From: an uncultured Clostridia bacterium
GTDB lineage: Bacteria > Bacillota > Clostridia > Oscillospirales > QAKW01
DNA length: 64,000 nt
Assembly: GCA_944385895.1 (NCBI GenBank)
Contig: CALWYZ010000008.1
Coordinates: forward strand, 1 to 64,000
Direction: 5' to 3'
The notes under the pieces are model-generated. The model saw nothing but the letters and a program-made list of their open reading frames with translations. It made no database searches and was not told the DNA's origin. Position numbers and translations under genes: made by a program. Shown here piece by piece: positions 1 through 64,000 of this stretch (positions are counted from its first letter, which is position 1; each line of letters starts with the position of its first letter).

Positions 1-2
1 CG

Positions 3-107
3 TATGGAGAATATGCGGCTGATACTATGAAAAAACCGCCTGAACCGGCGGCTGAGTACATAAACGGTATTATGTTGCAAATGGGTATACCAAACTCATT
101 TTTTTGA
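3..107 (+). CDS. C-terminal end of an unidentified protein (partial, enters from left edge)
   Basis: Frame 3 is open from the window edge to a TGA at 105-107 and gives about 34 residues ending in ...MGIPNSFF. The left arm of the inverted repeat at 58-81 lies inside this frame, so the last residues may have been supplied by the repeat. The stretch at about 36-51 also reads on the minus strand as a GC-rich stem followed by six T, so it could instead be a terminator. I do not recognise the family. Confidence 0.35.
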   Translation, partial: YGEYAADTMKKPPEPAAEYINGIMLQMGIPNSFF

Positions 108-337
108 TGTTATTATATCATAACTGCGAAGAAATTACAAGCAATTCAGCGAAGAAAAGTATGATTTTTACGGGATATTGTCAAAAACAAGCAGAACGAA
201 TAAGCCTTTTCAACAGAAAATTTGAAAAGGCTTGGCTTTCTGCACCAATTTTGAAATTTAGTCTTGCGGCTTATGTAAATTCGGCAATCCCAAACAGCAA
301 ATTTTAGCCTGTATTTACAACATAATACCGTTTATGT
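58..337. repeat. 24-bp inverted-repeat pair bounding a 280-bp segment (MITE-like)
   Basis: The left arm at 58-81 and the right arm at 314-337 are reverse complements with one mismatch, including a 20-bp perfect core. The 232 bp between them holds a second 12-bp inverted repeat at 202-213/222-233 and no convincing gene. No target-site duplication is evident at the flanks. It may be a small non-autonomous element or the remnant ends of one. The right arm ends about 30 bp before the first gene of the cargo cluster. Confidence 0.6.
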
Positions 338-365
338 TGCTAAAATAGAACGAAGAAGGTATTTT

Positions 366-854
366 ATGTTAAATGTCAATACACGATTTGCTATTATAAA
401 AGGCGTTTCAAGTTGCGGGAAAAGTACGAGTATAATACTATTTATCAGAGAATTAATGGAAACAGATGAATTTCGTTTCATTTGTAATAGGGATTATCAG
501 AGTTACCATACAATTTTGACCTCACTTGATCTCAAAAATGATACGAAAGATTTACAATGCTCTGTAATGTATAAGAATAAACTGCTTTACATTACCACTT
601 TTGGAGACGATGCAACAGAATTGAATAAAAGATTTTGCGAGCATAACGGATATGCAGATATTATTATTTGCGCTGGGCGACCTAATGACAATAGATATAA
701 AAAATTTAAAGAGTTATACAAAACTTGGAATATTCAAGACATGGATTGCATTGTGAAAGAAAAATGTACTGGGCCAGCAGAGATTAATAGGGAAAATTTA
801 GTCACTGCGCAACTGTTAAAAAAGAAAATTGATGATTTGATAAAGGAGATGTAA
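366..854 (+). CDS. Small P-loop NTP-binding protein of unknown function
   Basis: This 162-aa protein has a clear Walker A motif near its N-terminus (GVSSCGKST, residues 13-21) after a short hydrophobic beta strand. That is the arrangement of a nucleotide-binding P-loop fold. No other family-specific motif is recognisable. It is the first of four same-strand genes ending at 3206. The next gene starts 4 bp after its stop, with AAGGAG inside the end of this gene as its ribosome site, so the genes are probably co-transcribed. It lies in mobile-element DNA next to tnpV. A switch or kinase-like role is only a guess. Confidence 0.65.
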   Translation: MLNVNTRFAIIKGVSSCGKSTSIILFIRELMETDEFRFICNRDYQSYHTILTSLDLKNDTKDLQCSVMYKNKLLYITTFGDDATELNKRFCEHNGYADIIICAGRPNDNRYKKFKELYKTWNIQDMDCIVKEKCTGPAEINRENLVTAQLLKKKIDDLIKEM

Positions 855-857
855 AAT

Positions 858-1478
858 ATGTCATCGCTCACTTCCCCATTAAAATTGATTGAAATTATTA
901 AAGATAAAGCGGGAGTTCAAGACTATCTTGTCCCTCGCACGAGAGAATGGTTTTTTTCAGAAACCGGTCATCAGACTTATAACAGAACAAATACCGTCCC
1001 TGATAAAACTGTATATTTTTATAATTATCTGTGTTGCATATCTCCTCATAAGAAAAATCTTGATTTTTTAGAGAGAATAGCTTTTATTATGGCAAATTCA
1101 ATGGATCAATCTAATTTGCCGTTTGCAGGATATCCAAATATTTTGGATAAAGATAAAAACCCATTTATAGGGCTGGTCGAAGACGGTTTCGTGTCTCCTA
1201 AAAATAACAAGAATTTTGAGACGGCAGTTTTGCTTGCTGCTCTTGACGGTGAAAATGATATAGAGGGTTATTTTTCCCCACTGCAAAAAGCATATCTAAA
1301 ATTAACCTATTCAACGGACGGTACATATTCAGATATGCAAAAAATTGAGCGAACTATTATATGGTCAGGAAAATGTGACGAAAAAGACAAATTACAAAAC
1401 ATTCCGTTCAGGTATGATATCACACATGAAATAATATTGGCAACAATGGATGGAGAGGAGGAAGTAGACGATGAATAA
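858..1478 (+). CDS. Hypothetical protein, second gene of the cargo cluster
   Basis: The product is a soluble-looking 206-aa protein with no signal peptide, no membrane segment and no motif I recognise. It ends in an acidic tail (GEEEVDDE). The start follows AAGGAG with good spacing. Its end overlaps the next start by 8 bp, which suggests translational coupling and a shared function with its neighbours. The function is unknown. Confidence 0.6.
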   Translation: MSSLTSPLKLIEIIKDKAGVQDYLVPRTREWFFSETGHQTYNRTNTVPDKTVYFYNYLCCISPHKKNLDFLERIAFIMANSMDQSNLPFAGYPNILDKDKNPFIGLVEDGFVSPKNNKNFETAVLLAALDGENDIEGYFSPLQKAYLKLTYSTDGTYSDMQKIERTIIWSGKCDEKDKLQNIPFRYDITHEIILATMDGEEEVDDE

Positions 1479-2655
1479 GAAAATGGATTCAAATGTAAAA
1501 GAGCTGCGCAGGATCGGAGAACTATATGCGTGCAAGGAAGCATTGAGAAACGAATTAGATGATCTGGCGTTTGAAGAAAGAGAAGATCTTGAATCACAAA
1601 AAGATAATTTTGTTGCAAATTTATTCAAATATCAAGCCGAACAGTCAAAAAAACTTAAAATTCCGAAAAACAACGCTATAATAAAAAAATCGATACCAGT
1701 ACCTCCACAAAATCCAAAAGATCCTACGCTGGGGGCAATAGTCGGTATTATTTTCTTTGTTTCTTTACCATTATTCATCATTAGTTCCATACTGAAAATT
1801 TTTACAATAATGACTCCATTTCTCTCACAGATTTTTGGTCTACTTGGTCAGATTTCGTTTTACGCAGCACTAATAAGCGGTATCGCATGGTTTGTTCACT
1901 TTTCAAAAATTGTAAATGCTTATTTGTCGTACAAGAAAAAACTTAATGATTGGGTCAACACAGCGAAAATTTCCTTTGACGACGGGCAAAATGAACGTTT
2001 TTATACAGAATGCATAAAATTTGAAAATGAATTTTTAGCGCTGGTAAAAGCTTGTGATACATATTACGAAGCCGAGAAAGAAAAAAACAACATAGCCATA
2101 GAAAACATTCAGAAAGCTTTTTCTGAAAAACACGATGACCTTAATAGGCAGTTGGAAAACACAGAAACGCAGTTAAATGCTGTAACGCTCATTCATCCGG
2201 ATCTGTTTGGCAACGCTTCACATATTGCAAAACTCTTAGAAACAGGAAGAGCAGATACATTAAAGGAAGCAATCAATCTTGCTTTTGACGAAGACCGCAA
2301 AGACGCTGAAGAGGAAGCAAGACAGATTGAAGCGGCTCGGCAGGCAGCAATTCTTGAGCAACAGGCAGAAGCTTTAGAACGGGCCGCAAGGGAACACAAC
2401 GCAGAAATTGAACGGCAAAATCGTGAACACAATTTGGCCATGCAAGCAGCAGCAAGAGAACAAAACGATATTGCTCGGGAGCAGAACCGAATTGCTCAGG
2501 AGCAGAACCGACTGGCAAAACAACAGAATAATATTGCCAGAAAACAAAATGAAGTCACACACGCAGATCTCACCCGCTGTTATGCATGTAAAAACTATGG
2601 GCATGGTTGTCACGGAGGCATTCATAACTGCGGTTCATTTGTTTCAAAACATTGA
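1471..2655 (+). CDS. Membrane protein with long coiled coil and C-terminal Cys cluster
   Basis: The 394-aa product has a charged N-terminal helix region (1-65), two hydrophobic membrane segments at about 88-110 and 122-146, and then a cytosolic helical region. From about residue 280 to 365 it is rich in Glu/Gln/Ala/Arg, with a repeated REQN/AREQNxIA pattern of coiled-coil type. The last 30 residues carry CxxC and further Cys/His (CYAC...C.C...C), consistent with a small metal-binding knuckle. The start follows GAGGAGGAAG. I do not recognise the family. The build suggests a membrane-anchored oligomer or scaffold, which is inference. Confidence 0.65.
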   Translation: MNKKMDSNVKELRRIGELYACKEALRNELDDLAFEEREDLESQKDNFVANLFKYQAEQSKKLKIPKNNAIIKKSIPVPPQNPKDPTLGAIVGIIFFVSLPLFIISSILKIFTIMTPFLSQIFGLLGQISFYAALISGIAWFVHFSKIVNAYLSYKKKLNDWVNTAKISFDDGQNERFYTECIKFENEFLALVKACDTYYEAEKEKNNIAIENIQKAFSEKHDDLNRQLENTETQLNAVTLIHPDLFGNASHIAKLLETGRADTLKEAINLAFDEDRKDAEEEARQIEAARQAAILEQQAEALERAAREHNAEIERQNREHNLAMQAAAREQNDIAREQNRIAQEQNRLAKQQNNIARKQNEVTHADLTRCYACKNYGHGCHGGIHNCGSFVSKH

Positions 2656-2699
2656 TATGGTATACGATTAAAAACATCGAGTATTAGGAGGAAATTATT

Positions 2700-3206
2700 A
2701 TGGGCTTTATGGACAAATTAAAGAATGCAGCTTCAGCAGCGGGTTCTGTAGCTAAATCAGCAGTTCTTGCTGTCGCTCAAGGATACGGAGTGGTTACTGA
2801 AGGTAAGTACAAAGGCTGCAAAGTGGGATTTACAGGTGGTGAGTTAGGATCTGCCGAATTGGTATTTCATTCGGTAGTCGGTTTAAAATCAACAGAAGAA
2901 GGACGGCTTAATATCAAAGAAGATATTACGGATTTTGGTTTTGAAGTCGTTGGGTTAGATACTCCGCTATTAACTATCACATTTGGTGACGGCGAGTCTT
3001 CTGTCATTAAATTAGAAAAAGATAATTCTTCTAACGGAGCAAATAAACCTGTCAAAACGCTGGAAGAAGAATATGCAAAAATGGCTAAATTGCTTAACTG
3101 CATGGTGGCATCAGTATCGTATTTTTCTGTTGAAACAGCAGAGCATATTAAAACATTAGATCATATTAATATAATTATGAGATATGCTGGTCAACCGGAA
3201 ATTTAA
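2700..3206 (+). CDS. Hypothetical protein, last gene of the cargo cluster
   Basis: The 168-aa product starts with an amphipathic Ala/Ser/Lys helix (FMDKLKNAASAAGSVAKSAV), which could bind membrane or a partner. A beta-rich middle follows, then a helical end. The ribosome site is TAGGAGG, 8 bp before ATG. It sits 44 bp after the coiled-coil membrane gene on the same strand. The function is unknown. Confidence 0.6.
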   Translation: MGFMDKLKNAASAAGSVAKSAVLAVAQGYGVVTEGKYKGCKVGFTGGELGSAELVFHSVVGLKSTEEGRLNIKEDITDFGFEVVGLDTPLLTITFGDGESSVIKLEKDNSSNGANKPVKTLEEEYAKMAKLLNCMVASVSYFSVETAEHIKTLDHINIIMRYAGQPEI

Positions 3207-3256
3207 TTTAGTTTCTGATAAAAAACACAATTCGTATAACCATATCGTGTATAAAA

Positions 3257-3366
3257 AACAGATGAAATTTGGATGCGTTTGTTTATTCGGAGTTCATCTG
3301 TTGATGCGTAAATAAGAATTAATGTGAAACGCCCACAGGTTTGTAGCGAACCTGTGGGCGAGCTTT
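3257..3366. terminator. Two hairpins between the cargo cluster and tnpV
   Basis: 10-bp arms at 3257-3266 and 3293-3302 form a long-looped stem. A strong GC-rich stem follows at 3330-3341/3349-3360 (cgcccacaggtt / aacctgtgggcg), then a T-rich stretch. The second hairpin lies between two convergent genes and probably acts as a terminator for the rightward cluster, possibly in both directions. Confidence 0.7.
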
Positions 3367-3741
3367 TTAGGAATATATAAGCTTTGCATTAATGACCTCT
3401 AAAGCGGAATTAAGGATATTATTCATTTTTCCAACCCATTCCATTTGATTTTCCGCCTTAAGCTGCTCCGTTACACCCTCACGCTCAGCCATTTGTTTTA
3501 CCAATCTAAAAAACATGTCCTCTGCCTGCCGGTCGATTTCGGCAAGATGAGCGTTCAGTTTCCCGCTTGACAACAGGTTATAATACAGAATTTTGTAATA
3601 CCGCTTCAAATACCGTGCGTGCCGCTGTCCCCATATGCCGATAGATTTTTGTTCTTCTTCGGGTAGTGTCAAGTTTGGTAGCATATAATCTCCTACCTGA
3701 GTGTATGTACCGCCCATCTGTTCAAATAATGATTTTTCCAT
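3367..3741 (-). CDS. tnpV: TnpV family transposon-encoded protein
   Basis: The 124-aa product matches the remembered TnpV pattern: N-terminal MEKSLFEQMGGTY, then the IGIWGQRHARYLK segment, then a helical LAEIDRQAEDMF segment. TnpV proteins are carried by Tn4451/Tn4453-type mobilisable elements and related integrative elements of Clostridia, where their role is not well defined. The start is preceded by AGGAGG on the minus strand. Its presence is the best evidence that the left 4.3 kb belong to a mobile element. Confidence 0.85.
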   Translation of the reverse strand: MEKSLFEQMGGTYTQVGDYMLPNLTLPEEEQKSIGIWGQRHARYLKRYYKILYYNLLSSGKLNAHLAEIDRQAEDMFFRLVKQMAEREGVTEQLKAENQMEWVGKMNNILNSALEVINAKLIYS

Positions 3742-3818
3742 CGTGTTTTCCTCCTGCGTTTTATGGTAGTTTCATTTTACAGAAGAAAAAGAGCAAATAC
3801 CAATGTGCCGATTATAAA

Positions 3819-3856
3819 ATACAGCGTATCTGTTTTGTTTCAGATACGCTGTAAAC
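3819..3856 (-). terminator. Strong hairpin terminator downstream of the HTH gene
   Basis: A perfect 12-bp stem (acagcgtatctg at 3821-3832, complement at 3841-3852) with an 8-nt loop lies just after the stop of the leftward HTH gene. A T-rich run follows on the minus strand. Confidence 0.8.
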
Positions 3857-3858
3857 TT

Positions 3859-4293
3859 TTACATCTTTATTTCGGGATATGCGGCTATTAATTGCTCATA
3901 CATCTTTCGTGACGGCTGACGAACAGCGGTTTCCCATTTAGCATAGATACTATAACAAATATTAGCTTTTTCCGCAAAATTTGTTTGATTCAATCCATAT
4001 ACTTTTCTGGCTTCTCGTAACCTGTTGCTGTAAGGATAATCAATAAATCGTGCAAAGTCATCAAAGAGCAGATTTCTATCAATTTCAAGAATATCCGCAA
4101 ATGCTACCGCCGTTTGATATGGTATTGGAAATTTTTCACGCTCGTACATTAAAAGCGTAGCAGGGACAATGCCTACACTCTCAGCTAATTGCCGTGTAGT
4201 TAATCCTTTGTGTTGTCGGTAGTACCTAAGCATTGCCGCAGGAGTTAGTTCGTTGGGAATACTCTCAAAACAGAACTGGAAATGCATTAACAT
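3859..4293 (-). CDS. Double helix-turn-helix (XRE-type) regulator of the mobile element
   Basis: The 144-aa product has two HTH_3-like units, one at about residues 17-72 (LTTRQLAESVGIVPATLLMYE) and one at about 88-140 (LNQTNFAEKANICYSIYAKWE). It is probably a DNA-binding regulator of the element. The start codon at 4293 has no convincing ribosome site, and the frame stays open upstream to a stop near 4350, so the true start is uncertain. It overlaps the broken phosphatase frame by 7 bp, which means it sits at the element boundary. Confidence 0.75.
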   Translation of the reverse strand: MLMHFQFCFESIPNELTPAAMLRYYRQHKGLTTRQLAESVGIVPATLLMYEREKFPIPYQTAVAFADILEIDRNLLFDDFARFIDYPYSNRLREARKVYGLNQTNFAEKANICYSIYAKWETAVRQPSRKMYEQLIAAYPEIKM

Positions 4294-4787
4294 TTTGCCG
4301 TGTTTATATTCATAAAGGTCTGTGTGATTGAGAACAGTATCGTATTACCGATATTATTTACAGATATTTCTTTTACGCACCTGTATATTCTATCCTGCAG
4401 CTGACAGGTATTTTCTCCGTGCGGAAGTGCGACAAAACCTATATTATTTTTCCAAACGGCATATACCTGAGGATATTGCCGTGATATCTGTAAATATGTC
4501 TTTCCTTCCCAGCTGCCGCCGTGTATCTCCCGCAGCCGGGAATCCTTTAAAATTCCACAGTGATGATATGCATCTATCTCCCGTGCTGTATCATATGCTC
4601 TTGAAAGATCGCTTGAATAAATTATATCTATTTTTTCGTCTTTTAAATAGCAGGCCGTTGCCCTTGCCTGCATGATCCCCTCATGGGACAGCGGTATATC
4701 GCTATGACCGGCAAAAGCTCCTGTCACATTTGCCAGACTTTGCCCGTGACGAATAAATATAAGTTTTGTTACTGAATTATTATCCAT
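4287..4787 (-). pseudogene. Histidine-phosphatase (phosphoglycerate-mutase superfamily) gene cut off at its 3' end
   Basis: The 166-aa frame opens with the catalytic RHGQSLAN motif, then HEG, SSDLSRAYDTA and a REIHGGSWEG segment with the family's acidic residue. Family members run to about 190-210 aa and end with a second catalytic His in a (S/T)HGG/HAG motif. Here homology stops at NTILFS and is replaced by an unrelated tail (ITQTFMNINTAKC). The mobile-element junction therefore lies near 4320-4335 and the product probably lacks activity. AAGGAG precedes the start. It is divergent from the MarR operon. Confidence 0.75.
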
Positions 4788-4808
4788 CCTTATACTCCTT
4801 ACGCTTAT

Positions 4809-4836
4809 ATTATATTATTAATTTATTTGATGTCAA
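4809..4836 (-). promoter_or_regulatory. Leftward sigma-A-type promoter for the phosphatase gene
   Basis: On the minus strand, TTGACA at 4836-4831 and TATAAT at 4814-4809 are separated by 16 bp. Its -35 hexamer is the mirror of the rightward -35 box (tgtcaatattgaca, 4831-4844). Confidence 0.7.
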
Positions 4837-4838
4837 TA

Positions 4839-4867
4839 TTGACATTTATATTTGGTAATAGTAAAAT
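4839..4867 (+). promoter_or_regulatory. Rightward sigma-A-type promoter of the marR-ABC operon
   Basis: TTGACA at 4839-4844 and TAAAAT at 4862-4867 are separated by exactly 17 bp. The -10 box overlaps the operator palindrome, so bound repressor would block polymerase. Confidence 0.8.
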
Positions 4868-4888
4868 AGTTGCATGTGCAACTATTTT
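4863..4888. promoter_or_regulatory. Perfect palindrome, probable MarR operator
   Basis: The arms aaaatagttgca and tgcaactatttt are perfect complements around TG. The palindrome covers the -10 region and start of transcription of the marR operon, 14 bp before its start codon. MarR dimers bind such palindromes. Autoregulation is inferred from position. Confidence 0.8.
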
Positions 4889-4901
4889 TAAGGAGAATAC
4901 A

Positions 4902-5342
4902 ATGAGATCTTTATTACGGCATATAAACATAATAGCAAGATGCGCGGGCATGTATCGAGCAGACAAGCTGGGAAGCAGTGATCTTGGCGCCGTTTATCAC
5001 AGTTACATCCTTACGATATTCAACAATCCTGGCATCTCACAGGATGAACTGGCACAAAATATTTATATAAATAAAAGCAATGTAACGCGCAAGGTAAACT
5101 TTCTTGAAGAGAACGGATATGTAACAAGGCGGCAGAGCAAAACTGACAGGCGTGTTATACATGTCTACCCAACCGATAAAATGGCACAGCTTTACCCAAA
5201 AGTCAGAGCAATTACAGATGAATGCAACGAATACCTGACAGATGGGCTGTCAGAGCAGCAAATCGAGCAGTTGCGCATGCTTCTGGAATATGTATCAGGC
5301 CGTGCAAAAAAATATGTCAATTCAAGGGGGACCGACGCATGA
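4902..5342 (+). CDS. MarR-family transcriptional repressor
   Basis: The 146-aa product has the winged-helix core of MarR proteins: ISQDELAQNIYINKSNVTRKVNFLEENGYVTRR, then the wing QSKTDRRVIHVYPT, with dimerisation helices at both ends. The ATG at 4902 is chosen over an earlier in-frame ATG because it follows AAGGAG with proper spacing and lies just after the operator. Its stop overlaps the start of the first ABC gene (ATGA), so the regulator and transporter are translated together. It probably represses its own operon and is released by a substrate of the exporter. Confidence 0.9.
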   Translation: MRSLLRHINIIARCAGMYRADKLGSSDLGAVYHSYILTIFNNPGISQDELAQNIYINKSNVTRKVNFLEENGYVTRRQSKTDRRVIHVYPTDKMAQLYPKVRAITDECNEYLTDGLSEQQIEQLRMLLEYVSGRAKKYVNSRGTDA

Positions 5343-7063
5343 AGTTTATCATGAAGTATTTAAAGCCGTTTTATGCTGTAATGGCGGTCGGTCTGTCTAT
5401 CAAGATACTTGGAACGGTTGTTGAGCTGGCTTTGCCCTATATTCTGAGCTATATACTTAAAAACGTAGTGGAAAAACAAGAAATAAACCTTATCATTATA
5501 TGGGGCGTTATCATGATAGTTTGCGCGTTTGCTGCATGCTTTTGCAACATCACCGCTAACAGAATGGCCGCAAAGGTCGCGCGGAATTTTTCCGAGCGTA
5601 TACGTCACGATCTTTTCAAAAGAACGATGGAGCTCAGCGAAGCTCAGACTGACAGTTTTACCATACCGTCTCTTGAATCAAGAATAACCACCGATACATA
5701 TAACATACACAATTTTGTAAGCATGATGCAAAGAATGGGTGTGCGAGCTCCGATACTTTTGGTAGGAGGTATTGCAATAACTCTTTTTATGGACAGTTAT
5801 CTTGCACTAACAATGATAGCAGTACTTCCGCTTCTATTTGTAACAGTTATGTTTATTTCAAAAAAAGGTGTGCCTTTATATACAAAAGTTCAAAGATCAG
5901 TCGACAGCATGATACGTGTCGTACGCGAAGATGCACAGGGTATACGCGTCATCAAAGCTCTTTCCAAGTCCGAATATGAGCATCGAAGATACGATAAAGT
6001 CAACAAAGCGCTTGTAAAAGACGAAAAAAAAGCCGGAATCACCATGGGGCTTGCCAACCCGGTAATGACATTTTTTATGAACGCAGGTATCGTCGCCGTT
6101 GTTGCAATGAGCGCTTCAAGAGTCGCCAATCATCAGTCCGATCCTGAAACCGTAATTGCTTTTATGCAGTATTTCACTCTTATCTCAATGGCGATGATGT
6201 CCGTCACAAGAATATTCATGATGTATACAAAAAGCTCCGCTTCGGCAAAGCGTATTGAACAGGTTGTTACAGCGCCAATGGATCTGACTGTAAAAAGTAC
6301 TGATGAGTTTAAACCAGTCAAGACTGATAAGCATATCATATTTGATAATGTTTGCTTTTCATATTCGGGCAAGCATGATGATGTCACAGATATAAGCTTT
6401 GAGGTCGATTTCGGCGGCACTCTCGGTATAATCGGCGCTACCGGAAGCGGTAAATCAACTGTGATTAAGTTACTGATGCGTTTTTATGATGTGGGAAGCG
6501 GTGCGATTTATATTGCCGGTAAAGATATACGCACATACCCGTCAAAACAGCTCCACGAGATGTTCGGAGTCGCTTTGCAGAGTGATTTTGTATACTCTGC
6601 TTCAATAGAGGAGAATATACGGTTCGGTCGCAATCTTACGCATGAGCAAATAGTAAACGCCGCCAAAATCGCACAAGCAGATGATTTTATACGTGCTTTC
6701 CCCGAAGGATATGATCATCTCCTTTCCCAAAAGGGTACAAATGTTTCCGGCGGTCAAAGACAGAGAATACTTATAGCAAGGGCTGTGGCGGCTATGCCCG
6801 AAATTCTGGTGCTGGATGACAGTTCTTCCGCTCTTGATTATAAAACAGACGCAAGTCTCAGGGCGGCTCTGGCCGAAAACATGAAAAAATCAACCGTTAT
6901 TACCGTAGCACAGCGCGTCAGCTCGGTAAAAAGCTGTGATAAAATAATTGTTTTGGACGAAGGGCGGATAATAGGCTATGGAAATCATGAGCAGCTGCTT
7001 GAAAACTGTGAGGAATACAGAGAAATAAGCCAGTCTCAGATGGGAGGTGATTTCGTTGAGTAA
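5339..7063 (+). CDS. ABC exporter subunit with degenerate ATP site (half of heterodimer)
   Basis: The 574-aa product has an N-terminal six-helix transmembrane domain (about 1-320) and a C-terminal ATPase domain. Walker A is GATGSGKST and the signature is the canonical VSGGQ. Walker B reads LVLDDSS with Asp in place of the catalytic Glu, and the H-loop His is replaced by Gln (VAQR). In heterodimeric exporters such as TM287/288 or BmrCD, one subunit carries exactly this degenerate Walker B while giving a good signature to the partner's site. It is translationally coupled to marR and followed directly by the partner gene. Drug or peptide efflux is the likely role; the substrate is unknown. Confidence 0.9.
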   Translation: MKFIMKYLKPFYAVMAVGLSIKILGTVVELALPYILSYILKNVVEKQEINLIIIWGVIMIVCAFAACFCNITANRMAAKVARNFSERIRHDLFKRTMELSEAQTDSFTIPSLESRITTDTYNIHNFVSMMQRMGVRAPILLVGGIAITLFMDSYLALTMIAVLPLLFVTVMFISKKGVPLYTKVQRSVDSMIRVVREDAQGIRVIKALSKSEYEHRRYDKVNKALVKDEKKAGITMGLANPVMTFFMNAGIVAVVAMSASRVANHQSDPETVIAFMQYFTLISMAMMSVTRIFMMYTKSSASAKRIEQVVTAPMDLTVKSTDEFKPVKTDKHIIFDNVCFSYSGKHDDVTDISFEVDFGGTLGIIGATGSGKSTVIKLLMRFYDVGSGAIYIAGKDIRTYPSKQLHEMFGVALQSDFVYSASIEENIRFGRNLTHEQIVNAAKIAQADDFIRAFPEGYDHLLSQKGTNVSGGQRQRILIARAVAAMPEILVLDDSSSALDYKTDASLRAALAENMKKSTVITVAQRVSSVKSCDKIIVLDEGRIIGYGNHEQLLENCEEYREISQSQMGGDFVE

Positions 7064-8897
7064 AGGATTTGACAGAAGCACGCCCTCAGGCAGAAAGCTT
7101 CAGGGCGGACCGGAAAAAAAGCTTGACCGCAAAACCGCGCAAAGCGTTATACTACGACTTGGCGGATATATGACAAAGCATTGGCCGCTGTTTATAGCCG
7201 CAATTCTCCTGACGCTGATATCAAACCAGCTCTCATTACTTGGTCCGAAATATTCGGGAGATGCAATCGACGCTATTGCCGCAGCAGAAGGTGTCAACTT
7301 TGCCGCTGTCTGGCCAAATGTAATAAAAATGGCGGTATGCTACGGATTGTCAGCAATTTTATCATATATGCTGGCTGTCACAATGATACATCTAAGCCAA
7401 AAAATTGTATATACAATGCGCAGGCAGTTATTTGAAAAACTGACATCTCTGCCGGTAGGATATTTCGACACGCATGCGACTGGAGATATTATAAGCCGCG
7501 TTTCTTACGATATAGACACGGTTAACGCTTCACTTTCCCAGGATATCGTTCAGGTAATGACAAGTATATATACAGTATTGGGATCTCTGATATTTATGTG
7601 GCAAATATCAAAGCCGCTTATTGCGGTATTTGCAGTGACTGTGCCGGCTTCAATCCTATTTACAAGATACAGGTCAAAGCGTGTGCGTCCGCTGTTTCAC
7701 AAGCGCTCGCAAAAGCTTGGCGAGCTAAACGGATACGCAGAGGAAATGCTGTCTGGTGCAAAAACCATCCGTGCATACTGCAGAGAAAACGAAATAGGCG
7801 CGGCTTTTGACAAGCGCAATACCGATACCATGGACGCCTACTATAATGCTGAGTATTACGGTGCCACTCTCGGTCCGTCGGTAAACTTTATAAACAACCT
7901 ATCTATTTCTCTTGTAACAATATTCGGCGGAATATTGTTCATGTACTCTCAAAGCGGTATATTCAAGGCAGGCTCGCTGTTTTTCATAACATTGGGAGGT
8001 GTTGCACAGTTTGTTCAGTATTCCAGAAAGTTTGCAGGCCCTATCAACGAGTTTGCAAATATAATAAACGAATTTCAGTCTGCGTTTGCGGCTGCACAGC
8101 GGGTATTCAATGTAATTGATGAGCTGCCGGAAAGCGAAGATGTCAAAGACTCAGTGGTTTTGACAAACACCTTAGGAAAAGTAGAACTGAAAAACATCAG
8201 CTTCGGATATACACCGTCCAAACAGATACTGCACGATATCTCGGTTTGCGCTCAGCCCGGCAAGACGATAGCGATAGTTGGTCCGACAGGAGCCGGCAAG
8301 ACCACTATCATAAACCTGTTGATGCGATTTTATGATCCCTCCACAGGCGAAATATTTGTTGACGGGAACGAGAATCGCCAAATCACCCGCAAATCTCTGC
8401 GTAAAGCATATACTATGATGCTTCAGGACACATGGCTGTTTCACGGGACTATATACGAAAATATTGTTTACGGCAAAGAGGACGCAAAACCCGAAGAAGT
8501 TTATGCCGCTGCAAAAGCCGCTCGTATAAGCTCTTATATAGAACGGCTTCCTGACGGATATAATACGATACTTTCAGACGATGGCACAAATATATCAAAG
8601 GGACAGCGCCAGCTTATTACTATTGCCAGAGCTATGCTTTCAAAGTCAACAATGCTGATTCTTGACGAGGCCACATCAAATGTCGACTCCAGAACCGAAA
8701 TAAAAATTCAGCAGGCGATGGCAAAGCTTATGGAAGGTCGTACTTGCTTCATAATAGCTCACAGACTTTCAACTATTCAAAACGCAGATCTTATACTTGT
8801 TTTACAGCAAGGTAAAATAACAGAAAGCGGCAATCATGACCAGCTGATGAAAAAAGGCGGATTTTACAGCACCCTTTACAATTCCCAATTCAAATAA
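7056..8897 (+). CDS. ABC exporter subunit with consensus ATP site (half of heterodimer)
   Basis: The 613-aa product has an N-terminal cytosolic extension, a six-helix membrane domain, and an ATPase domain. Walker A is GPTGAGKTT, Walker B is LILDEATS with the catalytic Glu, and the H-loop His is present (IAHR). The signature is noncanonical (ISKGQ), the exact complement of the partner's defects, so the pair forms one working and one degenerate site. The likely start is TTG at 7056, six bases after GGGAGGTG; a GTG at 7047 lies inside the ribosome site. It overlaps the preceding gene by 8 bp and is followed by a terminator. Confidence 0.9.
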   Translation: MSKGFDRSTPSGRKLQGGPEKKLDRKTAQSVILRLGGYMTKHWPLFIAAILLTLISNQLSLLGPKYSGDAIDAIAAAEGVNFAAVWPNVIKMAVCYGLSAILSYMLAVTMIHLSQKIVYTMRRQLFEKLTSLPVGYFDTHATGDIISRVSYDIDTVNASLSQDIVQVMTSIYTVLGSLIFMWQISKPLIAVFAVTVPASILFTRYRSKRVRPLFHKRSQKLGELNGYAEEMLSGAKTIRAYCRENEIGAAFDKRNTDTMDAYYNAEYYGATLGPSVNFINNLSISLVTIFGGILFMYSQSGIFKAGSLFFITLGGVAQFVQYSRKFAGPINEFANIINEFQSAFAAAQRVFNVIDELPESEDVKDSVVLTNTLGKVELKNISFGYTPSKQILHDISVCAQPGKTIAIVGPTGAGKTTIINLLMRFYDPSTGEIFVDGNENRQITRKSLRKAYTMMLQDTWLFHGTIYENIVYGKEDAKPEEVYAAAKAARISSYIERLPDGYNTILSDDGTNISKGQRQLITIARAMLSKSTMLILDEATSNVDSRTEIKIQQAMAKLMEGRTCFIIAHRLSTIQNADLILVLQQGKITESGNHDQLMKKGGFYSTLYNSQFK

Positions 8898-8936
8898 AAA
8901 AATCGCGGATATTTTTGATATCCGCGATTTTTTTAT
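8898..8936 (+). terminator. Rho-independent terminator after the ABC exporter operon
   Basis: The stem aaatcgcggata / tatccgcgattt with a short loop is followed by a T run, directly after the last ABC stop codon. Confidence 0.9.
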
Positions 8937-8982
8937 AAAAACGGTACAAAATAAAACATGAAACATCAAATGGGGTGAAAAT

Positions 8983-10569
8983 ATGAAGACTCTGTTTTTC
9001 GGCGGTAAAATCCTAACAATGGACATGCCTCTTTACACTGAAGCGGTTTTAATAAAAGACGGTGAAATAATAAAAACAGGAAAAAAAGAACAGCTGCTTG
9101 CAGAAAATCCCGACAAACTGATTGATTTAATGGGAGCCACAATGATGCCCGCGTTTATCGACTCGCACAGTCATTTTTTTCAGGTCGCAAACTCCTTCTT
9201 GCAGGTATCGCTTGACAATGCTGCATCATTTCAGGAAATATTGGAGCGTTTCCAGTCATATATAAGCAAGAATAAAATAAAACCTGGTGAGTGGATTATT
9301 GCGCGCGACTACGACAATAACCTAATGCCAGACTCAAAAAATCTCACACTCAATGAACTTGACCGGCTTGCTTTGGAAAATCCAATCGTTATTAATCACA
9401 AATCAGGACATATGGGACTGTTCAATTCAGCTGCATTAAAAAGGCTTGGTGTTTCCACTGACACAGAGTGGTCCGGAGAAGGGAAAATCGAAAAAGACAG
9501 CAACGGACTTACAGGATACATGGAAGAGGATGCGTTTTTCTTTTACTTGAAAAAACTCCCCTTACCTGATGACAGCACTATGCTGAATGCGTTTGCAATG
9601 GCTGAGAAAAAGTATGCATCTTACGGTATCACCTCAGTCCAGGAAGGAATGTTTGTAGACCAGATGATACCTGTATACAAAAAGCTTTTGCATTCAAATA
9701 TTCTGAATATTGATATAACAGCATACTGTCAGCCCTCTTCCCTGCCGCAGATAAAAGATGCTTTCAGCGAACACATAAAGCAGTTTAAAGACCACTTTAA
9801 AATAGGCGGACTGAAAATATTTTTAGACGGGTCGCCTCAGGGCAGGACGGCATGGATGCGATTACCGTACAAAGACAGCGGCGATTACTGCGGCTACGGA
9901 ACAATGACAGATTCCCTTGTCATGTCCGCTTTTGAACTGGCTGCAAAAGAAAATATGCAGATCTTAGCCCACTGCAACGGAGATGCCGCGGCTGAACAGT
10001 TTCTCAGATGTCTTGAAAAGCAGCAAGGTGTTTATCCCAATCTCATGCAGCTGCGCCCTGTTATAATACACGGACAGCTTATAGGTATCGATCAGCTGCC
10101 AAAGGTAAAACAACTCAACGTGATGATATCTTTTTTTGTCGGACATGTTTATCATTGGGGGGACGTGCATATCAAAAACTTTTCAAAGGAGCGGGCTCAA
10201 AACATCAGTCCTGCAGCGTCTGCCTTAAAATTAGGTATTCCTTTTACATTCCATCAAGACTCACCTGTAATAGAACCGGACATGCTCGAAACAGTATGGT
10301 GCGCTACAAACCGGCTTACAAAATCTGCGGAAGTACTGGGACGCCAGCAGCAAATCTCTGTTTATAATGCTCTTAAGGCAGTCACGGTAAATGCTGCCTA
10401 TCAGTACGGAGAGCTAGAAAAAAAAGGTACTATATCAGTCGGAAAAGCAGCAGATTTCACAGTTTTAAGTGAAAATCCTCTGCAAACCCCCAAAGAGCGA
10501 ATCCGGAATATAAAAGTACTTCAGACATATAAAAACGGCAAATGTATATACAACTGTCTGAGCAATTAA
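8983..10569 (+). CDS. Amidohydrolase family protein (YtcJ-like)
   Basis: The 528-aa protein has the layout of YtcJ-like metal-dependent amidohydrolases: a small N-terminal beta domain (TLFFGGKILTMD), the metal motif HSHF after AFIDS, an inner HKSGH segment, ILAHCNGDAA, and a late HQDSPV Asp motif. It closes with GKAADFTVLSENP, where the beta domain completes. Such enzymes hydrolyse amide or similar bonds in small molecules. The substrate cannot be told. The start follows GGGGTG. The gene stands alone between a terminator and the repeat region. Confidence 0.85.
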   Translation: MKTLFFGGKILTMDMPLYTEAVLIKDGEIIKTGKKEQLLAENPDKLIDLMGATMMPAFIDSHSHFFQVANSFLQVSLDNAASFQEILERFQSYISKNKIKPGEWIIARDYDNNLMPDSKNLTLNELDRLALENPIVINHKSGHMGLFNSAALKRLGVSTDTEWSGEGKIEKDSNGLTGYMEEDAFFFYLKKLPLPDDSTMLNAFAMAEKKYASYGITSVQEGMFVDQMIPVYKKLLHSNILNIDITAYCQPSSLPQIKDAFSEHIKQFKDHFKIGGLKIFLDGSPQGRTAWMRLPYKDSGDYCGYGTMTDSLVMSAFELAAKENMQILAHCNGDAAAEQFLRCLEKQQGVYPNLMQLRPVIIHGQLIGIDQLPKVKQLNVMISFFVGHVYHWGDVHIKNFSKERAQNISPAASALKLGIPFTFHQDSPVIEPDMLETVWCATNRLTKSAEVLGRQQQISVYNALKAVTVNAAYQYGELEKKGTISVGKAADFTVLSENPLQTPKERIRNIKVLQTYKNGKCIYNCLSN

Positions 10570-11131
10570 ATTTCACAGCTTAACTGTGATGTGCGCAATT
10601 ACAAGCATTTTAAAACAGAAATATTAAAAAATTATTTAAACACAGAATTTTTTAAAATAAAAAAAGAGCCCCAATTTCGAGTGTGCCCAGACTCTGTCTT
10701 TAAAAATCAATAATAATGATGGCGCTGTATGCAGAAAAAAATAAAAATAATGCCGAACTCAAAACAATGGATCGGCTAACGCTGTTTCAAAAATAAAAAT
10801 GCCGGCTATTGTCGCTTACAGCTGACTTTAAAAATAAAACAAAAGGCTCCGGAGCACGAATCAGTTTCGGGCACTGCCTGACTGATAACGATAAAAAAGA
10901 TATTTTTTCGATTTTAGAATATGAGAACCGAACTCACGTAACCTGCAAAAAACATTTTTGCAGACAAACAGACTATTGTGTTTCTGCAAAGTCTTTATGA
11001 CATCAAAGGGTGAGGAAAAACAGAAAAGCAGCTACTGTTTTTTATTTTAAAAATCGTAGAAAACGCAGCTTGTTTGGACAAAATGTAACTTTTTTGCTAA
11101 AAAGGAAGAACAAGGAAGCTTTTAACAGGTG
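10570..11131. other. Intergenic, no gene seen
   Basis: The stretch is AT-rich with no credible coding region. A 63-codon open frame at 10809-11000 has no ribosome site and lies over a small inverted repeat (10943-10963), so I do not call it. It looks like decayed DNA beside the repeat island. Confidence 0.5.
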
Positions 11132-11428
11132 GATTTAAACCCTTGCACCCCAAAAAAGGTCGAAAGCAAGTCAGAACGCCCAAAGCGCGTTTACAAGTGT
11201 GCAGCGAAGGCGCGGTGTGACTTTTTGCGAAAAAGGAGGAGCAGGAAAACGGTCGGATGTTTTTCTGGCAAAGAAAAACGGGGCAAAGCAAACTTTGCTC
11301 CGGCGTGTAATGGGGAACTAAAAAAGGTACCAAAATATTTGGCCGAGCAATAATGCTAAAAAATAACGCCGAACCCAAAAACGAACAGAGTCCAGCGTCA
11401 CGCTGATGGAGACAGAGGGACTTGAACC
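11132..11428. repeat. 297-bp direct repeat, copy 1, with tRNA-Val 3' fragment
   Basis: By eye it is about 96% identical (13 differences) to 13895-14191, with no length change. It ends at 11407-11428 with 22 bases equal to the 3' end and T arm of tRNA-Val; beyond that the tRNA match stops. The encoded CCA has become TCA. An open frame on the minus strand is shared by both copies but is not called as a gene. A palindrome around caaagcaaactttg lies in the middle. Confidence 0.85.
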
Positions 11429-11456
11429 ATCAAAAGCGTTTTCCTTTTTATTGACA

Positions 11457-11666
11457 TCATTGCTCCACATCCGCTTCCACTTCAAGCCCACCGATGAAAA
11501 CCACCTTTATTTTCTCCTTTGACTCTACTATTATGCACTGCAGTATTTTGCAAATGATTTCATTGTCAAAGGTCAGAGGATGGTTTTTCATACTGACGAG
11601 GATGCTAAAAATTTGATCTAATCGTGACTGAGCGCTTTTGCGGTACTGCTCGACGCCATAAATTCC
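11457..11666 (-). pseudogene. C-terminal remnant of a large serine recombinase
   Basis: The minus-strand frame ending at the TGA at 11457-11459 reads about 65 residues of a recombinase C-terminus. It includes SRLDQIFSILVSMKNHPLTF, a KILQCIIVESKEK segment, and the closing VVFIGGLEVEADV, the usual end of resolvase/TnpX-type proteins. In-frame stops and lost homology appear just upstream near 11670, so the catalytic domain is missing. It lies 29 bp inside the repeat with the tRNA fragment, where an integrase gene of an inserted element would sit. Confidence 0.7.
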
Positions 11667-11706
11667 GCAGGGCTGTCATACGGCTTTTCCCTTTTCTATA
11701 TTGAGT

Positions 11707-11738
11707 AAAATAAAGGAGCAGCTTTTCTGCTCCTTTAT
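11707..11738 (-). terminator. Terminator of the leftward acetyltransferase operon
   Basis: The stem aaaggagcag / ctgctccttt with a T-rich run on the minus strand lies directly after the stop codon at 11740. Confidence 0.85.
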
Positions 11739-11739
11739 T

Positions 11740-12558
11740 TTAACTCAACGCTTTACATTCATTAAACCAGCTTATCATTTCTGGTGACAGCCATTGTTCC
11801 GGATTTGACGCAACATCCTTTTCCAGCAAATCCAAAGTATCTTTGATTTTACAGCATAAAAATTGTGCGCTGCCGCATTGTGCGTGCAATACCAGACCGT
11901 TTTTTTGACAAAGCTCTTGATGCTGCTCGCCGTTTAAAAACGGCCATAGAAATCTTTTGTCGTCAAAATGTCTGTGGTCACGCAGCATTGACTTCATTTT
12001 TAATCTGTCAGAATCGCTTTTGATTCCGTTAAGAGCTTTTTCAACAAGAATATATTCCATAAGATGCTTGCTCGTGTTGTATTTCATGCTGACGCCGATA
12101 AAAACAACCTTTGCGTTCATATCGTAAAGCTTTTGCCAGGGTGACGACATGCAAAACGGCGTGTCTCCGAAAACACCGAACCTTCTGCCGTATGCAGTGT
12201 GGTTCTCCGTTATATACGTGGCTTGCCTGCCGTTTGCCGTTACAGAATGTGTAGCCTGATCGCTTCTTATACTTCCGGGATATTTGCGGAAAATCTCGGT
12301 TATATATCCCGTATCGGAAGGCTTGTCAATATGCCATGTTTCGTATGCGTTTATAAAATCCTTTTGAGTAAATGTCGGCATAACTACCGTTCCGCTGTTG
12401 CTTACAGACATTAAAAGTGCTTCAATCACAGTTTCAGCACCGCCCTCTACATAGCCCATGCTTTTAAGCGACGAGTGTACAACTACAATATCGCCGGTTT
12501 CTATTTTAAGTTCTGAAAGTGCGCGGCATATATCCGCCTTTGTCACGGAATTTTCCAT
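11740..12558 (-). CDS. AAC(3)-family N-acetyltransferase (aminoglycoside acetyltransferase superfamily)
   Basis: The product (272 aa from the chosen ATG) has the family's conserved blocks in order: VVVHSSLKSMGYVEGGAETVIEAL, GTVVMPTFT, a RSDQATHSVTANG segment with the active-site His, and GDTPFCMSSPW for acyl-CoA/substrate contact. The family includes aminoglycoside 3-N-acetyltransferases but also YokD-like proteins and natural-product acyltransferases, so resistance cannot be assumed. The ATG at 12558 follows AAAAGGA; an earlier ATG at 12579 overlaps the upstream stop (TAATG) without its own ribosome site. It is an operon partner of the amidohydrolase gene, inside the repeat-bounded island. 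Confidence 0.85.
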   Translation of the reverse strand: MENSVTKADICRALSELKIETGDIVVVHSSLKSMGYVEGGAETVIEALLMSVSNSGTVVMPTFTQKDFINAYETWHIDKPSDTGYITEIFRKYPGSIRSDQATHSVTANGRQATYITENHTAYGRRFGVFGDTPFCMSSPWQKLYDMNAKVVFIGVSMKYNTSKHLMEYILVEKALNGIKSDSDRLKMKSMLRDHRHFDDKRFLWPFLNGEQHQELCQKNGLVLHAQCGSAQFLCCKIKDTLDLLEKDVASNPEQWLSPEMISWFNECKALS

Positions 12559-12578
12559 TATTTCACGGTTCCTTTTCA

Positions 12579-13487
12579 TTAGTCAATACCGAGAAGGCGC
12601 TTGGCATTGCCACTGGCTATTTTGTTAAACGCCTGCTCGCTGATTTTTTTCTCTGACAGCAGCTTTTCAAGAAACTGCGGCAATTCTACCGGCATTTTTA
12701 CGCTGACAATATCCGTACCGAAAAACAACCTGTCCTGAAACTCTTCCAAAAATGCCGCACCGTAATCAATATCACGGGCCAGTGCATTGAGCGGAGTTCC
12801 GTCAGATAAATCACCGTAAAGATTGGGATATTTTCGCATAAGCTTCGGTACGACGCCTTCTTCTTTTACAGGACCGGACGGAAGCTTTACGATTTGTCTA
12901 TGGTCAAAACCATATACAACACCGCGTTCTCCCGGCGTTTCAAGTCTTGCAATTTCCGCCCAGAAAACGGGACCGTGTCCGAAAATTATAAGATTCGGAA
13001 ATCTTTGCAGCGTGTGCTCCAGCTGCGGAAGACCGGGGTCGTCATATATTCCGAAATCATGCGTAAGCTGATCTGAACCGTCATAAATCACCGGCAATCC
13101 CACAATTTCCGCACAGCGGAAAAGATTTTGTACTTTAGGGTCAAACAAAGGTAGATTTGGCATGACCTCCCCCAGGCCCTTACATCCGCGTTCCTTATAG
13201 TATTCAAGCAGTATTTCCAGTCTCGAATACGGCGAATTCTCCATAGCGCGCGGGTCGATATTGCAAAACGGTATAAATCTATCGGGATATGTCGCGGCAA
13301 TTTCAAGAATATCCTCGTTTGACTGCGGAAGATAAATTTCCGGACTCACTATCGGAAGCAGGACGCCTTTTTCAATGTTAAGCTCGTCATACCTAAAAAT
13401 GAGCTCTTCCGGTGTGCAGAAATCGGGAATACCTTTGATTCCGCGCGGGTGATTTTTGTAAACATGTGAATGAATATCGATATACAT
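12579..13487 (-). CDS. Amidohydrolase of the TIM-barrel Amidohydro_2 family
   Basis: The 302-aa product starts with the metal motif DIHSHV. It has RFIPFCNIDPR, KGLGEVMPNLP, a metal/substrate His in LIIFGHGP, and LFFGTDIVS with the C-terminal metal Asp. This is the pattern of small amidohydrolases and decarboxylases (ACMSD-like). It shares an operon with the AAC(3)-like gene, the two touching at one base. The pairing of an acyltransferase with a hydrolase suggests work on one small molecule; the molecule is unknown. Confidence 0.8.
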   Translation of the reverse strand: MYIDIHSHVYKNHPRGIKGIPDFCTPEELIFRYDELNIEKGVLLPIVSPEIYLPQSNEDILEIAATYPDRFIPFCNIDPRAMENSPYSRLEILLEYYKERGCKGLGEVMPNLPLFDPKVQNLFRCAEIVGLPVIYDGSDQLTHDFGIYDDPGLPQLEHTLQRFPNLIIFGHGPVFWAEIARLETPGERGVVYGFDHRQIVKLPSGPVKEEGVVPKLMRKYPNLYGDLSDGTPLNALARDIDYGAAFLEEFQDRLFFGTDIVSVKMPVELPQFLEKLLSEKKISEQAFNKIASGNAKRLLGID

Positions 13488-13519
13488 ATTACTTACCTCT
13501 AAATAAGTTCCTTGTAAAT

Positions 13520-13708
13520 TTACAGCTTACAAATAAAGCAAGATCCATACTTTTCTTTTATAAGCTGTTGTATCCCATCTGTAAATTCTTGCTTATTTTC
13601 GGGTTCAGTCTGTGCTGCCAAGCTGCATTCTGGAAGGGAAACTTTTGGGTATTTATATTGAGGATTTACGTTTTCAAACGGCAGCATACTTATCCTGAAG
13701 TATTTCAC
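13520..13708 (-). CDS. Possible small protein or gene remnant
   Basis: A 62-codon open frame ends 32 bp upstream of the amidohydrolase start on the same strand. It reads like the soluble tail of a larger protein (SLAAQTEPENKQEFTDGI). I do not recognise it, and no ribosome site is clear. It could be a decayed fragment inside the island. Confidence 0.3.
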   Translation of the reverse strand: MKYFRISMLPFENVNPQYKYPKVSLPECSLAAQTEPENKQEFTDGIQQLIKEKYGSCFICKL

Positions 13709-13894
13709 ACGGTTCGTTAAAATAATTTTAACACAGCTTTCCCATATACAGCCTAATTTTCTGCATTATTATTTAATTATTCTGTTTAATTAAGTATATA
13801 TTAATATTTCCATTTGTCAATATAGGAAAAAACTTTATATTATCAAACACGATATTAGCAAACAAATTAAAAATAAAGGATACTTTAGCGGTGA
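13709..13894. other. AT-rich intergenic stretch upstream of the island operon
   Basis: The stretch is very AT-rich and non-coding, and probably holds the promoter of the leftward genes. I see no clear hexamer pair. Confidence 0.3.
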
Positions 13895-14191
13895 GATTTA
13901 AACCCTTGCACCCCAAAAAAGGTCGACAGCAAGTCAGAGCGCCCAAAGCGCGTTTACAAGTGTGCAGCGAAGGCGCGGTGTGACTTTTTGCAAAAAAGGA
14001 GGAGCAGGAAAACGGGCGGATGTTTTTCTGGCAAAGAAAAACGGAGCAAAGCAAACTTTGCTCCGGCGTGTAATGGGGAACTAAAAAAGGTGCCAAACTA
14101 TTTGGCCGAGTAATAATGCTGAAAAATAACGCTAAACCCAAAAACGAACAGGGTCCAGCGTCACGCTGGTGGAGACAGAGGGACTTGAACC
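13895..14191. repeat. 297-bp direct repeat, copy 2, overlapping the 3' end of tRNA-Val
   Basis: This is the partner of 11132-11428, exactly 2763 bp away and of the same length. Its last 22 bases (14170-14191) are the discriminator base, 3' acceptor strand and T arm of the intact tRNA-Val gene, the usual location of att cores for tRNA-targeting integrases. Confidence 0.85.
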
Positions 14192-14243
14192 CGCGACCTC
14201 ACGCATGTGAAGCGTGCGCTCTAACCAGCTGAGCTATGCCTCC
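14167..14243 (-). tRNA. tRNA-Val (anticodon CAC)
   Basis: The minus strand folds as a full cloverleaf: acceptor GGAGGCA/TGTCTCC, D arm AGCTCAGCTGGTTAGAGC, anticodon stem CACGC/GCGTG with loop TTCACAT, T loop TTCAAGT, and encoded CCA. The T stem has one C-U mismatch. It forms a pair with the tRNA-Arg gene upstream. Confidence 0.93.
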
Positions 14244-14261
14244 GTATATACCGATTTTAAT

Positions 14262-14338
14262 TGGCGCGCCCGACTGGATTCGAACCAGCGGCCTTCAGAG
14301 TCGGAGTCTGACACTCTATCCAGCTGAGCTACGGGCGC
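14262..14338 (-). tRNA. tRNA-Arg (anticodon CCG)
   Basis: The minus-strand cloverleaf has acceptor GCGCCCG/CGGGCGC, anticodon stem TCAGA/TCTGA with loop CTCCGAC, T arm GGTTCGAATCC, and encoded CCA. It lies 18 bp from tRNA-Val and is probably co-transcribed with it. Confidence 0.93.
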
Positions 14339-14388
14339 AAGTGTTATATATTTTATCACTAAACCGTCGCAAAATCAACTAAAATTTA

Positions 14389-14426
14389 AAATAAATGCGC
14401 AGGACATTTTATAGCGTCCTGCGCAT
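14389..14426 (-). terminator. Terminator after the exported-protein gene
   Basis: The 11-bp stem atgcgcaggac / gtcctgcgcat at 14395-14405/14415-14425 is followed on the minus strand by a T-rich stretch, just beyond the stop at 14434. Confidence 0.8.
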
Positions 14427-14433
14427 CGAAATA

Positions 14434-15177
14434 TCAGTCTATTCGTTTTGCATACTTAGAATTGCCGGAAATTTCTGATACCGATTTACTATATTGAGCT
14501 GCTGTCAACTTTCCGTTTTTAAAATCACTTTCTAATTCTTCAAGCTTACCCTCTCGCAGCACCGACATATTCATCGGCATATCATCGGAAAGTGCAAGTA
14601 TACTTTCCTTTTCATCCTCCCATACAATCGGTTCTATGCCATAGGTATCGCATTTGTATGTAGGCTTGTTGGCACTACTGTCCAAAAAATAAAAACTGCG
14701 CGTAGTTGTGCCTGTCGGCAAATAATAATCCTCATTTGTAATGTATCCTACAGGAATTGTAACCTTACATAAAAATACTATTGCTTCGCTTCCTTGCGCG
14801 GGGGCAAAGTCATAATAGTTTTTCACATACAGATTATCCTTTCTGCCTCCCTGAAGCCGCACCGACACCGTATCGCCGACATCGGCGTCACCGCGCAGTA
14901 CATCGGTTATTTGAAAATAATAGTCTGTAAACACACTGCTATCCGCACCGTTTGTTGGCTCAACGATAAAAGCACCGGAGTCACCGACAAATTTTCCTCG
15001 CGCTATCAGATGAGATTCTGCGACAAGTTCATCCATCGGATAATCATATCCGCACCCACGCAGTGATATTATTTGTAGGCCTGACAGCTGTACAATCTGA
15101 ATTACCAAGACAGAAATCACGGAAACAAGCAGTACAGTTATTCCTGCAGATAAGCCTAATTTTTTCTTAGCAGTCAT
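14434..15177 (-). CDS. Membrane-anchored extracytoplasmic protein of unknown function
   Basis: The 247-aa product has a Lys-rich start (MTAKKK) and a hydrophobic helix at about residues 8-34, so most of it should lie outside the membrane. The middle contains a beta-rich segment (DYYFQITDVLRGDADVGDTVSVRLQGG). I do not recognise the family. It is 17 bp downstream of the secreted metalloprotease gene and shares its terminator, so the two are probably co-expressed; it may be a partner or regulator of the protease. Confidence 0.7.
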   Translation of the reverse strand: MTAKKKLGLSAGITVLLVSVISVLVIQIVQLSGLQIISLRGCGYDYPMDELVAESHLIARGKFVGDSGAFIVEPTNGADSSVFTDYYFQITDVLRGDADVGDTVSVRLQGGRKDNLYVKNYYDFAPAQGSEAIVFLCKVTIPVGYITNEDYYLPTGTTTRSFYFLDSSANKPTYKCDTYGIEPIVWEDEKESILALSDDMPMNMSVLREGKLEELESDFKNGKLTAAQYSKSVSEISGNSKYAKRID

Positions 15178-15194
15178 AGCAATCCCTCACAATC

Positions 15195-15800
15195 TTAATA
15201 AATGGCGTTAATGCCGTTAATGTCATCCCACTGAGGATAACGCCTTAAAAAGTTCATGTGCGCCTGGGGGAACATAACAATACTGGCGTCCTGTGTATAA
15301 TTTGTATGATTTAAACCTGCTATATGCCCGGCCTCATGTACAAATACCGACCATGTATCAAATTTATTTTCTTTTTGACTATTGGCAAACTGATAGTATG
15401 AATTTATCAAAACATCAGCAGACTTTAACACATTGCCGTTCGGCCACGCCGAACTATAACAAGTTGTTTGCCCTACTGCTCTTATATCACTTCTTGTTTC
15501 TTTATAAACATAATGCTTATTATCATTGTTAGGATATCCGGTTGCGTTATGACGCTCGCCGGATACAGACATAAGAGTTAATCCTGCAGCACTGTTCCAG
15601 CTGTTGGCAGAATTTCTAAAATGATCAATAGTTAATTCTGTAAATCCCTGATACGGAACAAATGAAAAAACATAATCGGTATTTAATTTTACACCGGTAG
15701 TTGTATACGCGCTCGCTGAAAATATTGATATAGATAAAACTATAATTAATATTATTAATAACATGTTTATTATACGAAATAATCTTAAAGTTTTTTTCAT
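15195..15800 (-). CDS. Secreted matrixin-like zinc metalloprotease
   Basis: The 201-aa product has a signal peptide or N-terminal anchor (Lys/Arg start, hydrophobic core about 12-30, then SASA). The metzincin zinc motif is complete: HEAGHIAGLNH (HExxHxxGxxH), followed about 15 residues later by SIVMF, a likely Met-turn. Small size and motif fit the M10/matrixin type. The start follows AGGAGG. It leads a two-gene operon with the exported protein at 14434. Targets are unknown. Confidence 0.85.
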   Translation of the reverse strand: MKKTLRLFRIINMLLIILIIVLSISIFSASAYTTTGVKLNTDYVFSFVPYQGFTELTIDHFRNSANSWNSAAGLTLMSVSGERHNATGYPNNDNKHYVYKETRSDIRAVGQTTCYSSAWPNGNVLKSADVLINSYYQFANSQKENKFDTWSVFVHEAGHIAGLNHTNYTQDASIVMFPQAHMNFLRRYPQWDDINGINAIY

Positions 15801-15929
15801 AAATACCTCCTAATTTTTAACAGTCCATACAACATCTTAAAAAATCAATGATCAATCCTTCTTCCTTTTCTTATTACAAGTACACTCAGCTCTCCACCTC
15901 CTTCCGATTAAGTTTCAATCACTAATTAT

Positions 15930-15958
15930 ATTTAAACACATTTTTTTAATTTTGTCAA
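15930..15958 (-). promoter_or_regulatory. Possible promoter of the metalloprotease operon
   Basis: On the minus strand, TTGACA at 15958-15953 is followed after 17 bp by TTAAAT at 15935-15930. The -35 is good and the -10 moderate. This would leave an untranslated leader of about 120 nt. Confidence 0.5.
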
Positions 15959-16039
15959 TCTATTACTGTGATTAATAATTTTGCTGTTTTTGGCAAAAAT
16001 ATACAATTATTTTCTACCGTTAATAATTTTAAATTATTA

Positions 16040-16068
16040 TTGAAAAATTCCTATGTGTATACTATAAT
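16040..16068 (+). promoter_or_regulatory. Promoter of the gltX-glnS operon
   Basis: TTGAAA at 16040-16045 and TATAAT at 16063-16068 are separated by 17 bp, 34 bp before the gltX start. Confidence 0.75.
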
Positions 16069-16101
16069 AATTTAGTTAGAATGTAAACTTTGAGGTATAC
16101 T

Positions 16102-17760
16102 ATGGACGATAAAAATCTGCTTATTGCCAACCTGCTGTTCCCCGATGTCTGCCAAACACCGGAGGACATGGAAAAACGCTATCCGGAGCGCGGACTGCCG
16201 GAAGGTGCAAAGGTGACGCGAATTGCCCCCAGCCCTACCGGTTTTGTGCATTTCGGTAATCTTTTCCCGGCTTTTGTATCGGAAAGACTTGCAAGACAAA
16301 GCGGCGGAGTTTTTTTACTGCGCATCGAGGATACCGATTCCCAGCGTAAAGTTGAGGGCGCGGTGGAAACCATCATTAGCTCGTTTGCCTATTACGGACT
16401 GAATTTTGACGAGGGTGTGACAACCGGCGCAGATATCGGAAACTACGGACCGTACACCCAGTCCCAGCGGGCGTATATTTATCATATCTACGCAAAAGAT
16501 CTTGTCGCGCGCGGACTTGCCTACCCCTGCTTCCTTACAAAAGAAGAGCTTGAAGATATACGCGCACAGCAGGAAAAACAGAAGGTTTTGCCCGGCTGTT
16601 ACGGAAAATGGTCAAAGTACAGAGACTGCGATATCGAAACTATAAAACAGCTGATAAGCCAAGGCAAACCGTATGTGCTAAGACTCCGTTCACCAGGCAA
16701 GGAAGGCGGAAGAATAACTTATACCGATATTGTAAAAGGCAAGCTTGAGATGGATGAAAACTATCTTGATCAGGTTCTTTTAAAAAGCGACGGTATTCCT
16801 ACCTATCATTTTGCTCATGCTGTTGATGATCATCTGATGCGCGTCACGCACGTTGTACGCGGAGAAGAATGGCTCTCTTCCCTGCCGCTGCACTTACAGC
16901 TGTTTGGTGTACTTAACTTTAAAGCTCCAAAATACCTGCATATTTCTCTGCTTATGAAACAGGACGGCAACTCCAAGCGCAAGCTTTCAAAGCGGCATGA
17001 TCCTGAAGCGGCTCTGACATATTACAAGCAGCAGGGCTATCCCGCTCAGTCTGTGCGTGAATATGTGATGACACTTCTCAACTCAAATTATGAGGAGTGG
17101 AGAATGCAAAATCCCGGACTTGACCTCAATGAATTCAAATTCACCACAGCAAAAATGGCACACAGCAGCTCGCTGTTTGATCTGCATAAACTTGACGACG
17201 TTTCTAAAAACACAATCGCTACTATGTCGGCAAAACAAGTCACGTCTTATGTTTTGGACTGGGCTTATGAGTTTGACAGCGAGTTGTACAAGTTATTGTC
17301 GGCTGACACTGACTATGCCGAAAAGATTTTTGCAATCGGCAGAAATGATCCAAAACCTCGCAAAGACCTTGCCAAATGGAGTGAGGTACGCGGATATATT
17401 GATTTCTTCTTTGACAGTCTGTTTGCGGTAAAAGACGCATTTCCCGAAAATGTCTGTACAAGCGACACCAGAAAAATACTTCAGGAATACTGCAAAATTT
17501 ATGACTGCCAGGATGATTCCCAGCATTGGTTTGAACGTATAAAGCAGCTGGCAGAAAGCATGCAATACGCGCCAAAGCCCAAAGATTATAAACAGAATCC
17601 CCAGATGTACAAAGGACATGTCGGAGACATAAGCATGGTTTTGCGCATTGCCGTTACGGGAAAGACAATGTCTCCTGATTTATATAGCGTTATGCAAATT
17701 CTCGGAAAACAGCGCGTTATCAAAAGATTGATGGACGCACTTGAAAGAATTAAGGAGTAA
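16102..17760 (+). CDS. gltX: Glutamyl-tRNA synthetase
   Basis: The enzyme charges tRNA with glutamate. The 552-aa product has a class I core: ATP motif SPTGFVHFGN (the usual HIGG reads HFGN), the LRIEDTDSQR strand, the VVRGEEWLSSLPLH segment, and the second signature KRKLSKR. It is longer than usual (about 480-500 aa), with some 40 extra residues before the first motif. The start ATG at 16102 follows GAGG; a TTG at 16090 is in frame. glnS starts 4 bp after its stop, so they form an operon. Having GlnRS next door suggests the GluRS need not charge tRNA-Gln. Confidence 0.92.
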   Translation: MDDKNLLIANLLFPDVCQTPEDMEKRYPERGLPEGAKVTRIAPSPTGFVHFGNLFPAFVSERLARQSGGVFLLRIEDTDSQRKVEGAVETIISSFAYYGLNFDEGVTTGADIGNYGPYTQSQRAYIYHIYAKDLVARGLAYPCFLTKEELEDIRAQQEKQKVLPGCYGKWSKYRDCDIETIKQLISQGKPYVLRLRSPGKEGGRITYTDIVKGKLEMDENYLDQVLLKSDGIPTYHFAHAVDDHLMRVTHVVRGEEWLSSLPLHLQLFGVLNFKAPKYLHISLLMKQDGNSKRKLSKRHDPEAALTYYKQQGYPAQSVREYVMTLLNSNYEEWRMQNPGLDLNEFKFTTAKMAHSSSLFDLHKLDDVSKNTIATMSAKQVTSYVLDWAYEFDSELYKLLSADTDYAEKIFAIGRNDPKPRKDLAKWSEVRGYIDFFFDSLFAVKDAFPENVCTSDTRKILQEYCKIYDCQDDSQHWFERIKQLAESMQYAPKPKDYKQNPQMYKGHVGDISMVLRIAVTGKTMSPDLYSVMQILGKQRVIKRLMDALERIKE

Positions 17761-17764
17761 ATAT

Positions 17765-19420
17765 ATGGAAGAACTTACCTCATTTTTTATACATGACATT
17801 ATTGACAGGGACATAGCCCAAGGGTTTTCTGACAGAATACACACCAGATTTCCGCCTGAGCCAAACGGCTACTTGCATATCGGAAGCGCAAAAGCTATAT
17901 TTATAAACTACTTTACGGCACAAAAATATAACGGACTTTTCAACCTTCGCTATGACGATACAAATCCGGTCAAAGAGGACGACGAATATGTAAAAAGCAT
18001 ATACGAAGATCTGAAATGGCTGGGCTGTGAGCCAAACGGAGGGGTGTATTACGGTTCGGATTACTTTGACAAGTGTTATCAATTCGCAGTACAGCTTATA
18101 AATCAGGGAGACGCATATGTATGCGATCTTTCCGCCGAAGAAATGAGAAATTACAGGGGGACCCTGACAGAACCGGGCAAAGAAAGCCCGTACCGCAACA
18201 GATCTATACAGGAAAACCTAAAACTTTTTGAAAAAATGAAAAACGGTGAATTCGAGGACGGAGCATGCACGCTCAGGGCGAAAATCGATATGTCAAGCCC
18301 GAATATAAACATGCGCGATCCGGCAATTTACCGTATAAGTCATACAAAACACCATCGCCAGGGTGACAAATGGTGTATTTATCCTCTCTATGATTTTGCT
18401 CACCCTATCCAGGATGCCCTTGAGGGTATTACTCATTCACTATGTTCTCTTGAGTTTGAAAATCACCGCCCGCTTTATGATTGGGTAATAAATAAAATAG
18501 GCTTTGAACATAAACCTCATCAGTATGAATTTGCACGCCTGAATGTCACCCATACGGTAATGAGCAAACGCTATCTCAGAGAGCTTGTGGAAACCGGAGT
18601 GGTAGACGGCTGGGACGATCCGAGAATGCCCACGCTCTGCGGTCTTCGCAGACGCGGATATACACCGTCATCTATTATTGAATTTGTAAAGAAAGCGGGT
18701 ATATCAAAAGCGTTTTCAATAGTTGATATCGGTCTGCTTGAACATTGTGTGCGCGATGAGCTTAATTTTAATGCCCAGAGAAGAGTTGCCGTAATCGATC
18801 CAGTAAAAGTAGTCATCGATAACTATCCTGAGGACAAAACTGAATATTTTGATTTTATAAATAACCCCAATGACGAAAACGCCGGTACAAGAAAGCTTCC
18901 GTTTTCTAAAAATATTTATATTGAGTCAGCTGACTTCAAAACGGAAAAAGAGCCTAAATTCTTCAGGCTGTTCCCCGAAAACGAAGTGCGGCTTATGAAT
19001 TGTTACATCATAAAATGCACAGGCTACGAAACAGACACAGACGGAAAAGTCACTGTTATACATGCGACTGCCGATCTTGAAACAGGCTGCAAAATGCCAT
19101 CCGACGGACGTAAAATAAAAGGTACTATCCATTGGCTGTCTGCCAATAACTGTACAGACGCAAAAATAGTCAAATATGACAGACTGTTTACGGAAGAAAA
19201 CATGACCGCTTTGCCGGAAGGCAAGTCATACGGCGATTATCTAAACCCTGATTCTGTAATTTGCTTTGACAATTCCAAGGTAGAAAAGTCTATTGAAAAT
19301 GTTACTCCAGACCAAAAGTTTCAGTTTGTCAGAAACGGATACTACTGCCGCGACAGCAAAAACCAAGGTGAGCTCGTTTTCAATTCAATCGTTGATCTGC
19401 GTGACAGCAAAGGTAAATAA
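17765..19420 (+). CDS. glnS: Glutaminyl-tRNA synthetase
   Basis: The 551-aa product matches GlnRS: FPPEPNGYLHIGSAKAI (HIGH motif), LRYDDTNPVKEDDEYV, the GlnRS-specific YDFAHPIQDALEGITHSLCSLEF block, VMSKRYL (KMSKS), and a two-barrel anticodon-binding C-terminus. It forms Gln-tRNA directly. Many Clostridia instead use the GatCAB transamidation route, so this gene is thought to be laterally acquired in lineages that have it. It is in an operon after gltX, with AAGGAG ahead of the start. A tRNA-Gln(CUG) gene lies at 49140. Confidence 0.95.
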   Translation: MEELTSFFIHDIIDRDIAQGFSDRIHTRFPPEPNGYLHIGSAKAIFINYFTAQKYNGLFNLRYDDTNPVKEDDEYVKSIYEDLKWLGCEPNGGVYYGSDYFDKCYQFAVQLINQGDAYVCDLSAEEMRNYRGTLTEPGKESPYRNRSIQENLKLFEKMKNGEFEDGACTLRAKIDMSSPNINMRDPAIYRISHTKHHRQGDKWCIYPLYDFAHPIQDALEGITHSLCSLEFENHRPLYDWVINKIGFEHKPHQYEFARLNVTHTVMSKRYLRELVETGVVDGWDDPRMPTLCGLRRRGYTPSSIIEFVKKAGISKAFSIVDIGLLEHCVRDELNFNAQRRVAVIDPVKVVIDNYPEDKTEYFDFINNPNDENAGTRKLPFSKNIYIESADFKTEKEPKFFRLFPENEVRLMNCYIIKCTGYETDTDGKVTVIHATADLETGCKMPSDGRKIKGTIHWLSANNCTDAKIVKYDRLFTEENMTALPEGKSYGDYLNPDSVICFDNSKVEKSIENVTPDQKFQFVRNGYYCRDSKNQGELVFNSIVDLRDSKGK

Positions 19421-19510
19421 GAAGCTGTAATAATTTTTTAAACGTATTTTTAACATATGTGCAACAAATACAGGAATATTATTTACTGATTTATTGTTAA
19501 AGGGGAAAAT

Positions 19511-20092
19511 ATGGGATTCTTTGAGTTATTTTTTATCGGAGTAGGCCTTTCTATGGATGCCTTTGCAGTTTCAATATGCAAAGGTCTCAGCATGCGCAAA
19601 ATAAATTACGCATATTCAGCTGTTATTGCTCTGTTTTTCGGAGGCTTTCAGGCTCTTATGCCGCTTATAGGCTGGACAGTCGGCAAACAATTTGAAAAAT
19701 ACATCACAAATTTTGACCACTGGATAGCCTTTGCACTGCTTTTAATAATAGGCGGAAAAATGGCGTATGAGGCCATCTTTGAAAGACAAGAAAACAACAA
19801 TAATTCCGAAATTGCTGAAAAGCTCAACTATAAGGAGCTTTTTACCCTTGCCGTGGCCACGAGCATTGATGCCTTAGCGGTAGGAATAACCTTTGCCTTT
19901 CTTAAGGTAAATATATGGATTGCTATATGCATAATAGGAATAACTACATTTATTCTTTCTTTTGCCGGGGTTTTGGCCGGCAATAAATTCGGAAGTATTT
20001 ATAAAAGAAAAGCGGAAATCGCAGGCGGAGTTGTACTTATACTCATCGGTCTAAAAATTTTGCTGGAACACCTTGGCTTAATAAGTTTTTAA
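19511..20092 (+). CDS. mntP: Manganese efflux pump MntP
   Basis: The 193-aa protein has six hydrophobic segments and the two internal-repeat Asp motifs of MntP: LSMDAFAVSICKGL in helix 1 and TSIDALAVGI in helix 4. It exports Mn2+ from the cytoplasm. The start follows AAAGGGG. It lies 90 bp after glnS with no terminator visible between, so read-through is possible. I saw no yybP-ykoY manganese riboswitch in that short gap. A terminator follows. Confidence 0.92.
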   Translation: MGFFELFFIGVGLSMDAFAVSICKGLSMRKINYAYSAVIALFFGGFQALMPLIGWTVGKQFEKYITNFDHWIAFALLLIIGGKMAYEAIFERQENNNNSEIAEKLNYKELFTLAVATSIDALAVGITFAFLKVNIWIAICIIGITTFILSFAGVLAGNKFGSIYKRKAEIAGGVVLILIGLKILLEHLGLISF

Positions 20093-20104
20093 TAGTTCTT
20101 TACA

Positions 20105-20140
20105 TAAAAAATCAGCATGTTTTTATATGCTGATTTTTTT
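20105..20140 (+). terminator. Terminator after mntP
   Basis: The stem aaaatcagcat / atgctgatttt with a T run follows the mntP stop closely. Confidence 0.85.
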
Positions 20141-20345
20141 ATATTCGTTTTATAGAAAGATATAATGCAAATTCTATTTGCTATACGATCCGCATCCACA
20201 AAATCAGATATAAATCAGCCATAAAACTATATATAGTTGGTATTTTAGTTACAATACACAACAATTAGTATGTTTTTTGTTGTTTTTTCTACATGGCAAG
20301 CGTTACAAATTTCAGAAAAATAAAGAAATTTTAATTATTGTATGT

Positions 20346-20351
20346 TATAAT
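20346..20351 (+). promoter_or_regulatory. Probable -10 box of pflBA
   Basis: TATAAT lies 40 bp before the pflB start. The spot 17 bp upstream (20323-20328, aagaaa) is a poor -35 match, so the promoter may need an activator. Confidence 0.4.
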
Positions 20352-20390
20352 ATACCCATAATATAAAGGTATTATGGGGGTCAGTCTAAA

Positions 20391-22634
20391 ATGACGGATA
20401 AAAAGCAATGGGAAGAATTTAAAGGTTCCATATGGAAAAAGGAAATTGATGTACGTCAGTTTATACAGGATAATTATACCCCATATGACGGTGACGAAAC
20501 ATTTCTGAGCGGACCTACGACTGCCACAAAAAGACTATGGGAAATGCTTCAGGCTCTGCAAAAAGAAGAACGCGCAAAAGGCGGAGTTTTGGATATGGAT
20601 ACAGACGTTGTATCTACAATGACCTCTCATGCGCCCGGATATCTTTCAAAAAGCGACGAACAAATAGTCGGACTTCAGACGGACAAGCCGTTAAAACGTG
20701 CTTTTATGCCGTTTGGAGGAATAAAAATGGCATGCGAGGCATGCCGAAGTTACGGATACGAGCCAAGTTCGGTACTGGAAAAGATTTTCACAGAATATCA
20801 TACAACGCACAATCAGGCTGTATTTGACGCATATACACCTGAAATGAAGCTGGCTCGTCATAACAAAATTATCACAGGTCTGCCCGATACATACGGCCGC
20901 GGCAGAATCGTGGGAGATTACCGGCGCGTGGCGCTCTATGGCATAGACTGCCTTATAGAGCAAAAAAAACATGATCTTGCACGGCTTGAAAAAGGAAATC
21001 TGAACGACGAAACAATCCAGCTGCGCCAAGAAGTATCTCAGCAGATACGTGCACTTTTCGATATGAAAAAAATGGCGCAGATGTACGGCTACGATATTTC
21101 CGAGCCGGCAAATAACGCAAAGCAGGCCATTCAGTGGCTGTATTTCGGATATCTTGCTGCAATAAAAACACAAAACGGCGCAGCTATGAGCGTTGGCAGA
21201 ATATCTGCATTTATAGATATTTATATTAACCGTGATTTTAAACGTAAAATATTGACTGAATCGGAAGCTCAGGAGCTTATAGACCATTTTGTACTGAAAT
21301 GCCGAATGGTCAAATTTGCACGCATACACAGCTATAATGAGCTGTTTTCAGGCGATCCTGTCTGGGCTACACTGTCTGTAGCAGGTATGAGCAGTGACGG
21401 AAGACATATGGTGACCAAGACCGACTTTCGCTTTTTGCATACACTGGAGAACATGGGGCCGTCACCAGAGCCTAATCTGACGGTACTGTATTCTCACAGA
21501 CTGCCGCAGGCGTTTAAAAAATATGCTGCAAAAATATCGGTAGACACAAGTTCCATTCAGTATGAAAATGATGGGGTGATGCGTCCTGTATGGGGTGATG
21601 ACTACTCTATCTGCTGCTGCGTTTCAGCAACAAAGACAGGAAAGGAAATGCAGTTTTTCGGAGCCAGAGCAAATCTTGCAAAATGTCTGCTGTATGCCAT
21701 AAACGGCGGTATTGACGAAAAAACAAAGCAGCAGGTCGCTCCGAGATTTGAAAGAGTAACTGCCGACATTCTTGAATATGACGACGTGCTGGGCAAATTT
21801 GAACAAATGATGGACTGGCTTGCGGGTTTGTATGTAAATACGCTAAACCTCATTCACTACATGCACGACCGTTATTATTACGAAGCAGCGCAAATGGCGC
21901 TTTTAGACACAGATCTCCAACGCACATTTGCTACCGGTATAGCCGGATTTTCACACGTGGTAGACTCACTTTGTGCAATAAAGTATGCAAGAGTAAAGGT
22001 AATACGCGATGAAGACGGAATAGCGGTAGACTATGAAACCGAAGGCGATTTTCCCAGGTATGGAAATGACGACGACCGCGCGGATGATATCGCTCGAATG
22101 ATACTCAAAACTTTTATAAATAAAATAAGCAGACACACAACATACCGCCATTCTCAGCCCACAACGTCTATTCTCACTATCACCTCAAACGTAGTCTATG
22201 GCAAAGCCACCGGAAATCTCCCCGACGGCAGAAGAGCGGGTCAGCCCCTCTCACCCGGCGCCAATCCTTCGTACGGTGCGGAAAAGAGAGGCCTTGCCGC
22301 ATCTTTGTGCTCAGTTGCCAAACTAAAATATACCTATGCCTTAGACGGTATTTCCAACACTCAGACAATTTCTCCGTCTGCATTGGGAAATACTGACAGT
22401 GAACGATGCGAAAATCTTATATCTCTTCTTGACGCATATTTCCAGCGCGGAGCCCACCATCTCAATGTAAATGTCTTCGGCATTGACAAGCTTATTGACG
22501 CCATGGAACATCCTGAAAAGGAAGAATATGCAAACTTTACCATACGCGTATCAGGATATGCTGTAAAGTTTATAGACCTTACGCGTGAACAGCAGCTTGA
22601 CGTAATCGCGCGTTCGGCACATGAGTTTATATAA
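20391..22634 (+). CDS. pflB: Formate C-acetyltransferase (pyruvate formate-lyase)
   Basis: The 747-aa glycyl-radical enzyme converts pyruvate and CoA to formate and acetyl-CoA in anaerobes. Visible marks include [22 protein letters not shown], the catalytic adjacent cysteines in [29 protein letters not shown], and the C-terminal glycyl-radical loop [21 protein letters not shown]. The canonical ACCVS is here CCCVS, one extra Cys before the usual pair. Length fits PFL (about 740-760). It is followed by its activase after a single base. TATAAT at 20346-20351 may be the -10 box. Confidence 0.95.
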
Positions 22635-22635
22635 T

Positions 22636-23358
22636 ATGGATGGTTTTATACATTCAACCGAAAGCTTTGGCGCAGCGGACGGTCCGGGCATTCGTTTTGT
22701 GGTTTTTATGCAGGGCTGTAAAATGCGCTGCAAATTTTGTCATAATCCCGACACATGGGATTTATCCGCCGGAAAAAGAATGAGTGCTGAACAGTTGTTT
22801 CATCTTGCTGTACGCTACAGAGATTTCTGGGGCGAAAAAGGCGGTATTACAATAAGCGGCGGAGAGCCGATGCTCCAAAGCGAGTTTCTCTGTGAATTTC
22901 TAAAGCTTACAAAACATCATAACATACACACAGCTATCGATACCTCCGCTCAGCCTTTTGACCCTGAAAACAAATACATTTTACAGATGCTCGACAGCTG
23001 CAGCCTTGTACTGCTTGATATAAAGCACATTGACAGCCAAAAGCATATACAGCTCACAGGTTACGACAACAAAAATATTCTTGAATGTGCCAGATATCTT
23101 GATAAGTTGAAAATCCCGGTTTATATCAGGCACGTTATAATTCCGGGCTTTGAAAATGACCAGGAACTTATAAGGCTTGGCAAATTTATCAAAAGTCTGT
23201 CAAATGTAAATAAAACGGAATTACTTCCGTATCACACCATGGGAAGATATAAATGGGAGGCACTGGGATTTCAGTATCCGCTTAAAGATATTCCTTCAGC
23301 AACACAAGACGATGTTGAACATGCAGAAAAAATCATATCCAAATTAGAATCATTATAA
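22636..23358 (+). CDS. pflA: Pyruvate formate-lyase activating enzyme (radical SAM)
   Basis: The 240-aa product has the radical-SAM cluster CKMRCKFCHNPDTW (CxxxCxxC), the leading ESFGAADGPGIRFVVFMQGC block and GGITISGGEPMLQ. All are typical of PflA, which installs the glycyl radical on PflB with SAM. The ATG at 22636 is taken; another in-frame ATG at 22621 overlaps pflB. Neither has a good ribosome site, so translation probably relies on coupling to pflB. Confidence 0.93.
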   Translation: MDGFIHSTESFGAADGPGIRFVVFMQGCKMRCKFCHNPDTWDLSAGKRMSAEQLFHLAVRYRDFWGEKGGITISGGEPMLQSEFLCEFLKLTKHHNIHTAIDTSAQPFDPENKYILQMLDSCSLVLLDIKHIDSQKHIQLTGYDNKNILECARYLDKLKIPVYIRHVIIPGFENDQELIRLGKFIKSLSNVNKTELLPYHTMGRYKWEALGFQYPLKDIPSATQDDVEHAEKIISKLESL

Positions 23359-23360
23359 TT

Positions 23361-23413
23361 TTATAATTATTTTTAAATTATATCTTGACAATTTTATATG
23401 CATGTGCTACTAT
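23361..23413 (+). promoter_or_regulatory. Promoter with candidate PerR box ahead of perR-rubrerythrin
   Basis: TTGACA at 23385-23390 and TACTAT at 23408-23413 are spaced 17 bp apart. Just upstream, 23361-23375 (ttataattattttta) matches 13 of 15 positions of the PerR box as I recall it (TTATAATNATTATAA). Autoregulation by peroxide stress is inferred. Confidence 0.6.
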
Positions 23414-23433
23414 AGTCATGAAAGGAGAGGCAC

Positions 23434-23877
23434 ATGGATCTGAAATCGATGACGCAAGAACTGAGATGTCACGGTCTGAAAAGCACACCACAGCGCATTT
23501 GGGTTTACGATTATATGTGTAATCATAAAACGCATCCTGATGCGGATGAGATATACAGCGCTATGGCTGAAAATGGATACAGCATAACTCGTGCTACCGT
23601 ATACAACATTTTACAGTCTTTTGTCAAGGCCGGACTGCTAATAGAAGTAAAAGCAGACAGTACGCGAACAAGATATGATGCCAATACAAATTTACATGGT
23701 CATTTTATTTGTCAAAGCTGTAACTGCATTTACGATTTCAAGGTCGACGCTTTAACAGCCGACGGACTTAATAATTTTGATATACTGCAAAAAGATGTTT
23801 ATTTCAGCGGTATTTGCAATAATTGTAAAAATATATTAAATAAAGGAGATATTAAAAATGAAAAAATTTGTTTGTAA
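23434..23877 (+). CDS. perR: Fur-family regulator, PerR-like
   Basis: The 147-aa product has the Fur winged helix ([40 protein letters not shown]). The metal-sensing half carries the His/Asp segment [17 protein letters not shown] and two structural zinc pairs, CQSC and CNNC. The PerR rather than Fur call rests on the neighbouring rubrerythrin, since PerR controls peroxide defence. Its last 20 bp overlap the rubrerythrin start, and that gene's AAAGGAG site lies inside the perR end, so expression is coupled. Confidence 0.85.
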
Positions 23878-24397
23878 AATCTGCGGTTATGTTCATGAGG
23901 GAGACTCAGCACCCGAAAAATGCCCCGTTTGCGGTGCGCCTGCTGAAAAATTCGAAGAAATGACAGAAAAGACTTGGGCTTCCGAGCATGTAGTCGGAGC
24001 TGCAAAGGGCGCTTCTGAAGATATTATCGAAGATCTTCGCGCTAATTTCAACGGTGAGTGTTCTGAGGTAGGTATGTATCTGGCTATGGCAAGAGTTGCA
24101 TTTCGTGAAGGATATCCCGAAATAGGCATGTACTGGGAGAAAGCTGCTTATGAAGAAGCAGAGCATGCAGCTAAATTTGCAGAGCTGCTCGGTGAAGTTG
24201 TTACAGACAGTACCAAGAAAAATCTCCAAATGCGCGTTGATGCCGAAAACGGCGCAACAATGGGCAAAACCGATCTTGCTGTACGCGCTAAAAAAGCCGG
24301 TCTTGATGCTATTCACGACACAGTTCATGAAATGGCTCGTGACGAAGCCCGCCATGGCAAAGCTTTTGAAGGGCTTTTAAACAGATATTTTAAATAA
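23858..24397 (+). CDS. Reverse rubrerythrin (N-terminal rubredoxin domain)
   Basis: The 179-aa product begins with a rubredoxin domain (CKICGY at 6-11, CPVCGA at about 23-28). A four-helix diiron domain follows, with ligands in [21 protein letters not shown] and [12 protein letters not shown]. Classic rubrerythrin has the rubredoxin at the C-terminus; this order defines the reverse type known from Clostridia, an NAD(P)H-linked peroxidase part. It acts in the cytosol to remove H2O2. Control by the overlapping perR is likely. Confidence 0.93.
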
Positions 24398-24404
24398 ATA
24401 AAAA

Positions 24405-24445
24405 TATCAGGACACGGCAGTCAATCCGCCGTGTCCTATTTTTTA
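24405..24445. terminator. Bidirectional terminator between rubrerythrin and the XRE gene
   Basis: The 10-bp stem aggacacggc / gccgtgtcct at 24409-24418/24428-24437 is followed by a T run on the plus strand and has an A-rich lead that serves the minus strand. Confidence 0.85.
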
Positions 24446-24636
24446 TATTCTATAATATCATCTATTCTGCATTCCAGCGCGCTGCAAATCCTATCCAGCA
24501 CATAACTGTCATATCGCCTAACTTTGTTTTTGTAATAGTTATCGATAATCTGGTACTGGATCCCTGTACGTTTTGCAAGCTCATATCTGCTGATGCCTGA
24601 TTTATTTAAAAATTTATCGAGTGTTATTATTATCAT
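24436..24636 (-). CDS. Small XRE/Cro-type DNA-binding protein
   Basis: This 66-aa protein is one helix-turn-helix unit (ISRYELAKRTGIQYQIIDNYYKNK...LDRICSALECRIDDII), like many stand-alone Cro/C1-type regulators. It is divergent from the SLOG gene at 24745, with a shared AT-rich region between them. The target is unknown. Confidence 0.75.
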   Translation of the reverse strand: MIIITLDKFLNKSGISRYELAKRTGIQYQIIDNYYKNKVRRYDSYVLDRICSALECRIDDIIEYKK

Positions 24637-24744
24637 ATTTATATTTTACACCTCGGGATATATTTTATTAGAGATATATGCACTTGACAATTCATTCATA
24701 TAAATATATACTTATATAAATATATATATAGAAATGTGATGCTT

Positions 24745-25107
24745 ATGATAAAAAGAGTAGTGATCGCCGGAAGCAGAAATTACAATGATTACGTTGAAGC
24801 AAAAAAGTACATTGATTTCTGTATAAGCAGTATAAGAAAAGAACATACGATTATCATACTGTCAGAAGGCTGCCGTGGCGCGGACCTTTTGGGAGAGAGC
24901 TATGCAAAAGAAAACGGTATGAAAATAGAAAGATTTCCTGCAAACTGGAATAAATACGGCAAAAGCGCAGGAGTGATAAGAAACCGTCAAATGGCGGTCA
25001 CATGCGACTATGTGATTTGCTTTTGGGACGGTGCAAGCAGAGGGACCAAGTCAATGATTGAACTGGCCCTTAAACTGAAAAAGCCAATTAAAGTCAAACA
25101 AATTTAA
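24745..25107 (+). CDS. SLOG-family (DUF2493/YspA-like) protein
   Basis: The product is about 120 aa with the family's marks in order: VVIAGSRNYND, ILSEGCRGADLLGESYAKENG, FPANWNKYGKSAGVIRNRQM and ICFWDGASRGT. SLOG domains bind nucleotides or nucleotide-derived ligands; the role of DUF2493 members is not settled, and many lie in phages and mobile DNA. Start choices are GTG 24736, ATG 24739 and ATG 24745, none with a strong ribosome site. A terminator follows. Confidence 0.8.
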   Translation: MIKRVVIAGSRNYNDYVEAKKYIDFCISSIRKEHTIIILSEGCRGADLLGESYAKENGMKIERFPANWNKYGKSAGVIRNRQMAVTCDYVICFWDGASRGTKSMIELALKLKKPIKVKQI

Positions 25108-25152
25108 AAAAACGCTGCAGATTGCTAAACGGCAATAAGCAGCGTTTTTTAA
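25106..25152 (+). terminator. Terminator after the SLOG gene
   Basis: The outer stem aaaaaacgctgc / gcagcgtttttt encloses a second small stem (attgc / gcaat). A T run follows. Confidence 0.8.
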
Positions 25153-25190
25153 ATTAAAATATTTTACCGGAAAACAATAACGGTATATTA

Positions 25191-25946
25191 TTACGTCTTT
25201 GAAAATTTCATGACAAAACCATGAGGCAGAATACGACACAATACTCTATAAAATTTATAGAACAGCTTGGGAGTATATACCGCTCTCCCCTTACGGGCAT
25301 ACTCAAGTGATTTTTTTGCCACCTTTGACGCATTACAGTAAGGAAGCCTTTCAAAAGTTTTAGACTTGCCTCCGGAAATACCGGCGACATCAAGAAATTC
25401 TGTCGCCATTGGTCCAGGACAAACCGCAAAAGCATTTATTTTTCTTGGTTTAAGCTCCTGACGTATACACTTTGTAAAGCTCAATACGTACGCTTTTGTA
25501 GAGCAGTACACAGACATGCGCGGATTTGGAACAAAAGCGGCAATAGACGCGACATTTATTATAAACGATTTTTCATGCATATATTTAAGACATATTACAC
25601 ACAAAACTGTCAATGCCGTATTATTTACTGCTATCATTTCAGCCTGTTCAGAATAATCCATATCATAAATATATCCTAGCTTTCCAAAGCCGGCATTATT
25701 TATGAGTATACGTATATCGGGCTTTTCTTGCTCTAAAATATCGCTGAATCTATCCAAACAATTCTTTTGAGACAAATCAAGCGGTATAGCTCGTGTTTGT
25801 ATTTTAGCATCACGTGCCATTTGTTCCAGCTTGTCTGCGCGCCTTGCTATTATCCATATCTGGTCGATATCTTCAAGCGTCTCGAGATTTTTGAAAAATT
25901 CCTGACCCAAACCGGAAGAAGCCCCTGTTAGTACTGCAATTTTCAA
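25191..25946 (-). CDS. Short-chain dehydrogenase/reductase
   Basis: The 252-aa product has the Rossmann motif TGASSGLG at the N-terminus, ILINNAGFG, catalytic Ser in NVASIAAF, the active-site YCSTK (YxxxK), and CPGPMATEF. The C-terminal hydrophobic stretch (LFYKFYRVLCRILPHGFVMKF) resembles the membrane-associating tail of SDRs acting on lipids. The TTG at 25946 is chosen as start because GAGGTG lies six bases ahead; a GTG at 25955 is inside that site. The substrate is unknown. Confidence 0.88.
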   Translation of the reverse strand: MKIAVLTGASSGLGQEFFKNLETLEDIDQIWIIARRADKLEQMARDAKIQTRAIPLDLSQKNCLDRFSDILEQEKPDIRILINNAGFGKLGYIYDMDYSEQAEMIAVNNTALTVLCVICLKYMHEKSFIINVASIAAFVPNPRMSVYCSTKAYVLSFTKCIRQELKPRKINAFAVCPGPMATEFLDVAGISGGKSKTFERLPYCNASKVAKKSLEYARKGRAVYTPKLFYKFYRVLCRILPHGFVMKFSKT

Positions 25947-25989
25947 GCGAATCACCTCGAAACCAGTATAACATCACATTTTTATCCGG

Positions 25990-27231
25990 TCAAGGTCTAA
26001 TATTAAACCCGGGAAGCATTGCACCGTCCGGGCGCAATTTAGGAATGTGTATATCCGCGACAAGTGTCAGAGGCTTTAATGTTCCTTTACCATAATGCTT
26101 ATTTATCATATCGGCAACACTGTCGATTTTTTCCTTGCGTTCAAGCCTTTGAATATCGACTTGCATATCCAATTGTCTTGCACAACTTGACGGTACAAGC
26201 TTAATAGCACGTACAGTAACAGAGCGCACGGCATTTTGCCAGCTGTATTTACGGCAGAACATATCATAAGCATATTTTTCAATCAGCCCGGCATTCGAGG
26301 TTTCCATCGGCAGTGGACATTGAAATTCTCTTGTAACAAGTCTGCTGTCACGCACGGAAATTTGAACCGATCCGGCAAACAGTTCTGCTTCTCTCAGCTT
26401 TCTGGCGACCTCTCCGCTCAAAAACAGCATTACAGCATGTACCTCTTTTGCGCTGACAAGGTCTCTCACCGCCGTTATGCCGCGGCCTATACTCTTTATG
26501 GGTCCGGACAGTTCCTCGGGGATAACACGTGAATTATCAAGTCCGTTTGCGTACCTCCACAGGGCTTCTCCGTGTTTGCCCAGCCTGATACGTAACGTAT
26601 CAACAGGCAGTTGTGCTAATTCCCCTATCGTATATACTCCTATACTGCTGAGATTTTTAAATGTCGAATGTCCTATGCCTATCATGTCATTTGCCGGCAA
26701 ATGATAAATAAGCTCTCTGAAGTTTTCTTCAGAAATCACTGTAGTGGCATCAGGTTTTTTAAGGTCACTGCCCAATTTGGCAAAAACTTTATTAAATGAA
26801 ACGCCGGCAGATATGGTAAGTCCCAATTCTTTTTTTATTACAGCTCTTATATCATCGGCGATTTTCTTCCCGTCTCCGAAAAGCCGCACACTGCCTGTTA
26901 CATCCAGCCAGCACTCATCCAGCCCAAACGGCTCGACTAGATCTGTATACCGCTTATATATCTCCCTTGCCCGTTTTGAAAACTCTGTGTAATAACCGAA
27001 CCTGGGCGGTACTATCACAAGTCCCGGACACTTTTTCTGAGCCTCCCATATCGCCTCACCCGTCTTTACCCCAAATTTCTTCGCATTCTCATTTTTTGCA
27101 AGAACAATTCCGTGACGCTCTTGCAAATTTCCGCATACAGCCACTCTCTTGTTGGCCAGCTCAGGATTCAGCAGACACTCAACAGATGCAAAGAAATTAT
27201 TCATATCACAGTGCAGAATTACTCTTGACAA
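25990..27231 (-). CDS. dinB: DNA polymerase IV (Y-family translesion polymerase)
   Basis: The product is about 413 aa. Catalytic acidic residues are in HCDMNNFFASVE and FGLDECWLDVT. It has the DinB blocks GIVLAKNENAKKFGVKTGE, GVSFNKVFAKLGSDLKKPD and a little-finger C-terminus. It copies past damaged bases with low fidelity. The likely start is TTG at 27231, eight bases after AGGGGA; another TTG at 27237 is closer. Its promoter (27347-27319) holds a palindromic site that recurs twice toward the divergent ImmR-like gene, so control by that repressor is likely rather than by LexA. Confidence 0.93.
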   Translation of the reverse strand: MSRVILHCDMNNFFASVECLLNPELANKRVAVCGNLQERHGIVLAKNENAKKFGVKTGEAIWEAQKKCPGLVIVPPRFGYYTEFSKRAREIYKRYTDLVEPFGLDECWLDVTGSVRLFGDGKKIADDIRAVIKKELGLTISAGVSFNKVFAKLGSDLKKPDATTVISEENFRELIYHLPANDMIGIGHSTFKNLSSIGVYTIGELAQLPVDTLRIRLGKHGEALWRYANGLDNSRVIPEELSGPIKSIGRGITAVRDLVSAKEVHAVMLFLSGEVARKLREAELFAGSVQISVRDSRLVTREFQCPLPMETSNAGLIEKYAYDMFCRKYSWQNAVRSVTVRAIKLVPSSCARQLDMQVDIQRLERKEKIDSVADMINKHYGKGTLKPLTLVADIHIPKLRPDGAMLPGFNIRP

Positions 27232-27249
27232 AATCAACTTCCCCTATAC

Positions 27250-27278
27250 TTGACAAATCTTTAAAAATAAATTATTAT
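27250..27278 (+). promoter_or_regulatory. Rightward promoter for the ImmR-like gene
   Basis: TTGACA at 27250-27255 and TATTAT at 27273-27278 are 17 bp apart. Transcription would begin near 27285 and run across all three operator-like sites, so the leader starts opposite the dinB leader. Confidence 0.65.
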
Positions 27279-27289
27279 ATATGTACAAA

Positions 27290-27373
27290 TACGCACGATA
27301 TTGCATAATCTTATTTTTATTATATACGCACTACATTGCGTTGTCAAGCCGAAAATATACATTTTCGTGCATA
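27290..27373. promoter_or_regulatory. Three copies of an 18-bp interrupted palindrome (TAYRCA-N6-TGYRTW)
   Basis: Site 1 (27290-27307) is TACGCA-N6-TGCATA. Site 2 (27325-27342) is TACGCA-N6-TGCGTT. Site 3 (27356-27373) is TATACA-N6-TGCATA. Start-to-start distances are 35 and 31 bp, about three helical turns. Site 2 fills the spacer of the dinB promoter exactly. Site 3 lies just before the immR-like start. Repressor binding is inferred from layout. Confidence 0.7.
27319..27347 (-). promoter_or_regulatory. Leftward promoter of dinB
   Basis: On the minus strand, TTGACA (27347-27342) and TATAAT (27324-27319) are both perfect consensus with a 17-bp spacer. The spacer is operator site 2, so the promoter looks strong but tightly repressible. 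Confidence 0.8.
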
Positions 27374-27387
27374 TAAGGGAGTAAAAT

Positions 27388-27765
27388 ATGGAATTTGGAG
27401 AAAAGATAAGAACGGTACGCAGCGAGCTTGGAATATCTCAGAGTGAGCTTGCTAAAAGATCACAGCTTTCACTTCGCTCGATACAGAATTACGAAAGCGG
27501 GCAGAGGCATCCAGCTAACATTGCAATAGTAAAAAGAATCGGTGATGTTTTAGGTGTCAGTTACGAATATCTGTTAGACGATACAGCTAAGTATGTCATA
27601 GACGCTGCAAACCGTGCTGGGAAGGATGCAGCTGATGATATAGACAGACTTTTATCAGATATACAGGGATTTTTTGCAGGCGGCAGACTTTCCCAAAAAG
27701 ATAAGGATAAAGTCATGCGTGCAATAAATGAAATTTATTGGGAGTCAAAGGAAGCTGTAAAATAA
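27388..27765 (+). CDS. XRE-family repressor, ImmR/DdrO-like
   Basis: The 125-aa product has an N-terminal Cro/C1 helix-turn-helix (GISQSELAKRSQLSLRSIQNYESGQRHP, about 15-42) and a helical C-terminal part (about 68-120). ImmR and DdrO share this build, and a cognate metallopeptidase cuts them. The next gene encodes such a peptidase, overlapping by one base. It is divergent from dinB with three operator-like sites between. It probably represses itself and dinB until cleaved. Confidence 0.8.
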   Translation: MEFGEKIRTVRSELGISQSELAKRSQLSLRSIQNYESGQRHPANIAIVKRIGDVLGVSYEYLLDDTAKYVIDAANRAGKDAADDIDRLLSDIQGFFAGGRLSQKDKDKVMRAINEIYWESKEAVK

Positions 27766-28244
27766 TGCTTGCAGAATACATAAGAAAAAAAGCTGTATAT
27801 GTACAGCAGATGATCGGATGCAGAGATCCTTTTGAGGCAGCAAGGATAACAGGCGCTAAGATATCCTACAAGGATTTAGGCTCGCTTAAAGGTGCATATC
27901 TCTGCTCTTTTTCCATACCGGTCATCGTTATTAATGAAAATCTGGATGGCAATATGCAAAAGATAGTATGCGCACACGAGCTGGGCCATCATATACTGCA
28001 CTGCGGGATCAATCAAAGCTGCATCAGCATGCAGTTTGACTGTACCAGCAGTATATATGAACGAGAAGCAAATATTTTTGCCGCAGCCTTTATTATTGAT
28101 TTTAAAAAAGCCATTGAATTTTTGTCGGAAGGCTACTCGATCTCTCAAACCGCCGCGATTTTGGAGACAGATGATAATTTATTGAAATTTCTTTTGTCGG
28201 TATTTGATATTACTGAAGCTCCGGATTCTGATTTTTTAAAATAG
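27765..28244 (+). CDS. ImmA/IrrE-family metallopeptidase
   Basis: The 159-aa product has the zinc motif of the family, CAHELGHHILH (HExxH), and a downstream Glu in YEREANIFAAAFI, the usual third ligand region of ImmA/IrrE. ImmA in ICEBs1 and IrrE/PprI in Deinococcus cleave a paired XRE repressor after DNA damage. The ATG at 27765 overlaps the repressor stop (TAATG), with AAAGGAAG upstream, so repressor and antirepressor are coupled. Confidence 0.88.
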   Translation: MLAEYIRKKAVYVQQMIGCRDPFEAARITGAKISYKDLGSLKGAYLCSFSIPVIVINENLDGNMQKIVCAHELGHHILHCGINQSCISMQFDCTSSIYEREANIFAAAFIIDFKKAIEFLSEGYSISQTAAILETDDNLLKFLLSVFDITEAPDSDFLK

Positions 28245-28398
28245 CACACCTGTTTTTAGATAAAATATACTAATTTTACAAAATTGTTCGATAATTTTTC
28301 TGCTTTTTTATTTTTTGTAAAATTATAGTCAAAATTTGTCGAACTGTTTTTATTGATAATTTCCCCTTTCGAATTTAAAATTATCACGGAAGGAAATT

Positions 28399-28656
28399 AT
28401 GATGAAAGAAAATATTTTAACAGAAGCGGGCAGTCTTAAGCTGACCTATGAAATCAACTTCACCTTACACGGTGATATCAAATTTTACGGAATAACGGTT
28501 ACATCCGAAGATGAAAACGGAGTTACTGAGTGCAAAACCATTAACGACATTTCTTCCGACAAGAAAAGCATAGAAGCCCTTGTCAGACTTATGCGCTCAG
28601 GTAAAGTGACACCGACTACATTCGAAGATATTATAAGTGATTTCATGAATAATTAA
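28399..28656 (+). CDS. Small DUF6514-like protein
   Basis: The 85-aa product has a beta-rich first half (LKLTYEINF...IKFYGITVTSED) and then the helical ISSDKKSIEALVRLMRSGKVTPTTFEDIISDF, which I recall as the DUF6514 pattern from Clostridia. Function unknown. GGAAGG precedes the start. It follows the ImmA-like gene after 154 AT-rich bases, with its own terminator, so it may be a separate unit. Confidence 0.75.
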   Translation: MMKENILTEAGSLKLTYEINFTLHGDIKFYGITVTSEDENGVTECKTINDISSDKKSIEALVRLMRSGKVTPTTFEDIISDFMNN

Positions 28657-28692
28657 AAAGCAAAAGAAATTAATTTCTTTTGCTTTTTATAT
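28653..28692. terminator. Terminator after the DUF6514-like gene
   Basis: The near-perfect stem aaaagcaaaagaaa / tttcttttgctttt with a 4-nt loop and T-rich tail lies right at the stop codon. Confidence 0.85.
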
Positions 28693-28797
28693 TGGGATCA
28701 TATGTGATTATAGCTATACAGCTCAATCGAGCTTTACTTTTATTATCCGCATGAAGCTATATACCGATAGACAGCAAACAACAGTTAACTGTCTTTT

Positions 28798-29667
28798 TCA
28801 GTCTATGGTAATTATATGCGTCTTAACAGCTGTGCCATACGGTAAAATTTTTTGTATAGCGTTTTTTTTTGTAAAATCTTTATCAGTATCAATATAATCA
28901 GGAAACCCGCTCCATGGCTCTATACACACATACCCGGCACCGGGAACAGTCCAAATCAGCAGGTTTTCAAAGTCTTTGAATTCCACTGTTATTTTTCTTG
29001 GATTTTTATGATTTATAAGAGTAACCGAATCAGAATTCACATTTTCAAATATAAGTGCATCGACTGTAAAATATTCCTCTTTCAAGTCTATAGTATTGCC
29101 GTCAGACAATATTTTTTGTTTCTTTCTGCTTAACAATCCGTCTTGTACAACACATGTTTCAAATTTTTCCTGACGGTCAAAAACAACACTGCACGCCTCT
29201 ATCCCCTCTTTACAGGCAAAGCCCTCATGAGCACCGACAGAATAATACATATCACGCTCATTCATATTTTTTACCTTATATTCTGTCCTAAGCATATTAT
29301 CGTGCAAAGTAAAAGTCACTGTAAAAATAAATTCATACGGATATTTTTCAAGAGTATATTTATCAGAGCGCAGTATAAACCGGGCGCTCTCGGCAGAAAT
29401 ACGCTGCCCCTCAAACTCAAGGTTACATGCAAACCCATGTTTTTGAAGACTGTATTGCTTTCCGCCCAAGATATATGTGTCGTCTTTCAGACCTCCGCAA
29501 ATGGGAAAAAGAACCGGTGCTGTTTCTGTCCAGAATCTTTTATCACCTTGCCAAAGCGTCTCGACGCCGTCCTTTTTCAAAGATTTCAGCTGAGCACCTC
29601 TGCAATCGATGACAGCAGAAAGCTGACCGTTTTCAATATATATTTTTTCACTTTCTGAAATTGGCAT
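28798..29667 (-). CDS. Aldose 1-epimerase-like protein (LacX type)
   Basis: The 289-aa product has the galactose-mutarotase beta-sandwich pattern of the LacX branch: LFPICGGLKDDTYILGGKQYSLQKHGFACN, an inner His in YSVGAHEGFACKEG, and LLIWTVPGAGYVCIEPWSG with the catalytic Glu region. It probably interconverts sugar anomers. The ATG at 29667 follows AGGAGG by 12 bp; an ATG at 29691 lies ahead of that site. It overlaps the end of the small membrane-protein gene. galT and galK lie further along the window, consistent with sugar use. Confidence 0.82.
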   Translation of the reverse strand: MPISESEKIYIENGQLSAVIDCRGAQLKSLKKDGVETLWQGDKRFWTETAPVLFPICGGLKDDTYILGGKQYSLQKHGFACNLEFEGQRISAESARFILRSDKYTLEKYPYEFIFTVTFTLHDNMLRTEYKVKNMNERDMYYSVGAHEGFACKEGIEACSVVFDRQEKFETCVVQDGLLSRKKQKILSDGNTIDLKEEYFTVDALIFENVNSDSVTLINHKNPRKITVEFKDFENLLIWTVPGAGYVCIEPWSGFPDYIDTDKDFTKKNAIQKILPYGTAVKTHIITID

Positions 29668-29950
29668 GAAACTGAGGTTCCTCCTGTTCATAAAGTCTTA
29701 ATCTTGAGCTCATTGTATAGTTTATAGTCACCACACGTATTCTTGCAAAAATCACAGTTACCATTATTATCATAGCGCTCAGCACAAGCGTCACTGCGAT
29801 ATTGAGAAAATCTTTCAAAGCAATTACAATAATCAGCAGCAACACGCCCGCAGCCAAAGTAACCGCCACGTTTACCAGCTTCTTTTTTCTGTACTGAGAT
29901 ATGATTTCATTGCGCTTTGTATTATAAGTTTTATAACGATCATTTTCCAT
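29648..29950 (-). CDS. Small two-helix membrane protein
   Basis: The 100-aa product has a basic N-terminal region (RYKTYNTKRNEIISQYRKKK) and two hydrophobic helices at about 27-45 and 49-70. No family recognised. It is the first gene of the leftward pair with the mutarotase, their ends overlapping by 20 bp. Confidence 0.6.
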   Translation of the reverse strand: MENDRYKTYNTKRNEIISQYRKKKLVNVAVTLAAGVLLLIIVIALKDFLNIAVTLVLSAMIIMVTVIFARIRVVTINYTMSSRLRLYEQEEPQFHANFRK

Positions 29951-30021
29951 TTATCATTACTTCCTTTATTAGATTATAATTCAGCATTGTTAAGTTGTCA
30001 AATATATAATAAAAATCAACA

Positions 30022-30050
30022 TTGTATTTATATAAAATAAATGATATACT
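30022..30050 (+). promoter_or_regulatory. Promoter of the S-layer phosphoesterase gene
   Basis: TTGTAT at 30022-30027 and TATACT at 30045-30050 with a 17-bp spacer, 31 bp before the start. Confidence 0.65.
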
Positions 30051-30080
30051 TATTTAAACTGATTACAGGAGGCGGAATGT

Positions 30081-32975
30081 ATGAAAAAATGCACCAGATA
30101 TCTATCAATAGCTATTACTGTGGCAATGTTAATCCTTTTACTTTCGTCATTTACTTTTGCTCAGAGGGAAACACCGCTGATGACTATCGCGTGCATTAGC
30201 GATCTGCATAACCAAAATGATATTCTTAACAACGCAAGCATACGCGGAACGATAAATGAGGTATGCAGTGAGCTTGCAAACAGTGAAGACATTGATGTAC
30301 TGATTATCGGCGGCGATGTAAGCTCTGATAATCAGGTGAGCAAGGACAAGCTCGACTCGGTGCTTGCAAATGTTGTGAACGCAACGACAAAAGTTACAGA
30401 CAATGTGTTGTGGGTTACAGGAAATCACGACTACAGCTGCGGCGAAAGAGACGGATATGACAGCGCGCCTTATTATGATCTGTATATGAAAGACAATGTT
30501 GGAGAACTTGCTGAAAATGAATGCTATTACGAGGATTACAACGGGACTCCCAATCTATTGGCATATCATTATGTTATAAACGGATTTGACTTTGTCTGCA
30601 TTAACACAGCACATAAGACTCTTGAAGGTAATTTGCAAAATTATAATTATGCTTACACAGACGGAGCCATACAATGGGTTGACAACAAGCTTTCTCAAAT
30701 AGGACAGGATAAAACTGTTTTTGTGATAGGTCATTTCCCGTTTAATGATTCAAACAGCTTATCATCTTCTTCAAAAGGACTTATAGAGCCCTGTAATACC
30801 GATTTCAAAAATATACTTGCCAAATATCCCAACGCAATTTATCTTTACGGTCATGATCACGGTACCGACTCGGCTTATATCAGAACTGATACAGCGCAGC
30901 GTGTCACAAGCTATCTATCCGATGGCTCAAAAGCCGCATCTTCCACCGATATCACTGAGATTAATGAAAATGTACTTTGGACTTTTGAAGCATCAGGAAA
31001 CGGATACAATATAAAAAATGTCCAAACGGGCAAATATCTCGGAATTGACGGTAATCTCAATACTGTTGACTCACCTGTTATTTGGACTTTATCGGATGAT
31101 TTCTATTTGAATTACAACGGTGAAAGCGTTCACTGCGGCACAGGAAATAAGTTTTCTTACGGCTCACCGTCAGTACTAACTTTTTACAAAAAAGACGGTG
31201 ATTACTACAAAAAAGTACATTCGGTTGAAAACGGGGAGCAATATATTATTGCATGCGGTGAATATGCACTTACAAACATGACAAACGGAGCTTCAGGTAA
31301 CGCAATTCGAATGGAGCCTCTGAAAATCTTGATTTCCGGAGACTATGCAGGCAATATACCCCAAAGTTCAGCTGAGCCCAGCTTTACATCTGCGTTTATG
31401 GGTTCAATGAGATACTATAACAACAGCATAGACGGCTCGGTAAACGACTCAAACGCTAAGGTTGTTCAGAGTTTGATTATATATGTATATTCGGACAGAA
31501 TTGAGCTGCAAATGAAAAACTACGGAATAATGCATGCCGGAAGCTATGAACTCAAGCCGTATATTATTGAGCGTACTGTTGTTGATACATCAGGGCTTGA
31601 TTTTTCACGCCTAAACGAATTGTTGACAGAAGCGGATAATATTAAAAAATCCGTAAACTATGAATTATACACACCAGACAGCAAAACACGTCTTGATAAC
31701 GCCATAAACTCAGCTGACGTTAAGTTTGTATATCAGACAGATATTGATTATGCGGTTCAACAGCTTGAGGATGCTGTAAGCTCACTTGAATTTATTCAGA
31801 TACCGGTTGACAAGACTTCTCTTAATTTGGCAATTTCAGTTGCTCAGCTAATAAAATCCGATCCCGATTATGAGACTTCATATTCTGTAGAAAAGCGAGC
31901 AGAATTTGAAAAAGCTTTGGCAGATGCAAAAGCAATGCTTGAATCGGACAATGAAAAAGATATTGCTTTTGCCGCTCAAAATCTGTTGCTTATGTCACAT
32001 GATATGGCAGGACATATATTTAAGGAATATATATCCAATAATGATGCCACCTGTACAACAGACGGCACTAAAACCGCAACGTGTGAGCTGGACGGCTGTG
32101 GTGTGACAGATACTATAATCGATGCGGATACAGCTTTAGGTCACGATTGGGATGAAGGTACAGTAACAACACCTGCAACCTGTAAGACAGAGGGTGTTAA
32201 GACTTACACCTGTAAGAATAACCCCGAGCATACAAAGACAGAGTCCACTCCTGCTGATCCTGCTGCACACGTATGGGGCGAATATGTATACAACAATGAC
32301 GCTACAACAGAGGCAGACGGAACAGAGACTGCAAAATGTGAGCTTTGCGGAGCCGAAGATACAAGAACGGCAGAGGGTACAAAGCTTGAAGCTCAGGAAA
32401 TCATCGACAGTACAACAATATTTACGGATATGGAATCGGGCAGATGGTATAAAGAATATGTTGACTATGCAGCTACATTCAAGCTTATGAACGGAATGAC
32501 ACCGACAACATTTGAGCCTACAACAACACTTAACCGTGCGATGTTTGTACAGATACTTGCAAACATGAGCGGAGTAGATACATCAGACAGCAGTGTAGGT
32601 ACAGTATTCACAGACGTACCTGCCGGCAAGTGGTACACACCTGCAGTCAAGTGGGCATATGATAACGGAATCGTAGACGGAATGACACCGACAACATTTG
32701 AGCCTCAGACAGCGATCCAGCGTCAGCAGATATGCGTAATGGTAGTAAGATATGCGGAGAAATTCGGCATAGAGCTTACAGCAGACATAGAGAAGAAAGA
32801 GTTTGCTGATGATGCAAATATCCAGGGTTACGCAAAAGACGCAGTATATATCTGTCAGCAGGCAGGAATCGTAGACGGCAAGACCGAGACGGAATTCTTA
32901 CCCAAAGACAATGCTACCCGTGCAGAAATAGCTGCCATCATCATGAGATTCCATAAGAATTTTATGGCAAAATAA
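30081..32975 (+). CDS. Surface calcineurin-like phosphoesterase with S-layer homology domains
   Basis: The 964-aa product has a signal peptide (about 1-28). A metallophosphoesterase domain (about 30-260) carries the metal motifs SDLHN, GGDVSSDN, GNHD, GHFPFND and GHDHGTD. A ricin/beta-like middle follows, then a helical FIVAR-type region (about 510-640) and Cys-containing short repeats (GHDWDEG..., AHVWGEY...). Three SLH units end the protein (FTDMESGRWYKEYVDYAA, FTDVPAGKWYTPAVKWAYDNG, FADDANIQGYAKDAVYICQQAG) and bind cell-wall polymer. It should act outside the cell on phosphoesters, perhaps nucleotides. GGAGG ahead of ATG. Confidence 0.92.
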   Translation: MKKCTRYLSIAITVAMLILLLSSFTFAQRETPLMTIACISDLHNQNDILNNASIRGTINEVCSELANSEDIDVLIIGGDVSSDNQVSKDKLDSVLANVVNATTKVTDNVLWVTGNHDYSCGERDGYDSAPYYDLYMKDNVGELAENECYYEDYNGTPNLLAYHYVINGFDFVCINTAHKTLEGNLQNYNYAYTDGAIQWVDNKLSQIGQDKTVFVIGHFPFNDSNSLSSSSKGLIEPCNTDFKNILAKYPNAIYLYGHDHGTDSAYIRTDTAQRVTSYLSDGSKAASSTDITEINENVLWTFEASGNGYNIKNVQTGKYLGIDGNLNTVDSPVIWTLSDDFYLNYNGESVHCGTGNKFSYGSPSVLTFYKKDGDYYKKVHSVENGEQYIIACGEYALTNMTNGASGNAIRMEPLKILISGDYAGNIPQSSAEPSFTSAFMGSMRYYNNSIDGSVNDSNAKVVQSLIIYVYSDRIELQMKNYGIMHAGSYELKPYIIERTVVDTSGLDFSRLNELLTEADNIKKSVNYELYTPDSKTRLDNAINSADVKFVYQTDIDYAVQQLEDAVSSLEFIQIPVDKTSLNLAISVAQLIKSDPDYETSYSVEKRAEFEKALADAKAMLESDNEKDIAFAAQNLLLMSHDMAGHIFKEYISNNDATCTTDGTKTATCELDGCGVTDTIIDADTALGHDWDEGTVTTPATCKTEGVKTYTCKNNPEHTKTESTPADPAAHVWGEYVYNNDATTEADGTETAKCELCGAEDTRTAEGTKLEAQEIIDSTTIFTDMESGRWYKEYVDYAATFKLMNGMTPTTFEPTTTLNRAMFVQILANMSGVDTSDSSVGTVFTDVPAGKWYTPAVKWAYDNGIVDGMTPTTFEPQTAIQRQQICVMVVRYAEKFGIELTADIEKKEFADDANIQGYAKDAVYICQQAGIVDGKTETEFLPKDNATRAEIAAIIMRFHKNFMAK

Positions 32976-32998
32976 AAGGCAAGATATAAATAGATATA

Positions 32999-33030
32999 AT
33001 AAAAAAGGCAGGATACCCTGCCTTTTTTAT
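32999..33030. terminator. Terminator between the convergent SLH gene and galT
   Basis: The perfect 12-bp stem aaaaaaggcagg / cctgcctttttt at 33001-33028 with a 4-nt loop can work in both directions. Confidence 0.88.
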
Positions 33031-33036
33031 TATATA

Positions 33037-34521
33037 TTATACACTTTGAATAAAGCGCATAAACGCAGCCTTTCCCTGCGGTGTACGCTTATAAACACCG
33101 GCGTGCTCTAAAACCTTTTTAAAGGTTTTTCCGACCTGCATACGCAGTACGTCATCAACATTATCGGAAGTGATATTGCATTCATTTATAAAGTTTTCTA
33201 CCCAGGCGGCATGTTTTTCCGTCACGGGATCAGACCTAAGATCTTTGCCTTCGACTATGTATTGCGCTACTGTTGAAAGCTCGGTTTTAAGCCTTGCAGG
33301 CAATACCGCAAGTCCCATTACTTCAATAAGGCCTATATTTTCCTTTTTGATATTATGAAGTTCAGCGTGGGGATGAAATACTCCCAGCGGATGCTCTTTG
33401 GTAGTTATATTGTTTCTGAGCACAAGATCAAGTTCAAAATATTCTCCGCGTTTTCTCGCAATAGGTGTTATGGTGTTATGCGGCTCACCGTCAGTTTCGG
33501 CAAATATAAACGCATCCGGATCGGAATACCTGCGCCAAGCATTCAGTATTTTATCAGCAAGATCAACAAGACGATCAGAATTTTTTGACTTTATGCGGAT
33601 CACGGACATCGGCCATTTTACAATTCCGCAATTAACATCCTCATAACCTGTAAAGGTAACAGGCTTTTCAACAAGCGCTTTTGCCATAGCAAACTCATAC
33701 CGTCCGCCCTGAAAATGGTCATGGCTGAGTATTGAGCCTCCGACTATGGGCAAATCAGCATTTGAGCCAAGAAAATAATGCGGAAACAGTTTGACAAAGT
33801 CTAACAATTTAACGAATGTCGCACGTTCGATTTTCATAGGTGTATGTTTAAAGTTAAAGCAAATACAATGCTCATTATAATAAACATACGGTGAATACTG
33901 AAGACCCCATTCACTCTTATTTATAGTTATTGGAATAATTCTGTGATTCTGCCTTGCTGCAGCATTGACATTTCCGGCATAGCCCTCATTCTCTCTGCAA
34001 AGAGCGCATTTGGGATAGCCCGCCGGTTTTAAGTTCTTGGCTGCCGCTATCGCTTTAGGATCCTTTTCAGGCTTTGAAAGATTTATTGTTATGTCTATTT
34101 CTCCATACTCTGTATCGGTTTTCCACTTTACATCTTTGGATATGCGATCACGTCTTATGTAATTTGTATCACAGCTGAATTTATAGAAATAATCTGTCGC
34201 CATTTCAGCAGAAACGGCATACTGTTTATAGAATTTAGCAATAACCTCAGACGGTCTGGGTGTAAGCGCTCCCATTATTTTAGTATCAAAAAGGTCGCGA
34301 TATACCACTGAATCCTCAATCATTCCCTGATTCACAGCATAATCACATAAATTTTTAAGCGCGTCCGTAAGCGCCATCGACACCGGTTCTTTTGGCTCCT
34401 TGTATTCATTTAAGCACAAAACTTCCAAAATACGGTTTACAGTATAAATTTTATCCGTCTTTTCGATCAGTTTGTTTTTTAAGGCGTAATCGATCAAAAA
34501 GTATATGCTGTCATTAATCAT
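33037..34521 (-). CDS. galT: UDP-glucose-hexose-1-phosphate uridylyltransferase (Firmicutes type)
   Basis: The 494-aa product matches the long GalT type of Bacillota: FDTKIMGALTPRPSEV, YPKCALCRENEGYAGN, the QYSPYVYYNEHCI segment and the active-site region GGSILSHDHFQGGRY (HxH). It transfers UMP from UDP-glucose to galactose-1-phosphate in the Leloir pathway. It stands alone here; galK lies 13 kb away on the same strand with the arginine cluster between. Confidence 0.92.
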   Translation of the reverse strand: MINDSIYFLIDYALKNKLIEKTDKIYTVNRILEVLCLNEYKEPKEPVSMALTDALKNLCDYAVNQGMIEDSVVYRDLFDTKIMGALTPRPSEVIAKFYKQYAVSAEMATDYFYKFSCDTNYIRRDRISKDVKWKTDTEYGEIDITINLSKPEKDPKAIAAAKNLKPAGYPKCALCRENEGYAGNVNAAARQNHRIIPITINKSEWGLQYSPYVYYNEHCICFNFKHTPMKIERATFVKLLDFVKLFPHYFLGSNADLPIVGGSILSHDHFQGGRYEFAMAKALVEKPVTFTGYEDVNCGIVKWPMSVIRIKSKNSDRLVDLADKILNAWRRYSDPDAFIFAETDGEPHNTITPIARKRGEYFELDLVLRNNITTKEHPLGVFHPHAELHNIKKENIGLIEVMGLAVLPARLKTELSTVAQYIVEGKDLRSDPVTEKHAAWVENFINECNITSDNVDDVLRMQVGKTFKKVLEHAGVYKRTPQGKAAFMRFIQSV

Positions 34522-34594
34522 TATACCGCTCCTCTTAAATTAAAGTTTTTGAGAACATATTTTAACATAAATAAATCATTTTGTCTATGGGGTA

Positions 34595-37500
34595 TTAAAA
34601 TTCTGTAACACCGTCATATACCAGTTTGGCGTCACCGGTAAGAATTACCCGTTCATCGGTGTAGTTTACAATAAGGTCTCCTCCGCGGACCTTTACGGTA
34701 ATATCGCAGCCTTTTTTACAGAAGCCGTTTAACACAGCCGCCACTGCCGCAGCACACGCACCTGTTCCGCAAGCCATTGTCTCTCCGCTTCCGCGTTCCC
34801 ATACACGCATCTTGAGTGTACTGTCATTTACGACACGAACAAACTCAGTATTTACACCATCAGGAAAAATAGCTAAGTGTTCAAATTCCGGTCCTACCTT
34901 CTCTATATCCACACCGTCTACTCTGTCACAAAAAACAACACAATGAGGATTTCCCATGGAAACGCAGGTTATGTTATATTCTATGCCGTTTACTGTAACG
35001 GGAGTATTAAAAACATTCTCTACATCAAGTGTGCATGGTATTTCAGATGCGTTCAGTACTGCTTTCCCCATATCTACACTTACAAGACTCACTTTACCGT
35101 TTGAAGTATATAACCTGAGATTCTTTATGCCGCTTGCAGTTTCTGCTGTTATATTGTCCTTTTTTACAATGCCCTTATCGTAAAGGTATTTACCTGTACA
35201 GCGAATACAGCTGCCTGCCATACTTCCTTCACTGCCGTCTCTGTTAAACATTCTCATTTTCACATCCGCAACTTCGGATTTTTCCAACAGAACTATACCG
35301 TATCCGCCGATACCGTAATGACGGTCACATAAAGTTATACACAAAGATTCAGGACAGGTTATACTGTTATCAAAATTTTCGATATAAATATAGTCATCGC
35401 CTGTACCCTGCATCTTTGAAAATTTAAGCGGGATACGCCTATCGCGCATATGGTTTATATCTACAAGCTCAGTATTGAACTGCGAGTATCTTCCGGCTAT
35501 TGTATCCGCAAAAGCATTTGCCGTATCCAGAGAAGTAAAGCAAGGTATAGAATGCAGCAGCGCACGGCGGTGAAGAGCTATATAGTCGTCTACTGTGGAA
35601 TCCATAAGTGCTCCTGTATATACTATACAGCCCACTTGCCCGTTTTCTATAAGAGCGAATGCTTCATCACCAATGTCTGTGACAATTTTCACGTCTATGC
35701 CCAAGCCAGACACACTGCGTGCCGTTTCGGGCGTTGCATGGATTGTAAATTTTAAATCATCAAATTTTTTAGCAAGCGTTACCACCTCAAGCTGATCATG
35801 TGTATCAACACTGATAAGCACACCTGCTGTATCCGTCTTAAATGACAGACCTGCTGAAGTAAGGCCTTTAAAAAGCGCCTCATTTACCGTCTTGCCAATT
35901 CCCAGCACCTCACCGGTAGACTTCATTTCCGGACCAAGGTACGAGTTTACATCTGTAAGCTTTTCAAATGAAAATACAGGGACTTTGACCGCAAAGTAGG
36001 GCGGCGTCTTATAAAGTCCTACGCCGAATCCAAGATCCTTAAGCTTTTTGCCCACCATGACAGCAGAAGCGATATCAACCATCGGCACACCTGTCACTTT
36101 GCTTATATACGGTACTGTTCTTGAGGCACGTGGATTGACCTCGATAACATATAATTCATTTCCGTAAATCAGGTACTGAATATTTACAAGCCCCTGCGTG
36201 CCGAGCGACAGCGCCAATTTTTTGGAGCTTTCCGCTATTATACCTATCATTTTATCATTTATATTGTACGGCGGATACACTGCGATAGAATCTCCGCTGT
36301 GTATTCCTGCGCGTTCTATATGTTCCATAATTCCGGGAATAAGAACATCTATACCGTCAGAGATAACGTCGACCTCAAGCTCAATACCGGGCATATATTT
36401 ATCAACGAGCACGGGATTATCTATACCGGTTGACAGGATACGCTCCATATACATTCGTGTCTGACTGTCATCATGTACGATTTTCATATTCTGCCCGCCT
36501 ATTACATAAGACGGACGCAGCAGCACAGGATATCCCAGATCATTGGCAGCCTCGAGCGCCTGATCCATTGTCATAACTCCCATTCCGCGCGGACGCTTCA
36601 TACCAAGCTTTTCCAAAAGTCCGTCAAAACGCTGTCTGTCCTCGGCAAGATCTATTCCCGCAGCGCTTGTACCCAGTATTTTTATTCCGTTTTTATCAAG
36701 AAACTCAGTAAGCTTAATTGCTGTTTGACCGCCAAAGGCTACAACTACACCGACAGGGTTTTCAGCCTTTATGATATTCATCACATCTTCAGGCGTGAGA
36801 GGCTCAAAATAAAGCCTGTCGGCAGTATCATAGTCTGTTGATACTGTTTCTGGATTATTATTTGCAATAACTACATCATAACCAAGCTTTTTAAGAGCCT
36901 TTACACAGTGAACAGACGAATAGTCAAACTCTATACCCTGACCTATGCGAATAGGACCTGAGCCCAATACCATGATTACAGGTCTGCCGCTCTTTTTAAA
37001 AGTGCGTGATTCGCAATATTTATCGTACGTAGAATAAAAGTACGGAGTTTGGGCCTCAAATTCAGCGCCGCAGGTGTCAACCATTCTATATACACATGTT
37101 ATGCACTCATCCGGCAGCTTACCACCCAGGCGCTCCAGCGCAGCATCGGTATAACCGAGTTTTTTACCCCGGATATACAATTCATCTGTTATTCCGTCTT
37201 TTATCTGAGACTCAAAGTCGGCAAGCTTTTTTAATTTATTTATAAACCAATTATCTATTTTTGTGATATCATGTATTTTTTGCACTTCGATTCCGCTTTT
37301 GAGCGCTTCAAATACAGTAAACAGACGCCTGTCATCAATATCATAGAGACGCTGCAAAACAGGTCTGTCGTCCAACGGCGCGGCGTTGAGCGTATCAAGA
37401 GATATTTCCGCTCCGCGCACTGCCTTCATAAGAGCCGCCTCAAAAGACGTTGCTATCGCCATTACCTCTCCGGTAGCTTTCATCTGAGTTCCGAGTTTTC

Positions 37501-38608
37501 TGGATGATCCTGCAAACTTATCAAACGGCCATTTAGGAAGCTTGACTACTACATAGTCAAGAGTCGGTTCAAAACATGCGCAGGTTTTGCCCGTTATTTC
37601 ATTTGTTATTTCGTCAAGTGTATATCCCAGCGCAATTTTAGTGGTTATCTTGGCAATAGGATATCCTGTAGCTTTTGATGCAAGAGCAGAGGAACGGGAC
37701 ACACGCGGATTTACCTCAATAACAGCATAATCAAAGCTGTTAGGATCCAGCGCGAACTGACAGTTACAGCCGCCGGTGATACCCAGTTCCGATATTATTT
37801 TAAGCGAAGATGAACGCAGCATCTGGTATTCTTTATCAGACAGGGTCAGCGCCGGAGCAGTTACGATACTGTCGCCCGTATGCACACCGACAGGGTCAAA
37901 ATTTTCCATGCTGCATACTGCAATGACATTTCCTGCGGCATCACGCATAGTTTCAAACTCAATTTCTTTCCAGCCGTATATATATTTTTCAACAAGGATC
38001 TGAGTAATCGGAGATGTCTCAAGCCCGTTTGCGGCAACCGACTTTAATTCTGTCTCATCATTAGCCACGCCGCCGCCGGCACCGCCCAGCGTAAATGCCG
38101 GACGCACTATTACGGGATAGCCTATTCTGCTTGCTATATCGCAGGCATCTTTTACAGTACAGGCTATATCGGACGGTATAACAGGCTCGCCGATTTTCTG
38201 CATCATTTCCTTAAACAGCTGCCTGTCTTCTGCCCGGTCTATTGCATCTGCATTAGTACCGATAAGACGGATATTATTATTGTCGAAAAAGCCTTCCTTA
38301 TCAAGCTGCATAGCTATCGTAAGCGCTGTCTGTCCGCCAAGTCCGGCGAGCAGACTGTCTGGCTTTTCTTTTTCTATTATGCGCTTTACCGTCTGGACTG
38401 TAAGAGGTTCAAGATATATTTCATCTGCAAATGCGCTGTCAGTCATTATTGTAGCCGGGTTTGAATTCACAAGCACGACATTTATGCCCTCAGACTTTAA
38501 TACACTGCATGCCTGAGCACCGGCGTAGTCAAACTCTGCCGCCTGTCCGATAACAATGGGTCCCGAACCGATTACAAGTACCTTTTTTATGCTTTTATCT
38601 AACGGCAT
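34595..38608 (-). CDS. carB: Carbamoyl-phosphate synthase large subunit fused to a DapF-like epimerase domain
   Basis: The 1337-aa product has residues 1-1053 as complete CarB: two ATP-grasp halves, each starting with a VLVIGSGPIVIGQ-type or GSGPIRIGQG-type motif, and a C-terminal MGS-like allosteric domain. Residues 1054-1337 (nucleotides 35449-34595) form a whole diaminopimelate epimerase-like domain: KMQGTGDDYIY, SMGNPHCV, NTEFVRVV, and ETMACGTGACAAAV with the C-terminal catalytic Cys. The other motif, usually MCGNGIRC, reads MAGSCIRC, so the first catalytic Cys is Ala with a Cys three residues on. No stop, frameshift or ribosome site separates the domains. It overlaps carA by 14 bp. Confidence 0.93.
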   Translation of the reverse strand: MPLDKSIKKVLVIGSGPIVIGQAAEFDYAGAQACSVLKSEGINVVLVNSNPATIMTDSAFADEIYLEPLTVQTVKRIIEKEKPDSLLAGLGGQTALTIAMQLDKEGFFDNNNIRLIGTNADAIDRAEDRQLFKEMMQKIGEPVIPSDIACTVKDACDIASRIGYPVIVRPAFTLGGAGGGVANDETELKSVAANGLETSPITQILVEKYIYGWKEIEFETMRDAAGNVIAVCSMENFDPVGVHTGDSIVTAPALTLSDKEYQMLRSSSLKIISELGITGGCNCQFALDPNSFDYAVIEVNPRVSRSSALASKATGYPIAKITTKIALGYTLDEITNEITGKTCACFEPTLDYVVVKLPKWPFDKFAGSSRKLGTQMKATGEVMAIATSFEAALMKAVRGAEISLDTLNAAPLDDRPVLQRLYDIDDRRLFTVFEALKSGIEVQKIHDITKIDNWFINKLKKLADFESQIKDGITDELYIRGKKLGYTDAALERLGGKLPDECITCVYRMVDTCGAEFEAQTPYFYSTYDKYCESRTFKKSGRPVIMVLGSGPIRIGQGIEFDYSSVHCVKALKKLGYDVVIANNNPETVSTDYDTADRLYFEPLTPEDVMNIIKAENPVGVVVAFGGQTAIKLTEFLDKNGIKILGTSAAGIDLAEDRQRFDGLLEKLGMKRPRGMGVMTMDQALEAANDLGYPVLLRPSYVIGGQNMKIVHDDSQTRMYMERILSTGIDNPVLVDKYMPGIELEVDVISDGIDVLIPGIMEHIERAGIHSGDSIAVYPPYNINDKMIGIIAESSKKLALSLGTQGLVNIQYLIYGNELYVIEVNPRASRTVPYISKVTGVPMVDIASAVMVGKKLKDLGFGVGLYKTPPYFAVKVPVFSFEKLTDVNSYLGPEMKSTGEVLGIGKTVNEALFKGLTSAGLSFKTDTAGVLISVDTHDQLEVVTLAKKFDDLKFTIHATPETARSVSGLGIDVKIVTDIGDEAFALIENGQVGCIVYTGALMDSTVDDYIALHRRALLHSIPCFTSLDTANAFADTIAGRYSQFNTELVDINHMRDRRIPLKFSKMQGTGDDYIYIENFDNSITCPESLCITLCDRHYGIGGYGIVLLEKSEVADVKMRMFNRDGSEGSMAGSCIRCTGKYLYDKGIVKKDNITAETASGIKNLRLYTSNGKVSLVSVDMGKAVLNASEIPCTLDVENVFNTPVTVNGIEYNITCVSMGNPHCVVFCDRVDGVDIEKVGPEFEHLAIFPDGVNTEFVRVVNDSTLKMRVWERGSGETMACGTGACAAAVAAVLNGFCKKGCDITVKVRGGDLIVNYTDERVILTGDAKLVYDGVTEF

Positions 38609-39668
38609 CGGCCACGCCTCCCATCAAATCACAGAATTTATCAAACAAAAACGATGTATCAAGCGGACCGGAGCATGCCTCGGGATGAAACTGTACGGAA
38701 AAAGCCTTAAGCTCAGGATAATCGACGCCCTCGCATGTACCGTCATTTGCGTTGATATAGCTGACTTTGCCGTTTTTAACAGTTTCTGACACCACAGCAT
38801 ACCCGTGATTTTGGCTGGTTATATAAGTACGCGTGCCATTGACCTGTTTTGCAGGCTGGTTTACTCCGCGGTGTCCGTATTTGAGTTTTTCTGTCTCAGC
38901 TCCCTGTGCCAGCGCCATAAGCTGATGCCCCAGACATATTCCGAACATTGGTATTTTACCCATAAGTTTTGATATTTGGTTTATTATATCAACGTTTTCA
39001 GCCGGGTCTCCGGGACCGTTCGACAGCATAACGCCGTCAAATCCGCCGCCAAGTATCTTTTGGGCCTCTGTATATGCCGAAAATACCGTCACCTTGCAGC
39101 CACGGGCGCACAGAGACCGTATTATATTACGTTTCGCACCGAAATCCAAAAGAGCAACATTATATTTTTCTGTACCAACAGCGGGATAGACTGACGGCTT
39201 ACTGCAGGTTACACTTTTAACAGCGCCCTTTACAAAATATGCTTTGACCTGAGACAGGTCATCAGGTATACTGTCGCATATAACAGCGTTCATAACTCCC
39301 GCGTCGCGTATCATTTTTGTGATAAGACGCGTATCGACACCGCTTATCCCGGGCACTCCCTGTTTTTTCAAAAATCGGTCAAGGTCATACTGAGCACGGT
39401 AATTTGAAGGAGTATCGCACCACTCGCGCACTACATACCCAAAAACACAGCACTTTCCCTCAAAATCAGACTCAATTATCCCATAGTTGCCTATAAGCGG
39501 AAATGTCTGCATAACTATCTGACCGTAGTAGCTGGGATCTGTAAGCGTTTCAATATACCCGCACATTCCTGTGGCAAATACCAGCTCACCTATTCTTTCT
39601 GTGTCGGCGCCAAACGCCTTCCCTTCGAATACAGTATTATTTTCAAGTACTAAATATCTTTTTTTCAT
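38595..39668 (-). CDS. carA: Carbamoyl-phosphate synthase small subunit
   Basis: The 357-aa glutamine amidotransferase subunit supplies ammonia to CarB. Visible are the N-terminal CarA domain (LVFATGMCGYIETLTDPSY, GISGVDTRLITK) and the class I GATase triad parts: GICLGHQ with the nucleophile Cys and VQFHPEA with His/Glu. It sits between argF and carB, with overlaps or 4-bp gaps. The location suggests its carbamoyl phosphate goes to ArgF for arginine, though pyrimidines need it too. Confidence 0.95.
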   Translation of the reverse strand: MKKRYLVLENNTVFEGKAFGADTERIGELVFATGMCGYIETLTDPSYYGQIVMQTFPLIGNYGIIESDFEGKCCVFGYVVREWCDTPSNYRAQYDLDRFLKKQGVPGISGVDTRLITKMIRDAGVMNAVICDSIPDDLSQVKAYFVKGAVKSVTCSKPSVYPAVGTEKYNVALLDFGAKRNIIRSLCARGCKVTVFSAYTEAQKILGGGFDGVMLSNGPGDPAENVDIINQISKLMGKIPMFGICLGHQLMALAQGAETEKLKYGHRGVNQPAKQVNGTRTYITSQNHGYAVVSETVKNGKVSYINANDGTCEGVDYPELKAFSVQFHPEACSGPLDTSFLFDKFCDLMGGVADAVR

Positions 39669-39672
39669 AATC

Positions 39673-40656
39673 TCACAGTGTTGCCGCCATTACGGCCTTA
39701 ATTGTATGCATTCTGTTTTCTGCTTCACTGAATACTATCGATCTGTCGCTTTCAAACACGGCATCTTCAACCTCAAGACAGTCAAGTGAAAACTTTTCGC
39801 CTATACTCTTGCCTATTCCGGTTTTCAGGTCATGAAAAGCGGGCAAACAGTGCATAAAGACGGCGTCTTTTGACGCGGCATCCATAAGTTTCTGTGTAAC
39901 GCGGTAAGGAAGAAGGTCTTTGATGCGCTCTTCCCATACTTCAGAGCTTTCACCCATTGAGACCCATACGTCTGTATAAAGCACCTGAGCGTCCTTTACC
40001 GCTTTTTGCGGGTCTGTTTCAAAACTGATTTTTGCGCCCGACTGCTCTGCAAGCTTCTGACAGGTCTTTACAAGCTGCGCATCGGGAAAATATTTTTCAG
40101 GCGCGCATACCTTAAAATCAATTCCCATCTTGGCACAGCCGACAGTCAGAGAGTTCGCCATGTTATATCTTGCGTCTCCCAAGTATACAAGCTTTATTCC
40201 GGAAAGCTTTCCGAATGTTTCGCGAATAGTCAGAAAGTCCGCAAGTATTTGTGTGGGATGAAACTCATTTGTAAGACCGTTCCAGACCGGGACGCTTGAG
40301 TATTTTGCAAGCTCCTCCACTATTTCCTGGCCGTAACCGCGGTATTCTATACCGTCATAAATACCGGACAGAACACGTGCCGTATCGGCAATGCTTTCTT
40401 TCTGCCCGATCTGTGAGCCGGTCGGGTCCAGATATGTAACGCCCATACCAAGATCATGCGCTGCGACCTCAAAGCTGCAGCGTGTTCTGGTACTTGTCTT
40501 TTCGAAAATCAAAGCTATGTTTTTGCCTTCAAAATATCTATGAGGTTGACCGTTTTTCTTTTTTTCCTTAAAATCGGCGGCAGTATCCAAAAGATATTCA
40601 ATTTCCTCGGATGTAAAATCCAAAAGCTTTAAAAAATCACGGTTTTTAAGGTTCAT
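39673..40656 (-). CDS. argF: Ornithine carbamoyltransferase
   Basis: The 327-aa product has the carbamoyl-phosphate motif STRTRCSFE, ornithine loop features, [12 protein letters not shown] and HCLPAFHD (catalytic Cys). It forms citrulline from ornithine and carbamoyl phosphate. The ATG at 40656 is chosen over one seven codons earlier because GGAG lies just before it. It is part of the leftward arg run, 4 bp from carA. Confidence 0.95.
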
Positions 40657-40666
40657 ATTTATTCTC

Positions 40667-41827
40667 CTACACCGCACACGCGGATTTTATTATTTCAACA
40701 GCTTTAATCAACAGGTCATCAGGTATGTTAAGCGCAGGAAGCAGACGCAGTTTGTTTTTTGCCTTTATTACAAGCACGCCTTTGTCGATACACTCCGATA
40801 TTATCTCTCCCGCATCGCGCCTTGTTTCTATTCCGAGCATAAGACCCATACCGCTTACACTTTTTATCCCGTCGGCGTTTGAGAGCGCATCGGTTATAAG
40901 CTTTGACTTTCTCATTACATCACAAAGCAATGCATCATCTATCCTGTTGATAATATTTATAGCACCGGCACAGCACACCGGATTTCCTCCGAATGTTGAC
41001 CCGTGCATTCCTACACTCAGCACGTCCTTGACACGCCCGCCGAGCATTGCAGCGCCTATCGGCAGTCCGCCGCCCAAGCCCTTTGCTGTCGTAACTATGT
41101 CAGGACAAATACCAAAATTCATATATGAATACAGCTTTCCTGTACGACCGTTGCCCGTCTGTACCTCATCTACTATTAATAAAATATCATTTTCTCTTGC
41201 TGTTTTTTCCAGCTGTAAAACATAGTCCTTATCAAGAGGCAGAACCCCGCCCTCGCCCTGTACACATTCAAACATTACAGCTGATACGTCATTTTGCTGT
41301 ACAAGCTTTTTAAAAGATTCTATATCATTTGCCGGGGTATACAAAAATCCGTCTGTCAGCGGAAGAAAATCATTATGGAATGAGTCCTGACCGGTAGCGG
41401 CAAGCGTTGTTATCGTCCTGCCGTGAAAGCTGTTTACCAAAGTTATTATTTTGGAGTTTTTCCTGCCGGAAAGCTCAGCGTAACGGCGCGCTGCCTTTAT
41501 TGCACATTCATTAGCCTCTGCTCCCGAGTTGCAAAAAAACACACGCTGCATCCCGGTGCGCTCACAAAGTATTTTTGCCAGTGTGACGCACGGTGAAGTA
41601 TAATACAGATTGGAGGTATGCTGAAAAGTATTGAGCTGCTCCGTTACCGCATCTATCCAGGATTTATCGGAAAAGCCGAAAATATTTACCGCTATACCGC
41701 TGCCCAGATCGATATATTCCTTGCCGTTTTCATCATATGCCAAAGAGCCGCTTCCGCGTACAATCTGTACCGGGAAGCGGGCGTATGTATTTGCAATATA
41801 TTTTTTATCGTCTGATTTAACACTCAT
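40667..41827 (-). CDS. argD: Acetylornithine aminotransferase
   Basis: The 386-aa class III PLP aminotransferase has [39 protein letters not shown], and [14 protein letters not shown] with the PLP Lys. It makes N-acetylornithine. The ATG at 41827 follows AAGGAG and overlaps the argB end by 11 bp; a 34-residue upstream extension has no family match. Confidence 0.95.
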
Positions 41828-42695
41828 TGTCTTTCTCCTTAAATACCATTGTTCCCGCGCCCTCATTTGTAAGAGTTTCGATAAGAATGGCGTGCGGGAT
41901 AGTTCCGTCAAGAACGATAACACGTTCAACGCCGTTTTCCACAGCGTCGATACAGCATTCGACTTTGGGTATCATGCCACCCGATATAACGCCTTGTTCC
42001 ATAAGCTCACGGGCTTTACGTATATTCATTTCGGAAATAAGTGAAGACGGGTCGTTTTTATCCTGAAGTATTCCTGCGATATCCGTCATTGAAATAAGAC
42101 GTTTGGCTTTTATAGCGGCGGCTATTTTTGCCGCTGCCGTATCAGCATTTATATTATATACATTTCCCTCATCATCGCATCCGACAGTTGATATGACCGG
42201 TATATAGCCTTTTTCAAGAAGATCTGTTACAGGCGTGACGTCTACATGAGTTATTTTACCGACAAATCCCAGACGTTTGTCCTTTTTCTCTGCCGTTATC
42301 ATATGTCCGTCCATACCTGAAAGACCGACTGCACGCCCGCCTTTTATCTCAAGATAATTTACAAGGCTCTTGTTGATTTTACCTGCAAGCACCATTTGCA
42401 CTATATCCGCAGTTTCCTTATCGGTAACACGCAGGCCGTCAACAAATTCGCTTTTTTTGCCTATCCTTTCAAGCATCTCCGTTATTTCCGGACCGCCGCC
42501 GTGTACCAGCACCACTTTTACGCCTATCAGAGACATGAGTACGATATCCTCCATGACCTGCTGCTTCAAATCAGCATTTATCATGGCATTTCCGCCGTAT
42601 TTTACAACGATCGTCTCACCGTAATATTTTCTTATGTACGGCAGCGCCTGCGTCAAGATTTCTGCACGCTGCGCATTGGTTATATTCAGAGCCAT
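41817..42695 (-). CDS. argB: Acetylglutamate kinase
   Basis: The 292-aa product has the amino-acid-kinase motifs VVKYGGNAM, VLVHGGGPEI, the GLRVTDKETADIVQMVLAGKINK segment and DGTIPHA. It phosphorylates N-acetylglutamate, commonly the arginine-feedback step. The ATG at 42695 has AAGGAG nine bases upstream; another ATG two codons earlier is too close. Confidence 0.95.
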   Translation of the reverse strand: MALNITNAQRAEILTQALPYIRKYYGETIVVKYGGNAMINADLKQQVMEDIVLMSLIGVKVVLVHGGGPEITEMLERIGKKSEFVDGLRVTDKETADIVQMVLAGKINKSLVNYLEIKGGRAVGLSGMDGHMITAEKKDKRLGFVGKITHVDVTPVTDLLEKGYIPVISTVGCDDEGNVYNINADTAAAKIAAAIKAKRLISMTDIAGILQDKNDPSSLISEMNIRKARELMEQGVISGGMIPKVECCIDAVENGVERVIVLDGTIPHAILIETLTNEGAGTMVFKEKDNEC

Positions 42696-42708
42696 TATCA
42701 TTTTCTCC

Positions 42709-43920
42709 TTATGTTCTGTAATCTCCGTTTATTTTAACATAGTCATAGGTAAGATCGCAGCCCCAGGCTGTTGCCTCAAAGTTTGATTCGTGCAAATCAA
42801 CAAGTATTTCTATTTCGTTCTCACTGAGTATTTTCTTTGCCAGCTCCTCCGAAAACTCAACGCCTGAGCCGTTTTCGCATACGCATACCTCTCCTGCCTC
42901 CGACCTAAAGGAACAGGAAATTTTCTCAACGTCCACTCTTGCTCCGCTGTATCCGACAGCGCACAGCACTCTGCCCCAGTTTGCATCCGCTCCGAACATA
43001 GCGGCTTTGGTAAGGCTTGAGCAGATAACGCTTTTGGCAACAATCTTTGCCGTTTCTTTGTCCGGTGCGCCGCTGACTTTACATTCCAGCAGCTTTGTGG
43101 CGCCCTCTCCGTCACCGGCTATCATCCTGCAAAGGTATACATTTACGGTATTGAGCGCTTTCATGAATGTTTCAAAATCTTTTCCCTCACAGGTGATTTC
43201 CTCATTGCCTGCCATTCCGTTTGCAAGAACGACTGCCATATCGTTTGTAGATGTATCGCCGTCTATGCTTATCATATTGAAAGTATCCGCAACATCACTT
43301 TTCAGAGCTTTTTGCAGCATTTGAGAAGATATTTTAACATCTGATGTTATAAACACAAGCATTGTTGCCATATTAGGATGAATCATGCCGGAGCCTTTTG
43401 CTATACCGCCTATACGGCAGGTTTTTCCGCCCAGTTCAAATTCTACGGCAATTTCCTTTTTAACGGTATCGGTAGTCATTATCCCCTCTGCGGCGTACTG
43501 ACTGTTAAGTCCAAGCCCTGACACAAGCTGTTCCATACCTGACTCAATTGGCGTGATATCAAGCGGCTGTCCGATGACTCCTGTCGATGCAACCACTACA
43601 TCAGATGACTCGATACCGGTAAACCTCTGCACGAGCTCGCACATTTTCCGAGCGACTTCAACACCGTTTGCATTGCAGGTGTTAGCATTCCCGCTGTTGC
43701 ATATTACCGCCTGCGCGATACCGTTTGAGATATTCTGTTTTGTAACGGTAAGCGGCGCTCCTTTGACAAGATTCGTTGTATACACCGCCGCCGCCGATGC
43801 CGGCACTTGACTTACAATAAGCGAAATATCACGTTTTGTACGGTTCTTGCGTATACCGCAGTGCGTTCCGTTTGCTTTAAAGCCTTTTGCGGCACAAACG
43901 CCGCCGTCTATCATCTTCAT
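42709..43920 (-). CDS. argJ: Bifunctional ornithine acetyltransferase/N-acetylglutamate synthase
   Basis: The 403-aa product has the self-cleavage site VASTGVIGQPL, where Thr becomes the new N-terminus of the beta chain and nucleophile. It also has ICNSGNANTCNANG, IAKGSGMIHPNMATML and GDTSTND. It recycles acetyl groups, so no separate argE is needed here. The start follows GGAG. It lies between argC and argB. Confidence 0.95.
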   Translation of the reverse strand: MKMIDGGVCAAKGFKANGTHCGIRKNRTKRDISLIVSQVPASAAAVYTTNLVKGAPLTVTKQNISNGIAQAVICNSGNANTCNANGVEVARKMCELVQRFTGIESSDVVVASTGVIGQPLDITPIESGMEQLVSGLGLNSQYAAEGIMTTDTVKKEIAVEFELGGKTCRIGGIAKGSGMIHPNMATMLVFITSDVKISSQMLQKALKSDVADTFNMISIDGDTSTNDMAVVLANGMAGNEEITCEGKDFETFMKALNTVNVYLCRMIAGDGEGATKLLECKVSGAPDKETAKIVAKSVICSSLTKAAMFGADANWGRVLCAVGYSGARVDVEKISCSFRSEAGEVCVCENGSGVEFSEELAKKILSENEIEILVDLHESNFEATAWGCDLTYDYVKINGDYRT

Positions 43921-43931
43921 AAGTTAACTCC

Positions 43932-44858
43932 TTACAGTACAAGACCCTTTGTTATTTCTGTTCCGGTAACGATATTAAGGCACTCGATTGCAGCACCTGA
44001 CGCTCCTTTGCCAAGGTTATCATATCCGGCTATCAGCAATATACGCTCTCCGTTGCCGGACACGGTAATCTGCATCGAATCCCTGCCGAACATTGCGTTT
44101 GATGCCATAAATCCATTTTCGTCCATCTGCTTTACATATCTTACAACCGGACCTGTATACATATTACTGTAAAGCTTTATTATATCCTCAACACCGCCCC
44201 TAAGCTGAGAGGCAAACAACGGCACGGTAACCTCCATACCGCTGTAAAAATCAGATACTATCGGCAAAAACACCGGCGCACTCTCAAGACCGGTAATGCA
44301 GGTCATCTCTTTTAAATGCTTATGCGTCTGCCCTATCCCGTAAAGCCTCGGAGAGGACAAAAGCGTACTTCTGTCATCAGATGTATATTCTGCTATCATC
44401 TTTTTACCGCCGCCGGAATAACCCGTGATCGAAGTACATGTCAAAAGCGTATCGGCGCTTATCAATCCGTGTTCAACAAGCGGATAGACAAGCGCAATAA
44501 AACCGCTTGCGTGACAGCCGGGGACTGAAATCCGTTTTGAGTTTCTTATTTTATCGTAAAATGACGTGCCAAGCTCACAAAATCCGTATGCAAATTCAGG
44601 ATTTGTGCGGTGTGCCGTCGATGTGTCAATTATAATTGTATCGCTGTCTTTTGCCATTTCAACAGCCTGACGTGCCGCGTCATCCGGAAGACACAAAAAT
44701 GTTATATCCGATATTTCTATTGCCTGTTTTCTGGCATGATCGTCTTTTCTGTGTTGCTCAGGTATTTTTATCAGCTCAATATCCTCACGTTCACTCAGAC
44801 GCTCATTTATACGCAGACCGGTAGTACCCGAACTGCCGTCTATAAATACCTTAATCAT
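43932..44858 (-). CDS. argC: N-acetyl-gamma-glutamyl-phosphate reductase (short type)
   Basis: The 308-aa product belongs to the shorter ArgC class (about 310 aa against 345 for the common type). The nucleotide motif is IDGSSGTTGLRI, the active-site Cys is in VPGCHASGF, and the catalytic His is in GIGQTHKH. It reduces acetylglutamyl phosphate to the semialdehyde. It overlaps argH by 8 bp. Confidence 0.93.
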   Translation of the reverse strand: MIKVFIDGSSGTTGLRINERLSEREDIELIKIPEQHRKDDHARKQAIEISDITFLCLPDDAARQAVEMAKDSDTIIIDTSTAHRTNPEFAYGFCELGTSFYDKIRNSKRISVPGCHASGFIALVYPLVEHGLISADTLLTCTSITGYSGGGKKMIAEYTSDDRSTLLSSPRLYGIGQTHKHLKEMTCITGLESAPVFLPIVSDFYSGMEVTVPLFASQLRGGVEDIIKLYSNMYTGPVVRYVKQMDENGFMASNAMFGRDSMQITVSGNGERILLIAGYDNLGKGASGAAIECLNIVTGTEITKGLVL

Positions 44859-46227
44859 TCAGAAATTCCTTTACCTCTCTAATTTGTTTTTCAACAGACG
44901 CAAAACCTGTTCCGCCCTGCGAAACACGCTTTGCCACACAGGTCTCAAGGCTTATTTCATCATAAAGATCACTGTCAAACATATCACAGAAGCTGCGGTA
45001 TTTTTCAAGAGGCATATCTTCAAGCACACAGCCGCTCTCTATACAGCAGGCCACGATACCTCCTACGATTTTATACGCCTGCCTGAACGGCATGCCCTTT
45101 TTCACAAGATAGTCTGCAAGATCTGTAGCATTGATAAATCCGTTCTGAGCGGCCTTATACATATTCTCAGGTATTGTACGCATTGTCTCAATCATAGGTG
45201 CGAACACTTCAAGACATCTTTTAAGTGTGTCAACACCGTCAAAAACAGCGTCTTTATCCTCCTGCATATCCTTATTATAAGCAAGCGGCAAACCCTTGAG
45301 CATAGTAAGAATAGTTATAAGATCACCGTACACCCTGCCTGTTTTTCCGCGCACAAGCTCCGCCATATCGGAATTTTTCTTCTGCGGCATTATACTTGAG
45401 CCTGTCGTAAACGCGTCATCAAGCTCAATAAACTTGAATTCCCAGCTGGACCAGATTATAAGCTCCTCGGAAAAGCGCGACAAATGCATCATTGTGACAG
45501 AAAAAGCACTCAAAAGCTCCACACAGAAATCCCTGTCAGAAACTCCGTCTATGCTGTTTGCGGTTATGCCGTCAAAACCAAGCGCTGCTGCTGTCATATT
45601 TCTGTCGGTATCATAAGTGGTGCCTGCCAGAGCACAACAGCCAAGCGGTGATAGGTTCATTCTTTTAACCGCGTCTTTTATCCTGCCTATATCCCTTATA
45701 AACATATAGGTATAAGCCATCAAATAATGTGAAAACAAAACGGGCTGCGCTCTCTGAAGATGTGTGTATCCCGGCATTATATTATTTTTGTTTTTTTCCG
45801 CCTGAACAACTATTGCACGTATCAGCGACTTTATAAGATCTATTATAACATCGCACTCACTGCGCAGATACATACGTATATCAACAGCCACCTGGTCATT
45901 ACGGCTTCTTGCGGTGTGCAGACGCTTGCCCGTATCTCCGATACGCTTTGTAAGCTCTGCTTCAATAAACATATGGATATCTTCGCTGTTCATATCTATC
46001 TCAAGCCTGCCGCTGTCGATATCGCTGAGTATCCCCTCAAGTCCTGCCAGTATTGCGTCACAGTCCTCCTGCGTTATTATTTTTTTTGCCGCAAGCATGG
46101 CGGCGTGCGCCATTGAGCCCTGTATATCCTGACGATACATCCGGCAATCGGTATGTATCGACGAGTTAAAGTCATCCGCCGTTTTGTCAAGCGCCTTTGT
46201 AAAGCGCCCCGCCCACATTTTTTCCAT
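44851..46227 (-). CDS. argH: Argininosuccinate lyase
   Basis: The 458-aa fumarase-superfamily enzyme begins MWAGRFTKALD and has HTARSRNDQV, TYDTDRN and the mobile signature loop GSSIMPQKKNSD. It releases arginine and fumarate. It is 4 bp after argG and overlaps argC, the second gene of the operon. Confidence 0.95.
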   Translation of the reverse strand: MEKMWAGRFTKALDKTADDFNSSIHTDCRMYRQDIQGSMAHAAMLAAKKIITQEDCDAILAGLEGILSDIDSGRLEIDMNSEDIHMFIEAELTKRIGDTGKRLHTARSRNDQVAVDIRMYLRSECDVIIDLIKSLIRAIVVQAEKNKNNIMPGYTHLQRAQPVLFSHYLMAYTYMFIRDIGRIKDAVKRMNLSPLGCCALAGTTYDTDRNMTAAALGFDGITANSIDGVSDRDFCVELLSAFSVTMMHLSRFSEELIIWSSWEFKFIELDDAFTTGSSIMPQKKNSDMAELVRGKTGRVYGDLITILTMLKGLPLAYNKDMQEDKDAVFDGVDTLKRCLEVFAPMIETMRTIPENMYKAAQNGFINATDLADYLVKKGMPFRQAYKIVGGIVACCIESGCVLEDMPLEKYRSFCDMFDSDLYDEISLETCVAKRVSQGGTGFASVEKQIREVKEFLND

Positions 46228-46231
46228 ATTT

Positions 46232-47467
46232 TTAACCTTTTTTATTTTTATTCTTTGCGTTTACCTGCGCCTGTACTTTTATCGGAAGTCCGAACAGGTT
46301 TATAAATCCTGCCGCATCAGCCTGATTATATACATGGTCCTCGCCGAAAGTCGCAATTTCCTCTGAATACAGAGAATAATCACTCCATGCTCCCGCTTTT
46401 ATCATATTGCCCTTATAGAGCTTGATCTTAACAGTTCCCGTTACATTTTCCTGTGTCTTGTCAACAAAAGCCGACAGCGCTTCACGCAATGGGGTATACC
46501 ACTGTCCGTTATATACAAGATCGGCAAATGTAATTGCAAGTTCCTGCTTTTTGTGCATAGTCATTTTATCAAGGCAAAGCGTCTCAAGATAGTTATGCGC
46601 AAAATACAGTATCGCGCCGCCCGGAGTCTCATACACTCCGCGGCACTTCATGCCTACAAGGCGGTTTTCAACAATATCAAGAAGCCCGATACCGTTTTCT
46701 CCGCCGACTTTATTCAAAGCAAGGATTATTTCCTTAGCGCTCATCTTATTGCCGTTTAAAGCAACAGGACAGCCTTTTTCAAAATCAAGCGTTATATATG
46801 TAGGCTTATCAGGAGCGTCAACAGGAGATACGCCCATTTCCAAAAATCCTTTTTTCTCATAAGTCGGCTCGTTTCCCGCGTCCTCCAGATCAAGTCCCTC
46901 GTGAGAGAGATGCCAAAGGTTTTTATCTTTGGAATAATTGGTCTCACGGTTTATTTTAAGCGGTATATTGTGCGCCTCTGCGTATTCAATCTCCTCTTCG
47001 CGTGATTTGATATTCCACTCACGCCACGGAGCAATTATAGGCATATCCGGCGCAAACGCTTTGATCGCAAGCTCAAACCTCACCTGATCGTTACCCTTGC
47101 CGGTACAGCCGTGACAAATCGCATCGGCACCCTCAGCCTTTGCTATTTCCACTATCCTTTTGGCGATAACCGGACGCGCAAAAGACGTGCCCAGCATATA
47201 CCCCTCATACAAGGCCCCTGCTTTTACGGTAGGTATGATATACTCATTTACAAACTCATCTGTAAGATCCTCAACGTACAACTTGGACGCACCTGTTTTA
47301 AGCGCTTTCTCTTCAAGTCCTTCAAGCTCGTCTGCCTGACCCACATTACCGCTAACCGCGATTACCTCGCAGTTATTATAATTCTCTTTAAGCCACGGTA
47401 TTATAATAGATGTATCAAGACCGCCTGAGTACGCAAGCACTACCTTTTTTATGTTCTTTTTATCCAT
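46232..47467 (-). CDS. argG: Argininosuccinate synthase
   Basis: The 411-aa product has the N-type ATP pyrophosphatase motif AYSGGLDTS near the start, [15 protein letters not shown] and [15 protein letters not shown]. It joins citrulline and aspartate. It is the first gene of a nine-gene leftward run ending at carB. The promoter region ahead holds several TGCATA-type palindromes fitting arginine repressor control. Confidence 0.95.
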
Positions 47468-47500
47468 TTTTCGTTCCTCCGAAATGTTTATTCATATTAT

Positions 47501-47667
47501 TGCATATATATTAGCATATAATGCATATTTATACAATAGAGTTTTTGTGGTTTTTTAAACTTCGTAACTTTACAATAATCGTATTATAATATTGCCGCAG
47601 ATTTTTGTGCAACTTTTTTATCGCGTATGCATAACTCTTGCATAAATGCATATTTTATGCATTTATA
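47501..47667 (-). promoter_or_regulatory. Promoter of the arg cluster with ArgR-like operator sites
   Basis: On the minus strand, TTGTAT (47536-47531) and TAATAT (47513-47508) are 17 bp apart. The palindrome TGCATATTTATACA (47522-47535) covers the -35 and spacer. Further upstream, 47646-47662 (atgcatattttatgcat) is a nearly perfect palindrome, with more TGCATA units at 47501, 47628 and 47639. Paired near and far boxes are typical of ArgR/AhrC control; that link is inference. Confidence 0.6.
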
Positions 47668-47759
47668 TACTTCTTACACTGGAAAAATCCGTACAAAACC
47701 GAACTCCGCGGAAACAGCAGTAAGCTAAAATTCCACGGAGCAATATAGACAATATGTAT

Positions 47760-48998
47760 TTAATATACTTTTACAGGTCCGATATTTCTTATTTTAAGAA
47801 GATAACAGCAGCCGCTGCCGAACACAGACTCCATCTCTTTTACATATTCATCCACCATTTCATTGGGGACATATGCCTGCATTGTACCGCCAAATCCTCC
47901 GCCGTGCACGCGTGAGGCGCCTTTTCCGCACAGCAAATGCTCAGACAGACAAAGAGCAAGAGACATACCCTGACTTGTAGGATTTTTGTCAGAATAAATA
48001 TTCTGAAGGAATCTGTATGATGAAGCACCGGAACGGTTTACGATTTTCAAAAACTCATCAAAATTATTATGCTTTAACGCATCGGCAAGCTTTTCCACGT
48101 TTTTGTTTTCATCAAAATAGTGAAACGCACGTATAAGAGCACGCTCGGACAGCTTATTTTTCAAATCCGGCAATGCCGCATAAAATTCGCTGTATTGTAC
48201 TTCTCTTAAATACTGTTTTCCAAAATAGCGCGAAACCGCCTGCATTTCGCCTTTAATAGCATCATAATCCCCTGTTAAATCCGCGTGATCGCAGCGGGTA
48301 TCGGTTATTACCATACTGTAGCCTGTCGAAGCGAAGTCAAAAGGCAGAGGTTCCACAACAGGATCGGTCGGGTCTTTAAAATCTATAGATATGATGCCGC
48401 CGTACGCACATGAAAGCTGATCAAGAAGACCTGAGCCTTTTCCGAAATACTCGTTTTCCGAATATTGGGATGCAATAGCCATTGTTTTAGCGTCTATCTT
48501 TTCGTCATTATAATAGCTATTGAGTATAAAGGCTATCAGTATCTCAAAAGCTGCAGACGATGAAAGCCCAGAGCCCTTCAAAACATCATTTGTGGTATAT
48601 GCATCGAATCCGCCGATTTTATATCCCATATCAGCAAATTTTTTGCAGACGCCCCTAACAAGCCCGCTGGAATTTGCTTTTTCAGACTCACGCTTTTCAA
48701 GATCTGCGATGTTTACGTTTATATCGCCAAAGCCATTGGCTTTTATGCAAATGACGCCGTCGTCACGCTTAGCTGTAAAAGCAAGCGCATCAAGATTTAT
48801 AGACGCACCAACCGCCTTGCCCAGATTATGATCGGTATGGTTTCCGCAAATCTCACTTCTGCCCGGTGAGCTGAACACATTTTCCGGCTCATAACCGAAA
48901 GCGGCCTTAAATTTTTCAGCTGTTTTCTTATATCTTTCCAGCTGATAATCCAAGACATTTTCCGGATAAAATGAAAGATCTTTTTTGTCAAAATTCAT
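47760..48998 (-). CDS. galK: Galactokinase
   Basis: The 412-aa GHMP kinase has the galactose-binding start SSPGRSEICGNHTDHN, the ATP motif GSGLSSSAAFE, the catalytic Asp in DTRCDHADL and the C-terminal RVHGGGFGGTMQAYV. It phosphorylates galactose; galT (33037) does the next step. The start follows CAGGAGAT. Confidence 0.95.
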   Translation of the reverse strand: MNFDKKDLSFYPENVLDYQLERYKKTAEKFKAAFGYEPENVFSSPGRSEICGNHTDHNLGKAVGASINLDALAFTAKRDDGVICIKANGFGDINVNIADLEKRESEKANSSGLVRGVCKKFADMGYKIGGFDAYTTNDVLKGSGLSSSAAFEILIAFILNSYYNDEKIDAKTMAIASQYSENEYFGKGSGLLDQLSCAYGGIISIDFKDPTDPVVEPLPFDFASTGYSMVITDTRCDHADLTGDYDAIKGEMQAVSRYFGKQYLREVQYSEFYAALPDLKNKLSERALIRAFHYFDENKNVEKLADALKHNNFDEFLKIVNRSGASSYRFLQNIYSDKNPTSQGMSLALCLSEHLLCGKGASRVHGGGFGGTMQAYVPNEMVDEYVKEMESVFGSGCCYLLKIRNIGPVKVY

Positions 48999-49030
48999 AA
49001 GATATCTCCTGTTCTGTAAAACTCAGAATT

Positions 49031-49059
49031 ATTATATATAATAAAGTCTATGATTGCAA
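49031..49059 (-). promoter_or_regulatory. Promoter of galK
   Basis: On the minus strand, TTGCAA (49059-49054) and TATAAT (49036-49031) have a 17-bp spacer, about 30 bp ahead of the start. Confidence 0.65.
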
Positions 49060-49093
49060 CAGTTTTATTTTTTTACTTTTTTACAAAAAAGTC

Positions 49094-49122
49094 TTTACAA
49101 TTTACAAAAAGAATGGTATACT
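49094..49122 (+). promoter_or_regulatory. Promoter of tRNA-Gln
   Basis: TTTACA at 49094-49099 and TATACT at 49117-49122 have a 17-bp spacer, 17 bp before the tRNA. Confidence 0.75.
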
Positions 49123-49139
49123 AATCAGGCAATTTGCAT

Positions 49140-49216
49140 TGGGATATAGCCAAGTTGGTAAGGCAATGGATTCTGACTCCATCATTGCGCAGGTTCGAGT
49201 CCTGCTATCCCAGCCA
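49140..49216 (+). tRNA. tRNA-Gln (anticodon CTG)
   Basis: The cloverleaf has acceptor TGGGATA/TATCCCA, D arm with GTTGGTAAGGC, anticodon stem ATGGA/TCCAT with loop TTCTGAC, T arm CAGGTTCGAGTCCTG, and encoded CCA. The weak first pair (T-A) is typical of tRNA-Gln. It is the substrate of the GlnRS encoded at 17765. Confidence 0.93.
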
Positions 49217-49220
49217 GTGT

Positions 49221-49260
49221 AACGCCGGATCCAATTATATTGGGCTCGGCGTTATTTTTT
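49221..49260 (+). terminator. Terminator after tRNA-Gln
   Basis: The stem aacgccg / cggcgtt with an imperfect inner part is followed by a T run five bases after the tRNA end. Confidence 0.8.
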
Positions 49261-49346
49261 AAACATTCTGTTGAAAACAGATATAAAACATGGTAATTTA
49301 TAATCGCACACATATTAATAAAAATATATAATTGGGGGCGGCATAA

Positions 49347-50765
49347 ATGACTATACGATATTATAAGCACATCAAAAGCAAAACTATATTGGATGGCATC
49401 TTTCAGTTACTCATAGAGTGCGCCGGCGAATTTGTACCGCCGCTGTGGCAGAGAAGCTCCTCCACCCAGCAGGATCTGCACGGCAGCGGCAGTTCCAGTA
49501 AAATCCCGTCTGAATATTTTGAAAGCATACGCAAGCAATCCGCATTTGTTGCCATAGACAGCGGACGTGTTGTCGGTTTCATGTCTTTTCGAAAAAACTA
49601 CATATGCAAGGAAATACCACGTTCTTTCCAGCCTAACATTTATATTACAACGGTTATTGTAGATCCTGTTTACAGAAACCGCGGAATCACAGGTGAATTT
49701 TACGAAAAACTTATAGACCGCTTTGCAGGATATCATATTTTTACTCGAACCTGGTCAACAAACAACTCACATTCCAGGATATTGTCATCACGCCGATTTT
49801 TTGAGCACAAGCGCATCCCAGACGACCGCGGTCCCGGAATAGATACCGTATATTATCATCACGAGCCGCTTACAAGAACTGTATTTCAAATAATAAAGCA
49901 ATACAGACTTGCCGGAAATTTTGTGTTCCTTTCTATGTTGACAGCTCTGACCATAATTTTTCTTGTCACATGGTTTGCTACCGACTCAGGCGTTTTGCAT
50001 GAACTGAGCATCGCGTTTTCAACATCACTGATAGCATCAGCGCTTTGTCTGCTTTCCGATTCAATTTTAAAATACCGCGAATCAAAAAACGATGAATATA
50101 TAAACACATTGAAAAGTTTTGGTATTGACAATCTTCAATTCCATAAGGACGAACTTTTGGAATCTGTTATCCCTTCTTGCTCTAAGGAAATATGGATATC
50201 AGGCTACCGTCTTATCATAACCGCAAAATCATCTTTCAGAAAAGCAATGAAAGAGTTTTGCCGCAATGCGTCACGAAAGCATCCTACTGTCAAATTGCTT
50301 ACAGTGACGCCCTGGAGCAATACTTTCGCCCTGGTCTACGGCAGCGAAGATGTTACCGATAATTATTTCAAAGTTATAAACGATCTTTGTATGTACAGAC
50401 AAGAATTCGGAATAAATCTTGAAATAAGAATGACTAACAAGCCTATTTTCAACGATACCTATAAAGTAGATGACAGATTTATTACAGGGCCCTACCTGCA
50501 CTGCACAAACGACTATAACCAAAAAATTACCGCAAGAGATTTCTTTTCTCTGGATATCAACGATCCCAAAAAAGAACTGTTTAACATTATATTTAAAGAC
50601 TATATGGCCGTATGGGACAGCGCCGATTTTATATTTGACTTTAACGAATTCCAAAAAAGCGGATTTTCACAAAAGCAGGTATCGACCCTTACAAAAGAAC
50701 AAAAGCTGGATCTGCTCAAAAGCGTATTCAAACCTACAAAGAATCGCCACGGCGACAATAGCTAA
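49347..50765 (+). CDS. GNAT acetyltransferase domain fused to two membrane helices and an unknown C-terminal domain
   Basis: The 472-aa product has residues 1-165 as a GNAT fold with the acetyl-CoA loop VDPVYRNRGITGEFYEKLI (about 105-123) and the STNNSHSRILSSRRFF end. Two hydrophobic helices lie at about 190-210 and 220-240. A cytosolic C-terminal domain (about 250-460) starts with a helix and then EIWISGYRLIITAKSSFRKAMKEF. It includes VKLLTVTP and LEIRMTNKP strands, a pattern like the phospholipase-D-fold sensing domains, though no HKD motif is visible. I do not know this architecture. The start follows TGGGGGC. A terminator follows; monocistronic. Confidence 0.75.
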   Translation: MTIRYYKHIKSKTILDGIFQLLIECAGEFVPPLWQRSSSTQQDLHGSGSSSKIPSEYFESIRKQSAFVAIDSGRVVGFMSFRKNYICKEIPRSFQPNIYITTVIVDPVYRNRGITGEFYEKLIDRFAGYHIFTRTWSTNNSHSRILSSRRFFEHKRIPDDRGPGIDTVYYHHEPLTRTVFQIIKQYRLAGNFVFLSMLTALTIIFLVTWFATDSGVLHELSIAFSTSLIASALCLLSDSILKYRESKNDEYINTLKSFGIDNLQFHKDELLESVIPSCSKEIWISGYRLIITAKSSFRKAMKEFCRNASRKHPTVKLLTVTPWSNTFALVYGSEDVTDNYFKVINDLCMYRQEFGINLEIRMTNKPIFNDTYKVDDRFITGPYLHCTNDYNQKITARDFFSLDINDPKKELFNIIFKDYMAVWDSADFIFDFNEFQKSGFSQKQVSTLTKEQKLDLLKSVFKPTKNRHGDNS

Positions 50766-50792
50766 AAAGCAGTGCCTTACAAATACTATAAT

Positions 50793-50826
50793 AAAAAGCA
50801 AGTCAGTCTTGACTTGCTTTTTATTA
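50793..50826. terminator. Bidirectional terminator between convergent genes
   Basis: The perfect stem aaaaagcaagtca / tgacttgcttttt with a 4-nt loop serves both the GNAT-fusion gene and the leftward sortase-fusion gene. Confidence 0.88.
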
Positions 50827-50837
50827 TATATCTTAAT

Positions 50838-52247
50838 TTAAACCTTTTTAGCAACAACTACAAGCCTACCGTTTTCACTTGAGTATTCGCATGTGGAAAG
50901 CGTTATAAGCTTTTCTCCGTATTGAGCGGTCACACCGGTATCGTAAAGCGAATATGATTTACACGTTGCAATAAAATCATCATATTCAGCCTGCGTGGAG
51001 GCATTTATAAAATTATAATAATCAAACTCACCCATTACCGCCTCAACCTTAAATACGGACAAAATCTCATAAGTACCGTAGTCATTCATCGTATCAAACC
51101 GTATATATCTGTTGTTCTTAAAAAAGTCCTCTGACAAATATTTCTCCAATGCTGAAAACATCGTTCCATTACGCATATTATGACCGTATATAATAGTATT
51201 ATCAGATACATCTATTTCACAGGCCTCTGCAATATAAGGGGTGCCGTAATAGCTGTATTTTTTTTCAAAGTCACGGCGCAGATAAAAATCCTTACGGTCG
51301 GGAGCAAACATCACAGGATAATTTATATTGGTTCCGTCAATGGATATCCAGCCTGCAAAATCTGAATTCTGTTCATAAAGCGCCGCGTATTTCTGAGAAG
51401 CTGTAATCTGAGTATCTTCATTAACATTTTCCGTAATTATCATACTGTAAAGCCGTTCAAACCCAACAGCACTTTTATTCGCCTGAATATAATAGTCTGC
51501 GACCTTATACAAAGATATAATAAAAACAACAGCAAAAACCGCAGTCAATGCTCTGTAAATAATTGATTTTTTATCAACGTACGAAAATACACACAGCCTG
51601 GCTGTGAAACGGAGCACCGAAGCCTGCCGTTTATCGAGGCCACCGCTGAAAGTCACTGCTTTACGGCTGCCGAATATCTTGTAAAATATAACGCACGCGG
51701 CAAGATAGCTGCCCTGAAGAGACGGATGATAATTATCCTCACTGTTATAAAGACAGATATTTTTATCAACAAGACTGCAAAGATAAAAAGCGCTCCCGAC
51801 AGGAGCAAGCCGGCACCTGTTTTTATCAGCCGCAGTCCTATACGCAGTTTTCAGCCCGGTATACATTTTTCGATACGACAAGCCTGTACTTTCAAGCTTT
51901 TTTGAGCCGTTCTGATATGCCCATGTCTGATACAGAACCGGCTTTGCATGATGCTCACGAACAAGTTTTATCAGTTTTTCGACGTTTATCTGAAAATCTG
52001 CCGAATCTGTTATGGGATTCCTGCTCTGCTCCTGAATTACGACATAATCCCAGTTATTTTGCTTCAGCTTATCCAACAGCAATTTTCCGGCATCACTTTG
52101 GGCATCATTATAATTTTTCAAGTAAAATCCGCCGAAAGCAACATAGTCGGTATTAACTTCACATCCGGCAGATTCCGCTATCCGGCCAAACAGCGACGGC
52201 ATTTCATTATAAGAAGTGAAACTGTTTCCTACAAACAAAATATTCAC
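50838..52247 (-). CDS. SGNH hydrolase domain fused to a class B sortase
   Basis: The 469-aa product has residues 1-200 as an SGNH/DUF4886-like hydrolase: Ser9 in ILFVGNSFTS, GG at 39-40, VVIQEQSRNP, and Asp171/His174 in DNYHPSLQGSY. One hydrophobic helix lies at about 227-254. Residues 285-469 are a class B sortase with His356 in IIYGHNM, Cys453 in TLSTCEY and Arg461 in GRLVVV. Sortase is a surface transpeptidase. With no signal peptide and one helix, the hydrolase should stay in the cytosol if the sortase is outside. The start has only weak ribosome-site similarity. No LPxTG/NPxTG substrate gene is beside it. Confidence 0.85.
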   Translation of the reverse strand: MNILFVGNSFTSYNEMPSLFGRIAESAGCEVNTDYVAFGGFYLKNYNDAQSDAGKLLLDKLKQNNWDYVVIQEQSRNPITDSADFQINVEKLIKLVREHHAKPVLYQTWAYQNGSKKLESTGLSYRKMYTGLKTAYRTAADKNRCRLAPVGSAFYLCSLVDKNICLYNSEDNYHPSLQGSYLAACVIFYKIFGSRKAVTFSGGLDKRQASVLRFTARLCVFSYVDKKSIIYRALTAVFAVVFIISLYKVADYYIQANKSAVGFERLYSMIITENVNEDTQITASQKYAALYEQNSDFAGWISIDGTNINYPVMFAPDRKDFYLRRDFEKKYSYYGTPYIAEACEIDVSDNTIIYGHNMRNGTMFSALEKYLSEDFFKNNRYIRFDTMNDYGTYEILSVFKVEAVMGEFDYYNFINASTQAEYDDFIATCKSYSLYDTGVTAQYGEKLITLSTCEYSSENGRLVVVAKKV

Positions 52248-52411
52248 AGTAATATATTCTCCGTTATAAATAATACATACAAAATTTTATAATATTATTT
52301 TACCATATTTATTTTATAAGTTCAACCAACATCATATTCCAATTTAAAAATACAAAACACAGAAAATCCGGGGCAGACATTGTCTGCGCCGGATTCAAAA
52401 TCATTTTTATA

Positions 52412-52855
52412 TCAACATTTTGCATTGTAATCTTCACACAGTAAATTCATTGCTTTTAACAGTCTATAAAAATAAATAAAAGGACCTACCAAAATTAAAG
52501 AGCCTAAAATGTACCACAGCCAATACGTCGAAGTGCCGAAATCATATTGTATATCTCTATATTTCGTCTCACTTTCTATACGCGCCGACAAAGAATAATA
52601 CCAAACCAAGCCGGCGATACCGCACGTTATATTTTGCAACAATAATGCCACTAATAAATAGTTAATAGTTTTTTTGCCATCACGCCTGCCGACAATGGTA
52701 TTGAGATCGATCCCTATCGACATCACTTCGACCAGACCGTAAATACCTAAAGTTACAATAGACAATAATATAAATTTGATCAACGATCTGTTGGTTTTCA
52801 GCTTTTGTACAGGAGCTGCAACCTGATCTGTCTCTACAAAGTTATATTGTGACAT
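52412..52855 (-). CDS. DUF4234-type membrane protein
   Basis: The 147-aa product has the segment FILLSIVTLGIYGLVEVMSIGIDLNTI, typical of DUF4234, and three further hydrophobic helices. Function unknown. The ATG at 52855 is chosen for its AAGGGGG site; an open extension of 18 codons upstream lacks one. Monocistronic. Confidence 0.75.
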   Translation of the reverse strand: MSQYNFVETDQVAAPVQKLKTNRSLIKFILLSIVTLGIYGLVEVMSIGIDLNTIVGRRDGKKTINYLLVALLLQNITCGIAGLVWYYSLSARIESETKYRDIQYDFGTSTYWLWYILGSLILVGPFIYFYRLLKAMNLLCEDYNAKC

Positions 52856-53210
52856 AATAATCCCCCTTAAATGCAACATATTTTTATAACGTTGTATAAT
52901 TAAAATCATGTCAATAGATTTGTTTAAAGCAGATCAATATATGCACAAAACTAATACAATATTATAGTTTGAACAGTGCACTACAAAATAACGTTGTATC
53001 CAGATAAAATCGCAACCTGCTTCATGCGGTAATAAGGGAACAATAAAATACCAAGTTTTTTCGATCAATTTCATTTAAATAAACAAAAAGAGCCCGGAGT
53101 TCAAACCAACTCCAAGCCTTGTTTGTAACAGGGGACAATAAAGATACATGCATAAAATTTTCAGTCAAGGGTTAGACTTGAATCTGTACTAATATGACAA
53201 AGACATTTTA
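52856..53210. other. Intergenic, no gene seen
   Basis: AT-rich, with a short stem ggagtt / aactcc at about 53096-53113 inside an A-rich context. The opening aaaaagagccc also appears at about 10664; too short to call a repeat. Confidence 0.4.
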
Positions 53211-53432
53211 TTATCTTTCTTCAGGCTTTTCAAGAACAACAAATGACACGAGAGTTTCTTTATGCAGATAATTTTCAAGCTTAGGATCAACGTCTACTGT
53301 CTGCGTATTCATCTGCGAAATTGTCCAGCCGTCTTCCAGCAATTTATTTATACGAACAAGATATTTATTATCATTAATATCATTCTGCTCAGTATAATCA
53401 CGGCTGTTACTTATGTAGACTACCTTTTGCAT
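53211..53432 (-). CDS. Small hypothetical protein
   Basis: The 73-aa protein starts MQKVVYISNS and has a pattern of strand-helix-strands (YLVRINKLLEDGWTISQMNTQTV...ETLVSFVVLEK). This resembles small DUF-type proteins with a GW-turn after a helix, found in many Bacteroidota and Bacillota. GGGAGG precedes the start. It is beside the tRNA cluster; no function known. Confidence 0.65.
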   Translation of the reverse strand: MQKVVYISNSRDYTEQNDINDNKYLVRINKLLEDGWTISQMNTQTVDVDPKLENYLHKETLVSFVVLEKPEER

Positions 53433-53461
53433 TGTTTGCCTCCCTTGTTATTTAATTAAAA

Positions 53462-53537
53462 TGGTGGAGCATAGGGGATTTGAACCCCTGACCCCCACAC
53501 TGCCAGTGTGATGCGCTACCAACTGCGCTAATGCCCC
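53462..53537 (-). tRNA. tRNA-Ala (anticodon GGC)
   Basis: The minus-strand cloverleaf has acceptor GGGGCAT/ATGCTCC, anticodon stem TCACA/TGTGG with loop CTGGCAG, T arm AGGGGTTCAAATCCCCT and encoded CCA. It is part of a four-tRNA run read leftward, Asp-Phe-Cys-Ala. Confidence 0.9.
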
Positions 53538-53539
53538 AT

Positions 53540-53614
53540 TGGAGGTGCCAATCGGATTTGAACCGATGAATAAAGGTTTTGCAGACCTTGGCCTTACCAC
53601 TTGGCTATGGCACC
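53540..53614 (-). tRNA. tRNA-Cys (anticodon GCA)
   Basis: Acceptor GGTGCCA/TGGCACC, D arm with AAGTGGTAAGGC, anticodon loop CTGCAAA, T arm TCGGTTCAAATCCGA and encoded CCA on the minus strand; 2 bp from tRNA-Ala. Confidence 0.92.
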
Positions 53615-53645
53615 ATATAAATAAGCTTTAATTTACCAAAATCGG

Positions 53646-53721
53646 TGGTGCCTCCGGGCGGAATCGAACCACCGACACGGGGATTTTCAGTCCCCTGCTC
53701 TACCGACTGAGCTACAGAGGC
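53646..53721 (-). tRNA. tRNA-Phe (anticodon GAA)
   Basis: Acceptor GCCTCTG/CGGAGGC, anticodon stem GGGGA/TCCCC with loop CTGAAAA, T loop TTCGATT and encoded CCA on the minus strand. Confidence 0.93.
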
Positions 53722-53726
53722 AAAAA

Positions 53727-53803
53727 TGGCGACCCGGATGGGGCTCGAACCCACGACCTCTAGCGTGACAGGCTAGCGTTCTAACCAACTGAACTACCGG
53801 GCC
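53727..53803 (-). tRNA. tRNA-Asp (anticodon GTC)
   Basis: Acceptor GGCCCGG/CCGGGTC, anticodon stem CTAGC/GCTAG with loop CTGTCAC, T arm TGGGTTCGAGCCCCA and encoded CCA on the minus strand. It is the first gene of the run as transcribed. Confidence 0.93.
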
Positions 53804-54146
53804 ATTATCAATCAACACCGACAACGTAGCTCATTTTAGCATATTATTGCCAATTTGTCAACAGAAATTGCAAAACAATAACGTTTTAAACTACAGCTCA
53901 ACCGATACATTAAAACATAATTATACTCAAAATATTATATGCAAACAAGTATTTTTAATTAATGCTTTTTTATGTCTTTTATTCTATATATATGCCATCC
54001 TTATATAAAAAGCCCATTTTTTAGGCATATTTACAGTTTCCAAATGCAGAAAGCTATTTTTATATTCGGCTTCAAAATAACAGGATCAAATAATCATACC
54101 GCTTTATCCTTATAAAGCAAAACAGCCTGTCTGTTTTTTATATAAA
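53804..54146. other. Intergenic between tRNA genes, no gene seen
   Basis: Very AT-rich. It should contain the promoter of the leftward Asp-Phe-Cys-Ala tRNA run, but I cannot pick one hexamer pair with confidence. Confidence 0.35.
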
Positions 54147-54183
54147 ATAAAAACCGCCGCAAGACATGAATGAGATGCGGCGG
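54147..54183 (-). terminator. Terminator after tRNA-Met
   Basis: The stem ccgccgca / tgcggcgg at 54154-54161/54176-54183 is followed by T-rich DNA on the minus strand, right after the CCA of the tRNA. Confidence 0.85.
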
Positions 54184-54185
54184 AT

Positions 54186-54262
54186 TGGTGGACCATCAGG
54201 GACTCGAACCCCGGACCAACCGGTTATGAGCCGGTTGCTCTAACCAACTGAGCTAATGGTCC
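54186..54262 (-). tRNA. tRNA with anticodon CAT (elongator Met, or Ile2)
   Basis: Acceptor GGACCAT/ATGGTCC, anticodon stem CCGG with loop CTCATAA, T loop TTCGAGT and encoded CCA on the minus strand. The first acceptor pair is G-C, so it is not the initiator. A lysidine-modified tRNA-Ile would have the same anticodon and cannot be excluded. Confidence 0.88.
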
Positions 54263-54369
54263 TTCTAAAATACGCTTAATCAGTATAGCAAACCAAACCT
54301 TCTTTGTCAATATATTATTTTAAAATTTATTGATCAATTTTATAAATCAAAAATCATACTATAAATTAT

Positions 54370-54807
54370 TTATTTTATGTCCTTTATCATCTGACGGTAA
54401 TCAAGAATTTTATATCCTAACTTTTCATAAAGCATTTGAGCACGTACGTTTTTAGGCTCAATCTCCAAACGGTAACGGGCAGCAGGCCGATGCTTTTCAA
54501 GATACTCAAAAAACTCCTTCCCCAAACCTTTTGACCGATATTGCTGTCTTATAAAAAGTTCTTCTATCCAAATCACAATACCTCCGGCCTCCTGAGAAAA
54601 AGTTTTACTAATAAGTGCAAAACCTGCTATATCTCCGTCATACTCTATTATAAAACACTCTGTATATACATCAGAACGTACAATTTCTTCGAAAGTACGT
54701 TTATAATTCAATTTGTCAATCGGATGCAGCACCGCTGACGAATGATAAAACTCATCTACTAATTCAAAATACAAATCTTTTTCACTAGCTTTTAATTTAC
54801 GTATCAT
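54370..54807 (-). CDS. GNAT-family N-acetyltransferase
   Basis: The 145-aa product has the standard GNAT order: MIRKLKASEKDLYFEL, FIIEYDGDIAGFALIS, IEELFIRQQYRSKGLGKEFFEYLEK with the acetyl-CoA-binding RxxGxG, and LEIEPKNVRAQMLYEKLGYK. The acceptor is unknown. The start follows GGAGAA. Monocistronic, leftward. Confidence 0.9.
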   Translation of the reverse strand: MIRKLKASEKDLYFELVDEFYHSSAVLHPIDKLNYKRTFEEIVRSDVYTECFIIEYDGDIAGFALISKTFSQEAGGIVIWIEELFIRQQYRSKGLGKEFFEYLEKHRPAARYRLEIEPKNVRAQMLYEKLGYKILDYRQMIKDIK

Positions 54808-54889
54808 ATTTTCTCCTGTTATATCAAAACAATATGCAGCATAGTAGGTTTATGCTGCATATTGATTTTATCACAACAAAATAACTATT

Positions 54890-55345
54890 TCAACCTTTTC
54901 TTACTCGTCTGATCGGCGTTAAGGGATATTTTTTTACTTTTATATTTATATATGAATCACTTCCGAAGTGTTTTTTTAATGCATATTCTATGCTTTTGCT
55001 GGTACCGGCTCCGCTGCCGTGTACAATATATGTATTATATGACAGAAAAACATCTATTCTCATAACCCCTGCGAATTTGCGCCAGTTAATATTGTGTACT
55101 TCACTGACCTGAGGAAACCCTGACAATATTCTTAAAATTTCTGCCTTTACATTACAGCTTTGCCTTTCTGCAGACACACTGCATGCTATACAAACAAGAC
55201 CCGTCAGTATATGCATAAAACCATCAAAAGCAAACCCAAATGAATAAAATATACAGCTCAGATATATTTTTATACACGCCAAAATTATATTTACTATTGC
55301 CGTTAAATACAGCATCATACGCTGCCATGTTAATTGTTCGTTCAT
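54890..55345 (-). CDS. Shortened cation-diffusion-facilitator-like protein
   Basis: The 151-aa product has two hydrophobic helices (about 12-30 and 35-58). The second contains DGFMHILTGLV, like the metal-site helix of CDF transporters (SxxxDxxHS). A soluble end follows (LRILSGFPQVSEVHNINWRKFAGVMRIDVFL), like the CDF C-terminal domain. The four helices in between are missing. The start overlaps the feoB stop (ATGA), so it is co-translated. It may be an internally deleted gene or an adapted accessory to FeoB. Confidence 0.55.
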   Translation of the reverse strand: MNEQLTWQRMMLYLTAIVNIILACIKIYLSCIFYSFGFAFDGFMHILTGLVCIACSVSAERQSCNVKAEILRILSGFPQVSEVHNINWRKFAGVMRIDVFLSYNTYIVHGSGAGTSKSIEYALKKHFGSDSYINIKVKKYPLTPIRRVRKG

Positions 55346-57483
55346 ACAAATAACCGCGCAATCTGTGTGAATAAAAAGCAAACCACCATTCCGGTCAAAG
55401 TCGGAAGCAGAATTGAAACAGCGGTCCATTTAAGGCTGCCAGTCTCTTTATGAACAGTTAAAACAGTTGTAGAACAAGGCCAATGAAGTAGCGAAAAAAG
55501 AATCACATTTGCGGCGGTAATCCATGTCCAGCCATTTTCGACAAAAAGCTGCTTCATTTGTACAATATTGTCCAGTTCAACAATACTGCCTTGTGCCATA
55601 TACGCCATTATAATTATAGGTACAACAATTTCATTTGCAGGAAAACCCAATATAAACGCCATCAATATAACACCGTCCATGCCTAAAAGCCGAGCAAAAG
55701 GGTCTAAAAAATAAGCACAATGGTTGAGAATACTCAAGTCTCCCACTGTAATATTAGCCATAAGCCAAATAATCAATCCTGCAGGCGCTGCCACAGCTAC
55801 GGCTCTTCCCAACACAAAAAGGGTTCTATCGAATACAGAGCGGATTATTACCTTTATGACCTGCGGACGACGGTAAGGCGGAAGTTCAAGCGTAAATGAG
55901 GAAGGAACTCCTTTAAGAAGTGTTTCCGATAAAAATCTTGACATTATAAAGGTTACCGCTATTCCCAACATTATTACTAAAGTAAGTGCCAATGCAGAAA
56001 GAACGCTGTCAAACATACCGACACTGCCTATAAAAAACATAGTAATTATGGTGATCATCGCCGGGAATCTGCCGTTACACGGGACAAAATTATTAGTTAG
56101 TATTGCAATAAGTCTTTCACGAGGTGAGTCAATAATACGGCATCCTACAACACCGGCAGCATTACAACCAAAACCCATACACATAGAAAGAGCTTGCTTC
56201 CCACAGGCTTTGCACTTTTTAAAAGGTCTGTCTAAGTTATATGCAACACGAGGCAGATATCCCACATCTTCCAGAAGCGTGAATAATGGGAAAAAAATTG
56301 CCATTGGCGGAAGCATGACAGATACAACCCACGCAAGCACACGGTACACGCCCAATACCAATGCACCGTGCAGCCAATCAGGAGCTCCTGCTTTTATAAA
56401 CAAATCACTTAACAATTGCTGCCCTTTGAATAATATATCAGAAAGTATCTGGGATGGATAGTTTGCTCCTGTTATGGTAATCCAAAAAATAACGGCTAAC
56501 ATTAAAAGCATAACAGGATATCCCATCCATTTACTGGTAAGGATACGGTCTATGCGGCGATCAACGCTGTTATAGCCGTCTCCCTTTTGCATAACTACTT
56601 GTTTGGCTGTCTGTTCTGCGGTACGGACAATACTTGCAACAATGCTGTCTTTAAATCTTTCTTTATCAAACCCGTTTTGAGAAAGTATGTTCTGCGCTTG
56701 CTTTAAAGCTTCACTTACACCTTTTTCAGACAGTAAATCAAATTCAAAATAATTATTTATCTCTTTGATCAGCGATTGATCATAATCAAGCAGCTTCAGC
56801 GCCAACCAGCGCGGGCTGACAGTATCTCCGACAGCATTAACAATGGCAGGTTCCAAAACTGAAATGGCATTTTCTATGGTTTCTTCATATTCGATTACAT
56901 GCGGTTTTGTCAACGTTCTTCCGTCTACCAGACAGTCCAGTTGATGCATTAAATTATCCAAAGTTTTTTTCTTTCGTGCTATTGTTCCAACCACAGGTAC
57001 ACCTAAAATGTCAGACAATGCTTTTAAATCAATTGATATTTTTTTGCGTTTAGCCTCATCAAGCAAGTTTACACATACTATAGTTTTATTTGATATTTCT
57101 ATTGTTTGCAATACAAGGTTTAAATTGCGTTCAAGACAAGTGGCATCGCATACAACAACAGTCGCATCCGGCCGGCCGAAACAAATAAAATTTCTTGCTA
57201 CCTCTTCCTCGGCAGAGTGAGCCATAAGCGAATATGTTCCCGGAATATCAACCAGTACATAACCATAATTTGAGGTCTTACAATACCCCTGCGCATTAGC
57301 AACAGTCTTGCCGGGCCAGTTGCCGGTATGCTGATTCATACCGGTAAGATTATTAAACAAGGTACTTTTGCCGACATTGGGATTACCCGCAATTGCAACA
57401 ATAAAATCATTATTATTCTGTTTTTTTATTTTTAATCCCGAATCAACAGCTTTTATACCGACAGAGGCGCTTGTAAGTCCCAT
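55342..57483 (-). CDS. feoB: Ferrous iron transporter FeoB
   Basis: The 713-aa product has an N-terminal G domain (GNPNVGKST, TGNWPGKTV, DIPGTYSL, NLLDEAKR), a helical GDI-like region, and a long membrane domain with two gate repeats (MCMGFGCNAAGVVGCRI and the later FILGFPANEIVVP). It imports Fe2+ in anaerobic conditions. The ATG at 57483 follows GGGGAGG; a 17-codon extension upstream is not used. feoA lies 16 bp upstream. Confidence 0.95.
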   Translation of the reverse strand: MGLTSASVGIKAVDSGLKIKKQNNNDFIVAIAGNPNVGKSTLFNNLTGMNQHTGNWPGKTVANAQGYCKTSNYGYVLVDIPGTYSLMAHSAEEEVARNFICFGRPDATVVVCDATCLERNLNLVLQTIEISNKTIVCVNLLDEAKRKKISIDLKALSDILGVPVVGTIARKKKTLDNLMHQLDCLVDGRTLTKPHVIEYEETIENAISVLEPAIVNAVGDTVSPRWLALKLLDYDQSLIKEINNYFEFDLLSEKGVSEALKQAQNILSQNGFDKERFKDSIVASIVRTAEQTAKQVVMQKGDGYNSVDRRIDRILTSKWMGYPVMLLMLAVIFWITITGANYPSQILSDILFKGQQLLSDLFIKAGAPDWLHGALVLGVYRVLAWVVSVMLPPMAIFFPLFTLLEDVGYLPRVAYNLDRPFKKCKACGKQALSMCMGFGCNAAGVVGCRIIDSPRERLIAILTNNFVPCNGRFPAMITIITMFFIGSVGMFDSVLSALALTLVIMLGIAVTFIMSRFLSETLLKGVPSSFTLELPPYRRPQVIKVIIRSVFDRTLFVLGRAVAVAAPAGLIIWLMANITVGDLSILNHCAYFLDPFARLLGMDGVILMAFILGFPANEIVVPIIIMAYMAQGSIVELDNIVQMKQLFVENGWTWITAANVILFSLLHWPCSTTVLTVHKETGSLKWTAVSILLPTLTGMVVCFLFTQIARLFV

Positions 57484-57499
57484 ATTATTCCTCCCCAAA

Positions 57500-57733
57500 T
57501 TATGCCTGTAATAAAATATTTCTGCAATCCTCACAACGAATTGCTATAACCGCGCCCCGGATCAAAAATGCGGTGGGATCACCTGAAGGACTTCTGCCCA
57601 GGCATTCTACCTGAGTACCTTCAATAAGTCCTATATCCAGAAGCCGACGTCTTATGCTACCGTCCGACAAAAGGCTTTTAACCGTGCCTTTTTGTCCCGG
57701 CTTTATATCATTAAGGCTGAAATTGCCGTTCAT
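57500..57733 (-). CDS. feoA: Ferrous iron transport protein FeoA
   Basis: The 77-aa SH3-like protein (LNDIKPGQKGTVKSLLSDGSIRRRLLDIGLIEGTQVECLGRSP...RGAVIAIRCEDCRNILL) is the usual small partner of FeoB. Usual length. It is the first gene of feoA-feoB-CDF-like, divergent from a DtxR-family regulator. Confidence 0.93.
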   Translation of the reverse strand: MNGNFSLNDIKPGQKGTVKSLLSDGSIRRRLLDIGLIEGTQVECLGRSPSGDPTAFLIRGAVIAIRCEDCRNILLQA

Positions 57734-57756
57734 ATATATTACCTTCCGAAAATATA

Positions 57757-57785
57757 TTTTCCTTGAGGAAACTTTTTTTCCTCAA
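57757..57785. promoter_or_regulatory. Palindromic operator candidate between feoA and the DtxR-family gene
   Basis: ttttccttgaggaaa (57757-57771) is an inverted repeat around TGA, and ttgaggaaa...tttcctcaa (57763-57785) is a second perfect inverted pair that shares one arm. Nested palindromes between divergent iron genes suggest a metal-repressor site; the exact consensus is not one I can match. Confidence 0.55.
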
Positions 57786-57830
57786 GCTATTCTATTACAA
57801 AATAATCTAAAATGTTACAGGCGGTATGAT

Positions 57831-58265
57831 ATGGATAAAGGTGAATCGGAATTTTTTACAATGAAGGGATATGTAGAACATACTCATGGACTCTCAGCAT
57901 CAATGGAAGATTATCTTGAAATGATTTATCGTTTGTCAATCAACGGCAAAATCATACGTATAAGTGAACTGGCCTCTAACCTTCATGTCCGTCCTCCGTC
58001 TGCATCTAAAATGGCATATCTGCTTAAAAACAGCGGATTTATACTATTTCAGAAATACGGATATATCTCTCTTACCGAAAAAGGAAAAAACACAGGCGAA
58101 TATCTCCTATACCGTCATGAAACAATTCACAGATTTTTATGTCTTTTAAATCAAAGCGATAATGAGTTAGAGCAAACTGAAAAAATAGAACATTACATAA
58201 ATGCAAAAACCGTACAAAATTTAGCTCATCTAAACGATGTTTTAAATGTGAAAAAAAAGTCATAA
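57831..58265 (+). CDS. DtxR/MntR-family metal-dependent regulator
   Basis: The 144-aa product has the N-terminal winged helix typical of the family (SASMEDYLEMIYRLSINGKIIRISELASNLHVRPPSASKMAYLLKNSGFI, then the wing YGYISLTEKGKNTGEYLLYRHETIHRFL). The segment between has the usual metal-site spacing, and there is no C-terminal SH3 domain, as in MntR. The ATG at 57831 is chosen because the homology begins there. It probably controls the divergent feoAB in response to Fe2+ or Mn2+. Confidence 0.82.
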   Translation: MDKGESEFFTMKGYVEHTHGLSASMEDYLEMIYRLSINGKIIRISELASNLHVRPPSASKMAYLLKNSGFILFQKYGYISLTEKGKNTGEYLLYRHETIHRFLCLLNQSDNELEQTEKIEHYINAKTVQNLAHLNDVLNVKKKS

Positions 58266-58283
58266 AACAATTGAATATATTTA

Positions 58284-58312
58284 TTGACTTTATATTATTC
58301 AAGCATTAAAAT
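58284..58312 (+). promoter_or_regulatory. Promoter of the NatAB-type ABC transporter
   Basis: TTGACT at 58284-58289 and TAAAAT at 58307-58312 with a 17-bp spacer, 30 bp before the start codon. Confidence 0.7.
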
Positions 58313-58341
58313 AAAAAAAGATTACAAATAAGGAGGGTAAT

Positions 58342-59259
58342 ATGGAGCTTGAAATAAGAAATATCAAAAAAAGTTTTTCAGATAAAGAGATTCTGCACGG
58401 TATAAGCTTTAAAGTAAAAAGCGGTCAGGCTCTAGGCCTGCTTGGCAGAAACGGAGCCGGTAAGACAACCGCCATACGTATTATTATGGATGTTTTCAGA
58501 GCCGACAGCGGTGATATTCTTATAGACGGCAAACATTTTAAAGCGGACCATTATAAATTGGGGTATCTGCCAGAGGAGCGCGGACTGTATCCTAAACGTA
58601 CGGTTTGGGACCAAATAATTTTTCTTGCAAGACTTCGTGGAATGAAAAAATCAGAAGCTGTCAAAAACACTCAAAAGTGGCTTGAACGTATTGGTATTCC
58701 AGAATATGCCTCAAGAAAGCTTGAAACTCTTTCAAAAGGTAACCAGCAAAAAGTGCAGCTGGCGGCAACACTTGTTTCAGATCCTGATATAATTATTCTT
58801 GATGAACCTTTTTCGGGTCTTGATCCTGTAAATTCACAAATATTAAAAGATATTGTAAATGAGCTTATATCTGAAGGAAAAATCGTTATTTTTTCAAGCC
58901 ATCAGATGAGCTATGTTGAAGAGTTCTGTGATAGTATCGCAATTATACATCATGGTGAGATAGTACTATCCGGAAGTCTTACTGAAATCAAACGTGAATA
59001 CGGTAAAAACCGGCTTATGCTGTCAGCAGTCAACTACTCTTTAAAGGAACTTGAAGAAAAACTGTTGAGTGATTTTAGTGATTTGCTTACAGTAACAGGC
59101 AAAAATAAAATGGTGCTTATACTTACAAAATCTCAAAAAACAACATCTAAAGATATTTTGGAACGTATTGCCAAAAGTGATATCGAAATTAATAAATTCG
59201 GTATATATGAGCCGTCACTAAATGATATTTTTGTGGACAAGGCCGGTGATGAAGAATGA
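58342..59259 (+). CDS. ABC transporter ATP-binding protein (NatA-like)
   Basis: The 305-aa product has Walker A GRNGAGKTT, the signature LSKGNQQKV, Walker B IIILDEPFSGLDP and the switch SSHQM. The last 80 residues are the extra domain of NatA/DUF4162-type ATPases. The signature SKGNQ is usual for this branch. It powers the membrane partner encoded just after (ATGA overlap). AAGGAGGG ahead of ATG. Confidence 0.92.
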   Translation: MELEIRNIKKSFSDKEILHGISFKVKSGQALGLLGRNGAGKTTAIRIIMDVFRADSGDILIDGKHFKADHYKLGYLPEERGLYPKRTVWDQIIFLARLRGMKKSEAVKNTQKWLERIGIPEYASRKLETLSKGNQQKVQLAATLVSDPDIIILDEPFSGLDPVNSQILKDIVNELISEGKIVIFSSHQMSYVEEFCDSIAIIHHGEIVLSGSLTEIKREYGKNRLMLSAVNYSLKELEEKLLSDFSDLLTVTGKNKMVLILTKSQKTTSKDILERIAKSDIEINKFGIYEPSLNDIFVDKAGDEE

Positions 59260-60521
59260 AAAAATTTGCGGTGATATTAAAATACGAACTTAAAGAATAT
59301 ATATCAAGTAAGGGATTTATCACCTTTACTCTTCTGCTTGCTATAATAGGAGCTATCTTATTATGCCTGCCCAGATTTTTTGACTTGTCAAAGTTTACAG
59401 GAGTTCAAACAAATTCACAAAATACAGAAAATGATGTTTTACAGGATGATTCTTCAGAAACGGTTGATTCTAATATAAAATATGCACTGTACGACCCTAA
59501 AGGTATTGCTGACATACAACTTCTCAGTCAATATTTTGATGGAGCACAATTTATCAAAACAAACAGCGGTGATGAAATTGAAGCTTTAGTCAATGACCAT
59601 ACAGTAGATGCAGGTTTTTTAATAGTATCAGATACTGAATACGAATATTATATTTACAATAATTCGATATACAATAAAGATCAAGCTACCTTTGATGAAG
59701 CGATGAAAATGATGTCTCGTATACGATACTGTCAGCAGCACGGTCTTGACATTAATGAAATAACACAAATGTATGAGCCTCAAATCAACGTTAAAGAGCA
59801 TATTATAAACAAAGATTCTCAGCAAAGTTACGGATACTGTTATGCTCTTGTCATTATAGTGTTTATGCTGATCATGTTTTACGGTCAGATGATTGCCGTA
59901 TCGGTAACTACAGAAAAAAGCAACCGTGCAATAGAAGTACTTGTCACCTCCACAACACCTAACAGTCTTTTGTTTGGTAAAGTAATAGCAGGCGCAATTG
60001 CAGGAATAATGCAAAGCGGAATAATTCTCAGTTCTATACTTATATCTTATCAGTTTAATCGTGAGCAGTGGGGCGGGATGCTTGACATGGTTCTCAATAT
60101 ACCGTCAAATGTACTTATCGTTTTTGCAATTTTCGGAACCTTAGGTTACCTTTTCTATGCGTTTTTATTTGGTGCTATGGGCGCTCTTGTTAGCAAAGTC
60201 GAAGATGTAAGCAAAAGTGTAAGCGGCCTTACCATGATTATTATGTTAATTTACTTTTTCTCGCTATTCCAGCTTACAAATGCAGACGGTATTATTATAA
60301 AGATCCTCTCATATTTACCGTTCAGCTCGTATACGACTATGTTTATGCGTGTAGCTATGGGAAGTGTATCTATCTGGGAAATCGTATTGTCATTTATTAT
60401 TCTTATTGTGTCGGTAATAGGCGCAGGTATGCTGGGCGCAGCGATTTACAGAATGGGTACTCTCCGCTACGGTAACCCAATAAAGCTATCAGCAGCTGTA
60501 AAAAGCCTGCGAAGACAATAA
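59256..60521 (+). CDS. ABC-2 type permease (NatB-like)
   Basis: The 421-aa product has one N-terminal helix (about 20-42), a large extracellular loop (about 43-195), and five more helices with the conserved VSVTTEKSNRAIEVLVTSTTPNSLLFGKVIAG segment typical of NatB permeases. NatAB exports sodium in Bacillus; other members export peptides or drugs, so the substrate here is open. Confidence 0.9.
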   Translation: MKKFAVILKYELKEYISSKGFITFTLLLAIIGAILLCLPRFFDLSKFTGVQTNSQNTENDVLQDDSSETVDSNIKYALYDPKGIADIQLLSQYFDGAQFIKTNSGDEIEALVNDHTVDAGFLIVSDTEYEYYIYNNSIYNKDQATFDEAMKMMSRIRYCQQHGLDINEITQMYEPQINVKEHIINKDSQQSYGYCYALVIIVFMLIMFYGQMIAVSVTTEKSNRAIEVLVTSTTPNSLLFGKVIAGAIAGIMQSGIILSSILISYQFNREQWGGMLDMVLNIPSNVLIVFAIFGTLGYLFYAFLFGAMGALVSKVEDVSKSVSGLTMIIMLIYFFSLFQLTNADGIIIKILSYLPFSSYTTMFMRVAMGSVSIWEIVLSFIILIVSVIGAGMLGAAIYRMGTLRYGNPIKLSAAVKSLRRQ

Positions 60522-60599
60522 ACACATTTATCTAAGCTTTTATGTTTGTATAAAAAATCAGACAGAAAAAACAGAATTAATGCATGCAGACTTGAAGAT

Positions 60600-60640
60600 T
60601 AAAAAATGTACCGCGTTTTTTTGCGGTACATTTTTTACTA
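60600..60640. terminator. Bidirectional terminator between convergent genes
   Basis: The stem aaaaaatgtaccgc / gcggtacatttttt at 60601-60634 has T runs in both directions. Confidence 0.88.
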
Positions 60641-60653
60641 TAATAACGGTAAT

Positions 60654-62489
60654 TCAATAAGCTCTTATTTCAAACACTGTAACTGTTTGACAACCATTTG
60701 TAGAAAGTATCCTGACTTCAAATCCGTCACAGAGTGTCATATCGAAATCACATACACACAAACGCTGATGATTTCCCCTGACTTTAATTGTTTTAACTGT
60801 CTTACCGTCTCTTAAAACTAATATATCAAAATCACAAACAAGCTCCGGCGGCACCCCGCGGCGCTGCTGACGCTGACGCGCGGGCGCCATAGTCATGCGT
60901 ATGGGAAAAGTAAAATTAGAATCAAAAGTAAGTCTTATCTGTGACAGCTTGCAAGCCTTCTTTAAACGTGCTTTTATCCACGTATTCGGGGATAGTTCAC
61001 ATTTCCATGAATTTTTATTATCACCGTAATCACGAGAAACACCGCTTATCACGCACTCCGGACCATGTCCTTTTAAATATGAAGAAGCGGTAAATTCGGC
61101 TGTGCGCGCAATATCATTTTTATCTTTATTTTCAAGACCTGGGATAAAACCATCTTCTTTTAAAATTCTCTGTCTGAGCAAATCTGTATATTCATTCAGC
61201 ATTCGCGGCAGTATATTTTTCTCCGTACACATCGCCGCGGCAATACCAACAGCATGCCCGCCTACAGCACATGTTCCTATAACACGCGCGCTTGCCAGTC
61301 CCAGTTTGGATGCCGATATGTTTCTGCCTGCCATAAAAAGATTTTTTATATTTTTGGAATAATAACAGCGGTAAGGTATTGTATACGTTCCGTCAAACGT
61401 CCACACCTGACTGGGAAGAAGATGTTTATCTTTTATACCGTTTGGCGCATGCAGATCCACTCCCCAGCCGCCGTATGCAACACCATCGTCAAACAGTCTG
61501 TTCTCAAGAATATCGCACTCATTTAAGACATAATCTCCAACAAGCCTGCGGCTTTCTCGCATACCCGGAAGCGCTCCGACCCATTCAAGATCATAATTTG
61601 CAGCTCCGTGATCACCTCCGTTTTTTATATGATCCCATACCCCGTAAAAATAAGAGTAAAGTTCATCGCGTATATTTTCGTAATCGTCTATAATATCCTC
61701 GCTTTCACCCGACAGCTCTACCCACCAATATCCATACTCCGTACCTGCACTGCTGAACGACGAAACTCGCTTATATTCCTCTGGATCTTCCGCCTGTGAA
61801 TAATCGGGAATCACCGAAGAATGCACACGATAAGCAAGATCGCTTTCATCCAGTTTTTTAGCAAATGACGGTGGTGTAAACTTAACGGGTTCTCCCCTGT
61901 CCACTGCTCTGAAAAGAATACTGTTTCCCATGCGGTTGTTATTTTCCTTGTCAGGCGCATGCTTTTCACCGCACTTACTTCGACTTTCACTTCCTGTCAT
62001 AAACTCCGCACCCGCAAAATATCCAAGGGTGCCATTACCAGTGCAGTCCGCAAAGAGATTTGCTGTAAAGGTTATGTGCTTTTCAGTTGTTTCCTGATAA
62101 CAGTTGATTTTTGTGATAATTCCATCAGTGCTCTGAGCATCGTACATGACCGTATTTAAATAAAGATCAAGCCCCGGCTGAGTTTTCACCTTATTGAAAA
62201 GAGTAAGATCCCAAAGAGGATATGAAAACCAGTCGTTATGAGCTTTGTTGTCAAGCATTATTTCATGCAGTATACCGCCTTCCTCCAACTGAGGCTTTTT
62301 CTGGGAATCGCTTGCTCCGGAAATATGTATACGCACCTCACTTGAAGCATTCCCACCCAGCACACTGCGGTTATGTATAAGTGCTGTTTTTACTCCGTTT
62401 CTTGCCGCGGCTATAGCTGCACATATTCCGCTCATGCCTGCACCGCACACAACAAATTCATAATTTTTTGTCTCTATTTTGCGTTTCAT
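60654..62489 (-). CDS. FAD-dependent oxidoreductase (FAD_oxidored type)
   Basis: The product is about 611 aa. The N-terminal dinucleotide site is FVVCGAGMSGICAAIAAARNG, and SVLGGNASSEVRIHISGAS follows, which is typical of the PF12831-like family found in sugar-use clusters. LFADCTGNGTLGYFAGAEF and a NLFMAGRNISASKLGLASARVIGTCAVGGHAVGIAAA C-terminal FAD motif complete it. The last 120 residues look like a beta-sandwich domain. The ATG at 62489 has GGGAGG upstream. Divergent from an AraC regulator, its likely controller. Substrate unknown, perhaps a carbohydrate. Confidence 0.85.
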   Translation of the reverse strand: MKRKIETKNYEFVVCGAGMSGICAAIAAARNGVKTALIHNRSVLGGNASSEVRIHISGASDSQKKPQLEEGGILHEIMLDNKAHNDWFSYPLWDLTLFNKVKTQPGLDLYLNTVMYDAQSTDGIITKINCYQETTEKHITFTANLFADCTGNGTLGYFAGAEFMTGSESRSKCGEKHAPDKENNNRMGNSILFRAVDRGEPVKFTPPSFAKKLDESDLAYRVHSSVIPDYSQAEDPEEYKRVSSFSSAGTEYGYWWVELSGESEDIIDDYENIRDELYSYFYGVWDHIKNGGDHGAANYDLEWVGALPGMRESRRLVGDYVLNECDILENRLFDDGVAYGGWGVDLHAPNGIKDKHLLPSQVWTFDGTYTIPYRCYYSKNIKNLFMAGRNISASKLGLASARVIGTCAVGGHAVGIAAAMCTEKNILPRMLNEYTDLLRQRILKEDGFIPGLENKDKNDIARTAEFTASSYLKGHGPECVISGVSRDYGDNKNSWKCELSPNTWIKARLKKACKLSQIRLTFDSNFTFPIRMTMAPARQRQQRRGVPPELVCDFDILVLRDGKTVKTIKVRGNHQRLCVCDFDMTLCDGFEVRILSTNGCQTVTVFEIRAY

Positions 62490-62552
62490 CAATATACCTC
62501 CCGTCCGACATTTATTATATCAAAACAATTACGCTCTTTCTCCCACTTTGAT

Positions 62553-62581
62553 TTGCAATTTATCCACTTTTATGATATGAT
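62553..62581 (+). promoter_or_regulatory. Promoter of the AraC-family gene
   Basis: TTGCAA at 62553-62558 and TATGAT at 62576-62581 with a 17-bp spacer. Confidence 0.6.
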
Positions 62582-62604
62582 TTATATATAAGGAGAAATA
62601 AAAA

Positions 62605-63420
62605 ATGGTTCTTTACACAACTAAAAATCATGCGGGAATTACACTTGTGACATACAAGGAAAAGGAAATAAGCGCGGGTTTCAAAGACTGTCTTCAATAT
62701 TATGACGAATGTAAGATTGTACGGATAATGCATGGACACGGTGTATGGAATATAAACGGAAATCAGTATCCGTTTGACAAAAATGACATTTTTATTTTTT
62801 CCAGATGCGATATACGTAAGCTGGAAAAGGTAGACAGTCCGCTCAAGATTGAACAAATTAACTTTATACCGCTCACTGTATACCCCGACACACAATGTAC
62901 AGATATATTCTTTATTCGCAAGCCTGAATTTTCTAATAAAATTCTGCCGAAAACCAATTCTTTGCAAATGGCTCAGGATTTTGACACGCTTCGCCGGTAT
63001 TCCAAAGATTTATCTCTTGCATACCGTAGGGAATGTATATTAAACCTTATCTGCAAAATGGTCATTACTGCCGCACAATGCTATCCCATATCTGACAGAA
63101 AGGGAGAAAAATACGATACAGTAGCTTTTAAAGCAATGAAGTATATCGGCCAAAACCTCAGTAAGGATCTGTCATTGCGCAATACCGCAGAACAGTTCGG
63201 ATTTAGCTGTGAATATTTCTCCAAAATTTTTTTGCAATCAGCAGGAATATCGTTTAACGAATATGTGGCGCGCTGTAGGGTAAACGCTGTAATTCAGCAT
63301 CTGAATGAAAAAGAATCAAATATTTTGCAGACAGCTTTCAAATATGGGTTTAAGAGCAGCTCGGGATTTTATAAAACATTTTCCAGAATAACAGGCTGCA
63401 CTCCAAAAAGCTTTCGCTGA
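62605..63420 (+). CDS. AraC-family transcriptional regulator
   Basis: The 271-aa product has an N-terminal cupin-like sensing domain (VRIMHGHGVWNINGNQYPFDKNDIFIF) and a C-terminal double helix-turn-helix (LSLRNTAEQFGFSCEYFSKIFLQSAGISFNEYVARCRVNAVIQHL...ILQTAFKYGFKSSSGFYKTFSRITGCTPKSFR), the AraC signature. It probably controls the divergent oxidoreductase gene in response to a sugar-like ligand. AAGGAGA ahead of the start. Confidence 0.93.
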   Translation: MVLYTTKNHAGITLVTYKEKEISAGFKDCLQYYDECKIVRIMHGHGVWNINGNQYPFDKNDIFIFSRCDIRKLEKVDSPLKIEQINFIPLTVYPDTQCTDIFFIRKPEFSNKILPKTNSLQMAQDFDTLRRYSKDLSLAYRRECILNLICKMVITAAQCYPISDRKGEKYDTVAFKAMKYIGQNLSKDLSLRNTAEQFGFSCEYFSKIFLQSAGISFNEYVARCRVNAVIQHLNEKESNILQTAFKYGFKSSSGFYKTFSRITGCTPKSFR

Positions 63421-63443
63421 TATGATTATGAAAGGAATGTAAA

Positions 63444-63869
63444 ATGAAAAAAAATATAGCTTTATTTTATATCATTATAATGGTTTTTGTCTTGAGCTCA
63501 TGCTCAAGTATGGTAAGCTACATACGCTTTCCCAGCGAAAACGATGACACACGTTACGGACAAATATTTGACGTACCTCAAAAGCTTGGCGATGACGCAG
63601 TTATTTTCTATGCAGATGAAGATTTGTATGATATTGATGTTGTAAATATGCAGTACGACGATCAAACAGAGCAATACACCGAGCTTGAGACTGTTTGGAG
63701 CAAAGAAACTCTGATAAAAGGTGACGGCATCAAGATAAGTCTTGATCTGTCGCGGCAAATACCGTACGTAATGGTCCGGTATTCACGTCAAAACGGAGAA
63801 ATTCGCCAGCAGTTTATTTATATGAATCCGAGCACTGAAAAGCTTTGGCTTATAGAGCAGTATCAATAG
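63444..63869 (+). CDS. Small lipoprotein of unknown function
   Basis: The 141-aa product has a lipoprotein signal peptide (MKKN, hydrophobic core, lipobox LSSC with Cys at about 20), so it should be anchored outside the membrane. The mature part is acidic and beta-rich (GDGIKISLDLSRQIPYVMVRYSRQNGEIRQQFIYMNP). No family recognised. It lies 23 bp after the AraC gene and may share its transcript. A terminator follows. Confidence 0.75.
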   Translation: MKKNIALFYIIIMVFVLSSCSSMVSYIRFPSENDDTRYGQIFDVPQKLGDDAVIFYADEDLYDIDVVNMQYDDQTEQYTELETVWSKETLIKGDGIKISLDLSRQIPYVMVRYSRQNGEIRQQFIYMNPSTEKLWLIEQYQ

Positions 63870-63902
63870 TATTTATTTTTAAGTATTAAAATTTTTTCAA
63901 AT

Positions 63903-63936
63903 TAAAACTCTCCGAATTACTCGGGGAGTTTTTTAG
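63903..63936 (+). terminator. Terminator after the lipoprotein gene
   Basis: The stem aaactctccga / tcggggagttt with a 5-nt loop is followed by a T run. Confidence 0.85.
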
Positions 63937-64000
63937 TGAGCCATATTTTTACAGTAAATTTGATTTTTTTATAATATTTAGATTAAAACATAGCAAAATG

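Follow-up and report, generated by a model that had tools for sequence, protein, structure and literature searches.

One gene in the window (the whole 64,000-nucleotide stretch analysed) almost certainly encodes a DUF4886-type SGNH hydrolase domain, a transmembrane helix and a class B sortase as a single polypeptide (Table 1). The common picture of a sortase is that of a simple, membrane-anchored surface enzyme. With moderate confidence, we consider the product to be a type II membrane protein carrying an outer sortase and a tethered inner SGNH domain, which would have arisen by recent end-to-end fusion and whose two activities would be independent of each other.

The DUF4886 family of Pfam (PF16227) matched residues 55–195 of the protein (E = 4.4e-17; 62.4 bits against a gathering cut-off of 26.7), and the Pfam sortase domain matched residues 301–469 (E = 2.3e-13). 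The NCBIfam class B sortase model TIGR03064 matched residues 228–464 with 155.3 bits, narrowly above its cut-off of 153.75. In a PDB sequence search, the putative SGNH hydrolase 4s1p matched residues 1–188, and many sortase B structures matched residues ~226–468. Hydropathy analysis revealed one strong hydrophobic helix (windows starting at 226–238), and an AlphaFold model built from a ten-sequence alignment placed a helix at residues 228–272. The sortase half of the model was of high confidence over most of its length, with top Foldseek/PDB matches that were all sortase B. The SGNH half was weak (pLDDT < 50 over residues 108–228) and still matched 4s1p; its active-site geometry was left out of the argument because of the low pLDDT. 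In alignments, S9, D171 and H174 (the block I Ser and the block V Asp-x-x-His) were invariant among DUF4886 homologues, and H356, C453 and R461 were invariant across the fusion and five sortase homologues. These results confirm the sequence-only reading that one open frame joins an SGNH/DUF4886 domain, one transmembrane helix and a class B sortase, with the SGNH Ser and Asp-His and the sortase His-Cys-Arg all present.

Table 1. Features of the fusion gene (positions in the window) and loci of sortases with other N-terminal regions in the same order
Feature	Position	Strand	Remarks
DUF4886(SGNH)-TM-class B sortase fusion gene	50838..52247	-	469 aa, GTG start; ORF call, Pfam, NCBIfam and PDB matches
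GGAG ribosome-binding motif	52259..52262	-	11 nt before GTG
DUF4886/SGNH hydrolase domain	51582..52247	-	residues 1-222, predicted cytosolic
S9 codon	52221-52223	-	SGNH active-site Ser
D171 codon	51735-51737	-	SGNH active-site Asp
H174 codon	51726-51728	-	SGNH active-site His
Single membrane helix, signal-anchor type	51492..51566	-	residues ~228-252; hydropathy, alignment, model
Putative extracellular stalk	51402..51491	-	residues 253-282; inferred; model low-confidence, partly helical
Class B sortase domain	50841..51401	-	residues 283-469
H356 codon	51180-51182	-	sortase catalytic His
C453 codon	50889-50891	-	sortase catalytic Cys
R461 codon	50865-50867	-	sortase catalytic Arg
CinA (full or C-terminal part)-sortase fusions	L058:1618-3852, L104:2425-5046, L108:3425-6544, L095:2894-6247, L051:8202-10925, L049:8616-10424		several families of the order
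Class B sortases whose N-terminus is degenerate and CinA-like; others with a long acidic tail (probably disordered)	L096, L097, L103, L107, L109, L111; L094, L098, L106, L110, L112		

That a sequencing error or a chimeric contig merged two genes is extremely improbable, although the assembly of the window's genome (G000) comprises 30 contigs and the halves of the gene differ somewhat in G+C (0.43 vs 0.38). A second genome from this genus, separately named (G001, CALXGU010000037.1), keeps the frame open from the GTG to residue 247, inside the helix, where its contig ends, and the complete fusion is thus known from G000 only. Both genomes have the GGAG motif ahead of the GTG. The two proteins were 87% identical over the stretch common to both, and dN/dS between them was 0.20 over residues 1–195, 0.16 over the linker (residues 196–222) and 0.20 over the helix, indicating that a protein-coding frame runs through the junction and is under selection in two lineages. 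The frameshift or chimera that the sequence-only reading had allowed for is therefore largely excluded, as the in-frame junction and helix recur in a protein that has diverged by 12% and whose codons show purifying selection. Candidate in-frame starts near the junction were GTG at 198, GTG at 211 and TTG at 234. None of the three is preceded by a good ribosome-binding site, nor did a sequence scan of residues 195–233 turn up any better-placed start, and a start at TTG 234 would drop the charged residues ahead of the helix; lacking a usable internal start, the sortase is most simply made only within the fusion. The DUF4234 gene upstream (52412–52909) showed a dS of 0.036 between the two genomes, about 10-fold below that of the adjoining fusion gene (0.353), and recombination or transfer is possible there.

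A search for this architecture, covering 394 genomes from the order and 391 from the class, recovered it in G000 and G001, with no third DUF4886-sortase fusion in either set. A genome-contig search returned only the G001 record plus one distant DUF4886 match. Against viral contigs, the single-protein query matched nothing, and the sortase and DUF4886 alignments used as queries retrieved sortases only and no fusion. The closest sortases (44–57% identical) have short tails with no DUF4886 attached, and the sortase tree grouped the window's sortase among such short-tailed enzymes. The closest DUF4886 proteins (about 41–44% identical) are standalone, ~190–220 aa long and without a signal peptide. 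The fusion helix aligned to the N-terminal helix of the short-tailed sortases, and the junction, "DKK-hydrophobic", aligned with their "MKK-hydrophobic" beginning. As judged from these alignments, the gene is a clean, recent end-to-end fusion of an apparently complete hydrolase gene to an apparently complete short-tailed srtB. Relatives do encode the domains as separate genes, a finding that the earlier reading had counted against the join; it marks the fusion as derived, not false.

Neighbouring DUF4886 and srtB genes were considered as a possible ancestor and rejected, as only one genome (G024) has both within 5 kb and its sortase belongs to another clade. On one strand, that locus (L048:290–7355) carries an ABC transporter, DUF4886, sbcD, sbcC and srtB. 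Since DUF4886 and srtB genes from the right clades were nowhere found side by side, read-through from neighbours is suggested by analogy. Another fusion of this SGNH family, to an M20-type peptidase/deacylase, was seen in G008 (L037:1480–3237).

The analogy comes from CinA. A search with one CinA-sortase fusion as query showed CinA and a class B sortase in one uninterrupted frame in ten genomes of the order (G038, G014, G056, G073, G061, G047, G328, G025, G032 and G238), and further such fusions were found in G369 and G158. Several comprise MoCF_biosynth, CinA_KH and CinA domains followed by a helix and the sortase, and in several both halves scored above the curated NCBIfam cut-offs. Elsewhere (e.g. 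G019, G043, G164, G370 and G226), cinA and srtB are adjacent but separate, or their frames are split by one stop. The fused and the adjacent, unfused states together indicate that such a fusion route occurs elsewhere in the order, and sortases with a predicted cytosolic enzyme at their inner end recur there. Where a class B sortase begins with a degenerate CinA-like region or an acidic tail, it often lies in a tandem sortase array. The CinA-like remnants, judged by eye, suggest that this N-terminus can decay, and such decay speaks against a compulsory chemical tie to transpeptidation. Several CinA-sortase fusions adjoin cysteine desulfurase and thiI genes, and some bear C-terminal SpoIID or Ig-like domains. 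A literature search on CinA plus sortase found no description of such fusions in the library covered.

The sequence-only reading had placed the SGNH domain in the cytosol and the sortase outside, on the ground that no signal peptide is present. Both points are supported as predictions: there is no signal peptide and the sole strong helix falls between the domains, so that the SGNH domain is predicted to be cytosolic. Positive charges in the 15-residue flanks of the helix were slightly enriched on the inner side (3 vs 2). It is very improbable that both domains lie outside, with the SGNH domain exported by an unrecognised route and working on the wall beside the sortase. Some DUF4886 relatives do look exported (e.g. 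the lipoprotein-like L019); however, the fusion has no signal peptide and only the one strong helix between its domains, and the nearest standalone DUF4886 proteins likewise have no signal peptide. About 227 residues precede the helix, unlike the canonical short tail of class B sortases. The earlier statement that a short cytosolic tail is normal is true of the nearest relatives but not across the order, where N-terminal regions of 160–670 residues recur. The "topology conflict" described on that basis is real as a predicted topology but not unique, since CinA-sortase fusions also occur; given that long regions before sortase domains recur in the order, we see no real conflict. A literature search on sortase topology and architecture returned nothing relevant beyond a C. 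difficile SrtB paper (PMC4591827).

Sorting signals were sought in G000 through weak matches to the srtB_target model TIGR03063, PF00746 and inspection of C-termini; nothing in the genome exceeded the TIGR03063 cut-off. A 297-residue protein (contig C7), whose gene lies upstream of a camelysin-like gene, ends in an SPDTGDN signal, and a 645-residue protein (C13) ends in EPDTGDN. Their G001 orthologues carry APDTGDN and TPDTGDN, respectively. The former orthologue (L139:251–1156) is broken by an in-frame stop, which reflects either a pseudogene or a sequencing error. G000 carries two class B sortases, the second of which sits in an integrated conjugative-type element (contig C3; L042, L137). 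Some 18 kb from that sortase, the element encodes a 1408-residue adhesin with SpaA repeats and a thioester domain, ending TPKTGDD-hydrophobic-charged. The genome thus contains the xPxTG-type signals (SPDTGDN, EPDTGDN and TPKTGDD) that the sequence-only reading had proposed to look for as NPxTG-like motifs. In C. difficile, the recognition motif of SrtB is (S/P)PXTG, and the enzyme links the Thr to the diaminopimelate side chain of peptidoglycan peptides; the substrate proposed for class B sortases is mature peptidoglycan, not lipid II (PMC4591827). The window's sortase is the likely enzyme for the chromosomal signals, and the presence of matching signals suggests that the sortase part is probably ordinary. 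A near-complete genome of the same genus (G002, 99%; L140) has a GPQTGDN signal, yet a sortase was not detected in it.

DUF4886 is listed without a known activity or a characterised member, and carbohydrate esters are the substrates of most SGNH families that have been characterised (PMC9487903); a literature search on DUF4886 returned nothing relevant beyond this review. The aligned DUF4886 set contains no GxND that would supply the block III Asn, and has an invariant Q72 in "QEQS/QEMS" there. On this alignment, the missing Asn is a trait of the DUF4886 homologues and not of the fusion. The fusion holds the only DUF4886 match in G000 and may therefore be the sole source of that activity.

In our preferred explanation, the fusion would have been born recently in the ancestor of the two related species, and the single-pass protein would insert with its N-terminus in the cytosol. 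The outer class B sortase, probably the chromosomal housekeeping sortase, would cut xP[D/Q]TGD signals between Thr and Gly and then join the surface proteins to peptidoglycan. The inner DUF4886 SGNH domain, its Ser-Asp-His intact, would probably hydrolyse O-esters of small molecules or carbohydrates. The fusion would set location and dosage, and most likely neither activity depends chemically on the other.

Independence is the more probable state. The SGNH domain could alternatively be a passenger whose membrane tethering is without consequence, a neutral outcome that agrees with a young and rare join and with the apparent decay of CinA-like N-termini elsewhere, which suggests that such domains can be dispensable. 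We judge it unlikely, given a dN/dS of ~0.2 over the SGNH domain, the retained active-site residues and the lack of another DUF4886 match in G000. The selection on this domain argues for a working enzyme but not for cooperation with the sortase. The sequence-only reading had suggested that the esterase may prepare a lipid- or sugar-linked substrate inside for use at the surface. In such a coupling, it would strip an O-acyl group from a precursor (a lipid-linked wall intermediate, or a sorted protein not yet exported), which the sortase half of that molecule could then use outside. Coupling would predict an SGNH active site that is retained under constraint, as it is in both species, and the carbohydrate esters targeted by most characterised SGNH families would suit it (PMC9487903). 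It is nevertheless unsupported and quite unlikely: DUF4886 has no activity on record (PMC9487903), closely related sortases have no SGNH domain, and in other lineages CinA occupies that place, apparently decayed in some. In C. difficile, the class B enzyme uses peptidoglycan diaminopimelate as its acceptor, not a sugar ester (PMC4591827), and the known class B acceptors disfavour a precursor hand-over from esterase to sortase.

A bolder proposal is a trans-membrane bifunctional enzyme in which anchoring outside would be tuned by the cytosolic hydrolase of the same molecule, through its action on a metabolite or precursor or through sensing of one. We regard this as decidedly doubtful, and as equally doubtful that the CinA-sortase fusions would then be a second, independent link between inside and outside. 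Judging by the predicted topology of the DUF4886 and CinA cases, Clostridia have repeatedly joined a cytosolic enzyme to the inner side of a sortase. If these pairs are functional, they would connect cytosolic metabolism with surface display in a way that is unstudied; otherwise, they would be gene fusions without biochemical logic and a warning on reading function from domain fusion. In addition, the fusion gives the uncharacterised DUF4886 family a testable genetic context.

Compared with known systems, the fusion resembles SrtB (TIGR03064; C. difficile 4ux7/5gyj, B. anthracis 1rz2/2oqw) in its full catalytic domain with His-Cys-Arg, its membrane helix at the N-terminus of the sortase and its xPxTG-type partner signals, whereas SrtB has a short tail in place of the 222-residue folded hydrolase before the helix. 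It shares with the DUF4886 protein Shel_16390 (4s1p) a complete domain and the active-site residues, at ~31% identity in a structure alignment; however, the nearest DUF4886 relatives are standalone and soluble, while the domain in the fusion is tethered to a helix and a sortase. Similarly, the CinA-class B sortase fusions combine a cytosolic-type enzyme, a helix and a class B sortase in one polypeptide, but they carry CinA (NMN deamidase family) instead of SGNH, involve separate sortase clades, span several families and in some cases have the extra C-terminal SpoIID or Ig-like domains.
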